A stretch of 64,000 bases of DNA from assembly GCA_028867675.1 (NCBI GenBank), contig JAGWGA010000002.1, positions 28,097-92,096 of the forward strand, read 5' to 3'. How positions within the stretch are numbered: the first letter of the stretch is position 1; each line of letters opens with the position of its first letter. Below are positions 1-64,000 of the stretch, one piece after another. Made by a program: the position numbers and the translations under genes. The DNA is from Nitrososphaerota archaeon. Lineage in GTDB: Archaea > Thermoproteota > Nitrososphaeria > Nitrososphaerales > Nitrosopumilaceae. The notes beneath the pieces are model-generated. The model was given only the letters and a program-made list of their open reading frames with translations. It was not told the origin of the DNA and searched no databases.

Positions 1-1
1 A

Positions 2-175
2 TTCAAAGAAGTAATTGAAAAATTGAAGTTTGACAAACTACCATTAAAGACACCTTATGAAGAAGCTGCAGATGTGGTAATGACAGACAAGGGACATTTG
101 GATCCAAATCCACTACCTGTAACAAAACAGGATGTTGTCCAGCTTCTAAAAGACATAGTAGACGGAAGACTCTGA
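2..175 (+). CDS. 3' end of an unrecognised gene (partial)
   Basis: The window opens inside an open frame that reads 57 codons to a TGA stop. The visible C-terminus ends in QLLKDIVDGRL and contains the stretch MTDKGHLDPNPLPVT. I do not recognise the family from this tail alone. It is probably real: the frame is open from the window edge, its amino-acid composition is normal, and about 180 bases of AT-rich sequence separate it from the next gene. Confidence 0.6.
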   Translation, partial: FKEVIEKLKFDKLPLKTPYEEAADVVMTDKGHLDPNPLPVTKQDVVQLLKDIVDGRL

Positions 176-357
176 GTCTACTTTTTTATATTTATTTTAC
201 ATAATCACTGTCAAGTATTTTTTCAAATCCAACAACATTCTAACAATATTATTCTTTGAATTTTTAGCAGCTTAACACCAGAAATTAGCAAGTATTTTCA
301 CATTATTACTAAACTTAAATATATCAAATATCTGACAGTAGTTGAAAGGTTTCGAAA

Positions 358-1443
358 ATGCTAAAGTTTGGAATTCAACAAGGACTTAACGTTGCTAGAC
401 TGGGATTAAACGAAGACCAGATTATTACAGCATGTGTTTTAGCAGACAAGACAGGTTATGATTCTATTTGGTATATGGATCATAGTAATGTTCCACAATG
501 GAGTGCAGCTATTGTAAACGATCCATGGGTTATGCTTTCTGCAATAGCCGCAGTTACAAACAAGGTAGAACTTGGAACTTGTGTTACAGATGCAGTAAGA
601 AGACATCCATCAAACATTGCACTTGCATCAATTACACTTGACAGAGTTTCACATGGAAGAGGTACTTTGGGTATCGGTGCAGGAGAGGCACAAAATCTCA
701 AGGAGTTTAAAATCCAATGGGATAAACCAGTAGGAAGATTTGAAGAACAATTACAAGTTATAAAATTACTTTATGAATCATCACCAGAACACAGAGTAAA
801 TTTCAAGGGAGAATTTTATCAGTTAGAAGAAGCATGTTTACAAGCAAAAAGCATTCGTAAACCAGGCCCACCGATCTACATGGCAGCAGGCGCACCAAGA
901 ACACTTGCATTGTGTGGTAAGTATGGAGATGGATGGATTCCAATTGGCTATACCCCAGAGCTATACGAAGATCATGTTTCCGTAATTAAAAAATCAATGA
1001 AAGAAAATGGAAGAACAGATGAGAACTTTAACTATGCAGTTGATATCGACGTATATTTCTCAGACGATGCAGAAGTTGCCTGGGCAAAAATGAAAAATGC
1101 TGTTAAGGTTAGCCTATTCAAGCCAGAAGTTCTCAAGGTTCACGGAATCCAAGATATTGCAGGTTTTGATTTCAAAAAGTACTTTACAGAATATTCCATG
1201 TCAAACCAAGAATGGATTGTAAAGATGCGAGAAGCATCACAAACGATTCCAGATAGTGTTGCACGCTCATCAATCGGACTTGGCACACCAGATGACATCA
1301 TTCCAGTCTTTGAGAGATTCATGAAAGCAGGTGTAAACCACTTTATTGTAAGATTCTGGGGTTCTGGATATTTTGCATCAATTGACAAGTTTGGCTCTAC
1401 TGTGCTAAAGTACTTTAAAGATCAAAACAACCCAAGAAAATAA
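358..1443 (+). CDS. LLM-class F420-dependent oxidoreductase (methylene-H4MPT reductase-like)
   Basis: This 361-residue protein has the luciferase-like monooxygenase TIM-barrel pattern of F420-dependent enzymes such as Mer and F420-dependent dehydrogenases. Visible markers are an N-terminal FGIQQG strand, the segment RRHPSNIALASITLDRVSHG near residues 81-100, GIGAGE just after it, and PPIYMAAGAPRTLALCGKYG near the middle. Length is typical of the family. The family moves hydride between F420 and a substrate; the substrate cannot be read from sequence. The gene stands alone, preceded by AT-rich promoter-like sequence, and its ATG follows a short leader. Confidence 0.85.
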   Translation: MLKFGIQQGLNVARLGLNEDQIITACVLADKTGYDSIWYMDHSNVPQWSAAIVNDPWVMLSAIAAVTNKVELGTCVTDAVRRHPSNIALASITLDRVSHGRGTLGIGAGEAQNLKEFKIQWDKPVGRFEEQLQVIKLLYESSPEHRVNFKGEFYQLEEACLQAKSIRKPGPPIYMAAGAPRTLALCGKYGDGWIPIGYTPELYEDHVSVIKKSMKENGRTDENFNYAVDIDVYFSDDAEVAWAKMKNAVKVSLFKPEVLKVHGIQDIAGFDFKKYFTEYSMSNQEWIVKMREASQTIPDSVARSSIGLGTPDDIIPVFERFMKAGVNHFIVRFWGSGYFASIDKFGSTVLKYFKDQNNPRK

Positions 1444-1481
1444 TCTAGCCTCAGACTCGTTAAAAATTAATAATTTTTGGC

Positions 1482-1889
1482 TTATAGATATCTGAATATA
1501 GTCATCTTCTCAGAGTTTGGAAGATCAGAGACCAGAGCAAAGTTATAGAGAGGATATGACTTCTTGTATTCTTTCATAAAGCTCCATGCAACATCGTGTG
1601 TCTTAAACTCAGTTCTTATACTATCAATACGAGTCTCTATTCCACAGAGATCATAGATTTTGACCAGATAACGTTGTGGTCTTTTGTGAGGTCTTGCCTT
1701 CATTAGCCAAGCAATTGCAAATACAAATACTGCCATCATGATTAATGCAGCGCCAATTTCTTTCAAATATACTGCAAAAAATGCAGGAATTGTATATCCA
1801 AAGAGATTGTACACATAGCCTGCAAACCCCAGTACTGCGCCTACTACAACGTCGACTATCAGATTAGAATAATCAAAATTTCTTTTCAT
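1482..1889 (-). CDS. Small predicted membrane protein
   Basis: No recognised family. The protein has two hydrophobic segments: VVVGAVLGFAGYVYNLFGY near residues 13-31 and IGAALIMMAVFVFAIAWLM near residues 45-63. A basic, probably cytoplasmic domain of about 70 residues follows. The track starts 8 codons upstream (1913), but the ATG at 1889 (MKRNFDYS) lies about 25-30 bases from a TATA-like TTTTTAATAG on this strand, so I prefer it. The gene is divergent from the PNPOx-fold gene and shares its short promoter region. Confidence 0.6.
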   Translation of the reverse strand: MKRNFDYSNLIVDVVVGAVLGFAGYVYNLFGYTIPAFFAVYLKEIGAALIMMAVFVFAIAWLMKARPHKRPQRYLVKIYDLCGIETRIDSIRTEFKTHDVAWSFMKEYKKSYPLYNFALVSDLPNSEKMTIFRYL

Positions 1890-1964
1890 ATTTGGTATTA
1901 GACATACTTGCATTTATCTATTAAAAAGCTACGCAGAAATACATCATTACATCTAACAAGTTTT

Positions 1965-2597
1965 GTGCAGCTACTAGGAAGATTAGAGATAAAATCAAAA
2001 GAAAAGATCGTTGAATTTCTAAATCAACAAGAAACTGGAAGAGTGTCAAGTATCGACAAGGATGGGTTCCCCCAGATAATACCAATGAATTTTGTTTATA
2101 CAAATGATGCCGTCTACATGCACTCTCATCCAAGAGGCGAGAAACTAGAAAATATTTTAAAAAACCCAAAGGTGGGTTTTGAGGTAGACCATAGCCTTGA
2201 ATTTTTGCCATCATATTTTTCATCACCTACCGATGCATCACAGGCAGATACACTATACATCAGCGTTGTAATCAAGGGCAAGGCATCACTAGTAACTGAC
2301 ACAAAAGAGAAGGTAATGGCACTCAACGAGTTGATGAAAAAATACCAGCCTGAAGGAGGGTATGAAAAACTCACTCCACATATGGGAGTAGTCGAAGAAG
2401 TTGCAATAATCAGGGTAATACCTGTTACAATGCGAGGAAAATACAAGATAGGTCAGCATATGGATAAAAAAACAAGACTAGAGATTGCAAAAAAGATTCT
2501 AGAGCGCAATACCGCTACTGCTGAAAACACAGTCAAGATGATGGGGGTTAAAAAGACAAAGAGTGGTCTTGAGATCTCAGAAGAACCTAGTTGGTAA
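1965..2597 (+). CDS. Pyridoxamine 5'-phosphate oxidase-fold protein
   Basis: The N-terminal part has the split-barrel flavin-binding pattern of PNPOx-like proteins: FLNQQETGRVSSIDKDGFPQ, then IPMNFVYTNDAVYMHSHPRG, which is typical of FMN- or F420-binding family members. The C-terminal tail (RLEIAKKILERNTA) is helical and charged. The track begins at a TTG at 1908, but a TATA-like TTTATCTATTAAAAAG lies inside that extension. I therefore favour the GTG at 1965, giving a protein of about 210 residues. The substrate is unknown. It is divergent from the membrane protein next to it. Confidence 0.75.
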   Translation: MQLLGRLEIKSKEKIVEFLNQQETGRVSSIDKDGFPQIIPMNFVYTNDAVYMHSHPRGEKLENILKNPKVGFEVDHSLEFLPSYFSSPTDASQADTLYISVVIKGKASLVTDTKEKVMALNELMKKYQPEGGYEKLTPHMGVVEEVAIIRVIPVTMRGKYKIGQHMDKKTRLEIAKKILERNTATAENTVKMMGVKKTKSGLEISEEPSW

Positions 2598-2651
2598 AAA
2601 TATATCATAACTACCATTGCTTTAAATTTGAAATAAGACAATTTGTTATGT

Positions 2652-4592
2652 TTGCTAGAAAATCCAATCTATGAGTTAGCATCTGAATTTGTTCCAACTG
2701 GCGACCAGCCACAGGCAATAGAACAGCTAGTAGAAGGAGTAAGAAAGAAAAAAGTCCAAACTTTACTAGGTGTGACAGGCAGCGGTAAGACCTTTACTGT
2801 TGCAAATGTTGTGGCACGGACTGGAAAAAAGACACTTGTCATTTCACATAACAAGACTTTGGCTGCTCAACTTTATGCAGAGCTAAAACAATTCTTTCCA
2901 AAAAACAATGTAGGATATTTTGTATCATACTATGATTACTATCAACCTGAAAGCTACATCCCACAGACTGACACATATATTGAAAAAGACACCCAGATTA
3001 ATGAAAAAATAGAAAAGCTTCGTCTTGAGGCAACTGCAATGCTATTATCTGGAGAGCCCACAGTTATTGTATCCACAGTATCATGCATCTACTCTCTAGG
3101 CTCACCTAGCGAGTGGGAAGAGATGTCAATTACAATAGAAAAAGGAATAGAGATTGGAAGGAGTTCATTGATAAAAAAACTAGTCAATGCAAGATATGAT
3201 AGAAACGACACTGAGCTTTTAGCTGGAAGATTTCGAATCAAGGGCGATACAATTGATGTCATTCCAGCATATTCAGATTCAATTGTCAGAATTTCCCTAT
3301 TTGGTGATGAGATAGACAAAATAACAGTTTGTGACCCGGTATCACTTGAAGTAAAAAAACAAGTATCTAAAATCAAAATTTATCCTGCAAAGCACTACCT
3401 AGTAGCAGCAGATGTAAGAAAGACCGCGGTCCAGTCAATTAGAGATGAGCTCAAAGACAGACTCAAAGAACTTCCAGAACTTGAAAGACAGAGATTAGAG
3501 ATGAGAACAAAGTATGACTTGGAAATGATTGAGGAATTAGGATATTGCTCTGGAATTGAGAATTATTCAAGGCACTTTGATGGACGAAAACCTGGTGAGC
3601 CTCCGTTTTGTCTTTTAGATTTCTTCGGAGAGGATTTTTTACTTGTAATTGATGAGTCACATGTTACATTGCCACAATTACATGGAATGTATAATGGAGA
3701 TCATACAAGGAAAAAATCCTTGATTGATTACGGTTTTAGACTTACAAGTGCATTTGATAACAGACCATTAAAGTTTGAGGAATTTGAAAAGTATATCAAA
3801 AATACAATTTTTGTATCTGCGACACCTGCAGATTATGAAAAAAGTAAAAGTTCCCAAATTGTAGAACAAGTAGTAAGACCAACAGGTCTTGTAGACCCAC
3901 AAGTCGAAGTGAGAAAGACAGAAAATCAAATGGATGACCTTATATCTGAAATTAAAAAACGAGTTGACAAAAATCAACGTGTTCTAGTTACTACACTGAC
4001 AAAAAGAATGGCAGAAGACTTGGCAGAATACCTGTCAAAGAACAAGGTCAGGGTAAGATATCTCCATTCAGAGATTGAAAACTTGCAGAGGACTGAAATT
4101 ATAAGGCAGCTAAGATTGGGAGAGTTTGATGTCCTAGTAGGCATAAATCTCCTAAGAGAGGGTCTTGACATTCCCGAAGTTGCCCTTGTTGCCATCTTGG
4201 ATGCAGACAAGGAAGGATTTTTGAGAAATGTTACCAGTTTAATACAGACTTTTGGAAGAGCCGCAAGAAACCTAGAAGGTTCAGTGATCATGTATGCTGA
4301 TAAAATGACGGAGTCCATGAAAAATGCAATATCAGAGACTGAGAGAAGGAGAAACAAGCAGTTAGAATATAATAAAAAAATGGGAATTACACCTGCATCA
4401 ATTGTAAAATCCATTCCTCAGCAGACAATAGTTCTAGATGAGACAAAACACATGTCAAAGCATGATTTACAAACACTGGCAATTGAAATTGAAACTACAA
4501 TGAAGCGTTATGCAGAAGAATTAGATTTTGAAAAAGCAATAGAGTATCGAGATAAATTATCAAAAATACAACGACAATTAAGAAATGAATAA
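2652..4592 (+). CDS. uvrB: UvrABC system protein B, excision nuclease helicase subunit
   Basis: UvrB is the DNA-loading helicase of nucleotide excision repair. It takes damage from UvrA and presents it to UvrC. Walker A (GVTGSGKT) is at residues 43-50 of the track ORF. The damage-probing beta-hairpin region [20 protein letters not shown] follows, LLVIDESH is the DEAH-type box, and helicase motifs end with [11 protein letters not shown]-terminal UVR motif ([14 protein letters not shown]) would bind UvrC. The track start is TTG 2643; a TATA-like TTTAAATT at 2621-2628 fits a leaderless TTG at 2652 better. The gene is first in uvrBAC and overlaps uvrA by 8 bases. Confidence 0.97.
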
Positions 4593-7404
4593 CAAATTAA
4601 TCATCCGTGGTGCAAGGGAGCACAATCTAAAAAACATCAATGTAGACATTCCAAAGAATAAACTAGTTGTAATCACAGGACTTTCAGGCTCTGGAAAATC
4701 AACACTTGCCTTTGATACAATATATGCAGAAGGTCAGAGAAGATACGTCGAATCGCTTTCAGCATATGCAAGACAGTTCCTTGAGATGATGAACAAGCCA
4801 GATGTCGATTCAATTGAAGGATTATCTCCTGCAATATCAATACAACAAAAAACTACAAGCAAAAATCCAAGGTCTACTGTAGGAACTATAACAGAAATTT
4901 ACGATTATCTAAGATTATTATATGCACGAATTGGAACACCGCACTGTCCAAGATGTTCTAGAAAAATATCAAATCAATCAGTAGAATCCATTTGTGAATC
5001 AATTCTCAAAGAATCAGAAGGAAAAAAGATCCTAATTCTCGCATCACTTGTAAGAAGAAAGAAAGGAACTTATGAAAAATTATTTGAGGATGTAAAAAAA
5101 CAAGGATATTCAAGAATTAGAGTAGATGGGGAAATAATTGAGATTACAGGAGAGTTTCCAACACTTGACAAACAAAAATGGCACAATATCGAGATTGTAG
5201 TTGATAGAGTCAAGGCATCATGGGAGGAAAAAAGTAGACTCTTTGAATCAATCCAGACAGCCCTCAAGGCAGGAAAGGGAGATGTCATGGTTGTCGATAC
5301 CGAAGAAAAGATTTACTCTCAGAATAATGCATGTCCATTTTGTGGAATATCAATAGGTGAATTGGAGCCCCGAGGTTTCTCGTTTAATTCACCATTTGGA
5401 GCATGCAAGACTTGCCACGGATTAGGTGTAAAGATGGAGTTTGAGCCAGATCTACTAATCCCAGACAAGACAAAATCAATCCTAGATGGGGCAATAGTTC
5501 CATGGTCAGGCAGATTTTCATCATTTAGAAGACAAACCCTGCGAGATGTGGGGAAAAAATATGGCTTTGATTTGATGACTCCAATTAACAAAATGACTCC
5601 AAAACAACTTCAAATCATACTGTACGGAAGTGGGGAGGCGGTAAAATTCTCATACGAGTCTCAATCGACTGACTCCAGATGGGAGTATACCAATACATTT
5701 CATGGCGTAATACCAAGCCTTCAGAAAAATTTTGCAGAAACTGATTCAGAATCAAAGAGAGAAGAGCTAAGTAAATTCATGAGGGAGACACCATGTAACA
5801 CATGTAAGGGTAGAAGACTAAAAGATGAAGCACTCGCTGTATCAATAAATTCATTATCAATAATGGATGTCTGCGACTTGTCAATTGATTCTTGTTATGA
5901 ATTTTTTAAAAATCTTCAACTAAGCGATACTGAAAAATATATTGCAAAATCCATTTTAAAAGAAGTTCTCTCAAGACTTGAATTTCTAAAAAATGTAGGA
6001 TTGAACTATCTTACACTTAATCGAGTAAGTTCTACACTTTCAGGAGGAGAAGCTCAAAGAATCAGGCTTGCAACACAAATAGGATCAAACCTCACAGGAG
6101 TACTATATGTTCTTGATGAACCTACAATCGGATTACATCAAAGAGACAATGCAAAATTAATAAAAACACTGACAAAGCTTCGCGATTTAGGAAATACAAT
6201 TTTAGTAGTAGAGCATGATGAAGAGGTAATGCGAAGCTCTGATTGGATTATAGATTTAGGTCCAGGGGCAGGAGTCCACGGAGGAAATGTAGTCTTTGAA
6301 GGTACAACGAAGGAAATTTTAAAAAGTGAAAAATCAGTTACTGCAAAATATCTTAAAAATCATGATGCCATCAAGCTTGTCAGAAACAAGCATGAACAAA
6401 AAGGAAAGTTGGTTCTAAAAGGCGCAGCAGAAAACAATCTCAAAAATATCGATGTCGAGTTTCCGCTTGGTATGATGATCACTGTAACAGGTGTTTCTGG
6501 CTCTGGAAAATCTACCCTGATAAACGATATACTATACAACGCATTAGCTGTGGAAATCTATGGCTCTACGGATAGACCTGGCAGACACAAGGCAATTTTA
6601 GGATTAGATGATATTGATAAAGTAATAGGCATAGACCAATCCCCCATAGGGCGTACTCCACGCTCAAATCCTGCCACATATATCGGTGCGTTTACTCCCA
6701 TTAGAGAATTATATGCAGGAACCGAATTATCAAAAGAGCGAGGTTACACCCCAGGTCAGTTTTCATTCAATGTTGCAGATGGCAGGTGTTTTGCATGTGA
6801 GGGAGACGGTGTAAAAAAAATCGAGATGCAGTTTCTTTCCGACGTATACGTAGTATGCGACGAATGTAAGGGCAAGCGATATAATTCTGAAACACTTTCA
6901 GTACATTACAAGGACAAGAATATTTCAGATATTCTTGCAATGACAGTAGATGAAGCATTAGAATTTTTTACAAACATTCCTTCAATTCAGAGAAAGCTTC
7001 AGACTGTAGCTGACGTGGGTCTTGGATATATCAAACTTGGACAAGCTGCTACTACACTATCTGGTGGAGAAGCCCAACGTGTAAAACTTGCATCTGAATT
7101 ATCAAAACGAGATACTGGTAGAACGGTTTACATCTTGGATGAACCAACAACTGGACTGCATTTTGCAGATGTTCAAAAATTACTCGAAGTATTAAACAGA
7201 CTAGTAAAACTTGGAAACACCATAATCATAATAGAGCACAACATGGATGTAATTAAAAATTCAGATTGGATTATTGATTTAGGTCCAGAAGGAGGAGATG
7301 GGGGAGGAACAGTTGTTGCAGTTGGAACTCCAGAACAGGTTGCAGAAAATCCAAGAAGCTATACAGGTCAATATCTAAAACGTATTTTAAAAAATGATTC
7401 TTGA
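4585..7404 (+). CDS. uvrA: UvrABC system protein A, damage-sensing ABC ATPase
   Basis: UvrA dimerises, recognises helix-distorting lesions and loads UvrB. Full family length (939 residues). Two ABC modules are visible: Walker [10 protein letters not shown] at residues 32-40 and a second [10 protein letters not shown] in the C-terminal half, each with an LSGGEAQR signature. Both zinc modules are intact: CPFCG/CKTCHG in the insertion of the first half, and CFACEG/CDECKG in the second. The ATG overlaps the uvrB end, and the uvrA end overlaps uvrC, so the three are probably translated from one message. Confidence 0.97.
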
Positions 7405-8977
7405 CATATCAAAGGTAACAATTCCATTACATCCTGGCATATACATAATGAAGGATTTGGATGATAAGATACTATACATTGGAAAGGCAAAGAATCTAAA
7501 AAACAGAGTCAAGTCATATTTTTTAAAAAATCAAAACTACAAGACTCAAAAACTAGTAGAAAAGATTCGCGATATCGAATTTGTACTAACAGACAATGAG
7601 GAAGAGGCATTTTTACTTGAGGCAAATATGATCAAGCGATACAGACCTCCATACAATATTGAACTCAAAGACCAACAAAGATACACATACCTTAGAATTA
7701 CAAATGAGCAATATCCACGCCTCATGGTAGCCAGGCGTACTAGAACAGGGGAATTTCTGGGTGGAGGTAGGGTTTACGGACCATTTACACGCGGAAGTTC
7801 AAAGATGTTATCAATTGGACTACTACGAAAGACGTTTAAGATTAGAATCTGTAAAAAACTTCCAAAAGAGGCATGTCTTGAATATCACCTTGGAAACTGC
7901 GAAGCTCCATGTCAATTCAAACAAGCCCAAGAAAATTATGGAAAAAATATCGCAGAATTGGAATCAATTCTCAAAGGCAAGCAAAGATTGGAAGATTTTG
8001 TTGGGAAATTAGATTTAGAAATGAAGCAATCTTCAGAGAGTCGTCAGTACGAGCGAGCAAAGGAGATACATGAAACACTACAAAGACTATCCAGTTTACA
8101 AATTAAACAAAACATGGAAACTGCAAGAGTTGGCTCTGATGAAGAATATTTTGGAATAAAGATAAAAGATCAGACTGCATATGTGATGAGTTTCAGACTT
8201 GCAAATGGAGTAATAAAAGATAGAAACAAATTTTCTTTTGATCTAGTTGGAGACAATTCATTTTCTAGTTTCTTGTCCCAGTATTATGCTACAAACCCAA
8301 TTCCAAAGCATGTCATAGTAAGTGAAATGCCAGAAAAAAAAGAAATTCTTGAAGAAATACTTTCTCGCAATTTGGGCTTTAAAGTAAATATCGTTGTTCC
8401 AATCTCAGGAAAAAGACGAGAAATAATAGATCTCATTATGAGAAATATCTCTCTAGCAATAACAAAAGGTGCAGACCCTGCACTAATTGAACTTCAAGAA
8501 AAACTCGGACTAGAAAATCTCCCTAGAAAAATAGAATGCTTTGACATTTCAAACCACGGTGAGGATTATGCGGTAGGTTCCATGTCATGCCTTGTAGATG
8601 GAAAACCTCACAAATCAGGATATAGGAAATTTAAGATAAAGACGATAAAAGGAAGAGATGATTTTGCAATGATAAATGAGATAGTCAAAAGGCGCTATTT
8701 GAGACTAAAAGAAGAGAAAACAGGCATGCCAGACTTGATTTTAATTGATGGTGGGCGAGGTCAACTAAACGCAGCACTTGGGGCATTACATTCTGTTGGA
8801 GTAAAAGTTTCTTGTGTTTCACTTGCAAAAGAAAACGAAGAAGTATATCATCCAAGATTAACAAAACCAATTATAATTCCAAAGAATAATCAGGCATTAA
8901 AGATCTTACAACATGCAAGAGATGAAGCTCATAGATTTGGTGTTGCGTATAACAGAGCAATTCGAAAATTTACTTGA
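7394..8977 (+). CDS. uvrC: UvrABC system protein C, dual-incision nuclease, short form
   Basis: UvrC makes the 3' and 5' incisions in excision repair. The N-terminal GIY-YIG nuclease is intact (GIYIMKDLDDKILYIGKAKN, residues 15-34), followed by a cysteine cluster (CEAPCQ), a UVR UvrB-binding motif near residue 215, and the RNase H-like second nuclease (CFDISNHGEDYAVGSMS, LILIDGGRGQLNAA). The protein stops at RDEAHRFGVAYNRAIRKFT, so it lacks the C-terminal helix-hairpin-helix domain of the roughly 610-residue bacterial enzymes. The downstream sequence shows no frameshifted remainder. It starts inside the uvrA end. Confidence 0.95.
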   Translation: MILDISKVTIPLHPGIYIMKDLDDKILYIGKAKNLKNRVKSYFLKNQNYKTQKLVEKIRDIEFVLTDNEEEAFLLEANMIKRYRPPYNIELKDQQRYTYLRITNEQYPRLMVARRTRTGEFLGGGRVYGPFTRGSSKMLSIGLLRKTFKIRICKKLPKEACLEYHLGNCEAPCQFKQAQENYGKNIAELESILKGKQRLEDFVGKLDLEMKQSSESRQYERAKEIHETLQRLSSLQIKQNMETARVGSDEEYFGIKIKDQTAYVMSFRLANGVIKDRNKFSFDLVGDNSFSSFLSQYYATNPIPKHVIVSEMPEKKEILEEILSRNLGFKVNIVVPISGKRREIIDLIMRNISLAITKGADPALIELQEKLGLENLPRKIECFDISNHGEDYAVGSMSCLVDGKPHKSGYRKFKIKTIKGRDDFAMINEIVKRRYLRLKEEKTGMPDLILIDGGRGQLNAALGALHSVGVKVSCVSLAKENEEVYHPRLTKPIIIPKNNQALKILQHARDEAHRFGVAYNRAIRKFT

Positions 8978-8983
8978 TACACA

Positions 8984-9946
8984 TTAAATAAATTCATCAA
9001 GAGAATTTTCTTTTAATGGCTGTGCATCATATCCCATCTTGGTCAAGTCTGCTGCAAACTCATCTACAAATCCATGTACAGTGTAAATTTTTTCAGGATT
9101 GCATCGTTTTACCAAGCTAAGCAATTCATTGTAATCACAATGATCACTTAGTGGAATGGAATAATCATGTCCACGTGCAAATGAAAACCTTGACGATTGT
9201 GCCCACCCGCTAAACCCTATCGTTATTGCATCATACTTGGATTTCATATGTTTGATAAACGTATTTCTTCCACTCATGTTTGGTGCAATCATAAGCCACG
9301 GTTTTTTATCAAGCAGACCTTTTGATTCTGCTTCTGTATGTCCAAGCGATTCTGTAAGAGGCATTCCAAATTCTCGATACAAGTCATTTACTTTTTTTAC
9401 TGAATCATGATAGTATGGCTGCCAGTGTGAAAATAGATATGACAGAATCTGTGCTTTACCTAGTTCATATCCTAATAAAATAACAGGCTTGCCCTTGCCA
9501 TAAAGTTCTGAGATTATCTTATTCACTCTTTTTACAGTATCATCAATTGTTGGAAATACATATTCAGGCATACCAAACGTGCATTCGGTAATCAGAGTTT
9601 TACATTTTGGAACCAATGCACCCTTCATAAATCCCCTATCGCGAATAGAAATATCCCCAGTATAGAAAACATCATCAAACAAGAGCCCCTTTGCACCCAG
9701 GATATGTCCGGCATCAACCATGGAGAAATTCTCATATTCTTCGACATAGTTGTCAATTGAATAGCCCCTAAGCTTTGCAATCTCTGTTGTCTGCTTTGAT
9801 GCAATTAGAACACCTTGACCACGTTGGTTATGCAGATGATCTAAATGCGCATGTGAAACAAAACTTATCCCCTTTTCGGTTCCACGTTTCGGATCAAGAT
9901 TCACGGTTTTATCATCATGTGTCACTACAATACCGTTTGAGGTCAT
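8984..9946 (-). CDS. Metallo-beta-lactamase-fold exonuclease-like protein
   Basis: The protein has the zinc-binding signature SHAHLDH (residues 31-37 from the preferred start), then a conserved AGHILGAKG, a YTGDI motif, and late PLSDHCDYNEL and YTVHGF. These place it with the beta-CASP-like and ligase-associated MBL exonuclease group that processes nucleic-acid ends. The track start at 10060 adds 38 residues of unlikely sequence. A TATA box (TTTATAA on this strand, near 9991-9998) is correctly placed for the ATG at 9946. The gene ends 7 bases from uvrC, convergently; whether it acts in repair is not shown. Confidence 0.75.
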   Translation of the reverse strand: MTSNGIVVTHDDKTVNLDPKRGTEKGISFVSHAHLDHLHNQRGQGVLIASKQTTEIAKLRGYSIDNYVEEYENFSMVDAGHILGAKGLLFDDVFYTGDISIRDRGFMKGALVPKCKTLITECTFGMPEYVFPTIDDTVKRVNKIISELYGKGKPVILLGYELGKAQILSYLFSHWQPYYHDSVKKVNDLYREFGMPLTESLGHTEAESKGLLDKKPWLMIAPNMSGRNTFIKHMKSKYDAITIGFSGWAQSSRFSFARGHDYSIPLSDHCDYNELLSLVKRCNPEKIYTVHGFVDEFAADLTKMGYDAQPLKENSLDEFI

Positions 9947-10104
9947 CTTAACTTTAGATTTCAATTTAAAACAAGTAGTCATCAGAGTGGTTATAAATTG
10001 CAAGATTGATCGAGTATAACATTTGATGTAATAGACTCTACACCAATCATTACACATCATAAAAATTAGTAAAGTGTTTATTCAGATATGTTTCAAGATA
10101 GAAC

Positions 10105-10722
10105 ATGCTCAACCTTGCCATCCTGATATCAGGAAGAGGAAGCAATATGGAGAATATTGTAAAATCAATTAAAAAAAATAAAATTCCGGTCAATCCTGTA
10201 GTTGTGATTTCAAACAAGTCAGATGCAAAAGGTCTTGAGATTGCAAAAAAACTTGGAGTAAAAACTGAGATTATAGAAAGCAATGGCCTCAAGGGAGGAA
10301 ATTGGGAGTACGATTCAAAACTTGTTGCAGCATTAGAGAAATACAAGGTCACCCCTCAAAATGGTCTAGTATGCCTTGCAGGGTTTATGAGAATAATGAG
10401 TCCAGAGTTTATCAAATATTACAAGGGAAGAATTTTGAATATCCACCCTGCAATATTGCCATCCTTTCCAGGACTCCACTCTCAGAAACAGGCCTTGGAT
10501 TACGGAGTAAAATATACAGGATGCACAGTTCACTTTGTAGATGAGGGAATAGATACCGGACCTATCATTTTACAGTCAATTGTAAAGGTAAAAGACAACG
10601 ATACCGAAGAGTCACTCTCAAAGCGAATTTTAAAACAGGAACACAAAATTTATCCAAAAGCTGTCAAGATGTTTGCCAAGGGCAAGATCAAGATATCGGG
10701 AAGAAAGACAGTTACATCCTAA
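10105..10722 (+). CDS. purN: Phosphoribosylglycinamide formyltransferase
   Basis: PurN transfers a formyl group from 10-formyl-THF to GAR, the third step of purine synthesis. The sequence shows the family N-terminus LAILISGRGSNMENIV (residues 4-19), the catalytic region ILNIHPAILPSFPGLHS, and GIDTGPIILQ. Length (205) is typical. It fits with purD and the folate genes folD and FCL, which lie within 5 kb. The stop overlaps the convergent cupin gene by 4 bases (CTAA). Confidence 0.95.
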   Translation: MLNLAILISGRGSNMENIVKSIKKNKIPVNPVVVISNKSDAKGLEIAKKLGVKTEIIESNGLKGGNWEYDSKLVAALEKYKVTPQNGLVCLAGFMRIMSPEFIKYYKGRILNIHPAILPSFPGLHSQKQALDYGVKYTGCTVHFVDEGIDTGPIILQSIVKVKDNDTEESLSKRILKQEHKIYPKAVKMFAKGKIKISGRKTVTS

Positions 10723-11039
10723 GTGTCAGGTCCACCAAAAAAATACACTACAATGAGTTCTTTTTTGTTTCCGTAAAACCTGTGTGGAATTTTTTTCCCA
10801 ACATAATATGCCACTCCTTCTGAAACAGGATAGTCTTTTTTGTCCACTGAAAGAAATCCGTCGCCTTTTACTACATAGTAAACCTCGTCGCTTTCATGTG
10901 GTTCTTGAGTATCGTCTTCACCTGGAGCCAATCTAAGAATTCCCGCTGCCAGATTTTCTTTGTTGATAAACGTATGAAAATATGTATCACTTTTTGCAAT
11001 TTTTTTTACAAACTCGTTAGTATTATAATCTATTTTCAA
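10719..11039 (-). CDS. Cupin-domain protein
   Basis: Single small cupin of 106 residues. The first motif is EPHESDEVYYVVKGDGFLSV and the second is PHRFYGNKKELIVVYFFGG, giving His/Glu ligands for a metal or a ligand pocket. The specific function cannot be read; many such proteins are isomerases, dioxygenase-like or small-molecule sensors. It lies tail to tail with purN. The ATG is followed by a normal archaeal N-terminus (MKIDYNTNEF). Confidence 0.75.
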   Translation of the reverse strand: MKIDYNTNEFVKKIAKSDTYFHTFINKENLAAGILRLAPGEDDTQEPHESDEVYYVVKGDGFLSVDKKDYPVSEGVAYYVGKKIPHRFYGNKKELIVVYFFGGPDT

Positions 11040-11111
11040 TAATTTGCATACAAATTGGTACTTAATGATTTTAACTATAACGTTTGCAATTCAGTCTCAT
11101 CAGATATAAAA

Positions 11112-11366
11112 TCAAGATTCAGACGTGTGTACCGTGTGGTCATGTCTGAAATTACAGGATGGACATACAAATATCTGATACAAGTCTCCATTGATGTCTT
11201 TTTTTATTTCAGAAATTAGTTTGTCCATGGCAAGTCCCTTTCTTGGACAATCAACCTCAGGACATGGCATATCATAGTCTAGGATATGGTCTAAACAAAA
11301 GTAGCCAATCTTTGAAGAATAGTTTCCTTCCTTAGAGCAACCTTTTTTTTCACATATTTGGACCAT
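11112..11366 (-). CDS. Small Cys/His-rich zinc-binding protein
   Basis: This 84-residue protein has an N-terminal C-x4-C (CEKKGC), a CLDH, a CPEVDCP pair and a C-terminal CPSCNFRHDHTVH. The spacing suggests two zinc sites, but I do not recognise the family. It could be a nucleic-acid or protein-binding adaptor. It lies alone between the cupin and an unknown gene, with AT-rich sequence on both sides. Confidence 0.6.
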   Translation of the reverse strand: MVQICEKKGCSKEGNYSSKIGYFCLDHILDYDMPCPEVDCPRKGLAMDKLISEIKKDINGDLYQIFVCPSCNFRHDHTVHTSES

Positions 11367-11496
11367 AATGAATTGGCAATGGTTATAGGTTTTTTAAACA
11401 TTAACCCAAAATTATTGTACACTTTTAACTGCCAGTATCATATTTCCGGATATTGTTTTAGTATAGTTAATTATAATGTGTAAAAAATACTAAAAC

Positions 11497-11781
11497 ATGG
11501 GTGACGGAATAGGCGGTCCTGTAATTAGTTGTCTATCTGGAAATACTTTTGAGATGACAGTTACCCATTTTCGTAAAGACAACAAGGAAGAATATGGTAA
11601 AGTTGAGAGAATTACAATTGCCAAAGTAGACAATCCAGACGACCCACAATATGAAGAAAAAACAATCCACGATTTAGAGCGTGCATTAAAGGGCAAATTT
11701 GTAACATGTAATGTACAATACAGAGACCCAAAAACGGACATATTGATTTGCAATGTATTCATTCAAAACCATCCAGAATAG
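11497..11781 (+). CDS. Conserved-looking hypothetical protein
   Basis: A 94-residue soluble protein of unknown function, with N-terminus MGDGIGGPVISCLSGNTFEM and a mixed charged C-terminal half. There is no signal peptide or membrane segment. The upstream region contains an AT-rich TATA-like stretch (TTAATTATAATG) at about 30 bases. A real gene is likely because of its codon use and its promoter. Confidence 0.55.
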   Translation: MGDGIGGPVISCLSGNTFEMTVTHFRKDNKEEYGKVERITIAKVDNPDDPQYEEKTIHDLERALKGKFVTCNVQYRDPKTDILICNVFIQNHPE

Positions 11782-11877
11782 CCATATTTTGAAAAAGTAC
11801 AAACTTTGACAAGAGATATCACGTAATGAAAAAAATATTAAACTTGATTAATACATGATAAGTGGAGAACAAAAGTC

Positions 11878-12111
11878 ATGACAATGAAGCGAGCAATAGA
11901 GATGCTAGAAAGATTAGCAAACAACCCCAAAAAGAGAATATCTAATGAACTATTAACAAAGTTTGAACAAGAGTACAAAGAAGGAAAACCTGACACATTT
12001 AACAATCTAATAAAACTGATCAGAGAAACTGAATGGTCAGATAGCGGTTATATTCATGACATACTCGAGGAATTACAACCAAGAAAATACCCTCAGCAAA
12101 AGAAAAAATGA
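11878..12111 (+). CDS. Small charged hypothetical protein
   Basis: A 77-residue, strongly charged, predicted all-helical protein (KRAIEMLERLANNPKKR, then TEWSDSGYIHDILEELQ), with no recognised domain. It ends in a basic KKKK-like tail. It sits just upstream of folD in the same direction, but folD has its own TATA-like box, so an operon is not certain. Confidence 0.5.
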   Translation: MTMKRAIEMLERLANNPKKRISNELLTKFEQEYKEGKPDTFNNLIKLIRETEWSDSGYIHDILEELQPRKYPQQKKK

Positions 12112-12179
12112 TTTGATGTGTCACATATAGTAAGTCGAATTTCCAAAGATTAAATATCCAAAAAATCATCCATGTTTGT

Positions 12180-13049
12180 TTGACAGGACAGAAAATAGAC
12201 GGAATTGCAGTTTCAACTGCTGTTAAAGACAGAGTAAAAGCAGCTGTTAAAGAATTACAAAATTCAAATGTAACACCATGTCTTGCAACAGTCCTAGTAG
12301 GGGATGATCCTGCATCTGCAACTTATGTTAAAAACAAGCAAAAAGCATGTGCTGATGTTGGGATCACTACCAAAGATCACAAGCTTCCTGCATCATTTTC
12401 TCAAAAAGAAATGAATTCACTAATTGACTTGCTAAATAAAGACGATACTGTTCATGGCATACTGGTACAATTACCATTACCTAACCAATTAGACGAATTT
12501 ACAACAACATCAAGAATTTCCCCAATAAAAGATGTAGATGGATTAACTCCATACAATATAGGCCTCTTAACATCAGGTAGGGCAATTCTCAAACCTTGTA
12601 CACCATCGGGAATAATGGAAATGTTTGATTATTACAAAATTTCACTTGAAGGAAAAAATGTGGTCGTAATTAACAGAAGCAATCTAGTTGGAAAACCCCT
12701 TTACAATCTAATGCTTGAGAAAAATGCAACAGTTACAACATGTCACTCTAGAACAAAAAATCTCAAAGAACATTGCCTTGCTGCGGACATTATAATTACA
12801 GCTATTGGTAACAGAGCAAAGTTTGTTCTTACTGAAGACATGATAAGAGAAGGAGCCATCATAATTGACGTAGGCACTGCAAGATTGGAAGGAAAACTTG
12901 TAGGAGATGTTGATTACGACAATGTCATCAAAAAAGCATCATATGTTACTCCTGTTCCAGGAGGTGTAGGACCTATGACCATAGCGATGCTTTTAAAAAA
13001 CACCGTTACAGCTGCATCAATTAGTAGAGAATTTGTCAAACACGATTGA
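12180..13049 (+). CDS. folD: Bifunctional methylene-THF dehydrogenase / methenyl-THF cyclohydrolase
   Basis: FolD interconverts 5,10-methylene-THF and 10-formyl-THF, supplying purine synthesis. Markers are ATYVKNKQKACADVGI with the catalytic lysine, GILVQLPLPNQL, KPCTPSGIMEMF, the NADP loop INRSNLVGKPLYNL, and the C-terminal TPVPGGVGPMTIAML. The start is a TTG at 12180: the upstream ATG (12172) runs into a stop after two codons, and TTAAATATCC lies at the distance expected for a leaderless message. Length (289) is typical. The 3' end overlaps the cyclo-ligase. Confidence 0.95.
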   Translation: MTGQKIDGIAVSTAVKDRVKAAVKELQNSNVTPCLATVLVGDDPASATYVKNKQKACADVGITTKDHKLPASFSQKEMNSLIDLLNKDDTVHGILVQLPLPNQLDEFTTTSRISPIKDVDGLTPYNIGLLTSGRAILKPCTPSGIMEMFDYYKISLEGKNVVVINRSNLVGKPLYNLMLEKNATVTTCHSRTKNLKEHCLAADIIITAIGNRAKFVLTEDMIREGAIIIDVGTARLEGKLVGDVDYDNVIKKASYVTPVPGGVGPMTIAMLLKNTVTAASISREFVKHD

Positions 13050-13593
13050 AAAGGCGAGACTTCGCAAACAGATGTTAGATGCAAGAGATGAACTCTCACT
13101 TGATTTTATAAAAATTGCAAGTGGCAGAATTAGAGATAATCTAAGAAAGATTGACTTTTACAGAAATGCAGAATCTACTGGAATATATTATTCAATAGGA
13201 AGTGAGGTTCAAACACATGATCTAATACAAGAGTTCTTCAATCAAGGAAAAGAGTTTGCACTTCCAAGGGTAGAAAAAAATGATCTTGTTTTCAAAAAGA
13301 TTTCAAGTCTATCAGACCTGGAGCCGGGTAGTTTTGGAGTAATGGAGCCAAAGGAAAAATGTGAAACTGTAAAAAATCTAGACGTAGTACTGGTTCCTTC
13401 AATTGCACTTACACGTGAAGGATACAGACTAGGATATGGTTTTGGATTTTATGACAGATACCTCCATGGGAAAAAATCAAAAAAGATTGGCATGTCATAT
13501 GCAAAAAATGTACTCAAGACATTTCCCCATGATAATCACGATGTCAAAATGAACTGTCTAGTTACAGAAGATGCGGTTATTCATGTAAAATAA
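13033..13593 (+). CDS. 5-formyltetrahydrofolate cyclo-ligase
   Basis: This enzyme returns 5-formyl-THF to 5,10-methenyl-THF using ATP. The family hallmarks are a basic N-terminus (ARLRKQMLDARDEL) and the ATP-binding GYRLGYGFGFYDRYL loop in the C-terminal third. It starts at TTG 13033, inside the end of folD (17-base overlap), so it is translationally coupled. Its end overlaps the convergent purD by 17 bases. Length 186 is normal. Confidence 0.9.
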   Translation: MSNTIEKARLRKQMLDARDELSLDFIKIASGRIRDNLRKIDFYRNAESTGIYYSIGSEVQTHDLIQEFFNQGKEFALPRVEKNDLVFKKISSLSDLEPGSFGVMEPKEKCETVKNLDVVLVPSIALTREGYRLGYGFGFYDRYLHGKKSKKIGMSYAKNVLKTFPHDNHDVKMNCLVTEDAVIHVK

Positions 13594-14842
13594 GACCTTT
13601 TTTGCCAATATCAGTTCTATAATACTTGGAAGGCCATGAGATTTTATCCACTCGTGCATACGCATTTTTAATTGCAAACTCTAGAGTATCTCCAACAGCA
13701 GTCACCCCAAGCACTCTTCCACCACTTGTTAGAACTTTACCACCTTCTTTTCTAGTTCCAGAATGAAATACTTGAGAATTGGGAGTAGAATCATCAAGGC
13801 CTAAGATCTCTTCATTTTTTGGATAAGATTCAGGATATCCTTTAGATGCCAGTATAACACATACTGCACTTTGTTTTTTCCACGAGATTGGAGATAATGT
13901 TGAAAGTGTTCCGTCAATGCTTGCCTGGATATAATCAATCAAATCAGAATCCATCCGCATCATTATTGGTTGACATTCAGGGTCTCCCATTCTTGCATTA
14001 AATTCTAAAACATATGGCTTGCCATCTTTTAGCATTATTCCAGCATACAAAAATCCCTTGAAAACAATTCCTTCTTTTTTCATAGACGATATGGTTTTTT
14101 CTATAACATTTTTTTGAATTTCATTTGCGGTAGCATCATCAATTACAGGGGTAGGAGAATATGTTCCCATCCCACCAGTATTTGGGCCTTTATCATTATC
14201 ATAAATTCTCTTGTGATCTTGACTTGTTGCCATTTGATATGCAGTGTTTCCATCAGACAGGGCAATAAAAGAGGCTTCAACACCATCAATTCTTTCTTCC
14301 AAAATAATATTTGAACCTGCATTACCAAAGTTTTTCTTGACTAGAATTTTATCAATGGCATCAATTACTTCTGAAGAATCATTGCAAACAATAACACCTT
14401 TTCCAGCAGCAAGTCCATCTGCTTTTACCACCAGAGGATAATCAACAGATTTTGCATACTCGATTGCTTTTTTTGGATCATCGAATACCTCAAAGCGTGC
14501 AGTTAAAATCCCGTTTCTTTTCATGAAATTTTTTGCCCAGATTTTACTTGATTCTAGCTGTGCGGCACTCTTTGTTGGACCAAATATTCTAAGGCCTCTT
14601 TTTGTAAACTCGTCAACTATGCCCATTGAGAGAGGAACCTCTGGCCCTACAACTGTTACACAGTTATTCTCTTTTGCAAACGTTGCTAGACCTTCAATAT
14701 CTTCGGATGATATATCCACATTATGAGAAGTCCCTCCATTTCCAGGAGCAAAATAAATTTTATCCACTTTAGAACTCTGGGCAAGTTTCCAACCAAGAGC
14801 ATGCTCCCGCCCCCCAGAGCCTACAACTAGAACATTGACCAA
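13577..14842 (-). CDS. purD: Phosphoribosylamine-glycine ligase (GARS)
   Basis: PurD makes GAR from phosphoribosylamine, glycine and ATP, one step before PurN. The N-terminus LVVGSGGREHALGWKL, the ATP-grasp core (PLVVKADGLAAGKGVIVCND), and EFNARMGDPECQPIMMR are all present. Length (421) is typical. The start is a TTG at 14842. A TATATAAT element at 14866-14873 is placed for a leaderless message. It is convergent with the cyclo-ligase and divergent from a hypothetical gene. Confidence 0.96.
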   Translation of the reverse strand: MVNVLVVGSGGREHALGWKLAQSSKVDKIYFAPGNGGTSHNVDISSEDIEGLATFAKENNCVTVVGPEVPLSMGIVDEFTKRGLRIFGPTKSAAQLESSKIWAKNFMKRNGILTARFEVFDDPKKAIEYAKSVDYPLVVKADGLAAGKGVIVCNDSSEVIDAIDKILVKKNFGNAGSNIILEERIDGVEASFIALSDGNTAYQMATSQDHKRIYDNDKGPNTGGMGTYSPTPVIDDATANEIQKNVIEKTISSMKKEGIVFKGFLYAGIMLKDGKPYVLEFNARMGDPECQPIMMRMDSDLIDYIQASIDGTLSTLSPISWKKQSAVCVILASKGYPESYPKNEEILGLDDSTPNSQVFHSGTRKEGGKVLTSGGRVLGVTAVGDTLEFAIKNAYARVDKISWPSKYYRTDIGKKGLILHE

Positions 14843-14865
14843 CGCTTTCGGCTTTTATTACGAGG

Positions 14866-14873
14866 TATATAAT
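14866..14873. promoter_or_regulatory. Shared, nearly symmetrical TATA element between purD and a divergent gene
   Basis: TATATAAT within GAGGTATATAATCC reads as a TATA box on both strands. On the minus strand it lies about 25 bases from the purD TTG. On the plus strand it would start a transcript near 14892, about 30 bases ahead of the next gene's likely TTG. The call rests on spacing and AT content only. Confidence 0.45.
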
Positions 14874-14924
14874 CCAAGATCGGTTTTAGAAATCTTCATT
14901 AAAGCAAGTTTCAAACGTATTATA

Positions 14925-15224
14925 TTGATTCAAGTCGATACAACAAAATCAGTTTATCTGTTTACTCATGGTAGAAGAGATTTAGAACAATCTGCAACAG
15001 ATGCACTAATTGCAAATGGTTTTTCAAAAGACAAGATATTTTCTGCCAAGCCGGATACTGTAGGAAGTGTAGGAGATTACATGGCAATGCTTTGGATGCC
15101 ACCGACTCCTGATCATATAAAAATACAAAAAATAACAAAGGTAGAAGCAGTAAAACCAGAAGGCATGATAGGACTCTGGAAAGGAGTCTCAAAAGAAGAA
15201 CTCTTTACCATACCATTAAAGTAG
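14925..15224 (+). CDS. Hypothetical protein
   Basis: I do not recognise this protein. The track ORF begins at 14835 inside purD, but those 30 residues look non-coding. The TTG at 14925 gives a protein of about 99 residues beginning MIQVDTTKSVYLFTHGRRD. It appears as an alternating alpha/beta small domain (LEQSATDALIANGFSKDKIF) with a Pro-rich middle (LWMPPTPDH). No membrane segment or motif with a known role is visible. Confidence 0.5.
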   Translation: MIQVDTTKSVYLFTHGRRDLEQSATDALIANGFSKDKIFSAKPDTVGSVGDYMAMLWMPPTPDHIKIQKITKVEAVKPEGMIGLWKGVSKEELFTIPLK

Positions 15225-15238
15225 ATAGTAACTTTTTT

Positions 15239-15541
15239 CTAAACAATATCTTGAACCAGAGCTGAGATAAAACTCTCAAACTCGGAATCTTGAAATTTTA
15301 TTTTTTCAATTTTATCCTGTGCAATTGCAGTCTGAACCGCTTGCAGATGATAACATTGCCTTCCCTTTTCCATTGCATTATAGTAATAATCCTCACATGA
15401 GCAATATCCCAAATCCAAGTCAAGCCAGTGCTCATTTTCTTTTCCAACAACAGTCCAGATCTTTCTGTTGCTTGGCTCAAACAGATGAAGTTTCACACCA
15501 TTTGATGATACAACAGATTCTACATTACCTGACTCTTTCAC
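15239..15541 (-). CDS. SWIM-type zinc-finger protein
   Basis: The central CSCEDYYYNAMEKGRQCYH matches the SWIM pattern C-x-C-x(n)-C-x-H, a small zinc fold found in DNA- or protein-binding proteins, including Rad51-partner proteins. The rest of the 100-residue protein is a short N-terminal strand region and a C-terminal helix. Known archaeal SWIM proteins are linked to recombination, but no such partner lies next to it. It is convergent with the hypothetical gene upstream. Confidence 0.65.
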   Translation of the reverse strand: MKESGNVESVVSSNGVKLHLFEPSNRKIWTVVGKENEHWLDLDLGYCSCEDYYYNAMEKGRQCYHLQAVQTAIAQDKIEKIKFQDSEFESFISALVQDIV

Positions 15542-15575
15542 AAGAATTTAATTGAAAAAGACCCGTATATCTTAG

Positions 15576-16322
15576 ATGGTTAAAACAAGAATAATCCCTT
15601 TCCAACCAGCCTTGATTTTAGAAGACGGGCAGAGGTTTCTAGTTGTAACAGATTTGCATATAGGATTTGAGATTGGCATGATCTCAAATGACATCAATGT
15701 AAGACCCGAAGGAATGATTGAGGAAATACATACAAATCTTGATGCGTTAATTGAATCTGAAAAACCAGACACTCTAATTCTCTTAGGAGACATAAAATCA
15801 GGAATAGATTCCATCTCAAAGATAGAATGGCAGACAGTTCCAATGTTTTTCGAGATTGGAAAAAAGATAAACACCATAGTTATACCAGGAAACCACGATG
15901 GTAACTTGGCTCGCCTTGTTCCAGATTATGTTACCATGACAGGTCAGTCAGGCCTAGTAGTTGGAGACATATTACTAACACATGGTCATGCAATGCCATC
16001 TGAGAATTTTTCGCATATAGACAAAATAGTGATGGGTCATCTTCACCCAGTATATTTTCAGGAAGGATCGGTCTTGGACGGACAGAGATTATGGGTATCC
16101 ATCAAGACTGACAAGAGTAAGATATTTCCATCAAATAAGGGAGAACTTGAGATAATCATAGTTCCATCTTTTAACAAGTATTTTTATGCAACATCAAAGA
16201 GATATCACAAAAAATCAATCTCGCCCATACTTGAGAGAATAAAGAATAATTGTTCTGCAAAGATTGTAACACTTGACGGGTCCATAATTGGAGACGAGTC
16301 AGCACTGGAAAATATAATTTAG
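15576..16322 (+). CDS. Calcineurin-like metallophosphoesterase
   Basis: The five-block metallophosphoesterase signature is complete: VVTDLHIGF (residues 23-31), LLGDIKSG, VIPGNHDGN, LLTHGH and MGHLHPV. These bind two metals. Length (248) and layout match the small archaeal YfcE/SbcD-like group often paired with DNA repair helicases; no helicase is adjacent here. The ATG is about 30 bases from the divergent SWIM gene, so the two share a promoter region. It abuts carB tail to tail, with no intergenic base. Confidence 0.85.
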   Translation: MVKTRIIPFQPALILEDGQRFLVVTDLHIGFEIGMISNDINVRPEGMIEEIHTNLDALIESEKPDTLILLGDIKSGIDSISKIEWQTVPMFFEIGKKINTIVIPGNHDGNLARLVPDYVTMTGQSGLVVGDILLTHGHAMPSENFSHIDKIVMGHLHPVYFQEGSVLDGQRLWVSIKTDKSKIFPSNKGELEIIIVPSFNKYFYATSKRYHKKSISPILERIKNNCSAKIVTLDGSIIGDESALENII

Positions 16323-19300
16323 TCAGTCTACTTTTTCGTATGACTCTAGTGGCTTCTTTGTAGTATCATTATGTTTTAACCACTCCAATGTTTTTGCAAA
16401 AGAATCTGCAAGCTCAGTTGTAATCAACACAGGAATTCCAAGCTCTACCGCTTTTCTTCTAATCTGATATTCATCATAGAGCATACCAACGTATTTTTCG
16501 AGTGTAGAAGTACTTGGGACATTTATGATAAAATCAATTTTTCTCTCATATAACAAATCGGCAATGTTTGGTTTTCTTTCAGGCTCACTTATTTTATAGA
16601 CTACTTCAACATCGCCTATTCTCTTGTCGGATAAAAATTCAGCAGTATGTTCAGTTGCAAGTAATTTGTATCCAAGACTTTTGAGCAACAGTGCAGTCTG
16701 GAGCAATTTTTCCTTGTTTTCAGAACCACCCGCACTGATTAGAACAGAGCCCTGTTTTGGAAGAGAATACCCTACCGAAGTTAGACCCTTTGCAAGCGCA
16801 TCATAGAAACTCTCGCCAAAACATGCTGCCTCTCCAGTTGACTGCATCTCAACTCCCAATACAACATCAGCTCCTTCTAATTGCATAAAGGAAAATTGTG
16901 GTACCTTTATTCCATAATTGTGAATTTTTCTCCACCTATCTTTTGCAACATGTGGAAGAGGTTTTCCCAATACTGCACGTGCTGCCAAATTGATTAAATT
17001 CATCCTTACAAACTTTGATACAAAAGGCATGGAGCGTGATGCTCTAATGTTCAGTTCTATGACATAGACCTGGTCTTGATTAATTAAAAATTGCAAGTTA
17101 AATGGGCCTTTGATTTTAAATGCAACTGCCACTTTTTTGGTGTAATCAAGTATTGTATCAATTACTTTGTTGTTTAGAGTCCATGGAGGAATGCACATCA
17201 TAGAATCGCCAGAATGTACTCCGGCACCTTCAATATGTTCAATTACTGCACCAATTACTACATTTTCTCCATCACCCACACCATCAACTTCAGCTTCAAG
17301 TGAGTTTAGCATGAATTTTGTAATAACTACAGGATAATCAGGTGAAACATTTGTTGCCTCTTCCAGATATTTTTTAAGTTGGGTTTCAGACCAGACTACT
17401 TTCATTGCAGCTCCACTTAGGACATATGAAGGCCTGACAAGAACTGGATATCCAACTTTAACTGCAAATTTTTTGGCATCAACAAGACTTGAAAATGCCT
17501 GCCAAGGAGGCTGGCGGATGTTTAGATCATCAAGCACCTTACTAAATGTAGAACGGTTCTCTGCCCTATCAATATCTTCAAAAGAAGTTCCAATTATTTT
17601 TATTCCATTTTGTGCAAGCTTTGGAGTGAGATTGTTTGCAGTTTGTCCTCCAACAGCTGTAACAATTCCATCAAGTTTTTCAAATTCAGATACATCCAGT
17701 ACTCGTTCCAACGTCAACTCTTCAAAGTATAATCTATCACAAATATCATAGTCAGTTGATACAGTTTCCGGATTACAATTAATCACCGATACTTCTTTTA
17801 CTCCGTTTTCTTTTAATCCCCAAACCATGTTTACTGTACCCCAATCAAACTCTACACTGCTACCAATCCTATACGGTCCAGCACCAAGTACTGCAATTTT
17901 TTGAGAATCAGATGTGACCTCAAAATCATTTGATTTTCCACCATATGTCAGATACAGATAGTTGGTTTTAGCAGGCCATTCTGCTGCAAGTGTATCAATT
18001 CGCTTGACTACAGGCAAGATTCCTTCCTTTTTTCGTATTTTTCTAATTTCTAAATCGTCTTTTCCAACAAGTCTTCCTATTTGCTTGTCAGAAAATCCCA
18101 AAATCTTTGCCTCATGAAGGACATTTTTCTCAAGTTCAGAGTCTTTGATTTTTTTTTCAGTATTTACAATATTTTGGATTTTTTCTATAAACCATGGATC
18201 GATTGCAGAAAGTTTGTAGATATGCTCTACAGTCATTCCTTGTCGTAGCGCCTCTGCAACATAGTATAAAATTCGGTCATCTGCATGTTGAAGTTTATTT
18301 TCAATCTCTTCTACATCGTATTTTTTATCCCCATTACGATTTGCAACTAGGCCATCATTTCCGATTTCAAGCATTCGGATTGATTTTTGTAATGATTCTT
18401 CGAAACATCTCCCTACTGCCATTACTTCTCCTACAGATTTCATCGTAGGACCCAAGTTACGGTTTGCAAGCTCAAACTTGCCAAAATCCCATCGCGGGTG
18501 TTTGCAGACAATGTAATCTAAAGATGGTTCAAAACAAGCAGTTGTTGTTTTTGTGATACGATTTACAAGTTCAGGCAATGTATATCCCATCACAATTTTT
18601 GCTGCCATGTATGCAATTGGATACCCAGTTGCTTTACTTGCAAGAGCTGATGAGCGAGAAAGTCTAGGATTCATTTCAATTGCAACATATTTGTCAGAAT
18701 TTGGGTCTAGTGCAAACTGGACATTACATTCTCCAACAATTTTGACATGTTTTGCAGCACGTAATGCTGCAGAACGTAATAGTTGATATTCATAATTGTC
18801 AAGTGTCTGAGAGGGGGCAACTACAATATTGTCTCCAGTATGCACTCTCATGGATAGAACATTTTCCATGTTACAAATTATCACATTGTTTCCAGTATAG
18901 TCTGCCATTACTTCATACTCGATTTGTTTCCAGTGTCCAACATATTCTTCGATTAAAACTTGGCCTACAAGACTTGCGTTAAGACCTCGAGATACAATTT
19001 CATGTAGTTCGATTTCATTGTGTGCTACACCTCCACCTTTACCACCCAGAGTATATGCAACTCGCACAATTACAGGATAACCTAGTTCGTTTGCAATTTT
19101 TTTTGCGTCGTCAAAGTTGTATACAGTCCTGCTTTTGAGAACTGGTACGTTACATGCAATCATGGAATCCTTGAAGAGTTGTCTGTCTTCTGTGGCCTGT
19201 ATTCCAAGCACCTGAGTTCCAAGTACCTTTACACCATATTTTTTGAGTACTCCGAGCTCATCTAGCTTTACTCCACAGTTGAGTGCCGTTTGGCCTCCAA

Positions 19301-19590
19301 AGCCAAGCATTAGACCATCTGGTCTTTCTGCCTCTATGATAGATTCCACATATGCAGGATTTACTGGAATAGAGTACACCTTGTCTGCAAATCTTGTATC
19401 AGTTTGAATTGTTGCAATGTTTGGATTTACAAGTACACTCTTGATTCCTTCTTCCTGAATGGCTTTGAGACATTGGCTACCGGAGTAGTCGAATTGACGG
19501 CCACTTGAAGTGACTTTCGCCTGCTTCTCCGATTTTGATTGCCCCACTGCCAAGAACTAGAATCTTCTTTAACGACTCATCTTTTGGCAT
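16323..19590 (-). CDS. carB: Carbamoyl-phosphate synthase large subunit, frame interrupted near the 5' end
   Basis: CarB builds carbamoyl phosphate from ammonia, bicarbonate and two ATP for pyrimidine and arginine synthesis. Both ATP-grasp halves and the C-terminal allosteric domain are present (for example EMNPRLSRSSALASKATGYP and ELNIRASRSMPFVSKFV). The real start is the ATG at 19590, preceded by GGGGAGG and overlapping carA by 14 bases; it encodes MPKDESLKKILVLGSGAIKI and then GEAGE. A 22-base insertion (19494-19515) then shifts the frame before FDYSGSQ. The track ORF from TTG 19553 is the other frame read through the insertion. Everything downstream is intact. Confidence 0.92.
19494..19515. 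other. 22-base insertion that breaks the carB frame
   Basis: Removing exactly these 22 bases joins GEAGE to FDYSGSQ in frame. The join matches the conserved CarB motif (GQACEFDYSGAQ in E. coli). The insertion contains the small palindrome CACTTGAAGTG and has a two-base AA/TT ambiguity at its ends. It is not a copy of the flanking sequence. It could be an assembly or sequencing fault, a real disabling mutation, or a processed element. Confidence 0.8.
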
Positions 19591-20749
19591 TGTCCTCCCC
19601 TATGAGTCGTTTGAGTTCTTCAAAAATAAACATGCAATCGAAAGGTCCAGGTGATGCTTCGGGATGAAACTGTACTGCAATTATCTTGTTTTGTTTGTGT
19701 TTTATTCCTTCCACTGTTTTGTCATCCGTATTTGTAAACCATAATTTAAAATCAGTATTCTTCAAAGACTCGGGGTCAATACAATATCCATGATTCTGAC
19801 TTGTGACATAGACTTGATCATTGTCAAGATCAACACAAGATTTGTTTTGCCCTCGATGACCATACTTTAATTTGTAAGTATTTGCGCCTCCTGCAAGTCC
19901 CAATATTTGTGCACCAAGACAAATTCCCAATGTGGGAATATTTTTTTCAATCATGCTTTTTGCAGTTTTCATTGTTTCATCACACTTTAGTGGGTCTCCA
20001 GGACCATTTGAAAATACAATACCTTTTGGATTATATGATAAAATTTTCTCAACTGAATAATTCCATGGAACTTTAATTACTCTATATCCCAGACTACGAA
20101 TATTTCGCAATATCGCATTTTTAACTCCAGTATCAATTACTACAATAGATTCAGACTCTGAGCCAAATGTTTGCGGTTCTTTTGTTGATACAGTATTCAT
20201 AAATTCTTCATCGTTGTATTTTTTTGCTGATGCCAATTTCTTTTTTAATTCCATAATATCTATTGGAGTATCAGATACTGCAAGTGCTGCCATCATAACT
20301 CCACTTGTTCGAAGTTTTATCGTAAGTTCCCTTGTATCAATTCCGGAAATTCCTGGAATTTTTTCACCATATAGCCATTCATCAAGTGTAAGGGACAGAT
20401 TCCAATGACTTGCAGTAAGGGATAATTCATGAACTACTAGCCCCCTTGCCTGTATCCTCTCAGACTCGAAATTCTTTCGTATTCCATCAGAGTCTTTTGC
20501 CAGGGGGTCGGGAACACCATAGTTTCCAACAAGAGGATATGTAAGTGTCAAAATCTGTCCACTATAGGAAGGATCAGTAAGTGCTTCAGTATATCCAGTC
20601 ATACCAGTATTGAATACTGCTTCACCAAAGGCAATGGTAGGATAGCCAAAACCCATTCCTTCAAAAACTGTTCCATCTTCTAAAATCAAAACACCAAACT
20701 TGTTCACATGTTTGGCTTTTTTTGTCGGTATCCTTGAAACCCTCTGCAT
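19577..20749 (-). CDS. carA: Carbamoyl-phosphate synthase small (glutaminase) subunit
   Basis: CarA releases ammonia from glutamine and passes it to CarB. The N-terminal CarA domain (EAVFNTGMTGYTEALTDPSY) is followed by the class-I glutaminase with the nucleophile in LGICLGAQILGLAGG and the His/Glu pair in AVQFHPEASPGP. The ATG at 20749 sits about 25 bases from a TTTAAATT box, so the message is likely leaderless. The gene overlaps carB and gives one operon. Confidence 0.96.
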   Translation of the reverse strand: MQRVSRIPTKKAKHVNKFGVLILEDGTVFEGMGFGYPTIAFGEAVFNTGMTGYTEALTDPSYSGQILTLTYPLVGNYGVPDPLAKDSDGIRKNFESERIQARGLVVHELSLTASHWNLSLTLDEWLYGEKIPGISGIDTRELTIKLRTSGVMMAALAVSDTPIDIMELKKKLASAKKYNDEEFMNTVSTKEPQTFGSESESIVVIDTGVKNAILRNIRSLGYRVIKVPWNYSVEKILSYNPKGIVFSNGPGDPLKCDETMKTAKSMIEKNIPTLGICLGAQILGLAGGANTYKLKYGHRGQNKSCVDLDNDQVYVTSQNHGYCIDPESLKNTDFKLWFTNTDDKTVEGIKHKQNKIIAVQFHPEASPGPFDCMFIFEELKRLIGEDNAKR

Positions 20750-20790
20750 GTGGATTTTGATAGGAATTTAAATTTTATGCCGATCTAAAA

Positions 20791-20809
20791 TTGAAAATCA
20801 ATTTTTCAA
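20791..20809. terminator. AT-rich hairpin between cdvC and carA
   Basis: TTGAAAA and TTTTCAA form a 7-base-pair inverted repeat with a 5-base loop, about 25 bases past the cdvC stop. It could end the cdvC operon transcript. It is weak and AT-only, so it may be chance. Confidence 0.3.
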
Positions 20810-20832
20810 AGAAAATTATTAGAAAATAAAAT

Positions 20833-22017
20833 TTAGAGTGCTTTGAACTGTTCAGTCCACTTGTAGTATGCTCTAATCATTTCCATACTAACACTTGGCT
20901 TTCTTCTGGAGACAATTTCCTTAAAGTCAGCTGTTGTGAGTATACGTGGTTGGGACTTTGGCTCACCCAATACCTCTTCTCCAAAGTGTGGAGAATGAAA
21001 CAAGTCATTTACAACCATCAGTTGTGCAGACTGACAGATATCTTTGACATCTGATGCACTATATCCATCTGCCAATTTTGCAAGTTCAATTGATTTTACT
21101 TTATCATCTTTGTGTAATTGAGACGTATATAGATCAAACAGGGCTTCTCTTGCCTCAAGTGATGGAAGTGAGACATAGACTCTCTTGGTAAATCTTCTAA
21201 GAAACGGCCAGTCAAGACTCCACGGTTTGTTTGTTGCACCAATGACATAGAGTTTGAGGTCTTTTCCTTTACCGTTGATTCCATCCATCTCAGTTAAGAA
21301 TTGGTTTTTGACACGAATCTCTCCACCAATCTCACTGTTACGGTTACCAAGAAGTGAATCTACTTCATCAATGAATAGTATAACTGGAAGTCCTTCTTTT
21401 TCTGCAAGACCTCTTGCCATCTGGAATAGTTTGGAGACATTTTTCTCGGCTTCACCTAGCCACTTGCTCATCATTGATGCTGCATCTACGTTGATAAAGT
21501 AGCCATCAATTTCATTTGCAGTAGCTGCAGCAATGACTGTCTTTCCACATCCCGGTGGACCATAAAGTAAGATGCCTCTTGGCCATCCCAATGGGAAAAG
21601 GTCTGGTCGTTTTGCAGGATATACAATTGATTCTCGTAAAGCATTCTTTGCATCATCTAAACCGATAACTTCTTTCCATGTTACGTTTGGTTTTTCCTTC
21701 ATAATCATAGAATCCATTTCGTTTTTGGTAAGAGATTGTTTTTGTTCTTCAGGAGTTGCCTTCGGGTCTACAGCTGGCTCTAATTCGACGTTGTTCATCT
21801 GGAGTGCCTTGATACGATTCTGATATGCTGCAACTCTTTCTTGGTAAACTTTGTTAAGTTTGTTTTCTGGATAAAGTTGGATTAATTTTGCAAGTGATTC
21901 AATCGCTCTTTGATAATTTGCAATTGCCATTCCTCTAGCGCCTTGAGAATCAAGTTTTATTGCTTCTGAGGCAAACTTGCTTGCACTATTTTCTAATTCT
22001 TGTGGGGCTAGACTCAT
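20833..22017 (-). CDS. cdvC: Cell-division AAA ATPase, Vps4 type
   Basis: CdvC remodels ESCRT-III-like CdvB filaments during archaeal cell division. An N-terminal MIT domain (about residues 1-75, SASKFASEAIKLDSQGARG) would bind a CdvB tail. The AAA core has Walker A GPPGCGKT at 153-160, Walker B VILFIDEVDSLL, and second-region arginines (WPFLRRFTKRVYV). Length (394) suits archaeal Vps4. It is the last gene of a three-gene operon; the two upstream genes sit 9 and 11 bases apart and encode coiled-coil proteins. Confidence 0.95.
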   Translation of the reverse strand: MSLAPQELENSASKFASEAIKLDSQGARGMAIANYQRAIESLAKLIQLYPENKLNKVYQERVAAYQNRIKALQMNNVELEPAVDPKATPEEQKQSLTKNEMDSMIMKEKPNVTWKEVIGLDDAKNALRESIVYPAKRPDLFPLGWPRGILLYGPPGCGKTVIAAATANEIDGYFINVDAASMMSKWLGEAEKNVSKLFQMARGLAEKEGLPVILFIDEVDSLLGNRNSEIGGEIRVKNQFLTEMDGINGKGKDLKLYVIGATNKPWSLDWPFLRRFTKRVYVSLPSLEAREALFDLYTSQLHKDDKVKSIELAKLADGYSASDVKDICQSAQLMVVNDLFHSPHFGEEVLGEPKSQPRILTTADFKEIVSRRKPSVSMEMIRAYYKWTEQFKAL

Positions 22018-22028
22018 GATATCATCAA

Positions 22029-22604
22029 CTATATCTCGACTGCTGTTCTTTCAAGGTAATCACTAGTGTTAATTCGTCTAGCAGAATTTGTTAAATTTAT
22101 TGAACTAACTTCTTGTTTTGGAATTTCAATATTTACAGGGGTCGTTTTTACAGGCACTTTTGGAGAAAGAGTATCTAAAAGTGAAGGAATCTTAAAGTCA
22201 TCAATCTTGGTTTGAGTTCCCCTTCCAAAGGCTAGATTCTCAGTTACCTCGCCATGAAGTGTCTGAATCTGCTGTAGAGCAAATTCTGCAGACATAACCA
22301 AGTCTTCTAGTTCATCTTTAAGACCATTGACAGAGTTCGATGCGTTTAGAATTAGTCCAATAAACTCTTGCAAAAATTCCTTGATATCGCGCTTATCTTG
22401 ATATTTTGTAAGAAGATATTCAGCCGCCAGCATTACTTGTCGCAGGTCTTTTAGTTCCTCGACAGAAAGTGTCTCAATAAAAGAATCACTTTCATCTTTT
22501 CCTTTTTGAGATATCTTTTGTTCTATTTTTGAAGATAATGATTTTATCTTGTCAAGATGACCAGATAAATCAGATTGGCCATCATTCTTTATAAAATTTA
22601 ACAT
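22029..22604 (-). CDS. Coiled-coil protein of the cdvC operon, possibly ESCRT-III-like
   Basis: A 191-residue protein that is mostly helical. The N-terminal half is charged (LDKIKSLSSKIEQKI, VEELKDLRQVMLAAEYLL) and a second helical stretch is LKDELEDLVMSAEFALQQIQ. A Pro-rich, poorly ordered linker (TPVNIEIPKQEV) leads to a short tail that might contact the CdvC MIT domain. The function is inferred from position alone, between an ESCRT-III-like gene and cdvC. Sequence family not recognised. Confidence 0.55.
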   Translation of the reverse strand: MLNFIKNDGQSDLSGHLDKIKSLSSKIEQKISQKGKDESDSFIETLSVEELKDLRQVMLAAEYLLTKYQDKRDIKEFLQEFIGLILNASNSVNGLKDELEDLVMSAEFALQQIQTLHGEVTENLAFGRGTQTKIDDFKIPSLLDTLSPKVPVKTTPVNIEIPKQEVSSINLTNSARRINTSDYLERTAVEI

Positions 22605-22613
22605 ATCAAGGCC

Positions 22614-23177
22614 TTACCAGAAATCTAGATTAGGGAACTGCTTGTATATTTTAGAGTCAGCGATCAATTTAGCTTCATCCAAAAGCCTGCTTGAGACTTC
22701 ATTTGCTTTGCCAAAGTCCAAGTTTGTGCTTGCCAAGTGTGCCGCATCTATGATTATTCCACCTAAAAGTAGTGATAATTCACCTAACTGAAAGTCCATT
22801 GCGGGCATTAATGCCAATAGTTTAGATCGAATTGTTCTAACAATAGATATTGTAGGCGATAATACTGTGGGTACATTTCCAAGTCCCACAATACAATCAA
22901 GACTTCGTCTTACTTGCCTTAGTGATTCAATAGTATATGCAAGTTCAAGTTCGTATTTGATTTGCTTTTCAAGTGTAGAAAGCGATTGACAGTCTTTGTC
23001 CAATCTCCTATAAAGTTCCAAATTATTCTGATTTACATCTTGTCTGTGCTGTACTAGGACATCAAGTAAACCATCTACAATCTCTGTAGAATAGTCAATT
23101 CTTGGCTTTATTGTACTTGCTCGTACAAGTTGGCTTTTACTTTCATTTTCAATAACCCATTTTGATTGATTTATCAT
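22614..23177 (-). CDS. ESCRT-III/CdvB-like helical protein, first gene of the cdvC operon
   Basis: A 187-residue helical protein. The segment SIVRTIRSKLLALMPAMDFQ followed by LGELSLLLGGIIID resembles the CdvB/Snf7 core, where a basic helix is followed by an acidic leucine-rich one. The ATG at 23177 is favoured over the TTG at 23186 because CGTATAAG (23203-23210) is placed for a leaderless start there. It might be a CdvB paralogue; CdvA is less likely, as I see no PRC-barrel domain. The MIT-binding motif is not obvious, so the assignment is tentative. Confidence 0.55.
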   Translation of the reverse strand: MINQSKWVIENESKSQLVRASTIKPRIDYSTEIVDGLLDVLVQHRQDVNQNNLELYRRLDKDCQSLSTLEKQIKYELELAYTIESLRQVRRSLDCIVGLGNVPTVLSPTISIVRTIRSKLLALMPAMDFQLGELSLLLGGIIIDAAHLASTNLDFGKANEVSSRLLDEAKLIADSKIYKQFPNLDFW

Positions 23178-23202
23178 TCCCAACAAGAGACTAGACTTTG
23201 TA

Positions 23203-23210
23203 CTTATACG
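23203..23210 (-). promoter_or_regulatory. TATA box of the cdvC operon
   Basis: CGTATAAG on the minus strand lies about 25 bases upstream of the ATG at 23177. It is the only promoter-like element before the three tightly spaced genes. Confidence 0.5.
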
Positions 23211-23336
23211 GGCCTTGTTACGTCAAATCATGTCACTACAGTAACATGAAGAGTGGATACAGCTTAGTATTTTTTCAAAGCTTTGTTCAATGAATTTAGC
23301 TATTCACCTTACCTTTCAACTTGATAATTCCAGTTA

Positions 23337-24512
23337 ATGGTAAAAGGGCAAGACCTAGCCGTAAGCCTAGAAGAGTTTGGATTAAGCAAGTATGAGGCGC
23401 AAGCCTACGTGGCCTTGATTACAAAGGGAACAATTTCTGCAGGAGAACTTGCATACTACTCGAATCTACCAAGAACCAAGGTTTATCCAACTTTACTTAA
23501 ACTTGAGAAAAAAAAGATTGCAATCATATCAAAAAGCAAACCAATCATGTGTACAGGAATTGCACCAGAAGATGCTTTTGATGAAATCATTCAAGAACAG
23601 ATTAACAGAGTAAATGCAATGAATAGTCTTATTACAAAATTAAAGCAACTAAGCGAAGATAGTAAAAAATCACGAGGTTCTGAGGAACAGAGATACTTTC
23701 ACTTGTCTGCAAATTATGTATTCAAACAGTTACAGACAATGATAGATGGTTCAAAGACATCAATACATGTAGTAATGGATTCGTGGGGACTCAATCTTTT
23801 ATCGCAGTGTAAGGAAGAACTTCTTCACGCCTTGAGAAAAAACATTGATATCAAAATAGTGATTCCGCCAAGCCTTGTAGGTTCTGAGACTTTTCATGGA
23901 CTTCCCGCAGGCATCAAGATTAAGACATCAGATATTTCTCAAAATGTATTCATCTTTGACGATTCTGAGATCCTAATGATAAACAGCAATAATGGAAAAG
24001 GTGCCATATTTCACTCTACAGACGTTTTGGGAACCAATCAGGTCAAGTCATTTGATCAAATATGGAAAAATGGAATCAAAATTAGCAATTTGGCAGACAT
24101 GACAAAAAGTGATGCGCAAGAAACACTAAAGGCAATTCAAATTATAACTCAAAACGGATTAGGATATGTACTCAATTCCATGATAAATTCAAAGAGTAAG
24201 GGAATAGATATTTTGAATTTCTTAGATAAAAATGGAATTGATTTGGAATCAAAAACATTGGACGAAATAATATCCCTTGTCGATTCTACACTTGATATCA
24301 CATGTTCTGGAGGTCTAAAATACGAATCCACTTCTAATCACTTTGTAATAGAATCCAAAGTCAATAGTGGTCATTCAATACCATGGGCTTTGTTACTTGA
24401 AGGATATCTAAACAAGAAAGGAATCAAGACAAAATTAATCTATAATGATCATGTTCACAATGGCGAACGAATTCATATCAAAGTTGATTCAAAGATTGCC
24501 TTGACACCATAG
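23337..24512 (+). CDS. TrmB-family transcriptional regulator
   Basis: An N-terminal winged helix (EFGLSKYEAQAYVALITKGT through SNLPRTKVYPTLLKLEKKK, about residues 13-60) matches TrmB-type archaeal regulators, which often sense sugars or metabolites. A short coiled coil follows, then a phospholipase-D-like ligand domain (STSIHVVMDSWG-like) and a long C-terminal region with no recognised fold. Length (391) is within the family range. It is divergent from the cdvC operon and sits upstream of a secreted-protein gene whose promoter carries a palindrome. Confidence 0.8.
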   Translation: MVKGQDLAVSLEEFGLSKYEAQAYVALITKGTISAGELAYYSNLPRTKVYPTLLKLEKKKIAIISKSKPIMCTGIAPEDAFDEIIQEQINRVNAMNSLITKLKQLSEDSKKSRGSEEQRYFHLSANYVFKQLQTMIDGSKTSIHVVMDSWGLNLLSQCKEELLHALRKNIDIKIVIPPSLVGSETFHGLPAGIKIKTSDISQNVFIFDDSEILMINSNNGKGAIFHSTDVLGTNQVKSFDQIWKNGIKISNLADMTKSDAQETLKAIQIITQNGLGYVLNSMINSKSKGIDILNFLDKNGIDLESKTLDEIISLVDSTLDITCSGGLKYESTSNHFVIESKVNSGHSIPWALLLEGYLNKKGIKTKLIYNDHVHNGERIHIKVDSKIALTP

Positions 24513-24565
24513 GATACATAACAAATATTTTCATCACCATATCTTATGAGGAGTGTTTAGGCATT

Positions 24566-24590
24566 TACATATGATAAATAGTTATATGTA
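24566..24590 (+). promoter_or_regulatory. Palindrome over the TATA box of the secreted protein gene
   Basis: TACATAT and ATATGTA form a perfect 7-base inverted repeat separated by 11 bases. The middle contains GATAAATAG, the likely TATA box, placed for the ATG at 24611. This is the layout of a repressor operator. The upstream TrmB protein is a candidate regulator, on proximity only. Confidence 0.4.
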
Positions 24591-24610
24591 CTCTATTTGG
24601 AAAGTAAATC

Positions 24611-25246
24611 ATGAATAGCAAACTCGTTAAAGCATCAAGTGCTTTGACCTTGTTAGTCCTTATGGCATCAGTTGTGGCAATAAATGCACCAGCTTTTGCA
24701 CTAAATGGACATGGAACGACAATGGGACGTGGTCCACAGTTTGGTGGAGGAACCGGTATCGGAGCCTCAGGTGGTGCATATTTAACATATCATGACGGCC
24801 TAAAAATTAATGGTGCCACATTTGATATCTCACACTATACAACAACAATTAAGACACAAACATTGTATGTAAACAACCCATCAGATATCACAGTAAAGAT
24901 CTACAACCATCAAGACATCCAAATGATGCAACATGTGATAATATTCCTAGATCTTTATGGCATGGATCCTCAATCATATGAGACCAATACCCATATTGAC
25001 TGGGATAAGAAATCTGGTACATCAGCGTCAGATCCTAATGGTTTGTTCAAGAGTGTAACTTCATCAGTGAAATACGATGGACATTTAATGTACCTTACAT
25101 TCCACATAGTTCCAAGTAAAACTATGGACACAAGTAGTCTTATCATAAGAGCATGGGACCTCAACCTTTCACAAAATCAAGTTGTTGTTCTAAATGCAAT
25201 CAAGATAGGATATCTTCCATATCAATTCTCAAGTGTTGGTCAATAA
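24611..25246 (+). CDS. Secreted hypothetical protein
   Basis: The N-terminus is a standard signal peptide: basic MNSKLVKASS, a hydrophobic TLLVLMASVVAINA stretch, then an APAFA site near residue 30. The mature part is Gly-rich at first (GRGPQFGGGTGIGASGG), then beta-rich with many Thr and Tyr. The LYVNNPSDITVKIYNHQD region looks like a beta-sandwich. No catalytic residues are evident. It is probably an extracytoplasmic or cell-envelope protein. Confidence 0.7.
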   Translation: MNSKLVKASSALTLLVLMASVVAINAPAFALNGHGTTMGRGPQFGGGTGIGASGGAYLTYHDGLKINGATFDISHYTTTIKTQTLYVNNPSDITVKIYNHQDIQMMQHVIIFLDLYGMDPQSYETNTHIDWDKKSGTSASDPNGLFKSVTSSVKYDGHLMYLTFHIVPSKTMDTSSLIIRAWDLNLSQNQVVVLNAIKIGYLPYQFSSVGQ

Positions 25247-25331
25247 GGGATCAATACAAACAACAACTTTTCTTTTTCAATTTTTCAAATTTTGTACCTT
25301 TATAATATGATGTAATTCATTCCAACCTTGA

Positions 25332-28300
25332 ATGCAGTTAGCAACTGATTTTAACCCAAAAAAGATAGAAGATGAAGTAAAAGTTCAGATATCAAGTATA
25401 GATCTAGAGAAATTAATTTTTGAGTCACAAAACAAGACAAAAAAAATTGCATTCATAGAAGGTCCACCGACAATGAATGGAACACCACATGCAGGACATC
25501 TTCGTGGAAGAATCATGAAAGATTTATGGTACAGATATGCAACTTTATGTGGTTACAAGGTAATTTTTAATGCAGGATGGGATACCCAAGGGCTTCCAGT
25601 TGAATTACAAGTAGAAAAAGAATTGGGAATTTCAGGTAGCAAGTCGCAGGTTTTAGAATCTGCAGGAGTTGAGAAGATAGTTGCAGAATGCAAAAAGATT
25701 GTTCACAAATTCAATCTCCAATGGGTTGAAGTTGACAAATTACTTGGCATGTCATTTAATCAACAAAAAGCATATTGGACATACAAGGATGAATATATTG
25801 AGCGAGAGTGGAAGTATCTAAAAAAGGCTCACGAAATTGGAATTTTATCAGAATCATACAAGGTAGTAGCATATTGTCCCAGCTGTCAAACCTCACTTAG
25901 TCATGCAGAAGTAAATCAAGGATATGACACAGTTGTAGATCCGTCACTTTACTATAAAGTAAAATTGCAAGACGAAGATCTGTATCTAATTGTCTGGACG
26001 ACAATGCCATTTACTCTAGTTACAGACACAATGGTTGGTCTAAACCCAAATGAAAATTATGTTCAGGTAAAAGTTGCAAACGAGACATGGATTATAGGAG
26101 AAAAAAGATTAGAAGAATTCATGAAAGAAGCAAAAATAGAAGATTACACAATTATCAAAACCGTCAAGGGTTCCACATTTGAAGGAAAAAAATACATCCA
26201 CCCACTACTAGATGAAATTTCAGGACTAGATAAATTTTCAAAATTACCAAAATTCCACATTGCAGTTGCAGAAAATTTTGTTGACATCCAAACAGGTAGT
26301 GGACTAGTTCACCTATCCCCCGCAAACGGAGAAGAAGATTTTGAGATTGCGTTAAAAAGAGAAATACCAATTTTCAATCCAATAAATGACGAGGCAAAAT
26401 TTACAAAAGATGCAGGACTTTATTCTGATTTATTTGTCAGGGATGCAGACGAAAAAATTGTCAATTCACTAAAAGCAAAGGGTGCACTGGTTAAAATTGG
26501 AAAGATTAAACACCAATACCCATTATGCTGGAGGTCTCAACACAAGCTTTTGTGGTTAGCAAGAAGAGGATTTTTCTATTTTCTTGACAGATTAGGAGAT
26601 AAGGCAGTAAAGGCAGCAGAAAGTGTTGAATATTTCTATGAACCGCCACGCAATAGATTTTTGGAGATAATCAAAGACAGACACCCCTGGTGCATCTCAA
26701 GGGAACGTATTTGGGGATGTCCCTTACCCATTTGGAATTGTAAAAACTGCAATCATAACAAATGGTTCTTCTCAAGAGACGAGATTGTAAAAACTGCAAC
26801 TGAACTTCCAGACGGACCAAATTTTGAGCTTCACAAACCGTGGATAGACAACATCGTCATAAATTGTGAAAAGTGTGGCAATAAAATGGAAAGAGAACAA
26901 TTTGTTCTCGATACTTGGCATAATAGCGGTGCGGCCCCTTATGCATCACTCTCAGATTCAGAGTATAACGAACTGATTCCAGCACTTTTTTTAACAGAGG
27001 GAATTGATCAGACTAGAGGATGGGCATACACCCTACTAATAGAAAACGTAATTTTGAATAATGCCCCAATTGCTCCATTCAAATCATTTTTGTTTCAAGG
27101 TCATGTACTTGATGCAAATGGAAACAAAATGAGCAAAAGTAAAGGAAATGTAATGGATGCTGCAGAGTTACTTGGAAAATATTCTGTTGATCTGATAAGA
27201 TTATACTTTATGTGGAAATCAAGTCCAATTGAACCAATTAATTTTAGCACTGATGAACTTGTATCAAGACCATATCAGATTCTAAGCACTTTGTATCACC
27301 TTCATTTGTACTTTAAACAAAATAGTGAATACGACAAATATACTAAAACTTACAATATCCAATGGGCAAAAGAAAAAAATCTATTAAAAGAACCAGAGAT
27401 TTGGGTTTTATCAAAACTTCAAAAATTAATTTCATCAGTAATAGAATCTCAGGACAAGTGCAGATTTCATGAGACTGCAAGAGCAATTGATGATTATCTA
27501 ATAAATTCTGTAAGTCAGGTATACATTCCAATCACTCGTGAAGAATTATGGGCCGAAGATGAATCTCAAAAAGAGAGAAGATTTGCAATCTATGCAACAC
27601 TCTCAGAAATACTAAGAACTCTAGACATACTTTTACACCCAATTTGCCCCTTTACCACCCAGTATCTGTATGGAATAATGTTTGCTGAAAAAATCAATAT
27701 ACTTCTCGAAGACTTTCCGGTAGCACAAGTATCTCTTACAAACGACAGAGTTGAGGAAGCATTTGATCTGATGAAAGAATCAGTCTCTGTATCATCTGCA
27801 GCTAGAATGAAGGGTAAACTCAAGAGGAGATGGCCATTAAATGATGCAATAATTTGTGTAGAGCCAACTCAAAAAGCAAAATTAGAATCCCTCTCAGAAT
27901 TATTACTCTCGCAACTCAATGTAGAAAAATACAGCATTATTGAATTACAAAAATCAGAAGGATTGGAACTTGTTTCAAACCTATTGCAAGCAGGATTGCC
28001 AATTATTTCCAAGGTAGAATTGGAACGAAAAAAGATAGGTCCAAAGGCAAAACAAGACATGGGAAGATTACTAGACAAGTTTTCTCAGACAGATCCAAGT
28101 GTCATTACTGAGAGTCTTTTGAAAAATGGGACATACACTTTTGATCTTGGAGATAATAAAATTGAACTATCAAAAGAAGACTTCATAGTAGGATATTCTG
28201 AAAAGGAGGGTTTTGCAATGTCAAATCGGGACTCACTTGTAGTATTTATCAGTACAACCAGAAATCGTGAGATGTTGGCAAGAGGATTGATACGAGATAT

Positions 28301-28529
28301 TGCAAGAAGATTGCAGGTATTAAGAAAAGAGAGAGGATACAATCCAACCGATGTGTTGGATGCAGCATACATTTTAGGCCTAGACGAAGAGTCTCTTGAG
28401 ATGGCAAAAGAAAAACAATCAGATCTCTCATTCCTAGTCAGAGTCAAAAGAATAGAATTTGAAGACAAGGCCAAAAACTACAAAGATGAGGACCTAGATG
28501 GTCAAAAGATTCGAATCTCAGTTGAGTAG
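25332..28529 (+). CDS. ileS: Isoleucyl-tRNA synthetase
   Basis: IleRS charges tRNA-Ile. The HIGH variant is PHAGH near residues 52-56. GWDTQGLPVE follows, the large editing insertion is present, a zinc-type CENC-like segment sits in the middle (CKNCNHNKW, CEKCGNKM), and the KMSKS loop (NKMSKSKGN) is near residue 600. Length (1065) fits archaeal/eukaryotic-type IleRS. A TATA box (TTTATAATA) at about 25302 fits a leaderless ATG. Confidence 0.97.
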   Translation: MQLATDFNPKKIEDEVKVQISSIDLEKLIFESQNKTKKIAFIEGPPTMNGTPHAGHLRGRIMKDLWYRYATLCGYKVIFNAGWDTQGLPVELQVEKELGISGSKSQVLESAGVEKIVAECKKIVHKFNLQWVEVDKLLGMSFNQQKAYWTYKDEYIEREWKYLKKAHEIGILSESYKVVAYCPSCQTSLSHAEVNQGYDTVVDPSLYYKVKLQDEDLYLIVWTTMPFTLVTDTMVGLNPNENYVQVKVANETWIIGEKRLEEFMKEAKIEDYTIIKTVKGSTFEGKKYIHPLLDEISGLDKFSKLPKFHIAVAENFVDIQTGSGLVHLSPANGEEDFEIALKREIPIFNPINDEAKFTKDAGLYSDLFVRDADEKIVNSLKAKGALVKIGKIKHQYPLCWRSQHKLLWLARRGFFYFLDRLGDKAVKAAESVEYFYEPPRNRFLEIIKDRHPWCISRERIWGCPLPIWNCKNCNHNKWFFSRDEIVKTATELPDGPNFELHKPWIDNIVINCEKCGNKMEREQFVLDTWHNSGAAPYASLSDSEYNELIPALFLTEGIDQTRGWAYTLLIENVILNNAPIAPFKSFLFQGHVLDANGNKMSKSKGNVMDAAELLGKYSVDLIRLYFMWKSSPIEPINFSTDELVSRPYQILSTLYHLHLYFKQNSEYDKYTKTYNIQWAKEKNLLKEPEIWVLSKLQKLISSVIESQDKCRFHETARAIDDYLINSVSQVYIPITREELWAEDESQKERRFAIYATLSEILRTLDILLHPICPFTTQYLYGIMFAEKINILLEDFPVAQVSLTNDRVEEAFDLMKESVSVSSAARMKGKLKRRWPLNDAIICVEPTQKAKLESLSELLLSQLNVEKYSIIELQKSEGLELVSNLLQAGLPIISKVELERKKIGPKAKQDMGRLLDKFSQTDPSVITESLLKNGTYTFDLGDNKIELSKEDFIVGYSEKEGFAMSNRDSLVVFISTTRNREMLARGLIRDIARRLQVLRKERGYNPTDVLDAAYILGLDEESLEMAKEKQSDLSFLVRVKRIEFEDKAKNYKDEDLDGQKIRISVE

Positions 28530-28574
28530 TGATTCATCCATTGAATTAAATAATAAAAAATTACATAATATCCC

Positions 28575-28904
28575 ATGACAAAGCAGATAACTCTAGATGG
28601 TTGGCTCATATCACACTTTACCATTTTATTAAAAAAGGCATCATCTCATGTTACAAAGACCAAGATACCGCTTGTACTATACCGAAATACTTTAGAGGAA
28701 GAGGAAGAAGCATATCAAGAAACAGTCTGTACTATTACTGACGGATACATCATAGTCCAAGTAATAACATCAGGTGGCGGAGTAGTTCCAAGTTTTCAAC
28801 AGCAGTTTGTCTTTACACTGGATGAATTTCCTTCTTGGCTTATGCGAAAAAGTAAGGATTTGTTCCTACAATGTGTTGACTTGCTAGAAGAACAATTCAG
28901 CTAG
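28575..28904 (+). CDS. Hypothetical protein
   Basis: A 109-residue protein with no recognised domain. The first third looks helical (WLISHFTILLKKASSH), an acidic loop EEEEEAYQET follows, and then strands (YIIVQVITSGGGVV). The gene is 46 bases after ileS on the same strand, with its own AT-rich leader. No signal peptide is seen. Confidence 0.5.
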   Translation: MTKQITLDGWLISHFTILLKKASSHVTKTKIPLVLYRNTLEEEEEAYQETVCTITDGYIIVQVITSGGGVVPSFQQQFVFTLDEFPSWLMRKSKDLFLQCVDLLEEQFS

Positions 28905-28954
28905 TCATTTTGCCCCAATTATATCATAAAATTTTATTTTTGTGACAAGGAGCC

Positions 28955-28963
28955 TTAAAAATA
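28955..28963 (+). promoter_or_regulatory. TATA box for the candidate ncRNA
   Basis: TTAAAAATA preceded by GAGCC lies about 25 bases before the start of the GC-rich element. No ORF of useful length follows within 300 bases. Confidence 0.4.
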
Positions 28964-28979
28964 TCTAAGATGAATCGGA

Positions 28980-29042
28980 TTTTAGTTTTGGGCCGGGCCA
29001 GGCAAGAGGGTGTCATTTGACACTCGGTTCCGACCCAAAACA
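28980..29042 (+). ncRNA. Candidate structured ncRNA: GC-rich imperfect hairpin
   Basis: The stretch is strikingly GC-rich in a genome that is otherwise about one-third G+C. TTTTGGG (28986-28992) pairs with CCCAAAA (29034-29040), CGG with CCG inside it, and GTGTC with GACAC (29010-29023) forms an apical stem with an ATTT loop. ACA follows the outer stem after two bases, as in H/ACA guide RNAs, but I cannot confirm a kink-turn or a target. No coding frame explains it. Its family is unknown to me. Confidence 0.6.
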
Positions 29043-29064
29043 TTCGTATTTTAGTTTTTACGAA
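29043..29064 (+). terminator. Hairpin/T-rich terminator after the ncRNA
   Basis: TTCGTA and TACGAA form a 6-base-pair inverted repeat around a T-rich loop (TTTTAGTTTT), right after the ncRNA candidate. The loop repeats TTTTAGTTTT, which also occurs at 28980-28989 just before the GC-rich hairpin. This is likely the 3' boundary of a short transcript. Confidence 0.45.
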
Positions 29065-29268
29065 ACCTGTTGACATTCAAAGATAAAGCATAATTGTATT
29101 ATGTAGATATTCATTAAAGAAACAATACCTACAAAATCTGTAAAATCACACTTGAAGAATTAACGAATTGATTTGCGATCAAAAATAGATTTGATTGAAG
29201 ATTTGTGAATTTGAGTGACAAAAAAGACATCAAACAGATTATAAAGACCTTAAAAATGAAAAATCACA
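29065..29268. other. AT-rich leader before sucC; no gene seen
   Basis: About 200 bases of AT-rich sequence separate the ncRNA candidate from sucC. I see no ORF, tRNA or strong inverted repeat. A TATA-like TTATAAAG near 29240 is placed for the sucC ATG at 29269. Confidence 0.5.
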
Positions 29269-30381
29269 ATGCGTTTACTTGAATATCAAGCAAAATCTTT
29301 GTTTGCAGAGTATGGAATTCCAATTCCAAAGGGAATAACTTCTACAGACATAGAACAGGGCAGAAAGGATGCATCCGTGTTAGGATTTCCATTTGTAATT
29401 AAAGCCCAGATGGCAGTTGGTGGAAGAGGAAAGGCAGGAGCAATTCAGAAATGTCAAAACGCAGATGAGTTTGAATTAAAATATCCAGACATAATGCAAA
29501 AGGTGGTCAAAGGAGAAAAGACTAGAGCAATTTTACTTGAAAAGATGGCAGATATCAAAAAGGAACTTTATCTATCATTGTTTTTGAACCGTGGCAAAAG
29601 ATGTTTTACAATAATTGCATCTGCGGAAGGCGGTGTAGAAATCGAATCTGTAAAAAATCAGATAATCCATGAAGTTGGACTTGGAAATGTAGATGCAAAA
29701 ACTGCAGAAGACGTAGGAAAGCAAATGGGGTTAAAAGACAAGCCATTAACTCAGTTTATAGACATTTTACAAAAGCTAGCAAAAATTACTATAGAAAAAG
29801 AAGCAGAACTTGCAGAAATAAACCCACTTGCAATACTAGGAGATGAGTCCGTTGTTGCCTTGGATGGCAAAGTCATCATTGATGACAATGCAATGTTTAG
29901 ACATGATGAATTAAGAAAATTTCAAGAAATTTCAGAGCTTGAAGAGCGAGCAGAAAAAAGTGGATTTTCACTAGTAGAACTTGATGGAAATATTGCAGTT
30001 GTAGGAAACGGTGCAGGTTTGGTCATGTCTACACTTGACATGTTATCAGATAACGGAGGAAAGCCTGCATGCTTTTTGGATGTTGGAGGCGGTGCAACTA
30101 CTGAGACAGTGTATGAAGCACTGACTTTGATTAGCAAAATGAAAAAAGTAAAAGGAATTCTCGTAAACCTCTATGGAGGAATTGTAAAGACTACCACAGT
30201 TGCAACCGCATTTATAAAAGCATATGAAGACAAAGTCCTTGACCTTCCAGTCTTTGCAAGAATGTCAGGTGCAGAAGCAGACAAGTCAAAAGAGATGCTC
30301 AAAGGTTCAAGAACAAAGATGTTTGATACAATTGAAGAAGCAATAAATGCAGCAGTAATTGAGATGAATAAAAATGGTTGA
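29269..30381 (+). CDS. sucC: Succinate-CoA ligase (ADP-forming) beta subunit
   Basis: SucC carries the ATP-grasp domain of the enzyme linking succinate and succinyl-CoA. Visible are LLEYQAKSLFAEYGIPIPKG at the N-terminus, the ATP-grasp core VIKAQMAVGGRGKAGAI, ELAEINPLAI, and GGIVKTTTVATAFI in the C-terminal ligase domain. Length (370) is standard. It overlaps sucD by 8 bases. Succinyl-CoA is an intermediate of the 3HP/4HB carbon-fixation cycle and of the TCA branch, so either role is possible. Confidence 0.95.
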   Translation: MRLLEYQAKSLFAEYGIPIPKGITSTDIEQGRKDASVLGFPFVIKAQMAVGGRGKAGAIQKCQNADEFELKYPDIMQKVVKGEKTRAILLEKMADIKKELYLSLFLNRGKRCFTIIASAEGGVEIESVKNQIIHEVGLGNVDAKTAEDVGKQMGLKDKPLTQFIDILQKLAKITIEKEAELAEINPLAILGDESVVALDGKVIIDDNAMFRHDELRKFQEISELEERAEKSGFSLVELDGNIAVVGNGAGLVMSTLDMLSDNGGKPACFLDVGGGATTETVYEALTLISKMKKVKGILVNLYGGIVKTTTVATAFIKAYEDKVLDLPVFARMSGAEADKSKEMLKGSRTKMFDTIEEAINAAVIEMNKNG

Positions 30382-31294
30382 TCTTTTTGAAATATTAATT
30401 GGAAAAGAAGGTGATAAGGATTACCAAAAAAAGCCCGTCATAGTACAAGGGATTACTGGCAAATTTGGCGCATTTCATACTCAACAAATGTTGGCATATG
30501 GTACAAACATTGTAGCTGGAGTAACCCCAGGTAAGGGAGGACAAAAACTTGAAGGAGTTCCAATTTATGAGACAATGAATGAAGCGGCATCTGCAACAGG
30601 TGCAAAGATCTCAATAATATTTGTACCAGCAAAGTTCTTTCTTTCTGCGGCAGTAGATGCACTTGAAGCAGGTGTCAAATTATTAATTGCAATACCAGAA
30701 CACGTTCCAATAAAAGATGCATTAACAGTAGTAGAACTTGCAAAGAAAAAAGATGCCATAGTAATTGGTCCAAACACTCCAGGAATAATCATCCCAGGAA
30801 TAATGAAGATAGGAATCATGCCAGCATCACCATTCAAACCAGGTAGAATTGCAGTCATTTCAAGAAGTGGTACTTTGATGTATGAAACATCACATAATCT
30901 ATCAGTCGCAAATTTTGGTCAAAGCATATGTTTAGGAATTGGAGGTGACCCAATCAACGGAACCCCATTAATCCAGGCATTTGACATTATACGAAACGGT
31001 GCAAATATCGATGGAATAATTGTAGTAGGAGAAATAGGAGGGGATGCTGAAGAGATGCTAGCCCAGCACATTATCGATACTAAATTTGACAAACCAGTAG
31101 TTGCATATATTGCAGGAAGGGCAGCTCCAAAAGAAAAGAGAATGGGTCATGCAGGAGCAATAGTATATGGAAATTACGGTTCCGCTGAATCAAAAGTATC
31201 TATGTACGCCAAAGCAAACGTACCAGTTGCCAAGAGACCAGCAGAAGTATCCATGCTTCTTGCAGGAAAGCTTGGAAAAGGTAGAATCAAATAG
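30374..31294 (+). CDS. sucD: Succinate-CoA ligase alpha subunit
   Basis: SucD binds CoA and carries the phosphohistidine. The CoA-binding Rossmann region is VIVQGITGKFGAFHTQQMLA, VTPGKGGQKLEGVPIYETM is family-typical, and the catalytic histidine lies in KRMGHAGAIVYGNYGSAES. Length (306) is slightly longer than the usual 290. The ATG is inside the sucC end. L40e follows 22 bases later and may share the transcript. Confidence 0.95.
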   Translation: MVDLFEILIGKEGDKDYQKKPVIVQGITGKFGAFHTQQMLAYGTNIVAGVTPGKGGQKLEGVPIYETMNEAASATGAKISIIFVPAKFFLSAAVDALEAGVKLLIAIPEHVPIKDALTVVELAKKKDAIVIGPNTPGIIIPGIMKIGIMPASPFKPGRIAVISRSGTLMYETSHNLSVANFGQSICLGIGGDPINGTPLIQAFDIIRNGANIDGIIVVGEIGGDAEEMLAQHIIDTKFDKPVVAYIAGRAAPKEKRMGHAGAIVYGNYGSAESKVSMYAKANVPVAKRPAEVSMLLAGKLGKGRIK

Positions 31295-31316
31295 CAGGAA
31301 AATGGAGAAATAGAAA

Positions 31317-31484
31317 ATGCCAATCACCGATCCACTAAAAAAATCAATAGCCCAGAAGGCAAGACTTCACTTTAAGGTCTGTTTCTCATGTGGTGCCAAA
31401 AATCCAATTAGTGCATCAAGGTGTAGAAAATGTCACAATATTTACCTTAGACTAAAGAACAGAACGTTAGGTATCAAAAAGTAA
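31317..31484 (+). CDS. rpl40e: Ribosomal protein L40e (not in the ORF track)
   Basis: A 55-residue basic protein with the L40e zinc motif: CFSCGAKNPISASRCRKC, giving C-x2-C and C-x2-C spaced by ten residues. The tail RLKNRTLGIKK is basic. It starts at the ATG at 31317 and ends at 31484. The ORF track omits it because it is under 60 residues. It lies just past sucD on the same strand and abuts the next gene tail to tail. Confidence 0.9.
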   Translation: MPITDPLKKSIAQKARLHFKVCFSCGAKNPISASRCRKCHNIYLRLKNRTLGIKK

Positions 31485-31781
31485 TCAACAATCTCCGCCA
31501 CATCCACAATTATCATGTGCCATTTTTAATGGATTTTTCGCATCAAATTTTGCTTTTTGATAGTGTGCCACATTTAAGATCCTTTCAGCAACTAGCGGAT
31601 TTGTTTTTGAATTAGCATCAAGCCAATTTTCTATCTCATTTATTTTGTAAGCATCTCCACTTGATAGAATTTTTTTGAATGCCTCCTTTATCATTTCGTC
31701 CTGTTCTCGTGCAAGTGGTCCATTACAATCAATAGATTTTAGTTCATTTAGCAAAACAAGTGTTCTTTCAGAGAGAGGCAT
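31485..31781 (-). CDS. Small protein with C-terminal Cys cluster
   Basis: A 98-residue, mostly helical protein ending in HDNCGCGGDC. The three C-terminal cysteines could bind a metal or an Fe-S cluster. No family recognised. The 5' end is divergent from triosephosphate isomerase, sharing an 81-base promoter region. Confidence 0.55.
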   Translation of the reverse strand: MPLSERTLVLLNELKSIDCNGPLAREQDEMIKEAFKKILSSGDAYKINEIENWLDANSKTNPLVAERILNVAHYQKAKFDAKNPLKMAHDNCGCGGDC

Positions 31782-31862
31782 AATTATTTAATTCAGAATC
31801 AGTATAAGAATTTTCTAAGATCTCTTGATATATGGGGAACTATAAGATTTTTTGAAAATAAT

Positions 31863-32525
31863 TTGTTCATAATTAACTTTAAAAATTATGATGAAATTGC
31901 AGGTACAAAATCAGTACGATTAGCAAAAAGCGCATTAAAAATTTCAAAAAAATACAAAGTCAAGATCGTGGTATGTCCGCCTCAACATCTAATGTCAGAG
32001 ATTGCCAAATTTTCATCAAACGTATTTGCCCAACATCTAGATAACTCAAAGATTGGAAGTTCTACAGGATTTGTCATTCCAGAGATTGTAAAAAAATCAA
32101 AAGTCACGGGTTCACTCATTAATCACAGCGAACATAGAATACCATCAAATGAAATCGTGGAGTTAGTAAAAAGACTCAGAGTCCTTAACATGACATCAAT
32201 AGTTTGTGTTCAAGATGTTAGTGAGGCGCAGAAATATGCCAAGTTAAATCCAGATTTTATTGCAATAGAGCCCCCAGAACTAATAGGCAGTGGAAAAGCA
32301 GTCTCTAAGGAAAAGCCAGAGATCATAACAGAATCAGTAAAAGCTGTAAAAAAAGCAAATAACTCTACTCAGTTATTATGCGGTGCAGGAATTGTATCAG
32401 GTGAAGACATAGCAAAAGCGCTCGAACTTGGTGCCAAAGGCATACTTGTAGCAAGTGGAATCGTAAAGGCCAAGAATTGGGAAAAAACAATACAAGAATT
32501 TGCACTAGCTTTTTCTAAAAAATAA
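31863..32525 (+). CDS. tpiA: Triosephosphate isomerase, archaeal short type
   Basis: TIM interconverts dihydroxyacetone phosphate and glyceraldehyde 3-phosphate in gluconeogenesis. Active-site residues are visible: Lys in INFKNYDE (residue 7), His in LINHSEHRIP, and Glu in IAIEPPELIGSGKAVS. The 220-residue length is the archaeal type, shorter than the bacterial 250. It starts with TTG at 31863; a TATA-like ACTATAAGA about 25 bases upstream supports it. Confidence 0.95.
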   Translation: MFIINFKNYDEIAGTKSVRLAKSALKISKKYKVKIVVCPPQHLMSEIAKFSSNVFAQHLDNSKIGSSTGFVIPEIVKKSKVTGSLINHSEHRIPSNEIVELVKRLRVLNMTSIVCVQDVSEAQKYAKLNPDFIAIEPPELIGSGKAVSKEKPEIITESVKAVKKANNSTQLLCGAGIVSGEDIAKALELGAKGILVASGIVKAKNWEKTIQEFALAFSKK

Positions 32526-32583
32526 TACAAAGCAGATTTTATTTTTGGGATGGATGATATATGATACAATTAATTCCAATTAC

Positions 32584-32970
32584 ATGGCATTAGAAAATGA
32601 CATACTTGAAGAACTAAAGAAGATTAGAGAGGCGGTAACACCAAAAGCTGCGCCACCGGCACCAAAAGGAATCATTGCAGAATTCAAAGAATTTATTGGA
32701 AAATCAGGAGTCTTGGGATTAGCAATAGGTTTCATCATGGGAGCAGCAATTGGCAAAGTAGTAACAGCTCTTGTACAAGATCTCATCATGCCAGTCCCTG
32801 GAGCACTCATACCAGGAGGAGACTGGCGAAAAGCAGTGATCACGGTTCCAGTAGGAAATGGGATGAGTTTTGGCATAGGAGATTTTGTCGGAGCAATGAT
32901 AGATTTCGCCATAATTTCTCTAGTTATCTTTCTAATAGCAAAATCTGCAGCAAAGACGGGCTTGAAGTAG
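32584..32970 (+). CDS. mscL: Large-conductance mechanosensitive channel, MscL family
   Basis: The protein has the MscL order: a cytoplasmic N-terminal helix, TM1 with the Gly/Ala-rich SGVLGLAIGFIMGAAIGKVV, a periplasmic loop, and TM2 (MIDFAIISLVIFLIAKSAAK). An unusual feature is an N-terminal extension with Ala/Pro repeats (KAAPPAPKG). The track start adds 13 unlikely residues; the ATG at 32584 lies about 25 bases from a TATA box (GATATATGATA). It would open on membrane tension to release solutes. Confidence 0.85.
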   Translation: MALENDILEELKKIREAVTPKAAPPAPKGIIAEFKEFIGKSGVLGLAIGFIMGAAIGKVVTALVQDLIMPVPGALIPGGDWRKAVITVPVGNGMSFGIGDFVGAMIDFAIISLVIFLIAKSAAKTGLK

Positions 32971-33049
32971 CCCTTACCAAATTTTTCTACTTTTTTATTC
33001 AAGTAATTAAAGAACACTGAAATATTGAATCATACATTTTATTCGCATA

Positions 33050-33604
33050 ATGCTTCCAAGACTTGAATCAATAAAACAGGCCAGAACGAAGATTGGCATG
33101 ACTCAACAAAAACTTGCATCACTTACAGGTGTAAGTACGTCAATGATAAATCAGATCGAGTCAGGCAGATGCCAGCCAAGTTATTCTACCGCAAGAAAGA
33201 TATTTGAGGTCTTGTGGTCACTTGACAGTCAATCATCAACCAAAGCAGGAGATATTTGTAGCAAGGAAGTTGCCAAACTCAAGGCTAATGATTCATTACA
33301 TGATGCAATAAAAAAAATGCAAGAGTTATCCATTAGTCAAATACCAATCTTTGACGGTCAGGAAGTTGTTGGAGTAATTACAGAAGACGGTATTGTAAAA
33401 CATATTTTAGATAGTGATGAGACTGAGAGAAAAAAGATCAAATTATCCCAGATAATGGATGCAAGACCCCCAATTGTAGACTATAACACACCAGTCAAGA
33501 CATTGGTCTCACTAATCCGATATTCAAAATGTGTTCTAGTATCAAAGCAAAGCAAAATTGTTGGAATAATTACTGCGTCAGATACATTAAAGCTTGTAGA
33601 CTAG
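33050..33604 (+). CDS. HTH (XRE)-CBS pair regulator
   Basis: Residues 7-50 form a Cro/C1-type HTH (ARTKIGMTQQKLASLTGVST, MINQIESGR). Two CBS motifs follow (SISQIPIFDGQEVVGVITED and CVLVSKQSKIVGIITASD), which bind adenine nucleotides or SAM in other proteins. This architecture is frequent in archaea, where the CBS pair likely tunes DNA binding. Targets are unknown. Its TAG stop overlaps the epimerase stop in a shared CTAG. Confidence 0.85.
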   Translation: MLPRLESIKQARTKIGMTQQKLASLTGVSTSMINQIESGRCQPSYSTARKIFEVLWSLDSQSSTKAGDICSKEVAKLKANDSLHDAIKKMQELSISQIPIFDGQEVVGVITEDGIVKHILDSDETERKKIKLSQIMDARPPIVDYNTPVKTLVSLIRYSKCVLVSKQSKIVGIITASDTLKLVD

Positions 33605-34002
33605 TGCGATTTAGGATGAGAGCAGAGCTCTGTCAAAACACCGTGTAATGATTTTGGATGAATGAATGTTATTTTAGTTCCTCTTGAACCAGGTCTTACT
33701 TCTCCCAAGAATTTAATTCCACATTCTTTCATTCTATTAACTTCATCATCTATACCATCAGTTTCAAGTGCGATATGATGCAGTCCTTCACCTTTTGTAG
33801 TAAGGAATTTTTTAATTGGACTTGTATCCTTGGTTGCCTCCATCAATTCAATTCTAGAGTTGTCAAGATGTAAGATGGCTACTCTGACACCTTCTGATTC
33901 TACTATCTCAAATTCTACTTCTTTAACTCCAAGAGCTGTTTGGTATTCTTTTACTGTATCATCAAGATTGTTTACTGCAATAGCAATGTGATCTATTCGC
34001 AT
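33601..34002 (-). CDS. mce: Methylmalonyl-CoA epimerase
   Basis: The glyoxalase-fold signature is clear: MRIDHIAIAVNNLDDTVKEY with the metal His, then GLHHIALETDGIDDEVNRM and SLHGVLTELC with Glu. It interconverts (S)- and (R)-methylmalonyl-CoA ahead of the mutase. The start is the ATG at 34002, just past the mutase stop; the track's ATG at 34035 is inside the mutase gene. It is probably transcribed with the mutase, and supports the 3HP/4HB cycle. Confidence 0.93.
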   Translation of the reverse strand: MRIDHIAIAVNNLDDTVKEYQTALGVKEVEFEIVESEGVRVAILHLDNSRIELMEATKDTSPIKKFLTTKGEGLHHIALETDGIDDEVNRMKECGIKFLGEVRPGSRGTKITFIHPKSLHGVLTELCSHPKSH

Positions 34003-34003
34003 T

Positions 34004-35575
34004 TTAGAATGTCTCCTTTGGTTGGTAAATTCCAAAGACTTCTCTGAATGTGTTGCTTATCTCACCTAATGTAGCATAACTTTTTACTGCATCCAAGATG
34101 TATGGCATGAGATTTTCATCTTTATCAGTAGCACTTTTCATTTTTCCCAGAGCAGATTCAACTTTAATATTATCACGAGTACTTCGAAGTTCCTTTAGTG
34201 CTTGGACCTGCTTTGTTTGAATACTATCATCAATCTTCATGATTTCCGGTTTTTCTTTAGTTGAATCCGTAAATTTGTTAACACCTACAATAACTCTCTC
34301 TTCACCGTCAATCTCTTTTTTAAGACGGTAAGCGTTTTGTCTAATCTCGGATTGGAAAAAGCCTCTTTCAATCCCAACAAGAGAGCCCCCCATTTTGTCA
34401 ATCTTTTTGAGATACTTGTATGCCTCAGCCTCTATTGTATCAGTAAGATTTTCCACATAGTATGAGCCTGCAAGTGGGTCTACTGTTTTTGTAATACCGC
34501 TCTCATATCCTACAATTTGTTGAGTCCTCAATGCAATCTTTACTGCGGCTTCAGTTGGCAAAGCTAGTGCTTCATCTTTTGAATTGGTGTGAAGTGATTG
34601 ACAACCTCCTAGAACTGCTGCCATTGATTGTATAGCAACACGTACAATATTATTATCAGGTTGTTGCGCAGTAAGGGATTCACCACTAGTCTGAACATGG
34701 AATTTAAGCTGAATTGATCTTTTGTCTTTTGCATGGAACCGATCCTTTAGTATCTTGGCATAGATTCTTCTTGCAGCTCTGAATTTTGCGATCTCTTCTA
34801 AAAATTCACTAGTACAACAGAAGAAGAAAGACAATCTTGGTGCAAAGTTGTCAATTTTTAATCCTCGGTCAACACAAGTCTCAATATATTGAATTGCATT
34901 TGCAAGTGTGAATGCAACTTCTTGAACTGCATTACATCCAGCTTCTCTCATGTGGTATCCTGAAATAGAAATTGGATACCATTGAGGAACTTTTTTTGAG
35001 CAATATTCAATCATATCGCCAATTAATCTCATTGAAGGACGTGGAGGATAGATGTAGGTGTTTCTTGCAATGTATTCTTTTAGAATATCATTTTGAGTAG
35101 TTCCTCTAAGTTGCTTGCTGTCTACTCCTTGTGACTCACCTGTTGCAATGTATAATGCAAGCAATGTTGAAGCCGTAGAATTGATGGTCATCGAAGTACT
35201 TACTTTGTCAAGATGAATACCGTCAAAACATTTCATCATGTCTTTAAGCGAAGTAACAGATACTCCAACTTTTCCTACTTCGCCTTCGGCATGTGAATCA
35301 TCTGCATCATATCCTATCTGAGTTGGTAAATCAAATGCCATTGAAAGACCAGTTTGACCCCTCTCAAGCAAATATTTGAATCGTTGATTGGTCTGCTCAA
35401 CAGTTCCAAATCCAGTATATTGACGCATAGTCCAGAGTCTGTCTCTGTACATTCCAGGGTGGATTCCTCTAGTGTACGGGTATTTTCCTGGCTCTTCGGT
35501 CTTACTTTTTGGTTTTACCGTTGAATCGTAAAAGCGTTTTACTGGAATATTAGAATCAGTCTTGATGGTTTTCAT
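34004..35575 (-). CDS. mcmA1: Methylmalonyl-CoA mutase large (catalytic) subunit
   Basis: The subunit has the substrate-binding barrel only: YPYTRGIHPGMYRDRLWTMR, GLSMAFDLPTQIGYDADD, and EAVQ-like NAVQEVAFTLANAIQYIE. It lacks the B12-binding domain, which is separate (36957-37379), as in other archaea. It rearranges methylmalonyl-CoA to succinyl-CoA. Length (523) suits a split-subunit mutase. It follows meaB with 4 bases between them. Confidence 0.95.
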   Translation of the reverse strand: MKTIKTDSNIPVKRFYDSTVKPKSKTEEPGKYPYTRGIHPGMYRDRLWTMRQYTGFGTVEQTNQRFKYLLERGQTGLSMAFDLPTQIGYDADDSHAEGEVGKVGVSVTSLKDMMKCFDGIHLDKVSTSMTINSTASTLLALYIATGESQGVDSKQLRGTTQNDILKEYIARNTYIYPPRPSMRLIGDMIEYCSKKVPQWYPISISGYHMREAGCNAVQEVAFTLANAIQYIETCVDRGLKIDNFAPRLSFFFCCTSEFLEEIAKFRAARRIYAKILKDRFHAKDKRSIQLKFHVQTSGESLTAQQPDNNIVRVAIQSMAAVLGGCQSLHTNSKDEALALPTEAAVKIALRTQQIVGYESGITKTVDPLAGSYYVENLTDTIEAEAYKYLKKIDKMGGSLVGIERGFFQSEIRQNAYRLKKEIDGEERVIVGVNKFTDSTKEKPEIMKIDDSIQTKQVQALKELRSTRDNIKVESALGKMKSATDKDENLMPYILDAVKSYATLGEISNTFREVFGIYQPKETF

Positions 35576-35579
35576 GGAA

Positions 35580-36494
35580 TTATACTATCCCCTTGGATAT
35601 CTTGTCTGCTGCTTCAAACGGATCGATTTTCTTTGATCGGACTTTTTTAAGATAAGCAGTGTATGATTTACTTGAGTCAAGCATTGTGCTAACTTTAGTT
35701 TTGACATTATTTAAAACAATATCTCGTAGTTCAGAATCAAGTCTTGATTCTTCCTCTTTTGTCTTTGTCTTTTGCTTTACCTTCATCAATTCTTGGAGTT
35801 TCTTTGCAAAATCAGTAACGCCCTTGTTAGATTTTGCCGAAGTCATCATTACAATAGGATTCTTTTCAGACATCCCTATGAAATCCCGAACAGAATCAAA
35901 GAGTTGGTTTGAGCCAGGCAGATCACTTTTGTTAATCAAATAGATATCACCAATCTCTGTAAGTCCCGCTTTTATGGTTTGAATGTTATCACCAGTATTG
36001 GGATTAAAAACTACTACTGTAATGTCTACAACTTTTTCAATATCAACTTCTGTCTGACCTGCTCCTACACTTTCTATTATTATGGGATTAAATCCAGCAT
36101 ATTCTAAAATCCGTATACTGTTTCTAAGCGATGTTGATATAGCTCCAGTAGAACCTCTGGATGCCATACTTCTGATATATGTACCAGAGTCTGTTGATTC
36201 AGTCATTCTTACTCTGTCACCAAGTATTGCACCCCCAGTAATGTGACTTGTTGGATCTATGGCAAGAACCGCAGTTTTGTAACCAAGTTTGTTCAATTCC
36301 ATACTGGTACGATTGATCAAAGTACTTTTTCCAGCACCTGCAGGTCCAGTAATTCCTATTTTCATGGCTTTGCCAGAATTTTTGAATATTTTTTTTACTA
36401 TGGATTTAGCTTCTTTCTCGTTATTTTCTACAATAGATATTGCACGTGCGATAGCCCTTCGATTTCCTTTTTTAAGTTCTCCAACAATATCCAT
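35580..36494 (-). CDS. meaB: MeaB/ArgK-type G-protein chaperone of methylmalonyl-CoA mutase
   Basis: MeaB guards mutase cofactor loading. The P-loop is GITGPAGAGKSTLINRTSM, followed by AIDPTSHITGGAILGDRVRM and ESVGAGQTEVDIEKVVD. The NKSD base-recognition motif (INKSDLPG) is present. The track start (36608) adds 38 residues. The ATG at 36494 has an upstream TATA-like ATTTATTG at the right distance, so I use it. First gene of the meaB-mcmA1-mce run. Confidence 0.93.
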   Translation of the reverse strand: MDIVGELKKGNRRAIARAISIVENNEKEAKSIVKKIFKNSGKAMKIGITGPAGAGKSTLINRTSMELNKLGYKTAVLAIDPTSHITGGAILGDRVRMTESTDSGTYIRSMASRGSTGAISTSLRNSIRILEYAGFNPIIIESVGAGQTEVDIEKVVDITVVVFNPNTGDNIQTIKAGLTEIGDIYLINKSDLPGSNQLFDSVRDFIGMSEKNPIVMMTSAKSNKGVTDFAKKLQELMKVKQKTKTKEEESRLDSELRDIVLNNVKTKVSTMLDSSKSYTAYLKKVRSKKIDPFEAADKISKGIV

Positions 36495-36684
36495 AGAAGA
36501 GTCAGATAAGGAATACACAATAAATCTTGTTGTCGAAGAATGTATAAAATACCAAAAATTAGAGTCTGTCTTTTCAAATAATGCCCAATGCTTGGAAAAC
36601 ATTAACAAAATCTTTGGATCGTGTCTGAAAATTGACAGTATAAGATAACCTTAAGTCAAAGTATGACCAACTGAGGTTTAAGAA

Positions 36685-36864
36685 ATGAAGTATGTATCAC
36701 AATGGTACAGACAAGTTATGGGATTATCGCCTAGAAAGAAAAAGATCCTATTAATCGGTTTATGGTGTATTGCGCCTATTGAGATGGGGATTATCACAGG
36801 AGCATTTTATTTAGGAAAGAGATTACACCAGAAAAGTGTCAAATTACCTGTTAGAATTAATTAA
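36685..36864 (+). CDS. Small single-pass membrane protein (not in the ORF track)
   Basis: A 59-residue ORF with a basic start (MGLSPRKKK) followed by one hydrophobic segment, ILLIGLWCIAPIEMGIITGA, and a basic tail. It lies between the divergent meaB and mcmA2. The transmembrane pattern supports a real gene, but no family is recognised. Confidence 0.5.
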   Translation: MKYVSQWYRQVMGLSPRKKKILLIGLWCIAPIEMGIITGAFYLGKRLHQKSVKLPVRIN

Positions 36865-36956
36865 TGAGTTTTAAAATTATTTCATAGTTTGAAGGAATTT
36901 CGTTTTTACTTTGACCCAATAAAGCTTTTAAAAGACAAAGTATAGTTGAAAAATAC

Positions 36957-37379
36957 ATGTCACAAAAGGTCCAGACAAAGCGAATCAGAATTCTAGTTTC
37001 AAAACTAGGTCTTGACGGTCATGACAGAGGAGCCCTTGTGTTGTGTCGAGCCTTCAGAGATGCAGGAATGGAGGTAATCTACTCGGGATTATTTGCAACG
37101 CCAGAAAGAATTGCCCAAATTGTAGAAGATGAAGATATTGACGTCGTAGCATTAAGTCTTCTAAATGGAGCACACCTTACACTATTTCCAAGAGTTGCCA
37201 GAGCAATAAAAGACAAAGGAATTAACGATGTCTTAGTAATTGGTGGTGGAGTGATTCCAGAAGACGACAAGCCAGCACTTGAAAAAGGAGGAGTAATGGG
37301 AAACTTTGGTCCAGGAACTCCACTTCAATCAATAATTGATTTTATCCAGACTAATCTAACAAAGACTAAGAAAAATTAA
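36957..37379 (+). CDS. mcmA2: Methylmalonyl-CoA mutase small subunit, cobalamin-binding domain
   Basis: This 140-residue domain carries the base-off/His-on B12 motif LDGHDRG (Asp20, His22, Gly25), then GMEVIYSGLFATPERIA and the IGGGVIPEDD and FGPGTP loops. It completes the mutase encoded with mcmA1. The ATG at 36957 has TTTTAAAAG 25 bases upstream. It ends 2 bases from ilvC, convergently. Confidence 0.95.
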   Translation: MSQKVQTKRIRILVSKLGLDGHDRGALVLCRAFRDAGMEVIYSGLFATPERIAQIVEDEDIDVVALSLLNGAHLTLFPRVARAIKDKGINDVLVIGGGVIPEDDKPALEKGGVMGNFGPGTPLQSIIDFIQTNLTKTKKN

Positions 37380-37381
37380 TT

Positions 37382-38380
37382 TTATTCAGTAGAATCTGGC
37401 CACATCATCTTTCGCATATTCTTACCAACTTTTTCAATAGGATGTGCATCTATCTCTTTCATGTATTTGTCAAACGAATTTTTACCGTTTTTCTGATAGT
37501 CAGAAATCCATTCATTGTTAAATGTTCCATCTTGGATCATCTTTAATGCTTTCTTCATTTTTTCTTTAACATCTTTATCCATAACCATTGGGCCTCTTGT
37601 CAGCCCACCATATCTTGCAGTTTCACTGACTCTTCTGTACATTCCTGCAATACCATATCTTTGAATCATGTCTACAATTAATTTTAATTCATGTAAAACT
37701 TCAAAGTATGCAATCTCTGGTTGATAACCTGCTTCTACCAACGTCTCAAATGCATTCATCACCATGGAAGCTGAACCTCCACAAAGATCTACTTGTTCTC
37801 CAAACCAATCAGTCTCCACTTCTTCTTTGAACGTTGTTTCGATTACACCAGCTCTTGTACTTCCCAAGCCCTTTGCAATTCCAAGTGTTCGCTCCCAAGC
37901 TTTCTTCGTATAATCTTGGTATACTGCAACAATTGATGGAGTTCCAAATCCTTGCTGGTATGTTTCACGAACCTTAGAACCTGGGCCCTTTGGTGCAACC
38001 ATTATCACATCAACATCTTTTGGAGCTTCAATCCAGTTCCAATGGATTGCAGCAGCATGTGAAAATGAAAGTGCTTTTCCCGCTTTAAGATGAGATTCAA
38101 TGTGTTCCTTGTAGACTTTGGCCTGAACCATATCAGGAATTAATACATGAATGATATCGGCCTTATCACATGCCTGTGAAATCGACATTACATGATGACC
38201 ATCTGCTTGAGCCTTTTTCCAGCTTGCCCCATCTTCTTGTAATCCAACTACAACCTTAAGACCAGAATCTTTGAGATTGTTTGCCTGAGCATGGCCTTGA
38301 ATACCATATCCAAGTACCGCTATTGTTTGATTTTTAATAAGATCTAAATTTACATCCGCATCTTTCCAACTTTTAGCCAT
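37382..38380 (-). CDS. ilvC: Ketol-acid reductoisomerase
   Basis: IlvC makes dihydroxy acids for valine and isoleucine. The N-terminal Rossmann motif is VLGYGIQGHAQANNLKDSG, AMVAPKGPGS-like VIMVAPKGPGSKVRETY lies in the middle, and the knotted C-terminal domain has ETDWFGEQVDLCGG and SETARYGG. Length is about 332, a class I enzyme. The start is the ATG at 38380 (MAKSWKDADV), three codons into the track ORF. Confidence 0.95.
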   Translation of the reverse strand: MAKSWKDADVNLDLIKNQTIAVLGYGIQGHAQANNLKDSGLKVVVGLQEDGASWKKAQADGHHVMSISQACDKADIIHVLIPDMVQAKVYKEHIESHLKAGKALSFSHAAAIHWNWIEAPKDVDVIMVAPKGPGSKVRETYQQGFGTPSIVAVYQDYTKKAWERTLGIAKGLGSTRAGVIETTFKEEVETDWFGEQVDLCGGSASMVMNAFETLVEAGYQPEIAYFEVLHELKLIVDMIQRYGIAGMYRRVSETARYGGLTRGPMVMDKDVKEKMKKALKMIQDGTFNNEWISDYQKNGKNSFDKYMKEIDAHPIEKVGKNMRKMMWPDSTE

Positions 38381-38445
38381 GCATGACACATAAAATCATG
38401 GAAATAAAAACTTACTAGAACTAAAAACTGTTTTCATCAGGCCAC

Positions 38446-38565
38446 TCAGATTACAATCTCTTTTCCACAAGTCACACATTTAACTACAGTTTCATCAGCC
38501 TGAATCCTATCAAACTTTTTTGAACCACAATTAGGACATATTGGGCACGCCCTGATTTTTTCCAC
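38446..38565 (-). CDS. Small zinc-ribbon protein (not in the ORF track)
   Basis: A 39-residue frame starting at GTG: it contains CPICPNCGSKKF and CVTCGKEIVI, so two C-x2-C pairs make a complete zinc ribbon. Small one-ribbon proteins are common in archaea. The GTG start and lack of a clear TATA box make it a moderate call. Confidence 0.5.
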   Translation of the reverse strand: MEKIRACPICPNCGSKKFDRIQADETVVKCVTCGKEIVI

Positions 38566-38662
38566 GAGTTATTAATTCATCCCACAGAGATATTATTTTC
38601 CATCACTACATCATTACAAGTAAAAAACAGCATTTATCTAAAAGATTTTTAATGAATTTACC

Positions 38663-39190
38663 ATGAGCGGGTTTATCAATTTTTCAGAAGATGATGAAGA
38701 TACCAATCTAGAATATCTTTACAACATAGGATTATCTCATGAAAAACGAGGCAGTCCCCATGACGCCATATTTTATTTTCAGAAAGTTCTTGAAGTCGAA
38801 CCGGATCACATTAATTCACTTGCACATAAGGGAAATGCATTAGGAAAACTTGGGAAATACGATCAGGCAATTAGTTGTTATGACATAGTCTTGAAATTCA
38901 AATCAGATTACACAACATGTATTTTAAACAAAGGACTTGCTCTGCATTACCTTGGAAGATTTGACCAAGCTCTATCTTGTTATGACAAAATTTTACAGAA
39001 AACTCCAAATGATTCTAGTGCGTTATACCACAAGGCTTGTACAAAATCACTTCAAAAGGATATCGAACAAGCTTTAGAGTTACTAGAGAAAGCAATACTT
39101 ATAGATTCAGAATATGCAGTGAAAGCTTCTCAAGATAAGGATTTTGAAATATTAAGAAACAATACAAAATTCAAGGCTCTGACTGCCTAG
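38663..39190 (+). CDS. TPR-repeat protein
   Basis: At least four tandem 34-residue TPR units are visible; the repeating pattern is AxxxYxxAL with Asp/Pro turns (LEVEPDHINSLAHKGNAL, LKFKSDYTTCILNKGLAL, LQKTPNDSSALYHKACT). Such proteins are protein-protein scaffolds. It is 175 residues with an acidic N-terminus (SEDDEDT). The partner is unknown. Confidence 0.8.
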   Translation: MSGFINFSEDDEDTNLEYLYNIGLSHEKRGSPHDAIFYFQKVLEVEPDHINSLAHKGNALGKLGKYDQAISCYDIVLKFKSDYTTCILNKGLALHYLGRFDQALSCYDKILQKTPNDSSALYHKACTKSLQKDIEQALELLEKAILIDSEYAVKASQDKDFEILRNNTKFKALTA

Positions 39191-39233
39191 ATAATCCAAT
39201 AGAAAAAAATACCATTACAGAAATCATCAGGTA

Positions 39234-40100
39234 ATGAACGTTGGAATTATAGGCACAGGTCTTCTTGGAAGTGCAATTGCCAAGCGTTTGGCATCATCAG
39301 GACATAGTGTTTTAGTATACAATAGAACTAGGCAAAAAGCAGAATCTCTAAAAAAATTTGAAATTCAAGTTGTTGATTCCCCAAAGGAACTTGCAAGCAA
39401 ATGTGAATTAGTGATAACCATACTAAAAGATGTACCAGTTATCGAACAGATGGCGTTTGGAGAAAATGGAATAGTTCATGGAAAACATGATGGATTAATC
39501 GTTGCAGATATGAGTACGATTAGCCCCATTTCATCAAAAAATATTGCTAAGAAATTTACAGATAAGGGAATCTCGATGATTGATACTCCAGTAATGGGAG
39601 GACCTAGTTTAGCAGAAAAAGGGCAGATGGTAGTAATGGTAGGAGGTAAAAATGAGACATATCAAAAGTGTAAAACAGTATTTGATGCAATTGGAGAGAA
39701 AACATTTCTTTTGGGAGAAAACGGTTCAGGTCACGCAATGAAGCTTGCAATGAACTCCCAGATTGCAATTCTTGCTCTTTCATTATCTGAAGGCATAATA
39801 CTTGCAAAAAGATCAGGATTAGATCCACTTACATTTCTCAAAGTTCTAAATTCGACATATTTTAAGACAGGAATGAGCATCAACAAAGGCCCAAAGATGG
39901 CAAGAGGAGATTTTGAACCTAGTTTCTTTCTTAAAATGATGCAAAAAGATCTTGATGAGATAGAATTTACGGCTGGAAAAGTAAATGCAAATATGCCAAT
40001 GACTAAGCTTGCAAATAAAATTTATCAAAAAGCAATCAAGGAAGGATTTGGAGATATAGATTATACAGGAATTTTGTCATATCTTGAAAAATCAAAATAA
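39234..40100 (+). CDS. Beta-hydroxyacid dehydrogenase (3-hydroxyisobutyrate dehydrogenase family)
   Basis: The N-terminal NAD(P) motif is GIIGTGLLGSAIAKRLASSG, the substrate motif is MIDTPVMGGPSLAEKGQMV, and the catalytic lysine is in GSGHAMKLAMNSQI. Length (288) is typical. Members reduce succinic semialdehyde, tartronate semialdehyde or 3-hydroxyisobutyrate. In this organism succinic semialdehyde reduction in the 3HP/4HB cycle is one possibility, but the sequence does not settle it. It is convergent with the MFS gene. Confidence 0.9.
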   Translation: MNVGIIGTGLLGSAIAKRLASSGHSVLVYNRTRQKAESLKKFEIQVVDSPKELASKCELVITILKDVPVIEQMAFGENGIVHGKHDGLIVADMSTISPISSKNIAKKFTDKGISMIDTPVMGGPSLAEKGQMVVMVGGKNETYQKCKTVFDAIGEKTFLLGENGSGHAMKLAMNSQIAILALSLSEGIILAKRSGLDPLTFLKVLNSTYFKTGMSINKGPKMARGDFEPSFFLKMMQKDLDEIEFTAGKVNANMPMTKLANKIYQKAIKEGFGDIDYTGILSYLEKSK

Positions 40101-40101
40101 T

Positions 40102-41331
40102 CTATAGCTCTTCAGGCGGCTTAATCTTTCTAAAACTAAAAAACATCCCAATATCATATACAATTTTTAAAACACCTCCAAAGACAAATGGTGCAGAAAG
40201 TGACAATGTCTGAATCAAAACTCCACTAAGGGACGGACTAATTGCTTGAGTGATATTTCTGGAGGTATTAGTTATGGCAGCTGCCGGAATTCGCTCATTT
40301 TCACTTACTACTCCCATAAGATACGATTGTCTAGTTGGAACATCCATCTGGGAAAGACTCATCCTTGCAAAATATATTGAAATTGCAATTGAGAAAGTTG
40401 GTGCAAATGCAAGAATAATCATCAAAATATTGGACGGAATATGAGTAAAGACCATCGTATTTACCAGACCTATTTTTGAAGCAATTTTCGTAGACGCCAT
40501 GAATGATATGGCTGTCAATACTCCAGCAATTGCAAATATGTAGGATAGAGTAGACAGATCTGCTCCAAATCTTGTATAAAACCAGTAAGATACAATGCTT
40601 TGGATAACAAAACCACCGCCAAAAGAATCAACTGCGAAAAGTGAAGACATTTTTGTTATAATACTGCGAGATTTTGGAGAAAGTTCTTTTATTGAAAAAC
40701 TAGATTTTGTTATCATGTCTTTTACTTCAATATTTTTTGAAAGTGCAAGATAAATTACAAGTACAACAATTGCACAAGATGCATAAATTAAAAATAGAGA
40801 TTTTATTGCACCAATTTGATCAAGTCCATAATGCTGTTGTAAAATGGAAGGCAATCCTGAGAGTAAAACTCCTGCAGACATTGCAAAAGTTCCAACAGTA
40901 TTGTAAATTGCAAATATAGAATTTCTCTTTTTAACATCACTCACAGTTTTAGGTAATAATGCCTGCTCCAAAGAAAGAAATGCACCTACCTCAGAACCTG
41001 TGACGTTTATGGTTCCAACAAGTGCAGCAATTACAAGTGCAACATAATTATCTGTTACAAAAAATATCATAGATGACATTATCATCAAAACTGCAAACAA
41101 GACAAGAATTTTTCTCCTACCAATCCTGTCAGCATAGACACTAGAAAAAATATTAAAAAATACACTGTTTACCAGAGTAGCAGTAAGAACTATACCAATT
41201 GAAATATCACCAAATCCAATTAGTTTCAGATAGATTGCAAGAATTATGCTAAGAAACCCGTAAGAAAATGTTCTAACTATTCTTGCTCCAAGTAAGAGCT
41301 TGCCATCTCGTGAAACCCAGTCTAGGCTCAT
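40102..41331 (-). CDS. Major facilitator superfamily transporter
   Basis: About twelve hydrophobic segments over 409 residues, with the MFS loop-2/3 motif around YADRIGRRKILVLFAVLMI (residues 65-83). The family exports or takes up small solutes; the substrate cannot be inferred. The start overlaps the MetRS stop by one base (TAATG), so the two are co-transcribed. Confidence 0.85.
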   Translation of the reverse strand: MSLDWVSRDGKLLLGARIVRTFSYGFLSIILAIYLKLIGFGDISIGIVLTATLVNSVFFNIFSSVYADRIGRRKILVLFAVLMIMSSMIFFVTDNYVALVIAALVGTINVTGSEVGAFLSLEQALLPKTVSDVKKRNSIFAIYNTVGTFAMSAGVLLSGLPSILQQHYGLDQIGAIKSLFLIYASCAIVVLVIYLALSKNIEVKDMITKSSFSIKELSPKSRSIITKMSSLFAVDSFGGGFVIQSIVSYWFYTRFGADLSTLSYIFAIAGVLTAISFMASTKIASKIGLVNTMVFTHIPSNILMIILAFAPTFSIAISIYFARMSLSQMDVPTRQSYLMGVVSENERIPAAAITNTSRNITQAISPSLSGVLIQTLSLSAPFVFGGVLKIVYDIGMFFSFRKIKPPEEL

Positions 41332-42977
41332 TATTTGCCAAGTCTTGCTTTATGCAGTTCAATATCAGTGGCCTCTACCTTTTTGAAGAGAGGTGAGACA
41401 GGACCTATCTTATGGCCCTCTTTTATTTCAATTTTAGAAATAGAACTCCATGACTGATCTGATACATTGCCACTCATTCCAAGCTGTTCCCATATTTTCT
41501 GAGAAGATTCAGGTAAAAATGGACAGAGTGAGAGTGCCAAGCTTTTGACTGCGTTTACAGAAATGAATACACAATTGTTTGCACCAGCACCACCTTTCCA
41601 TGGCTCTTTTTTCTGAAAATACTGATTAAAGTGGGCTGAAAACTCTATTATTTTTTTTAATGCTTTATCAAGACTGTTATCTTCCATCAGAGGTGAAAGT
41701 TCACTTGAGAAATTATTTATTTTATCTTGTGTTTCTTTATCATTTACATCAAATTCATTTGTCGGTGGTACAACTCCTGATAAGCTTTTTTGTGTGAATC
41801 CAAGTGCTCGATTTACAAAATTTCCAATATTTCCAATCAATTCTGAATTGATTCTTGATGCAAATTCGTCCCAATCAAAATTAAGATCATCCTGACTATA
41901 TGGTGTAATTAACGCAAGGTAAAATCTTAGATAATCTGCAGGATAAATTGAAATAAAGTCTTTTAGACCAATATACCAATTACGGCTCTTGGATATTTTT
42001 TTAGATTGTAGCATCAAGTGACCACGTGTCGGGATATAATCAGGTAGTTTGAATTCATTTTGTATCCCAATTCTCATTGCAGGCAAAAACAGATAGTGAT
42101 GATACACAATATCTTTTCCAATGAAATGATAAATGTCTGCAGAGTTCCAAAATTCTTTTCCATCAATACCTTTGTCATTTAGAAATTTCATTGCAGTAGA
42201 AATGTAAGCAAGGTGATTGTCAAACCAACCATAGAATACCTGTCCTTTTGCTGCTTCAAGAGGAATTGGAACTCCCCAATTCATATCCCTTGTAATATCC
42301 CAGTCAACTAGACCTGCTTTTATCCAATTTTGTACGTATTTTTTGACGTCCTTTTGTAGATGAGAGTCTGCCTCCAACCATTGGTTTAATTCATTAACAA
42401 AATTGGTTAGTTTGAAAAAATAGTGTTTTGTTTTTTCTTTAGTTGGAGGGGTTTTACATATAGAACATTTTGGATCTTCAATCTCTTCTGGAACCCTTCC
42501 ACACTTTTCACATAAATCAGAATACTGATCTTCAGCCTTGCAATATGGACATCTTCCTAGAACATATCTGTCAGGCAGAAATTTTTTATCTATAGTACAA
42601 TAGAATTGTATAATCTCTTTTTCATAAATATGGCCATTTGCCTGTAACTTTTTAAAAACTTCTTGGACAAATTTTATATTTTCAGGAGAACTTGTTCTGT
42701 AAAAAAAATCAAATCCTATACCAAATGAATCAAAATCTTCATAGTCACGTTTATTCCATACTTTAACATATTCTTCAGGAGTCTTGTTCTCTTTTTCTGC
42801 TTGGATTAAAATTGGTGTGCCAAAATCGTCAGAGGCACAAAAGTAATACACTTCAACCCCATTTAGTTTTAGAAATCTTTTGGTAATATCAGCAGGCAAG
42901 TATGTAGATGCCACATGGCCAAGATGAATTTCTCCGTTAGCATAAGGTAATGCACTTGTAATAATCGCCCTTTTCAT
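41331..42977 (-). CDS. metG: Methionyl-tRNA synthetase
   Basis: MetRS charges initiator and elongator tRNA-Met. The HIGH variant is in PYANGEIHLGHVASTYLPAD (HLGH). Zinc residues are CPYC/CEKCG and CSIC. The KMSKS variant is KKISKSRNW. Length (548) fits archaeal MetRS without the C-terminal tRNA-binding domain; none is fused here. It lies 31 bases downstream of ahcY. Confidence 0.96.
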   Translation of the reverse strand: MKRAIITSALPYANGEIHLGHVASTYLPADITKRFLKLNGVEVYYFCASDDFGTPILIQAEKENKTPEEYVKVWNKRDYEDFDSFGIGFDFFYRTSSPENIKFVQEVFKKLQANGHIYEKEIIQFYCTIDKKFLPDRYVLGRCPYCKAEDQYSDLCEKCGRVPEEIEDPKCSICKTPPTKEKTKHYFFKLTNFVNELNQWLEADSHLQKDVKKYVQNWIKAGLVDWDITRDMNWGVPIPLEAAKGQVFYGWFDNHLAYISTAMKFLNDKGIDGKEFWNSADIYHFIGKDIVYHHYLFLPAMRIGIQNEFKLPDYIPTRGHLMLQSKKISKSRNWYIGLKDFISIYPADYLRFYLALITPYSQDDLNFDWDEFASRINSELIGNIGNFVNRALGFTQKSLSGVVPPTNEFDVNDKETQDKINNFSSELSPLMEDNSLDKALKKIIEFSAHFNQYFQKKEPWKGGAGANNCVFISVNAVKSLALSLCPFLPESSQKIWEQLGMSGNVSDQSWSSISKIEIKEGHKIGPVSPLFKKVEATDIELHKARLGK

Positions 42978-43007
42978 TATCAGAGTAAAGTTCGTGTGTG
43001 ATTTAAG

Positions 43008-44249
43008 CTATGCCCAGCTTTGGCCGTATTTTATCTGAGCTATAGTTGGTTTGTCCATGTTAACATTCATGGATTTTAGTGCATCCACTGCAATCTGTTT
43101 GTCGATTTCTGCAGGAACTGTAATCACATTCTTTCCAATTTTTTTGTGATTCTTTGCAATGTAAATCATTGAGAGCAATTGATTTGAAAATGATTGTGCC
43201 ATGACTTCTGGTGGATGGCCTTCAGCTGCAACAAGATTTGCAATCCTTCCCTTTCCAATAAGATACACTTTCTTACCATTCTTGAGAATACATTCATCAA
43301 GGTTAGGTCTCACTTCTCTTACGGATTTGGATTCTGTAAGTAAGAATTTTGCATCAACCTCAACATCAAAGTGACCAACATTGCCCATGATTGCACCATT
43401 TCTCATAGTCAAGATGTGCTCTTTTCGTATTACGCCGGTTTGACCTGTTGCAGTTATGAAAATTTCACCTATCTTTGCGGCTTCAGACATTGGTGAAACT
43501 TCGTAGCCATCCATATGAGCTTCTAATGCACGAACTGGATCAACTTCTGTTACTGTAACTTTTGCACCCATTCCGCGACATCTTGATGCAACACCTCTTC
43601 CAACCCAACCATATCCCGCTACAACGATATGTTTTCCTGCAATTAACAAATTCATTGATCTTAGATATCCGTCAACTGTACTTTGGCCTGTTCCATATCG
43701 ATTATCAAACATGTGTTTTGTATATGCGTCATTTACAGCAATAACTGGATACTTCAGTTTCTTTTCTTTTGCCAGTGCTTTTAGTCTTATTACACCTGTT
43801 GTTGTCTCTTCTGTTCCTCCCAATACTTTCATGGATGCAAACTTTTTGTTACCATGGATTTTACTATGACTGTCAGAACCATCATCAGTTAGAATCTGTG
43901 GTTTATGACTAAGCATTTGTTCAATACACCAATCATATTCTTCAGAAGTTTGACCAGTCCATGCATAAATATGAATTCCATTTTCTGCCAAAAATGCTGC
44001 TATATCATCTTGAGTTGAGAGAGGATTTGCAGCGCATGCACTTACATCTGCACCTAATTCCTTAGCACCCATAATCAAGACAGAAGTTTCTTTTGTAATG
44101 TGAAGGCATATGCCTATTCGCAGTCCTTTAAGGGGTTGAGATTTTTTTAGTCTATTAACAGTATTAGTAAGAATTTGCATGTGATCCCTTGCCCATTCAT
44201 AGGACATCTTTCCCTTTTCTGAAAGACTAGGATCTTTTACTTGGCTCAC
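43008..44249 (-). CDS. ahcY: Adenosylhomocysteinase (SAH hydrolase)
   Basis: AhcY removes SAH after methyl transfer reactions. The NAD-binding loop is VVAGYGWVGRGVASRCRGMG, and VNDAYTKHMFDNRYGTGQST is the substrate region. DDGSDSH and NVGHFDVEVD are family-typical. Length (413) is the archaeal/short type. The start is a GTG at 44249; TTTTATACC about 25 bases before supports a leaderless message. It may be co-transcribed with metG. Confidence 0.96.
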   Translation of the reverse strand: MSQVKDPSLSEKGKMSYEWARDHMQILTNTVNRLKKSQPLKGLRIGICLHITKETSVLIMGAKELGADVSACAANPLSTQDDIAAFLAENGIHIYAWTGQTSEEYDWCIEQMLSHKPQILTDDGSDSHSKIHGNKKFASMKVLGGTEETTTGVIRLKALAKEKKLKYPVIAVNDAYTKHMFDNRYGTGQSTVDGYLRSMNLLIAGKHIVVAGYGWVGRGVASRCRGMGAKVTVTEVDPVRALEAHMDGYEVSPMSEAAKIGEIFITATGQTGVIRKEHILTMRNGAIMGNVGHFDVEVDAKFLLTESKSVREVRPNLDECILKNGKKVYLIGKGRIANLVAAEGHPPEVMAQSFSNQLLSMIYIAKNHKKIGKNVITVPAEIDKQIAVDALKSMNVNMDKPTIAQIKYGQSWA

Positions 44250-44329
44250 ACTAAATCACGATTTTAAGGGGTATAAAACAGTATCAGAAATAACAATCTA
44301 AATATTGGATAGATTTAGTTTTACAAAAC

Positions 44330-44632
44330 ATGGCTTGGAAGAAAGTTGCAGAAAAGGACGCAGTTGCTCCAGGAAAAGGAAGAGAGTTCATGGTGGACGG
44401 AAAGAGAATAGCCATATTCAATCAGGATGGTTTTCATGCATTGGATTCAGTTTGTGTACATCAAGACGGATCTCTTGCTCCAGGCAAACTTGATGGCGAT
44501 ATAGTAGAATGCCCACTCCATTTTTGGCATTACAACATCAAGACAGGTGAGTTGCAAGATTACATCAAGGGGGTTAAGTTGCAGACCTATAACGTTGAGG
44601 TAAAAAAAGACGGAATTTATCTAGATGTCTGA
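44330..44632 (+). CDS. Rieske [2Fe-2S] ferredoxin-like protein
   Basis: The Rieske cluster ligands are CVHQDGSLAPG (Cys-x-His) and CPLHFWHYN (Cys-x2-His), spaced as in small soluble Rieske ferredoxins and NirD-like proteins. At 100 residues, with no membrane anchor, it is a cytoplasmic electron carrier. An ATG at 44330 follows CTAAATATT at a leaderless distance. Its partner oxygenase or reductase is not in this window. Confidence 0.9.
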   Translation: MAWKKVAEKDAVAPGKGREFMVDGKRIAIFNQDGFHALDSVCVHQDGSLAPGKLDGDIVECPLHFWHYNIKTGELQDYIKGVKLQTYNVEVKKDGIYLDV

Positions 44633-44666
44633 TAAGTTTAATTCTTTAACCATATTTTAAAAAACA

Positions 44667-45455
44667 TTGAATCGTCAAATCATAGATGAATTAGTAAAGA
44701 AAGACTATGATTTGATTCAAAAAAAGATTGGAACTTTTTTAAAAACTGAAATTGATGAAAGGAAGTCAGGTGGTGTTGTTTTTGGATTAAGTGGCGGAAT
44801 AGACTCAGCTGTTATTGCCACATTGTGTGCCAAATTTGTAAAAGATGAGTCACTTGCTCTCATCATGCCAAATTCAAAGATTACCCCAAAGAGTGAAACA
44901 GAGGATGCAATAAAGATAGTAGACACTTATGCGATAGAATACAAGCTAATCGACATTGGATTTATTCATAAAGAATATTCAAAATATTTAGAACCGAACC
45001 CATTGGCCTTTGGAAATCTTGGAGCAAGGATTAGAGCCAATATTTTATACTATTATGCAAATGCTCGAAATTCTCTTGTTCTAGGATCTTCTGATAGGAG
45101 TGAATTTTTGATCGGATATTTTACAAAATTTGGCGATGGTGCTTCAGATTTATTGCCCATAGTTTCTCTATACAAGACTCAAATTCGTGAACTTGCAAAG
45201 ACTTTGAATATTTCAACGGAGATAATTTCAAAGCCCAGTGGGCCACATTTATGGGAAGGCCACACTGCTGAAACAGAGATAGGCGTAACCTATGAAGAAA
45301 TAGATTCTATTTTACACTGTATTGTTGACAAAGGCCTTCCAGTTGAAGAAACTTCCAAGATTACAGATATACCAGTTTCAAATGTAGATAGGATTTACAG
45401 AATGTATGAAAAAAGCGAACATAAAAGAACACTAGCTACTCCTTGCATCATATAG
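44667..45455 (+). CDS. nadE: NAD+ synthase, ammonia-dependent
   Basis: The ATP-pyrophosphatase P-loop is FGLSGGIDSAVIATLCAKF (residues 35-53). Later are LVLGSSDRSEFLIGYFTKFG and KPSGPHLWEG. No glutaminase domain is present at 262 residues, so it uses ammonia, which is available to an ammonia oxidiser. The start is a TTG at 44667, and the next gene begins 11 bases after the stop. Confidence 0.94.
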   Translation: MNRQIIDELVKKDYDLIQKKIGTFLKTEIDERKSGGVVFGLSGGIDSAVIATLCAKFVKDESLALIMPNSKITPKSETEDAIKIVDTYAIEYKLIDIGFIHKEYSKYLEPNPLAFGNLGARIRANILYYYANARNSLVLGSSDRSEFLIGYFTKFGDGASDLLPIVSLYKTQIRELAKTLNISTEIISKPSGPHLWEGHTAETEIGVTYEEIDSILHCIVDKGLPVEETSKITDIPVSNVDRIYRMYEKSEHKRTLATPCII

Positions 45456-45466
45456 GATAAGAGAAA

Positions 45467-46864
45467 TTGAAAATTCTTGATACTTTATCAGGGGCAGAGA
45501 AAGACGTTGACATATCAGATTCAGTTAGAATCTATTTGTGCGGTGTAACAGTATACGATGAGAGCCACATAGGTCATGCTAGAACCATCATAGTATTTGA
45601 TACACTTAGAAGATATCTGGAATCAAAGGGAGTTAGAGTAAATCTAGTTCAAAATTTTACCGATGTTGATGATAAGATAATAAATCGTGCAAATAAGGAA
45701 AATACATCTGCAGAGAAAATATCTACCAAATACATTACAAATTATTTTGATGATTTTTATAGACTCAATGTAAAGAGAGCTAATTCCTACCCCAAGGCCA
45801 CAGAACATATCCCAGATATGATTAATCTCATACAAGGATTAATTGACAAAGGATTTGCATATGTCTCTAAAAACGGAGTCTATTTTTCAGTGTTAAAATT
45901 CAAAGATTATGGAAAACTTTCCAAGAAAAAAATAGAGGAGTTGATTTCTGGAGCAAGAATAGAAGTAGATGAGACAAAGAAAGACCCAACAGATTTTGCA
46001 CTATGGAAATTTGCTGACGAAAGCCCCACATGGGAGAGTCCATGGGGCAAGGGAAGGCCAGGTTGGCACATTGAATGTTCTGCAATGAGTCTAAAATATC
46101 TTGGAAGTAATTTTGAAATTCATGGCGGAGGACGAGATTTAATATTTCCACATCATGAAAATGAAATAGCCCAGTCAGAGGCATTTTCAGGCATCAATTT
46201 TGCCAAGATTTGGATGCATATTGGAATGGTCACCATAAATGGTGAGAAGATGTCCAAATCCTTGGGAAATACCAAGTCAATTGATTTTGTTCTCAAAAGA
46301 TGGGGACCCAACATAATTAGATTATTTTGTTTATCAGGACATTATTCAAAACCAATTGATTATTCAGAAGACCTTCTAAAAGAGACAATAATAAAATGGC
46401 GCCAGGTAGAAAATTGTTATTTTGAATTAATCCTTGCAGATAATTCTGTTTCGGAATCTGATGAATTGATCAAAGGAGTTGTCAATGAAGCAGAAAATGA
46501 ATTTGACGATGCCTTGGATTCTGACTTTAATACGCCATTAGCACTCTCTGTATTTTTTAAACTAGTCAAAGGTGCAAATCAACTAGCATCATCAGAAAAA
46601 CTTACACGAAATATATCAGATAACATTCTTCCAACATTTCTTAAGATGTTATCAATTTTAGGTCTAAAAGTAATAGAAGTTACAGATGATGAGAAACTCA
46701 AAATATCAAGTCTAATAAAACAACGCAATATGTTACGTAATCAGAAAAAATTCCAAGAGGCCGATGCAATAAGAAAGCAAATATCAGATATGGACATTGT
46801 TCTAATTGATCATAAAAATAAAACGCTCTGGATGAAGCAAGAGAAAATAGGTATAGAAAATTAA
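45467..46864 (+). CDS. cysS: Cysteinyl-tRNA synthetase
   Basis: CysRS charges tRNA-Cys. The first zinc cysteine and strand lie in YLCGVTVYDESHIGHART (HIGH), and KMSKS is in NGEKMSKSLGN. GWHIECSAMS and HGGGRDLIFPHHENEIAQSE give the remaining zinc and active-site residues. Length (465) is standard. The start is a TTG at 45467, with a weak GGAT upstream. It overlaps the convergent GTPase by 4 bases in a shared TTAA. Confidence 0.95.
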   Translation: MKILDTLSGAEKDVDISDSVRIYLCGVTVYDESHIGHARTIIVFDTLRRYLESKGVRVNLVQNFTDVDDKIINRANKENTSAEKISTKYITNYFDDFYRLNVKRANSYPKATEHIPDMINLIQGLIDKGFAYVSKNGVYFSVLKFKDYGKLSKKKIEELISGARIEVDETKKDPTDFALWKFADESPTWESPWGKGRPGWHIECSAMSLKYLGSNFEIHGGGRDLIFPHHENEIAQSEAFSGINFAKIWMHIGMVTINGEKMSKSLGNTKSIDFVLKRWGPNIIRLFCLSGHYSKPIDYSEDLLKETIIKWRQVENCYFELILADNSVSESDELIKGVVNEAENEFDDALDSDFNTPLALSVFFKLVKGANQLASSEKLTRNISDNILPTFLKMLSILGLKVIEVTDDEKLKISSLIKQRNMLRNQKKFQEADAIRKQISDMDIVLIDHKNKTLWMKQEKIGIEN

Positions 46865-48078
46865 GACTTTTTTGTTTTTGCACTAACTAGAGATACTACA
46901 TCTCTGTCTCGTAATTGATAGTTTACGGGTAACCGTACTCCATATCGAACATCTTTAGCATAAAGTAACCCCTTTGTTAGATCCGTGTGTATTTCCTTTG
47001 CCAAGTCCTCAACAGTTGCACCATCCTTTAGTAAAAGTAAGTCAGGAAGAATACGACCTTTCTTATCAGATAGACTCTCAGGATTAGTTACAGGATAGAT
47101 GGAGTTCATCTTCAACAATTTGAATACTGTTACATTGATGGCAAATTGGACACCTGTTCTCATATATTCTCCCAAGATTCCCTGGGTGATAAAATCAAGT
47201 GCATCGAGCTGTGTTTTATTTAATTTGTCTTTTTGAAGTATCTCAAATTGTTCGGAACCTGGAACATATTTAATTAGTCCTTTTTGTTCTGCTTTTCTTA
47301 GCGAAAGTTCACTATCAGTACTAGCCGGAATTATTATCGTATCAACATATTTTTCTCTTAGTCTATCAAAATTCTTTTCAGCACCAGGAACATCAACCTT
47401 GTTTGCAACTATCAAAGTAGGTTTCGATATTTTTCTAAGATAAGATGCAAATTTTTTGCTATCATGCATGTCAAAATTGTCAAACGGTTTGTCTTCAAGG
47501 CCTGTTACTTTGAGCGCATCTTTGACATGACTTTCTTTTACACCTATTCCCCTAAATACATCAGTTATTGCAATTATAGGTTCTGTTTCAGACTGGATGA
47601 GTTTAGAAATTTTATCTCTGTTACCTTCTAATAGTTTTAGATACCACATGATGAGCTCCTCTTCAATATCAGAAACATCTGCAATTGGGTCTCCATTTCC
47701 TATTTCAGTAATTCGTCCCGTAGTATCGATACTTCCTGATGCATCTACAACATGTAATATTGCATCAGACTGTGTTGCAACTGAAAGGAATTGATTCCCA
47801 AGTCCTTTTCCAGCCCATGCATCTTTTATCAGACCGGGAAGATCGATTAATTCAATTGGAATAAATCTCCAACCATCAATGCATTTAGAATTTTGTGGAT
47901 TATCTTTAACATTAAACTCAGTATGAACACACGGTGTGATTGCATTGCCCAATGCTTTTTGAGGTTTTTTTGTTGTAAATGGATATGTTGAAACCTCTCC
48001 TCCTGCCAATGTTGCAGCATTGAAAAAAGTAGTTTTACCAGTGTTTGTCTTACCTACAAGGCCAATTTTTATTGGCAT
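46861..48078 (-). CDS. YchF/Obg-family GTP-binding protein with TGS domain
   Basis: G1 is IGLVGKTNTGKTTFFNAAT (residues 4-22), G3 is IDLPGLIKDAW, and NKVD is present. The C-terminal TGS-type domain ends in YQLRDRDVVSLVSAK. This matches the archaeal/eukaryotic (Ygr210-like) subgroup of YchF, ribosome-associated GTPases. The ATG at 48078 is standard. Length 405. Confidence 0.9.
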   Translation of the reverse strand: MPIKIGLVGKTNTGKTTFFNAATLAGGEVSTYPFTTKKPQKALGNAITPCVHTEFNVKDNPQNSKCIDGWRFIPIELIDLPGLIKDAWAGKGLGNQFLSVATQSDAILHVVDASGSIDTTGRITEIGNGDPIADVSDIEEELIMWYLKLLEGNRDKISKLIQSETEPIIAITDVFRGIGVKESHVKDALKVTGLEDKPFDNFDMHDSKKFASYLRKISKPTLIVANKVDVPGAEKNFDRLREKYVDTIIIPASTDSELSLRKAEQKGLIKYVPGSEQFEILQKDKLNKTQLDALDFITQGILGEYMRTGVQFAINVTVFKLLKMNSIYPVTNPESLSDKKGRILPDLLLLKDGATVEDLAKEIHTDLTKGLLYAKDVRYGVRLPVNYQLRDRDVVSLVSAKTKKS

Positions 48079-48120
48079 GAGTCCATTTGATGACTACTTG
48101 CTATTTATCTCTGCCGTAGA

Positions 48121-48486
48121 TTATTCATCATGACTGTGTGAACCAACATTACTAGATGAATTCTTTATTTCGTCAATATACCACAGGATTTCTTTAATTT
48201 CATCTTCTGAAAGTTTGTCATTCCATTTCTCAAGTACAATTTTTAGGATTTGAGAGCCATTGTATAGAAGGCTCCAATATGGATGGTGTTCAGCTGTTGT
48301 AAGGGCAAGTTCTTCTATTTCTTCAAGACCAATTTTTGCCAAAGCCAGACCATTTGACCTTTCTCCATAAATTCTGATTATGTTAGAATCAGGATCAGAA
48401 TTTAGTTTTACCAGAACATTTTTCTTTTCAAATGATTTTACCAAGTCCAAAAGAGATTCATGAAATGTAGTGAAATCATCAGTCAT
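48121..48486 (-). CDS. Hypothetical protein
   Basis: A 121-residue, mostly helical soluble protein (FHESLLDLVKSFEKK; LKIVLEKWNDKLSEDEIKEI) ending in a Ser/His/Asp tail (GSHSHDE). No domain recognised. It is 3 bases downstream of the CoA-binding gene and likely co-transcribed with it. Confidence 0.6.
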   Translation of the reverse strand: MTDDFTTFHESLLDLVKSFEKKNVLVKLNSDPDSNIIRIYGERSNGLALAKIGLEEIEELALTTAEHHPYWSLLYNGSQILKIVLEKWNDKLSEDEIKEILWYIDEIKNSSSNVGSHSHDE

Positions 48487-48489
48487 ATC

Positions 48490-48900
48490 CTAGAAGAGTC
48501 TTTGATGTTCAGCAAGCATGCATCTGTTATAGACTACTTTTATTCCAGATTTTTGTGCAATCTCTTCTGCTTCAGGATTGTGGATTCCTTCCTGCAACCA
48601 AATTACTTTTGGTTTAATTTTGACAGAGTCTTCAATTACAGGCATGACTTGATCTGAGGGTCTAAAGATATCTACAATATCTATTTCAACTGGAATCTCA
48701 AGAAGACTGGAATAACATTTTTTTCCTAAAATTTCTGTTGCGGTGGGATTTACTGGAATAACATTGTATCCTTGTTCGTGAAGATATTTTGGTACATAGT
48801 GTGCAGCTTTATCAGGATTCTTAGACATTCCCACAACGGCAATATTTTTCAATGAATAAATTTTTCTTATATCATCATCGGTATAAGTATCATGTTCCAT
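48490..48900 (-). CDS. CoA-binding domain protein (YccU family)
   Basis: A small Rossmann-type CoA-binding protein: NIAVVGMSKNPDKAAHYVPK near the N-terminus, VNPTATEILGKKCY, and the conserved VVYNRCMLAEHQRL tail. These single-domain proteins are widespread and poorly characterised, some forming part of acetylation or CoA regulation. Length 136 is typical. Confidence 0.9.
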   Translation of the reverse strand: MEHDTYTDDDIRKIYSLKNIAVVGMSKNPDKAAHYVPKYLHEQGYNVIPVNPTATEILGKKCYSSLLEIPVEIDIVDIFRPSDQVMPVIEDSVKIKPKVIWLQEGIHNPEAEEIAQKSGIKVVYNRCMLAEHQRLF

Positions 48901-48976
48901 ATTTTTTAGATGTAATTATCTGGCTTAATATCTTGTGGAATAACTGATTTATAGGGCAAGTGGCGTTTATGGAATT

Positions 48977-49531
48977 ATGGAACAAGAGCCAAATGATGTT
49001 ATCATATTAAGTGCGATTAGCCAAGGTGCAAAGAAATTTGATAAAATTGTAGGAAAGACAAAGATTGATGGTCAAGAGGTAAACAGTCTACTTGAACGTC
49101 TTGAGGAGAAGGGTTTCATCACAGTTGTTGAAAAAAAAGGCTGGTTCGGACCTAAAAAAGAAATCACACTTACAGAGAAAGGCAACAAGGAACTAGATGA
49201 AAGAAGATTTGAATTACAAAAAAATTGGGACCAAATGGTAACCATGTGGAAAGGAGGAGACAAGCAAAAACTCCAGCAACACATGGAAGAAAACAAATCA
49301 GTCATCCCATCAATGATGTTCCTAGGCATAATGGATATGATGATGTTCTCAACAATGATGGGTTTCATGGGCCTTGCCATGACAAGTTTCATACCAGATC
49401 AATATATGGATGGAGGTCATGATATGGGTAGTAGTACCGATACAGGCCAAAGTGGTCAAGACTTTAGCGGCGGAGATTTCCACGGGGATGGCGGTCCAGG
49501 TGACATGGGCGGCTTTGATGTTAACTTTTAA
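48977..49531 (+). CDS. Winged-helix protein with Met-rich membrane segment and Gly/Asp tail
   Basis: Residues 1-75 are a winged helix: VIILSAISQGAKKFDKIVGK, LLERLEEKGFITVVEKKGWFGP and LTEKGNKELDER. A Met-rich hydrophobic segment follows (SMMFLGIMDMMMFSTMMGFM), then a low-complexity tail of Gly, Asp and Ser (FHGDGGPGDMGGFDVNF). A membrane-anchored regulator is one reading. The combination is unusual; the function is unknown. Confidence 0.65.
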   Translation: MEQEPNDVIILSAISQGAKKFDKIVGKTKIDGQEVNSLLERLEEKGFITVVEKKGWFGPKKEITLTEKGNKELDERRFELQKNWDQMVTMWKGGDKQKLQQHMEENKSVIPSMMFLGIMDMMMFSTMMGFMGLAMTSFIPDQYMDGGHDMGSSTDTGQSGQDFSGGDFHGDGGPGDMGGFDVNF

Positions 49532-49569
49532 AAAGTATAACTTTAGAAAATTAAAAAACAGTTTTTGAT

Positions 49570-49594
49570 TTCGTGTAATTTCAAATTACACGAA
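49570..49594. terminator. Bidirectional hairpin terminator
   Basis: TTCGTGTAATT and AATTACACGAA form a perfect 11-base-pair stem with a TCA loop between two convergent genes (stop at 49531 on plus, stop at 49604 on minus). T-rich tracts flank it. It probably ends both transcripts. Confidence 0.65.
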
Positions 49595-49603
49595 TTATCG
49601 TTG

Positions 49604-49942
49604 TTACTTGTAACCAGTAATTGGAGTTTGTGATTTTTCAGATGGTGTTGATGTTGAAGTTGATTTAGATAAATTATTCATGACATCTTCACCAAGATAT
49701 GTAGAACCAATTTTACCAGTGTTTACTTTTTGTGATTGCCATACAGCATTAACCCACTTGGTATGTTCTCCAGGTGCACATGGATGGTCACCACAGACTT
49801 TACTATTACCATAGCTTGCTGTAGAGATCCATGTCATCACGTTGCTTTTAGTCAAAGCATTAGCCTGTGGAATTGCCACTACTACTGACGATACTAAAAG
49901 AACAGTTACTGAAAACATCAGTAATGCTATTTTATTAGACAT
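49604..49942 (-). CDS. Secreted small protein, paralogue 1 of 3
   Basis: Signal peptide MSNKIALLMFSVTVLLVSSV with an Ala site near NALTKS. The mature part holds the family motif SKVCGDHPCAPGEHTKW, then VWQSQKVNTGKIGSTYLGED and VMNNL. The tail is Ser/Thr-rich (STSTSTPSEKSQTP). Two cysteines five residues apart could form a disulfide or bind a metal. Related to the next two genes. Role unknown, extracytoplasmic. Confidence 0.7.
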   Translation of the reverse strand: MSNKIALLMFSVTVLLVSSVVVAIPQANALTKSNVMTWISTASYGNSKVCGDHPCAPGEHTKWVNAVWQSQKVNTGKIGSTYLGEDVMNNLSKSTSTSTPSEKSQTPITGYK

Positions 49943-49960
49943 AATTGTCTGGACCTCAAC

Positions 49961-49977
49961 GGCATATAAAAGAATTA
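49961..49977 (-). promoter_or_regulatory. Promoter of secreted paralogue 1
   Basis: TTCTTTTATATGCC on the minus strand forms the TATA region; the ATG is 19 bases beyond its end. The same 17 bases recur at the same distance before paralogue 2. Confidence 0.6.
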
Positions 49978-50019
49978 TGAATTAAGATAAAAATAGATTT
50001 TAGGTAATTGAACTTATGA

Positions 50020-50406
50020 CTATTTCGTACCCGAGGGCATATTACCTGTCATATTGCCATTTTTCATCATTGTACCGTGCATAGGCATAGGAGTTCCATG
50101 ACCTGAAGTTGCTTGAGGAGTAGAACCAGCCATTTTATGCATGACAGATTCACCATGTGGTGTAGTTCCAACTTTACCAGTACCTACGTTCTGTGAACCC
50201 CATACTGCTTTGTCCCAAAATGTTTTCTCACCAGGTGCACACAAATGGTTGCCACAGACTTTCAAGTCACCCTCAAATCTAGCTGTGACATGACTATTGT
50301 CATATTGACTATTAACGAGAGCGTTTGCTTGTGGAATAACCATTGCAGTAAATGATGTCAAAAGTACAGATGTTGTAAACAAGAGTAATGCTATTTTATT
50401 AGACAT
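50020..50406 (-). CDS. Secreted small protein, paralogue 2 of 3
   Basis: The signal peptide is MSNKIALLLFTTSVLLTSFT, very close to paralogue 1, with the motif LKVCGNHLCAPGEKTFWDKA, then SQNVGTGKVGTTPHGESVMH. The tail is Met- and Pro-rich (MPMHGTMMKNGNMTGNMPSG). The cysteine pair is kept. Likely a gene duplicate of its neighbours. Function unknown. Confidence 0.7.
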   Translation of the reverse strand: MSNKIALLLFTTSVLLTSFTAMVIPQANALVNSQYDNSHVTARFEGDLKVCGNHLCAPGEKTFWDKAVWGSQNVGTGKVGTTPHGESVMHKMAGSTPQATSGHGTPMPMHGTMMKNGNMTGNMPSGTK

Positions 50407-50424
50407 CGATCGTGATCCCTTCGT

Positions 50425-50441
50425 GGCATATAAAAGAATTA
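50425..50441 (-). promoter_or_regulatory. Promoter of secreted paralogue 2
   Basis: The 17 bases are identical to those at 49961-49977, with the same 19-base spacing to the ATG, so the two genes are probably co-regulated. Confidence 0.6.
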
Positions 50442-50486
50442 CGCATTTAAGATTCAGGATCGATATAGAATAAGATAATTTATCTA

Positions 50487-50873
50487 CTATTTGGTGCCTT
50501 TTGTTACGTTACCTTTATCAGTCATATTTGCAGCCATTAACACTTTTTCAGTCATCTTGATGTTTCCATGCATGGTTGTTGATGCTGGAGTTGACCCCAT
50601 TATGTTGTGTATCACATCTTCACCATGTGTAGTAGTTCCAACTTTACCATAACCTGTTCTTTGTGAGCTTGAAAGTTTCATCATCATTTGAGTTTGCTCC
50701 CCGGGTTTACATATATGATCACCGCAGACCTTGCTATTTCCATAGCTTGCAGAAGTATGTCTATTGCTAAAGTCAGTTCGCGCTGTCAGTGCACTTGCAA
50801 ACGGTAATGAAGAAACTACAAAAGATGATGCTAAAATTACAGTTAGGAATAGTATTAGGAATACTTTCTGCAT
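50487..50873 (-). CDS. Secreted small protein, paralogue 3 of 3
   Basis: Signal peptide KVFLILFLTVILASSFVVSS, with motif SKVCGDHICKPGEQTQMMM and SQRTGYGKVGTTTHGEDVIH. The tail is Met/Thr-rich. The start is the ATG at 50873 (MQKVFL); the GTG-type start in the track (50888) adds MVPTI and is less likely. A CTATAAAAAA TATA box lies about 20 bases upstream. It has diverged further than the other two. Confidence 0.7.
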   Translation of the reverse strand: MQKVFLILFLTVILASSFVVSSLPFASALTARTDFSNRHTSASYGNSKVCGDHICKPGEQTQMMMKLSSSQRTGYGKVGTTTHGEDVIHNIMGSTPASTTMHGNIKMTEKVLMAANMTDKGNVTKGTK

Positions 50874-50959
50874 GATTGTTGGTACCAATATGGGCTATAA
50901 AAAAATTCCCCATCTATACAAAACAAATAGATACAGAATATTTTGAAATACAAATCAAA

Positions 50960-51622
50960 ATGGTTGCAAAAATAGGTGTAAAGGCACCAAATATCGGCGT
51001 ATCAAAATGGGTACAAGGATTACCGACCAATATTGACAAAGAAAAAGACAATGTAGTACTAGTAGAAGTTTTTCAGGTTAATTGTCCCGGTTGTTTTCTA
51101 TATGGAATTCCTCAAGCAATTGATATCTATCAAAAATATAGAAAAGAAGGTGTCACAGTTTTAGGATTAGCAACAGCGTTTGAAGATTTTGATAAAAATA
51201 CATTTGAAAATTTAGAACTTTTACTTACAAAAGGAGAAGTGATAGGAGAGACCCTGAAAGCACTAAGTCAGTATGGTCAACTAGTTGATGGAAATAAACT
51301 TTCTTACAAGATTCCATTTCCTGTCGGCATGGATTTGCTCAAAAAAGAAGACGGCCCAATAAGTAAGACAAGAATTGATGAGATTATCGAAGCAAATGTT
51401 CCAGGATATGAGTCATATAGTGAGAATCAAAAATCTGAAATCATTGAAAGAGTAAAACAATATCTTAAGAGTAAAGAATATTCTGCACAAACTTTTGAAG
51501 AGTTTGCACTCCGTGGTACTCCGTCAACTATTCTAATAGACAAAAAAGGAATTCTTCGAGATGTAGGATTTGGTACCAATGATTTTCTTGAAGAAAGTAT
51601 AAAAAAATTATTGAGTGAATAA
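50960..51622 (+). CDS. Thioredoxin-fold (TlpA/AhpC-like) protein
   Basis: A thioredoxin-like fold with the active-site pair in QVNCPGCFLYGIP (CxxC), preceded by VVLVEVF and followed by late RGTPSTILIDKKGILRDVGF. There is a long helical insertion between the active site and the cis-Pro region. It could reduce disulfides or peroxides. The start is the ATG at 50960; the track ORF extends 28 codons upstream into the divergent promoter. The neighbouring secreted Cys proteins are possible substrates, by position only; it has no signal peptide. Confidence 0.75.
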   Translation: MVAKIGVKAPNIGVSKWVQGLPTNIDKEKDNVVLVEVFQVNCPGCFLYGIPQAIDIYQKYRKEGVTVLGLATAFEDFDKNTFENLELLLTKGEVIGETLKALSQYGQLVDGNKLSYKIPFPVGMDLLKKEDGPISKTRIDEIIEANVPGYESYSENQKSEIIERVKQYLKSKEYSAQTFEEFALRGTPSTILIDKKGILRDVGFGTNDFLEESIKKLLSE

Positions 51623-51662
51623 TGTTTTCATTTAGGAATTCAAAACCATAGATATTCAACAC

Positions 51663-52670
51663 ATGTACACATCATTTGATGAATCACCACTTGACAAGAT
51701 AATCACTTTATTGAAATCACAGCAGTCAGAATTTTTATCTGGTGAAAAACTAAGTAAATCATTAAATCTTAGCAGAGCAGCAATTTGGAAAAATATCAAA
51801 AAACTCCAATCTCTTGAATACAAGATAGAATCAAAACCAAAGACAGGATACAAATTAAAAACTAACACGCCACTTCTTTTACCATGGGAGATTTCAGATG
51901 GTCTTCAAACCGATATAATTGGAAAAAAGATATACTATTTCAATACAATAGATTCGACTCAAAATTTTGCGTTAAAATTATCTCAAAAACCCCATGAAAA
52001 TGGGTCTGTCATAATAGCAGAAAGACAGACTAAAGGTAGAGGAAGGTTAAATCGAAAATGGGTATCTCCGAAAGGAGGTATATGGCTATCCATACTTTTG
52101 AGACCTAACTTTGAGTTAGAACAGACGTCATTATTTCCAATGATTACGTCTCTTGCATTATCTATTGCTATAGAGAAAACACTCAAGATAAAACCAGAAC
52201 TAAAGTGGCCAAATGATCTAATGATAAAGGGAAAAAAAGTAGCAGGGATTTTAATTGATGTAGTCATAGAATCAAACAAGATAGATTATCTTGTAATAGG
52301 AGTAGGAATTAATTTTAAAATTCAACCAAGTAAAATATCAAAACTAATCAAGAATACTCAAAGACATTATGAAATTACTACACTAGTAAAAGAAAAACAA
52401 GATACTAGTCCTGTTGAATTAGTACAACAATTTTTGTTAGAGCTAGAACATCTGTACAACAATGTCATATCAAATTCAATTAAAGATATTCGAAAAGAAT
52501 GGATAAAAAGATCTTCCACTATCGGAAAAAATGTTACTGCTACTACCACTACAGGATTATTGAGAGGCAAAGTAGTGGGAATTGATGAAGGTGGTGCACT
52601 TCTTTTATCAAACAAAGGAAAGATACAACGACTACTAGCTGGTGACATCACATACACAAATTCAAAATAA
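51663..52670 (+). CDS. birA: Biotin-[acetyl/propionyl-CoA carboxylase] ligase, bifunctional type
   Basis: BirA attaches biotin to the carboxylase carrier protein; thaumarchaeal carbon fixation uses a biotin carboxylase. The N-terminal winged helix (SGEKLSKSLNLSRAAIWKNI) could also give repressor activity. The catalytic region is ERQTKGRGRLNRKWVSPKGG, and KWPNDLMIKGKKVAGILIDV binds biotinyl-AMP. Length (335) matches bifunctional BirA. Confidence 0.95.
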   Translation: MYTSFDESPLDKIITLLKSQQSEFLSGEKLSKSLNLSRAAIWKNIKKLQSLEYKIESKPKTGYKLKTNTPLLLPWEISDGLQTDIIGKKIYYFNTIDSTQNFALKLSQKPHENGSVIIAERQTKGRGRLNRKWVSPKGGIWLSILLRPNFELEQTSLFPMITSLALSIAIEKTLKIKPELKWPNDLMIKGKKVAGILIDVVIESNKIDYLVIGVGINFKIQPSKISKLIKNTQRHYEITTLVKEKQDTSPVELVQQFLLELEHLYNNVISNSIKDIRKEWIKRSSTIGKNVTATTTTGLLRGKVVGIDEGGALLLSNKGKIQRLLAGDITYTNSK

Positions 52671-52702
52671 GAACCTAACAAAATTTGTTTAGAATTAGAT
52701 CT

Positions 52703-52816
52703 TTATTTGTGAGAAATTATGATTAAACTAGTTCCTACTAGGATTCCGGTAGTAATCTCTAACAAGTGAGGCAAAAATAATCTTCTTAGAAGAGTTTCGC
52801 CAGTTTTTTGTTTCAT
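52703..52816 (-). CDS. Possible small membrane ORF in the birA-speB gap
   Basis: A 37-residue frame: basic MKQKTGETLLRRLFLPHLL, then one hydrophobic run (EITTGILVGTSLIIISH). A TATA-like ATTATAAC (about 52840) is placed for a leaderless ATG at 52816. The remaining bases between birA and the agmatinase-family gene hold nothing I can identify. Confidence 0.35.
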   Translation of the reverse strand: MKQKTGETLLRRLFLPHLLEITTGILVGTSLIIISHK

Positions 52817-52973
52817 ACATTTACACTTTCAAAATTCGTTATAATAGTGTTTTATCAGCTATATTGATCAAAATTAAGCTAACTTGTTTACTTGATGATG
52901 ATATCAAATGTAATTGATCGCATAAAACTAGCCAATAACGAATTTTTAATAATTACAAAACCTCAATCAAATA

Positions 52974-53813
52974 ATGAAGATTTGTTGGGCAAATACGGAT
53001 AATTTTGATGAAGCAGAAATAGTAATAGTTGGAATTCCTGATGAATCAAAGTCTCACGCTCTTCGAAAAGGCACCTCAGAGGCCCCACATAAAATTAGAG
53101 AGATAGCATCAATTAGAGACACATACAAGCGTGGAGATGATGTTTCTCTAGGTCTGCCGTTAGAGGGAATTACCAAGAAAGTTTACGATTTTGGAAACAT
53201 AGAACGCAGTCAGATAAGCGAGACCATTGAAAAAATTATTTCTAAATCAAAAATTCCCATATCTATTGGTGGAGATCATTCTCTAACAATTGAATTAATA
53301 AAATCAGTTTCAAAAAAATATGGTAAACTATCACTAGTCTACTTTGACGCACATCCAGATTTTGTAAGTTCTATACACGGATACTATGGTTCAGTGATCA
53401 GTGATGTTTTACCATTTATCGATACAAAAACAAGTATTTTGGTAGGAATTAGGACACCAGAAAAAGAAGAAATCGACAACATAAAAAAATATGATTTGCA
53501 AGTCATTACACCATTTGATATCATCAGAAACGGAATACAAAAAACTGAAGAGATAATTCTTGATAAGATTGGAAAGAATACATATATTTCATTAGACATG
53601 GATGCAATTGATTCTGCATTTGCCCCCGGAGTTTCGGTTCCTGTTCCACTAGGTTTGAGAAACATTGAGGTAGTTCTTCTTTTAAAGTCGATTGCAAAAA
53701 GAGGCATTTGTGGATTAGACATAATGGAAGTATGTCCAAATTATGACATAAAAGACAGAACGTCGCATCTTGCTTCAAGAATTATTTCAGAAGTGATATC
53801 ATCTGCAAAATGA
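52974..53813 (+). CDS. speB: Agmatinase/arginase-family ureohydrolase
   Basis: The binuclear manganese motifs are all present: PISIGGDHSLTIE, YFDAHPDF, and ISLDMDAIDSAFAPGVSVP. Length (279) fits agmatinases, which release urea from agmatine to give putrescine; other ureohydrolases share the fold, so the substrate is inferred. The ATG at 52974 follows an AT-rich leader. Confidence 0.88.
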   Translation: MKICWANTDNFDEAEIVIVGIPDESKSHALRKGTSEAPHKIREIASIRDTYKRGDDVSLGLPLEGITKKVYDFGNIERSQISETIEKIISKSKIPISIGGDHSLTIELIKSVSKKYGKLSLVYFDAHPDFVSSIHGYYGSVISDVLPFIDTKTSILVGIRTPEKEEIDNIKKYDLQVITPFDIIRNGIQKTEEIILDKIGKNTYISLDMDAIDSAFAPGVSVPVPLGLRNIEVVLLLKSIAKRGICGLDIMEVCPNYDIKDRTSHLASRIISEVISSAK

Positions 53814-53861
53814 CATCAAATACTACTAATACTTTTAACTACCCAGATTATTAAAAAAACA

Positions 53862-54266
53862 ATGTTTTCACATTTTACATTAAACCAAGCAAACGAATTG
53901 CTTCCATCAGTAATTAAAAAATTCAAAAATGTTGTAACCATGAAAAACGATGTAATTAGAATACAATCAGATTTGGAGACAAATCCAAAATACATGACAA
54001 GCCTAAAAGATTACATCATAAAAAAACAAGAACTCAATACTGCAATAACTAATTTTTACAAATCAATCGAAGAATTAGAGTCTACAGGTGTATCTATAAA
54101 GAGTATTGACCAAGGCTTGTTAGATTTCCCATCTTTGATGTTCAATGAAGAAATTTGGCTCTGTTGGAAGGAAGAAGAAACAGAGATAAAATTCTGGCAT
54201 GGAAAAGACGAAGGATTTAACGGTAGAAAACCCATAGAAAGTACGGATTTAGAAAAGTTACGATAA
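53862..54266 (+). CDS. DUF2203 family protein
   Basis: N-terminal FTLNQANELLPSVIKKFKNV and the C-terminal GLLDFPSLM, EEIWLCWKEEETEIKFWHGK and DEGFNGRKPI match DUF2203. The protein is 134 residues and helical in the first half. Family function is unknown. It lies between speB and UbiA on the same strand. Confidence 0.85.
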   Translation: MFSHFTLNQANELLPSVIKKFKNVVTMKNDVIRIQSDLETNPKYMTSLKDYIIKKQELNTAITNFYKSIEELESTGVSIKSIDQGLLDFPSLMFNEEIWLCWKEEETEIKFWHGKDEGFNGRKPIESTDLEKLR

Positions 54267-54311
54267 TTTGTCCATCCAAACATATATCGAAACAATTGCA
54301 ATTTAACACAA

Positions 54312-55220
54312 ATGGCAACGCTAAATGTTTGGCTACGAGCAGTTCGAATTAGATTTCTTCTTGCATCAATAATCTCAGTGTGTTTAGGTCTTGCAATAAA
54401 TGGCTGGCAGAATAAGACATTTGATCTTGAATTTGCAATTCTTACATTTGTCGGAGTTGCTGCATTACATGCAAGCGTGGATCTGCTAAATGATTATTGG
54501 GATTACAAAAGACAAATCGATACTGAAACACAGAGAACAAAATTCAGTGGAGGAACAGGAGTTTTACCTGAAGGATTACTAGAACCAAAGCAAGTCTATC
54601 GTGCAGGAATGTTGATGCTGATAATAGGTTCATCGATAGGGGCATTTTTCATATTTGAGAGAGGAGTCACCATTGCAATAATTTTGGGATTTGCAATTGT
54701 TTCCATTTATTTTTATTCTACGAGAATTGTGGATTCAGGATTAGGAGAAATTTTTGTTGCCATCAAAGGTTCCATGATAGTATTGGGAACATATTTTGTT
54801 CAGAGTTCACATATAACACTAGAGCCAATCATTGCAGGCATTGTTTCAGGGATTCTTTCGTCAACGGTTCTATTTGTAAATTCATTTCCAGACTTTGATG
54901 CAGACAAAAAACATGGTAGAAAAACACTAGTAATATTACTTGGAAAGCAAAAGGCTGCAACCACTGTTTGGGTTTTCCCAGTTACAATATACGCGATAAT
55001 TGGAGTGTCAATCATAATTGGGATTTTCCCAGTCACATGCCTAATCACTTTTGCAACAATACCTATGGCAATAAGATCAGGAGTTTCCCTTAAGGAAGAT
55101 TATGAAAACTTAGAAAAACTTGTTCCAATTATGCAGGGATTTGTCACATACAGTAGGATAACTGGAGCGCTGTTTGTAATTTCATTCGTATTAGATTTAC
55201 TGCTAAAAAGTCTTCAGTAG
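54312..55220 (+). CDS. UbiA-family prenyltransferase
   Basis: Nine or so hydrophobic segments and the prenyl-pyrophosphate aspartate motifs: LLNDYWDYKRQIDTETQR (residues 59-76) and NSFPDFDADKKHGRKTLVIL in the middle. Family members prenylate aromatic acceptors (MenA-like, quinones) or form archaeal lipids; this one resembles MenA-type enzymes in length (302) and motif spacing. Quinone synthesis in this organism is a plausible role. Confidence 0.85.
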   Translation: MATLNVWLRAVRIRFLLASIISVCLGLAINGWQNKTFDLEFAILTFVGVAALHASVDLLNDYWDYKRQIDTETQRTKFSGGTGVLPEGLLEPKQVYRAGMLMLIIGSSIGAFFIFERGVTIAIILGFAIVSIYFYSTRIVDSGLGEIFVAIKGSMIVLGTYFVQSSHITLEPIIAGIVSGILSSTVLFVNSFPDFDADKKHGRKTLVILLGKQKAATTVWVFPVTIYAIIGVSIIIGIFPVTCLITFATIPMAIRSGVSLKEDYENLEKLVPIMQGFVTYSRITGALFVISFVLDLLLKSLQ

Positions 55221-55250
55221 AATTAAATCGCCTACATCTCAATCAAGATT

Positions 55251-56357
55251 ATGATCTCAGGTTTTGCAACACCCGAGGGTACTGCAAATTTTGCAAAAAG
55301 ACAACCAAATGTAGCTAGAAATCACTTTAGAAATTTCAATGGCCTGACATTCTCATCTGTAGGAGTTGGAACGTATCTTGGAAATCCAGATGATTTAACG
55401 GATAAACTAGTTCAAGATGCAATAAAAGTATCTGTTACAACAGGTGTAAACATCATTGATACTGCAATAAACTATAGAGCACAAAAAGCAGAAAGATCTG
55501 TAGGCAGAGCAATTTCTGAACTTGTAGAATCGGGAAAAATAAAAAGAGAGGAACTTTTCATCAGTACAAAAAATGGATATGTTACAAATGATGGAGATGT
55601 AAACGAAGAATTTTGGGTAAATATCCAAAATACTCTTGTAAAACCTGGAGTAATCAAGTCTGGAGATATTTCTTCTGGATATCACTGTATGACAATACCT
55701 TACCTCCAGGACCAGCTTAACCATAGCATGAAAAATTTAGGACTGGATTGCATAGATTTGATGTATCTTCACAATGCTGCAGAAGGTCAGCTCCAAGATA
55801 TTTCAAAAGATGAATTTATGAAAAAACTAAAAGAAGTATTTGAGTTCTATGAGAGTCAGAGAAAAAAGGGTTTGATAAAAAATTATGGAATGGCAACTTG
55901 GGAATGCTTTAGAGTTCCTAAAGATCATCCACAATATCTTTCAATTTCAGACATTGTAAAAATATCAAAAGAGGTTGGTGGAAAAGATAACGGGTTTAGA
56001 TTCATACAATTACCATACAACATGTATCTTGATCAAGCTCTTACATTAAAGAATCAGGATGTCGACGGAACCCAAAATAGCATACTTGAGACTTCAATAA
56101 AACTTGGAATCGGAGTCTTTGCAAGTGTTCCTCTCATGCAGGCAAAATTGCTTACACCCAATGTCTTGCCAGAATTTGGAGGTTTGACAAAACCATCTCA
56201 CAGGGCAATACAATTTGTCCGTTCCACCCCAGGAATAATTGCACCGTTAATAGGACAAAAATCACAAAATCATGTACAGGAAAATCTAGAGATTACAAAC
56301 ACACCAGTCCTAAACGAGACAGAATTTTTAGATTTGCTAAAGAAATTAGCATCATAA
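55251..56357 (+). CDS. Aldo/keto reductase
   Basis: The TIM-barrel AKR pattern includes the N-terminal SSVGVGTYLGNPDD, DTAINYRAQKAERSVGRAIS, FISTKNGY and YHCMTIPYLQDQLNHSMKNL, then LDCIDLMYLHN. It is 368 residues, longer than the usual 320, with a C-terminal helical extension. The physiological substrate is unknown. A hairpin terminator follows. Confidence 0.85.
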   Translation: MISGFATPEGTANFAKRQPNVARNHFRNFNGLTFSSVGVGTYLGNPDDLTDKLVQDAIKVSVTTGVNIIDTAINYRAQKAERSVGRAISELVESGKIKREELFISTKNGYVTNDGDVNEEFWVNIQNTLVKPGVIKSGDISSGYHCMTIPYLQDQLNHSMKNLGLDCIDLMYLHNAAEGQLQDISKDEFMKKLKEVFEFYESQRKKGLIKNYGMATWECFRVPKDHPQYLSISDIVKISKEVGGKDNGFRFIQLPYNMYLDQALTLKNQDVDGTQNSILETSIKLGIGVFASVPLMQAKLLTPNVLPEFGGLTKPSHRAIQFVRSTPGIIAPLIGQKSQNHVQENLEITNTPVLNETEFLDLLKKLAS

Positions 56358-56360
56358 TTT

Positions 56361-56390
56361 TAGGGCACTATAGAATGAAATAGTGCTTTA
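56361..56390 (+). terminator. Hairpin terminator after the aldo/keto reductase
   Basis: GCACTAT and ATAGTGC form a 7-base-pair stem, extended to 11 with two G-U pairs, around an AGAATGAA loop, then a short T-run. It sits right after the stop. Confidence 0.5.
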
Positions 56391-56526
56391 TGTAATAGAC
56401 AGGAATCAAAAATAGTTCTGGATTATCAAATAGCAGAGGATTCTTCAATTTTGAACCCTAAACACCATTGTAAGTTGATGATATGTTTTATAAGATCTTT
56501 TTTCCCAACGAAATACGGCAAAGAAA

Positions 56527-58086
56527 ATGGAATCAAATGCAACAAACAATACTGACAATATTTTGCTTGAACATTTTCAAAAAGAGATATGGAGTAAGGT
56601 TCCACATATAGAAAAAACAGATGGGGGCAAAATTGTCAACGCGACACCTCTGATAGACATTACTTATGATTTGAAGGAATGTGCAAAAAAACAGTTTAGT
56701 CTAAATCTTGATGATAAAGATTTACGAGTTTTTGGAAAATTCGATTCTAACTTGCTAGCAGGCTCAATCAAAGTAAGACCGGCAGTAAACATAATTCACG
56801 ATGCCATAGTTACAGGGAATCTTAAGAGTGGGCAGACAGTTTTTGAAGCTACGTCAGGTAACTTTGGAATTGCCCTTGGGCAGTTATCTAAAATTGGTTT
56901 AGATGTAGTTGCACTGGTATCAAGAAAGCTTCAAGAAGGAGTTTTTGAGGAGTTGAGGAATGAAAAAATACGAATCATAAATCTCGACATGGATATTTGT
57001 CCCGCTCCAGGAATGAAAGATAGTCCAAACGTATTGGCTGCAAGAGCAACAGCTGCTAATATTAGATCACAGTTATTGGAGCTTGGATTTGATCCAACCA
57101 TTTTCGATAACGCGAGTACTGAAGTACAATCACTTCTTGCTAAACAAGACATCATTAATTTAGCAAAACTTCTTGCAAAGATCTACAACTGTTTTTGTCC
57201 AGAGCAGTATGATAACGAAATGAATATTGATGTACATAGAAAAGTTACCGCTGCAGAAATAGATCAACAGTTACATGAAAATGGACAATCGTTAGAAGAC
57301 TTCAGAATTGTCTGTACATTTGGTACTGGAGGCACATCTGGTGGCTTGAGTAGATATGTATTTGAAAAATATGCAAAAAAGGCACTTCATGTGGTATTCC
57401 CGCTTGGCAATCAAGATGTTGCAGGAATTAGGACACGAAGTAAAGCATTTGGTTTGAAGTTTTATGAGCCTGAGAAATATGCAGCAGAGCATGAAGTAGA
57501 TTTTGAGCAGGCAAAACACTTGTTAAAGTTTTTTGTAGATAAAGGATACGACATGGGCGAAAGTAGTGCCCTTGCACTATATGCAGTAATGCAGATGGCA
57601 AACTTTGGAGGTTTTGGAGGAAAGTTTGTTGTAATAGTTGCAGACGGAATTCAAAAATACAAAAAGAATTTGGAAGCAATGGAAAAGAAACAGAGTAGAG
57701 TGGAGGTTTCCTTGCAGGAAGCTGTGTCAAATGTAGGAGATTATGACAAAGTAATCTGGATTCATACGCAGTATACTCCACGTGAGGAAGGAATAGAAAT
57801 GATTGCAAAAACTCTAGGTGTTGATAAAAGTAAAATCTTTGTACCAAAGGCAAGAGATGTAGAACAACTATTATCAACTCAACAAATTCCTGATGAGTTG
57901 AATAAAGCACTTGAAGGAACTCACAAGTCATTACTTGTATGTATGGCAGGATACACTTCCATGAATGCTGTCAAGGTACTTGCAGGCAAAGGCATTTCAA
58001 CTGAAAGTTTGACTGGAGGAATACAAGCAATCTCTCAAGGAAAGGGTAAACAAATTCCTGAATTGATAAAAGTAGCTACAGAATAG
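56527..58086 (+). CDS. PLP-dependent enzyme of the cysteine synthase/threonine synthase fold, with C-terminal extension
   Basis: The fold-type II PLP lysine is in LAGSIKVRPAVNIIHDAI, the phosphate loop is EATSGNFGIALGQLS, and TFGTGGTSGGLSRYV binds the cofactor phosphate. About 120 residues beyond the usual 320-400 form an added C-terminal domain (ISTQ/TQYTPREEGIEMIAKT). This could be a cysteine synthase-like or a related lyase; the track start (ATG 56527) fits a TTTTATAAG TATA box at 56488. Substrate undetermined. Confidence 0.8.
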   Translation: MESNATNNTDNILLEHFQKEIWSKVPHIEKTDGGKIVNATPLIDITYDLKECAKKQFSLNLDDKDLRVFGKFDSNLLAGSIKVRPAVNIIHDAIVTGNLKSGQTVFEATSGNFGIALGQLSKIGLDVVALVSRKLQEGVFEELRNEKIRIINLDMDICPAPGMKDSPNVLAARATAANIRSQLLELGFDPTIFDNASTEVQSLLAKQDIINLAKLLAKIYNCFCPEQYDNEMNIDVHRKVTAAEIDQQLHENGQSLEDFRIVCTFGTGGTSGGLSRYVFEKYAKKALHVVFPLGNQDVAGIRTRSKAFGLKFYEPEKYAAEHEVDFEQAKHLLKFFVDKGYDMGESSALALYAVMQMANFGGFGGKFVVIVADGIQKYKKNLEAMEKKQSRVEVSLQEAVSNVGDYDKVIWIHTQYTPREEGIEMIAKTLGVDKSKIFVPKARDVEQLLSTQQIPDELNKALEGTHKSLLVCMAGYTSMNAVKVLAGKGISTESLTGGIQAISQGKGKQIPELIKVATE

Positions 58087-58117
58087 TTTTAAATACAAAT
58101 ATCAGACGACCCTCATT

Positions 58118-58261
58118 ATGCCAGTTGACCCAGTATGTGGAATTGAGTTGGATGAAAGTCTTGCTCTAGTACATGAATACAAAGGAAAAAAGTATTATTT
58201 TTGCTGTCATGGTTGCAAAAGAATTTTTGTCAAAAAACCTAACAAGTGGAAGAAAAACTAG
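58118..58261 (+). CDS. Small YHS-domain protein (not in the ORF track)
   Basis: A 47-residue protein that is almost only a YHS domain: MPVDPVCGIELDES at the start, then YYFCCHGCKRIF, and KKPNKWKKN. YHS domains bind metals, often copper or zinc, in transport or chaperone systems, which would suit an organism rich in copper enzymes. A TTTTAAATA box is positioned for the ATG. It shares its CTAG stop with the next gene. Confidence 0.85.
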   Translation: MPVDPVCGIELDESLALVHEYKGKKYYFCCHGCKRIFVKKPNKWKKN

Positions 58262-59208
58262 ATAGGATAACTTCCACACATTCGACAAAAATGTGAGTTT
58301 CTAGTTATAGAATAACTACAATTAGGGCAAGCGACATCAGACTTTTCAAGAGCAGATGGCATCTCAAAATATTTTCTATATATTTCATAATAATAAAGCG
58401 ATTCTTTTGAAAAAAGTTTCACTTTTTCTTTTTCAGAATAGTGTTTTGATTTCTCAAGAAAGACTGTATCAGGTATCATGGAATCAAAAAAAGATGTCAG
58501 CCCACTAGTGCCAGAACCATCCTGCATTGCAGATTTTTCTCTCCAAACTATCGAATTAGGAAGACTGTTTTCAAATGCCTTGCGTAAAATCCATTTTCCA
58601 TACTTTTTTCCGTTTTCCTCATGTATCTTCAGATCAGATGAGATTTTTTTTGCATACTCGACTACTTTATCATCAAGAAATGGTGTATGTAATGAAATAC
58701 CAATCGATTGTGCTATAGATCTTGAAGGATAATGCATTACATTCCATATCCTTTCAAGATCTTTGTCTAATTCTTTACCTGTTAATCGTTTAAAGAAATT
58801 ATACCCTGCAAAAAGTTCATCTGCGCCATCTCCAGTCATGATTGATTTACATCCTGATGCTTTGGCAGTTTTCATTGTGATATACATTACAACATTGTTT
58901 CGAATCTCTATAGGATTGAATACTTTGAGAATCTTGATAGTTTGTTCTATTGCAGATAACAGATCTTCGGCATAAGCTGCAATTACATCAAGTTGAAGAT
59001 TATTTGTTTTTGCTACAAGTTGAGCATATACTAGATCTGTTGAGGAAAAATCTTTTGCAATCAGAGCAAATGCTCTGACTTTTTTATTATTAATACAAGA
59101 GGCAAGAATGGAGCTATCAAGCCCTCCCGATAGAGCCAATGAATCAGATTTGCAATCTCGTGTAGCCTCCAATATCATTGCTCTAATTTTTGACATAATT
59201 TCTTGCAA
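58258..59208 (-). CDS. Asparagine-synthase-like ATP-pyrophosphatase with C-terminal zinc ribbon
   Basis: The PP-loop is SLALSGGLDSSILASC (residues 22-38), then IMTGDGADELFAGYNFFKR and LHTPFLDDKVVEYA, all as in AsnB. The class-II glutaminase domain is absent, so nitrogen must come from ammonia or another protein. The C-terminus adds CPNCSYSITRNSHFCRMCG, a zinc ribbon not present in AsnB. Length 316. It may amidate a different substrate; the true role is open. Confidence 0.7.
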   Translation of the reverse strand: MQEIMSKIRAMILEATRDCKSDSLALSGGLDSSILASCINNKKVRAFALIAKDFSSTDLVYAQLVAKTNNLQLDVIAAYAEDLLSAIEQTIKILKVFNPIEIRNNVVMYITMKTAKASGCKSIMTGDGADELFAGYNFFKRLTGKELDKDLERIWNVMHYPSRSIAQSIGISLHTPFLDDKVVEYAKKISSDLKIHEENGKKYGKWILRKAFENSLPNSIVWREKSAMQDGSGTSGLTSFFDSMIPDTVFLEKSKHYSEKEKVKLFSKESLYYYEIYRKYFEMPSALEKSDVACPNCSYSITRNSHFCRMCGSYPI

Positions 59209-59291
59209 CGCACAGATCTGTTTTGTACTGTAAAATAAGTCATCATGAAAAGAGGACTAGGTTTAAATATTTTATAACAACATTTTTTCTT

Positions 59292-59708
59292 ATGCTTCTT
59301 CCTTCAGAGATTGAAACCAAGACTCTCATCCCTGCATTAAGAGCAATTCTGGCAAAGAAGTTGATTGAAGAACACAAAATTAGAGAAGAAGAAGTTTCAA
59401 AACTTTTAGGAGTAACCCAAGCTGCAATAAGCAATTATGTAAGAGGCACAAGAGGCGATCCAGTTCTGATAAACAAGTTGTTGTCAGTAAAAGAAGTCTC
59501 AGATATGATAAATGATATTTCTAGCAATCTTGCTTCAAAAATGGCATATACTCCAGCTAGTCTCTCAAAATTCATAGGTCTTTGCAATTACATAAAATCT
59601 AGTCTTCTAATCTGTGATATTCATCACAAGCTTGAATCAAACATAGATGAGGCAGTTTGCAAAGAATGCGAAAATATGTTGTTAAAAGGTCCTGGCAGTT
59701 CGTACTAG
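59292..59708 (+). CDS. HTH regulator with C-terminal Cys/His motif
   Basis: A Cro/C1-type HTH (KLLGVTQAAISNYVRGTRGD, about residues 40-60) sits after a helical N-terminus. The C-terminal CDIHH and CKEC could bind metal. The preferred ATG is at 59292 (MLLPSEIETKT), 25 bases past TTTAAATATT; the track ATG at 59223 is upstream of that box. It may be a metal- or redox-responsive repressor. Targets unknown. Confidence 0.75.
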   Translation: MLLPSEIETKTLIPALRAILAKKLIEEHKIREEEVSKLLGVTQAAISNYVRGTRGDPVLINKLLSVKEVSDMINDISSNLASKMAYTPASLSKFIGLCNYIKSSLLICDIHHKLESNIDEAVCKECENMLLKGPGSSY

Positions 59709-60037
59709 TTTGTTTTTGTTATAGTAATTTTTATAATTGAAACCATTGGAGGTCCAGACTTGTCATTAGTCTCTTCACTATCTACAATAATGTCAAGAAT
59801 TTTTGAATTGCCTTTCATCATGTTTTCAGTTACAATGTTTGCAACAGCCACTGCAGTAGGTATTGATTGACCGCTAGCAACAAGGGTGACTGTTTTGTGC
59901 TTTACCAAATCTGTTAATAGATCAAGTGCACAAGGTACGATATCCTGTTGATGAATAGTAACTAATTTACCATCAGAGTTGGAGAAATTACCATTTAACT
60001 GCGTTTTATCTTCTATCAACAACTCTATCACCACCAT
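59705..60037 (-). CDS. Alba-like DNA/RNA-binding protein
   Basis: The C-terminal half has the Alba core: HKTVTLVASGQSIPTAVAVA, then NIVTENMMKGNSKILDIIVD. The N-terminal third is a variable extension. Alba proteins bind nucleic acids and compact chromatin in archaea. Length 110. Its stop shares CTAG with the HTH gene. Confidence 0.75.
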   Translation of the reverse strand: MVVIELLIEDKTQLNGNFSNSDGKLVTIHQQDIVPCALDLLTDLVKHKTVTLVASGQSIPTAVAVANIVTENMMKGNSKILDIIVDSEETNDKSGPPMVSIIKITITKTN

Positions 60038-60075
60038 TTATGCATTCTATTAAAGTCTTATCGACCATTCATCCA

Positions 60076-60582
60076 TTAATCAAAAAGATCGATTGGAATA
60101 TTTTGAAAGTCTCCATTTGGTAAAACTCTTCTAATAGTAATTGGAATTACACGCTTTTCAAGTTCTGCATAAGCAAGATCAAGTGATGTTGCAACATCTT
60201 TTGGGATAGCAATGAATGGTGGTGCACCTAATGACAATTGTAATGCCCTTGCACCAAGGATTCTGGCTTTTTCAAATCGAGTAAGTGTTGGAGGACCTAT
60301 CATAATCTTACCTTTTCCAGTCATTTCATATTCAACGGCTTCATGAATTGGGTCTACATCGATAATTTCACGAGCGTCAATTATCTTTCGTAGTCTCTCT
60401 TGTTCTTCAATCTCCTCTGCACTGAGTTCTTTCTTGCCTTTCTTTCCTGGCTTAACCTCTTCCTCTTCTTCAGATGGAACTTCGGTTGTCTCAACTACAA
60501 CAGGACCTATAACTGGCTCTTCTTCTTCAATGAGTTGAACCTCTTCAGTATCTGCAATAACTTCCTCAGGTTCATCCGACAT
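60076..60582 (-). CDS. rpoK: RNA polymerase subunit K (Rpb6 homologue) with acidic extension
   Basis: The C-terminal 90 residues are RpoK: PPTLTRFEKARILGARALQL, then LEKRVIPITIRRVLPNG. The N-terminal about 70 residues are highly acidic (EEVIADTEEVQLIEEEEPV) with a lysine-rich patch (KPGKKGKKELSAEE). The extension is longer than in most archaeal RpoK (about 60 residues) and resembles the acidic tail of eukaryotic Rpb6. Confidence 0.92.
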   Translation of the reverse strand: MSDEPEEVIADTEEVQLIEEEEPVIGPVVVETTEVPSEEEEEVKPGKKGKKELSAEEIEEQERLRKIIDAREIIDVDPIHEAVEYEMTGKGKIMIGPPTLTRFEKARILGARALQLSLGAPPFIAIPKDVATSLDLAYAELEKRVIPITIRRVLPNGDFQNIPIDLFD

Positions 60583-60633
60583 TGTGATGTTGGATAAAGA
60601 AACGTTATATATTCATAATCCTTCTCGACAAAA

Positions 60634-61020
60634 ATGAGCGTAGGCTCCGTTTCCAAGCAGGATCTAATCCTAACTCTAAAGGGAAAGACTAGTCTTAATT
60701 TAGAATTAAAGCGTCACTTGGCTCCAAAAACAGTTGGAACTATCATGAGATCCATTCCAATAGAAGGCAACGCCCACATGATTGGAAGTAGTATAGCATT
60801 CATGGATACAACTATTAGAGCAGGCGGAGAAAAATTACGAATTCAATTCAAAAAAGGAGATATCGGTTTCTTGGCATCAAATAGTTCAATCTGTTTTTTC
60901 ATGGACGATGTACCATCTATGAAACCAATGACATTAATTGGAAAAATTATGTCAAATCTAGAATCTTTGAAAGACGTAAAACCCGGAGATATATTTACAA
61001 TAACTCAGGCTGGAACATAG
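60634..61020 (+). CDS. Cyclophilin-like fold protein (TM1367/DUF369 type)
   Basis: A 128-residue beta-rich protein. KGDIGFLASNSSICFFMDDV with a late MTLIGKIMSNLESLKDVKPG and GDIFTI resemble the cyclophilin-like small-domain family, whose function is unsettled; the peptidyl-prolyl isomerase residues are not evident. It is convergent and overlapping with S25e. Confidence 0.6.
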   Translation: MSVGSVSKQDLILTLKGKTSLNLELKRHLAPKTVGTIMRSIPIEGNAHMIGSSIAFMDTTIRAGGEKLRIQFKKGDIGFLASNSSICFFMDDVPSMKPMTLIGKIMSNLESLKDVKPGDIFTITQAGT

Positions 61021-61316
61021 ATATGATGTCCACTATAGCCACCAATTCTTTTTACCGCACCTTTCTTTAACATATTTTGTAAAAATGCATTTGCTGCAGA
61101 TATCTTGACATTTGTTTGTCTTGACAATTCTTGAACTGTGAATACCTTAGCACCTTTAATGAAATTCATTGCTTGGGTTTCATCTACAATAACAGAGATG
61201 TTTATTTTTTGCTTCTGCTCTTTCTTATCTCCCTTCTTTTGACCTCCCTTCTTCTCAGCTTCTGCTGTCTGAGATTTTTCTGCTTGTGCAGGAGATTGTT
61301 TCTTTCCGCCGCCCAT
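61005..61316 (-). CDS. rps25e: Ribosomal protein S25e
   Basis: The basic, Lys/Gln-rich N-terminus (AEKKGGQKKGDKKEQKQK) is followed by the winged-helix S25e body: VFTVQELSRQTNVKISAANA and LLKKG-like NMLKKGAVKRIGGYSGHHIY. Length 103 is standard. It overlaps the preceding gene by 16 bases tail to tail. Confidence 0.93.
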   Translation of the reverse strand: MGGGKKQSPAQAEKSQTAEAEKKGGQKKGDKKEQKQKINISVIVDETQAMNFIKGAKVFTVQELSRQTNVKISAANAFLQNMLKKGAVKRIGGYSGHHIYVPA

Positions 61317-61396
61317 GCCTAATTCTTTTTCTGTCCTATTTATAAACGAACAAAATTTTGATAAATTCTAAATACTAGCTAAAGTTGCTTTTTGTC

Positions 61397-61684
61397 ATGG
61401 GCTTGGATGTCATAGAAGAAAAAAACCTAAACGATGTGATAACTTATGCCCTTGATTATCCAACCATGGTATTATCAGAAGCAAAATCTTGGCCTACTAC
61501 AAATCTTGAGGATTTTGCAGTCGGACTTTACATAGGACATATCGGGGGCGTATTCTTTGACGGATTTTTAAGAAGAAACAAACGATTTTTGGACTCGGAA
61601 GAGTATACTGATTTTCACACAATAATTTCAAAAAGAACAACAGAAATTAAATTAAAAATTCAAGCCCACTTGTACAAGAAATAA
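61397..61684 (+). CDS. Hypothetical protein
   Basis: A 95-residue helical protein without a recognised domain (DVIEEKNLNDVITYALDYP; GHIGGVFFDGFLRRNKRF). The track start adds MLFV; the ATG at 61397 is better placed from TCTAAATAC. It sits between S25e and DNA ligase; no link to either is visible. Confidence 0.55.
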   Translation: MGLDVIEEKNLNDVITYALDYPTMVLSEAKSWPTTNLEDFAVGLYIGHIGGVFFDGFLRRNKRFLDSEEYTDFHTIISKRTTEIKLKIQAHLYKK

Positions 61685-61721
61685 CTCAACCTTTTATTCC
61701 ACACCTTGTAAACATCGTCAG

Positions 61722-63488
61722 ATGAAATTCTCTCTTGTTGCAGATACCTTGAGGTACATGGAAGGTACAACAAAGAGATTAGAATTAACACAACATCTAG
61801 TAGACCTTTTTAAAATTACGCCTCCCGATATAATACCAAAAGTTGTTTATCTCCTACAAGGAAAACTCAGACCTGACCACGAAGGCGTTGAGATAGGCAT
61901 TGCAGAAAAGATTGCAATAAAGGCATTATCAAAATCATCTGGAATATCGGTCAAAAAAATAGACAGCGAGTATAAAGAGACGGGAGATTTTGGCCAGGTT
62001 GCATCAAAGATACTTGAACAAAAAACCCAGACTACATTTCTTAGCGAAGACATTACTGTGGAAAGAGTTTACGATACACTTTACAAAATTGCAGAACTCA
62101 AAGGTGCAAGATCCCAAGACATGAAGATGAAATACATCTCTAGTCTGTTAAATGATGCAACTCCGATAGAAGGAGGATTTATTGCAAAAATAATAACATC
62201 AAATCTTAGATTAGGAATAGCAGACTTTACAATACTTGATGCGCTGTCAATTGCATATACGGGTTCAAAAGAAAATAGACCTGTTTTAGAACATGCGTAT
62301 AATGTTTGCAGCGACTTGGGAAAAGTGGCTCAATCAGTTTCAAGTAATGGAGTAAATTCTTTGAAAGATTTTCAGGTAACAGTGTTCAATCCAATTCGCC
62401 CAATGCTTGCAGAGAGAGTAAAAAGTCCACAAGAGGCTCACGAGAAAATGGGTCCAGAGTTTGCATCAGAATACAAACTAGATGGAGAGCGAGTCCAAAT
62501 TCACAGACAAGATGAAAAAATTATTTTGTATTCACGTAGTCTTGAGAACATTACAAGCTATTATCCAGACATCGTAGAAAACATTGGCAAGTCTTTGAAA
62601 TCAAATGAAGTCATACTAGAGGCAGAAATTGTTGCAATAAATGATGACACCGGAGAGTTTCTTCCATTTCAGGAATTAATGCATAGGAGACGCAAGTACA
62701 AGATTGCAAAAGCAGTTCAAGAATATCCCATTACTGTAAATTTCTTTGACGTATTATTTTCCAACGGAAAGAGTTGCCTTGACATGTCATACAAGGAAAG
62801 AAGAAATCTTCTTGAGAAAATTGTAGTTGAAGATGCATTTGCAAAGGTAATGCCAATGACACTTGTGAAAACAGATAATGAGGTAGAAGACAGTTTGGAA
62901 AATGCAATAAACTCAGGGTGTGAGGGACTCATGCTCAAACAGCTTGATTCGCCCTATCGTGCTGGGGCAAGAGCAAGTAATTGGCTAAAACTTAAGCGTG
63001 AATACAGAAACGAATTGGGCGATAGTCTAGATCTAGTTGTAGTGGGAGCATTTTATGGAAGAGGTAGAAGAACCGGAAGATATGGTGCATTGTTATTATC
63101 AGCATATGATGATCAGGTTGATTCATTCCCTAGCATTTGTAAAGTTGGTACTGGGTTTACAGATGACAGTTTAGATCAGTTCTATCAAATTCTTTCAGAT
63201 AAAATTACTGTGAAAAAAGATCCAAGAATTGAAAGTGGTCTTGAGGCAGATGTATGGTTTGAGCCTGAAGTTGTAATAGAGATTGTTGCATCAGAGATAA
63301 CTCTAAGTCCAATTCACAAAGTAGCAATGGATAAAATTAGAAAAGGCAGTGGTCTTGCCTTGAGATTTCCAAAATTTACAGGAAAGATAAGATTTGAGAA
63401 AACATCTGAAAATGCAACTACAATTGATGAGATCTTAACTTTGTACAACAGCCAAAAACGTGTTGTCCAAGACGAAAGACAAAATTGA
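61722..63488 (+). CDS. lig: ATP-dependent DNA ligase
   Basis: Archaeal replicative ligase. The N-terminal DNA-binding domain (about residues 1-225) precedes the adenylation site EYKLDGERVQIHR (catalytic Lys near 251), then ILEAEIVAIND, EGLMLKQLDSPYRAG and WLKLKREY. The C-terminal OB domain ends in LRFPKF. Length (588) is normal. It would seal the gaps left after UvrABC and replication. Confidence 0.97.
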   Translation: MKFSLVADTLRYMEGTTKRLELTQHLVDLFKITPPDIIPKVVYLLQGKLRPDHEGVEIGIAEKIAIKALSKSSGISVKKIDSEYKETGDFGQVASKILEQKTQTTFLSEDITVERVYDTLYKIAELKGARSQDMKMKYISSLLNDATPIEGGFIAKIITSNLRLGIADFTILDALSIAYTGSKENRPVLEHAYNVCSDLGKVAQSVSSNGVNSLKDFQVTVFNPIRPMLAERVKSPQEAHEKMGPEFASEYKLDGERVQIHRQDEKIILYSRSLENITSYYPDIVENIGKSLKSNEVILEAEIVAINDDTGEFLPFQELMHRRRKYKIAKAVQEYPITVNFFDVLFSNGKSCLDMSYKERRNLLEKIVVEDAFAKVMPMTLVKTDNEVEDSLENAINSGCEGLMLKQLDSPYRAGARASNWLKLKREYRNELGDSLDLVVVGAFYGRGRRTGRYGALLLSAYDDQVDSFPSICKVGTGFTDDSLDQFYQILSDKITVKKDPRIESGLEADVWFEPEVVIEIVASEITLSPIHKVAMDKIRKGSGLALRFPKFTGKIRFEKTSENATTIDEILTLYNSQKRVVQDERQN

Positions 63489-63558
63489 AAAATTCATTCT
63501 TGTTTTCCCAGTATTTACGCAAGGATTATTAGCCGCAGGTCTAGTTTAAAAACTCTAG

Positions 63559-64000
63559 ATGTATAGCGGAGAACTTGAAGTTCAAGCAAAGCGAAAGGCC
63601 CTTGCCGTTTTACAAGACGAAATAAACAGAATTCTCAACGCTGTACGAGATCTATCAATTCTGCCTGGTTTGATTATCAAGGCAGACAAATCTGAGATAA
63701 AACAAGTACTTGAGAGAATAAAGAATACTGAAGATGAAGTAGAAGCTCTTCGTAGGAAAATCACTCGAGAGATTTCAGATGTTGGCGGTCTCATGATGAA
63801 CAGAGAGAATCTTTTGAATTCGGCATACACAATGGATGAAATTGCAGGATACATTACGGGCATTGCCTTCAAACTCTCAAATATCAAAGCTGCTACACTC
63901 AAAAAAGAAAAGCTCGATAAAGATCTCACAGAATTAATAGAATTGGCAGTAGACCAAATTCACAAAATTAATGAGATTATCAGAGCACTTGCAAGCAACA
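63559..64000 (+). CDS. DUF47/PhoU-like protein (partial, cut by the window end)
   Basis: The first 147 residues are visible, ending in the middle of the frame. Long helices with a repeated heptad (ITREISDVGGLMMNRENLLN; YTMDEIAGYITGIAFKLSNI) match the DUF47/PhoU-like group, often linked to phosphate transport regulation. The start ATG at 63559 follows GTTTAAAAACTC. The C-terminal part lies outside the window, so the family call is moderate. Confidence 0.6.
   Translation, partial: MYSGELEVQAKRKALAVLQDEINRILNAVRDLSILPGLIIKADKSEIKQVLERIKNTEDEVEALRRKITREISDVGGLMMNRENLLNSAYTMDEIAGYITGIAFKLSNIKAATLKKEKLDKDLTELIELAVDQIHKINEIIRALASN

Follow-up and report, generated by a model that had tools for sequence, protein, structure and literature searches.

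Small RNAs transcribed independently from archaeal intergenic regions are, as a kind, structured, restricted to particular lineages and furnished with a TATA promoter of their own. Also relevant to any short archaeal hairpin RNA are the H/ACA guides, for which the published rules give a lower stem of 7-9 bp, a distance of 14-16 nt from the upper stem to the ANA box, and a K-turn or K-loop 8-11 bp above the internal loop (PMC4652768). Here we describe a hairpin in a 64,000-nucleotide stretch of DNA (the window) from a Nitrosotalea-type ammonia-oxidising archaeon, whose sucC has relatives at 96% protein identity that include N. devanaterra and N. bavarica. Nitrosotalea is a group important in acid-soil nitrification, a complete genome exists for N. 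devanaterra, and a literature search found no paper on Nitrosotalea non-coding RNA or sRNA. We hold it very probable that the element is a genuine structured RNA gene.

Results

Genomic setting and fold

The gene order at the locus is ileS, a 109-aa orphan ORF (orf109, 28575-28904), a gap of 364 bases (28905-29268), sucC (from 29269) and sucD. A sequence-only reading of the window had described this gap as lacking any coding frame, and indeed no ORF of at least 60 aa occurs on either strand; the TATA-like sequence TTAAAAATA is likewise found where that reading had placed a TATA box. No tRNA was found in the gap and no Rfam family reached its gathering threshold there, while relaxed thresholds gave chance-level matches only, elsewhere in the gap. 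At 58%, the G+C content of the hairpin exceeds that of the gap (31%) and of the window as a whole (36%). Copies of TTTTAGTTTT flank it on both sides as had been remarked, but they are not conserved among relatives and are therefore probably incidental.

The core reads GTTTTGGG-C-CGG-GCC-(AGGCAAGA)-GGGTGTC-ATTT-GACACTC-GGT-T-CCG-A-CCCAAAAC, with the bulge in parentheses. The outer stem enclosing an inner stem that had been proposed was recovered as a lower stem of 8 bp (GTTTTGGG/CCCAAAAC), a C-A mismatch above it, and 6 inner pairs with one bulged T; above these come the 8-nt bulge, a 7-bp upper stem and an ATTT loop. The earlier description of a structured GC-rich segment is upheld by folding, in that the 90-nt segment gives -31.2 kcal/mol (z -3.95), a value equalled in 0 of 200 shuffles, and the hairpin alone gives a z of -2.97; the relatives support the structure beyond chance.

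Table 1. Positions of the features discussed (window coordinates unless a genome or locus is named)
Feature	Position	Strand	Remarks
Imperfect 26-bp AT dyad TATCATAAAATTTTATTTTTGTGACA, likely operator or upstream promoter element	28922-28947	+	conserved in both clades
TATA box TTAAAAATA of the RNA gene	28955-28963	+	small variants in all distinct copies
Structured RNA core	28985-29041	+	folding, covariance model, covariation; predicted 5' end 28985
Bulge AGGCAAGA, 8 nt, proposed functional contact site	29000-29007	+	GGCAAGA invariant, flanking helices vary
ACA, suggested H/ACA box	29040-29042	+	ACG or ACT in 7 of 26 distinct relatives
Weak AT-rich stem, once read as terminator	29043-29064	+	not significant
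Distal motif CATAATTGTATTATG (ACTRGTATAATTRCATTATG in relatives), part of the RNA unit	29089-29103	+	conserved in both clades
Separate TATA box TTATAAAG adjoining the sucC start	29239-29246	+	kept also in RNA-less genomes, e.g. L023, L024, L026
RNA-B	G000:C213:55533-55716 (L179); L163:665-855; G058:C1:238015-238208		
Orphan family (121-128 aa) members	L038:1101-1469; L040:1080-1466; L034:71-436	-	

Distribution and covariation

Relatives were sought by DNA, by sucC protein and with a covariance model (CM R1), which finds the RNA in its own genome at 72.8 bits (E 3.5e-17). The RNA is present in 25 of 37 Nitrosotalea genomes, including 15 of the 19 of good quality, as a single copy in each and at 66-89 bits; the two copies in G113 lie on separate contigs, each with its own sucC, so this is probably a mixed assembly. 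A class-wide search of 400 genomes with the model returned only two weak matches outside the genus (E 0.06 and 0.08), which were judged chance, the one inspected resembling coding sequence; on these sequence searches the RNA appears specific to the genus Nitrosotalea, nothing convincing having been found elsewhere in the class. Within the genus it is missing from the near-related N. bavarica group and from G079, G085, G091 and G103, which are 96-99% complete, and its absence from several near-relatives indicates that it is dispensable. The sucC tree, some of whose forks are weakly supported, is compatible with a single early origin of the RNA, one inversion and several losses.

Some of the RNA-less gaps retain traces of interest. 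Upstream of sucC in L043 and L044 the AT dyad is kept and the hairpin is gone (L043 also has a TATA-like box), the state that losing the RNA core would be expected to leave. In L046 and L042 the gap from orf109 to sucC contains another, unlike hairpin, located in the 400 bases upstream of position 2001; in L046 it reads GAAACTGTGGGC..GGCCTACAGTTTC, with a T-run after it on the inverted strand. This may possibly be a replaced or strongly diverged RNA.

The sequence-only reading had named a lack of compensatory changes among relatives as one half of what would count against an RNA here; such changes were found, and the stems covary. In 22 distinct cores, trimmed, realigned and fitted to the model, 97.5% of pair cells are paired and 4 pairs are altered on both sides, values for pairing and double change reached by 0-1 of 500 shuffles, and sliding the partner columns by one lowers the pairing to about 47-50%. 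An independent MAFFT alignment is similar (95.9% paired, 5 pairs changed on both sides), a first MAFFT alignment having contained shifted rows that caused RNAalifold to miss the lower stem. Folded singly, the sequences of nearly every lineage give the same architecture.

The invariant bulge

GGCAAGA is identical in all 33 aligned covariance-model matches, whereas the helices on both sides of it vary. The bulge is of 8 nt (AGGCAAGA) or, in most of clade 2, of 9 nt (AUGGCAAGA), and this difference in length speaks against a coding explanation. As RNA, A(U)GGCAAGA is closed above by a covarying stem of 7-8 bp and below by the inner helix GRCC/GGUY, which is weakly supported since it varies on one side only. 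To our knowledge an invariant GGCAAGA bulge is not a feature of any known sRNA.

As to whether a trans-acting RNA makes its contact through this bulge, we consider the chances about even. A special case of such action would be antisense repression of a single mRNA, with GGCAAGA as the seed of the small RNA. An exposed, invariant, G/A-rich bulge of 7-8 nt would suit this role and UCUUGCC-type sites are common in these genomes, but short seeds are not resolvable from sequence alone, and the extended complement to the bulge strand is not conserved. Exact extended complements of a genome's own bulge strand occur nowhere else in G000, G067 and G123, and the matches in G008, G058 and G044 fall in unrelated genes, bar one orthologous pair and the RNA-B described below. 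The one orthologous site common to G008 and G058 lies within coding sequence and was rejected as a target, and among rRNA and tRNA an exact UCUUGCC occurs only in tRNA-Phe (7 bp), about the chance expectation. We regard repression of a single mRNA as unlikely.

Promoter, orientation and transcript ends

From the TATA centre to the first hairpin base, a G, there are 25-26 nt in 25 of 26 distinct copies, the spacer sequence itself differing; the exception (L016/L052) is an assembly with sucC and sucD matches in pieces. This spacing predicts that transcription starts at the first base of the hairpin. Upstream, the perfect form of the dyad (TATCAYRA-N8-11-TYRTGATA) is confined to this locus in G008, G044 and G067, and G123 has one additional match; a looser form has one match in the window against 0.11 expected.

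In the window's clade (clade 1) the RNA unit points toward sucC. Clade 2 has the whole of it, from dyad and TATA box to hairpin and distal motif, turned round with respect to sucC and orf109, and there a 122-aa orphan gene usually follows about 180 nt downstream of the RNA. This gene belongs to an orphan family of 121-128 aa that adjoins the RNA in clade 2 and has several paralogues per Nitrosotalea genome; a Pfam search of the orphan proteins beside the RNA gave no match.

These arrangements bear on whether the hairpin instead acts in cis, as a leader or riboswitch that would belong to sucC in clade 1 and to the orphan gene in clade 2. In the window it stands 230 nt before sucC on the same strand, and in clade 2 it stands on the same strand as the conserved 122-aa gene that it precedes. 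The downstream genes nevertheless differ between the clades, L031 and L103 have the inverted RNA unit with no gene downstream, and in many clade 2 copies a T-run after the distal motif comes before the gene. Nor are orientation and position before sucC fixed, the RNA being inverted in clade 2 and absent from other genomes, and sucC retains a TATA box of its own beside its start whether or not the genome has the RNA. The inversion indicates that the RNA is not a sucC leader, and a leader function of either kind appears improbable. Taken together, promoter geometry, orientation and the separate sucC promoter indicate that the RNA is a unit of its own; as would be expected of an autonomous sRNA, it has a promoter at fixed distance and a conserved structure independent of its neighbours. 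The short non-coding RNA proposed by the sequence-only reading is therefore well supported by covariation, by the fixed spacing of TATA box and hairpin, and by an orientation independent of neighbouring genes.

Alternatively, inversion between clades and loss in several lineages might be taken to mark a DNA element, such as a mobile or recombination hairpin. Against this, the unit is single-copy per genome and in the same gap, its TATA spacing is fixed, G-U is a common pair type among those retained, as RNA predicts, and a degenerate-pattern search of viral contigs gave no match, so that we view a DNA element as highly improbable.

The T-rich hairpin that had been read as a terminator did not hold up: an equal stem forms in 83 of 100 shuffled segments, and the stem is not consistently kept among relatives. 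The distal motif, by contrast, is conserved, being kept also in L031 and in clade 1, where the 122-aa gene is absent. After it many clade 2 copies have a T-run, a possible 3' end, and clade 1 has none. Conservation of the motif together with this T-run suggests that the transcript may be about 115 nt long.

Comparison with H/ACA guides

The earlier reading had also suggested an H/ACA guide, and we considered whether the RNA is an H/ACA or H/ACA-like pseudouridine guide, in which the strands beside the upper stem would pair with a target and Cbf5 would hold the ACA. The size of the single hairpin and the predicted start at its base agree with this idea, the lower stem of 7-11 bp fits the published length, and from the upper stem to the ACA there are 14-15 nt in 26 of 26 distinct copies. 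The ACA reported to follow the outer stem is present, but its first two bases lie within the lower stem, and the box reads ACG in 6 and ACT in 1 of the 26 distinct copies; H/ACA-like RNAs with degenerate boxes are, on the other side, known in Pyrobaculum. No K-turn or K-loop was seen in the 33 aligned copies or in the folds, which have an upper stem of 7-8 bp, loops of 3-4 nt and no G-A pairs.

The proposed check for pairing of the internal loop with rRNA was run against SSU, LSU and 45 tRNA predictions, with targets from one relative's genome; rRNA was taken from G008 and G058 because that of the window's own genome is absent from its assembly. Two-part guide-target matches were no better than those of shuffled guides in three of four lineages (the best were equalled by 45, 96 and 53 of 200 shuffles). 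The window's own match is better, equalled by 5 of 200, but is much weaker in other lineages, leaving no convincing match shared across them. With no K-turn or K-loop, a broken ANA in 7 of 26 copies and no convincing target, the suggestion is not supported and a guide of this class appears improbable; guide-like action without a K-turn, on some other target, is conceivable.

A second RNA candidate

The genus has a second conserved, unannotated intergenic RNA candidate of about 190 nt, RNA-B, which carries GGCCAGGCAAG and has no Rfam match. It is situated downstream of a gene paralogous to the 122-aa orphan, has a strong terminator (GGAGAGG..CCTCTCC plus a T-run), and is matched in 27 of 37 genus genomes at E up to 0.01, near-full in 16; the weakest matches are probably chance. 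The string CCAGGCAAG is common to RNA-B and the hairpin RNA and has the same sense in both, and GGCAAG is kept in most RNA-B copies, not in G008. Because a search for this string is what uncovered RNA-B, the sharing may be coincidental. That the two RNAs are outputs of one regulatory system, with a common partner recognising GGCAAG, strikes us as unlikely.

Discussion

Our preferred explanation, which we rate as fairly probable, is that the locus is a Nitrosotalea-specific, single-copy small RNA gene with its own promoter, acting in trans through contact of the GGCAAGA bulge with a partner RNA or protein. The archaeal promoter would direct transcription from position 28985, and the RNA would be about 57-62 nt long if it ended after the hairpin or reach the greater length estimated above if it extended to the distal motif. 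It folds as one rigid hairpin with A(U)GGCAAGA as its sole large unpaired element, and would, most likely in trans, expose this bulge to a single conserved partner, which would be a protein or a short site on an RNA. By analogy, RNAs that offer a short loop to a partner are similar to this rigid hairpin with its one invariant bulge. What the locus provides is an RNA family backed by covariation, for which the promoter is defined, the start site is probable and one invariant site can be put to the test.

With regard to known systems, the RNA is like archaeal H/ACA guides in that it consists of one hairpin, about 60 nt long and with an internal loop, and in most copies has an ACA 14-15 nt from the upper stem. 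It is unlike them in having no K-turn or K-loop, no maintained ANA and no supported target, and in having a one-sided bulge closed by GRCC/GGUY. Unlike the known archaeal intergenic sRNAs, its sequence and fold match no Rfam family; it is like the independently transcribed members of that group in having its own TATA promoter within the gap, in being structured and in being restricted to one lineage.
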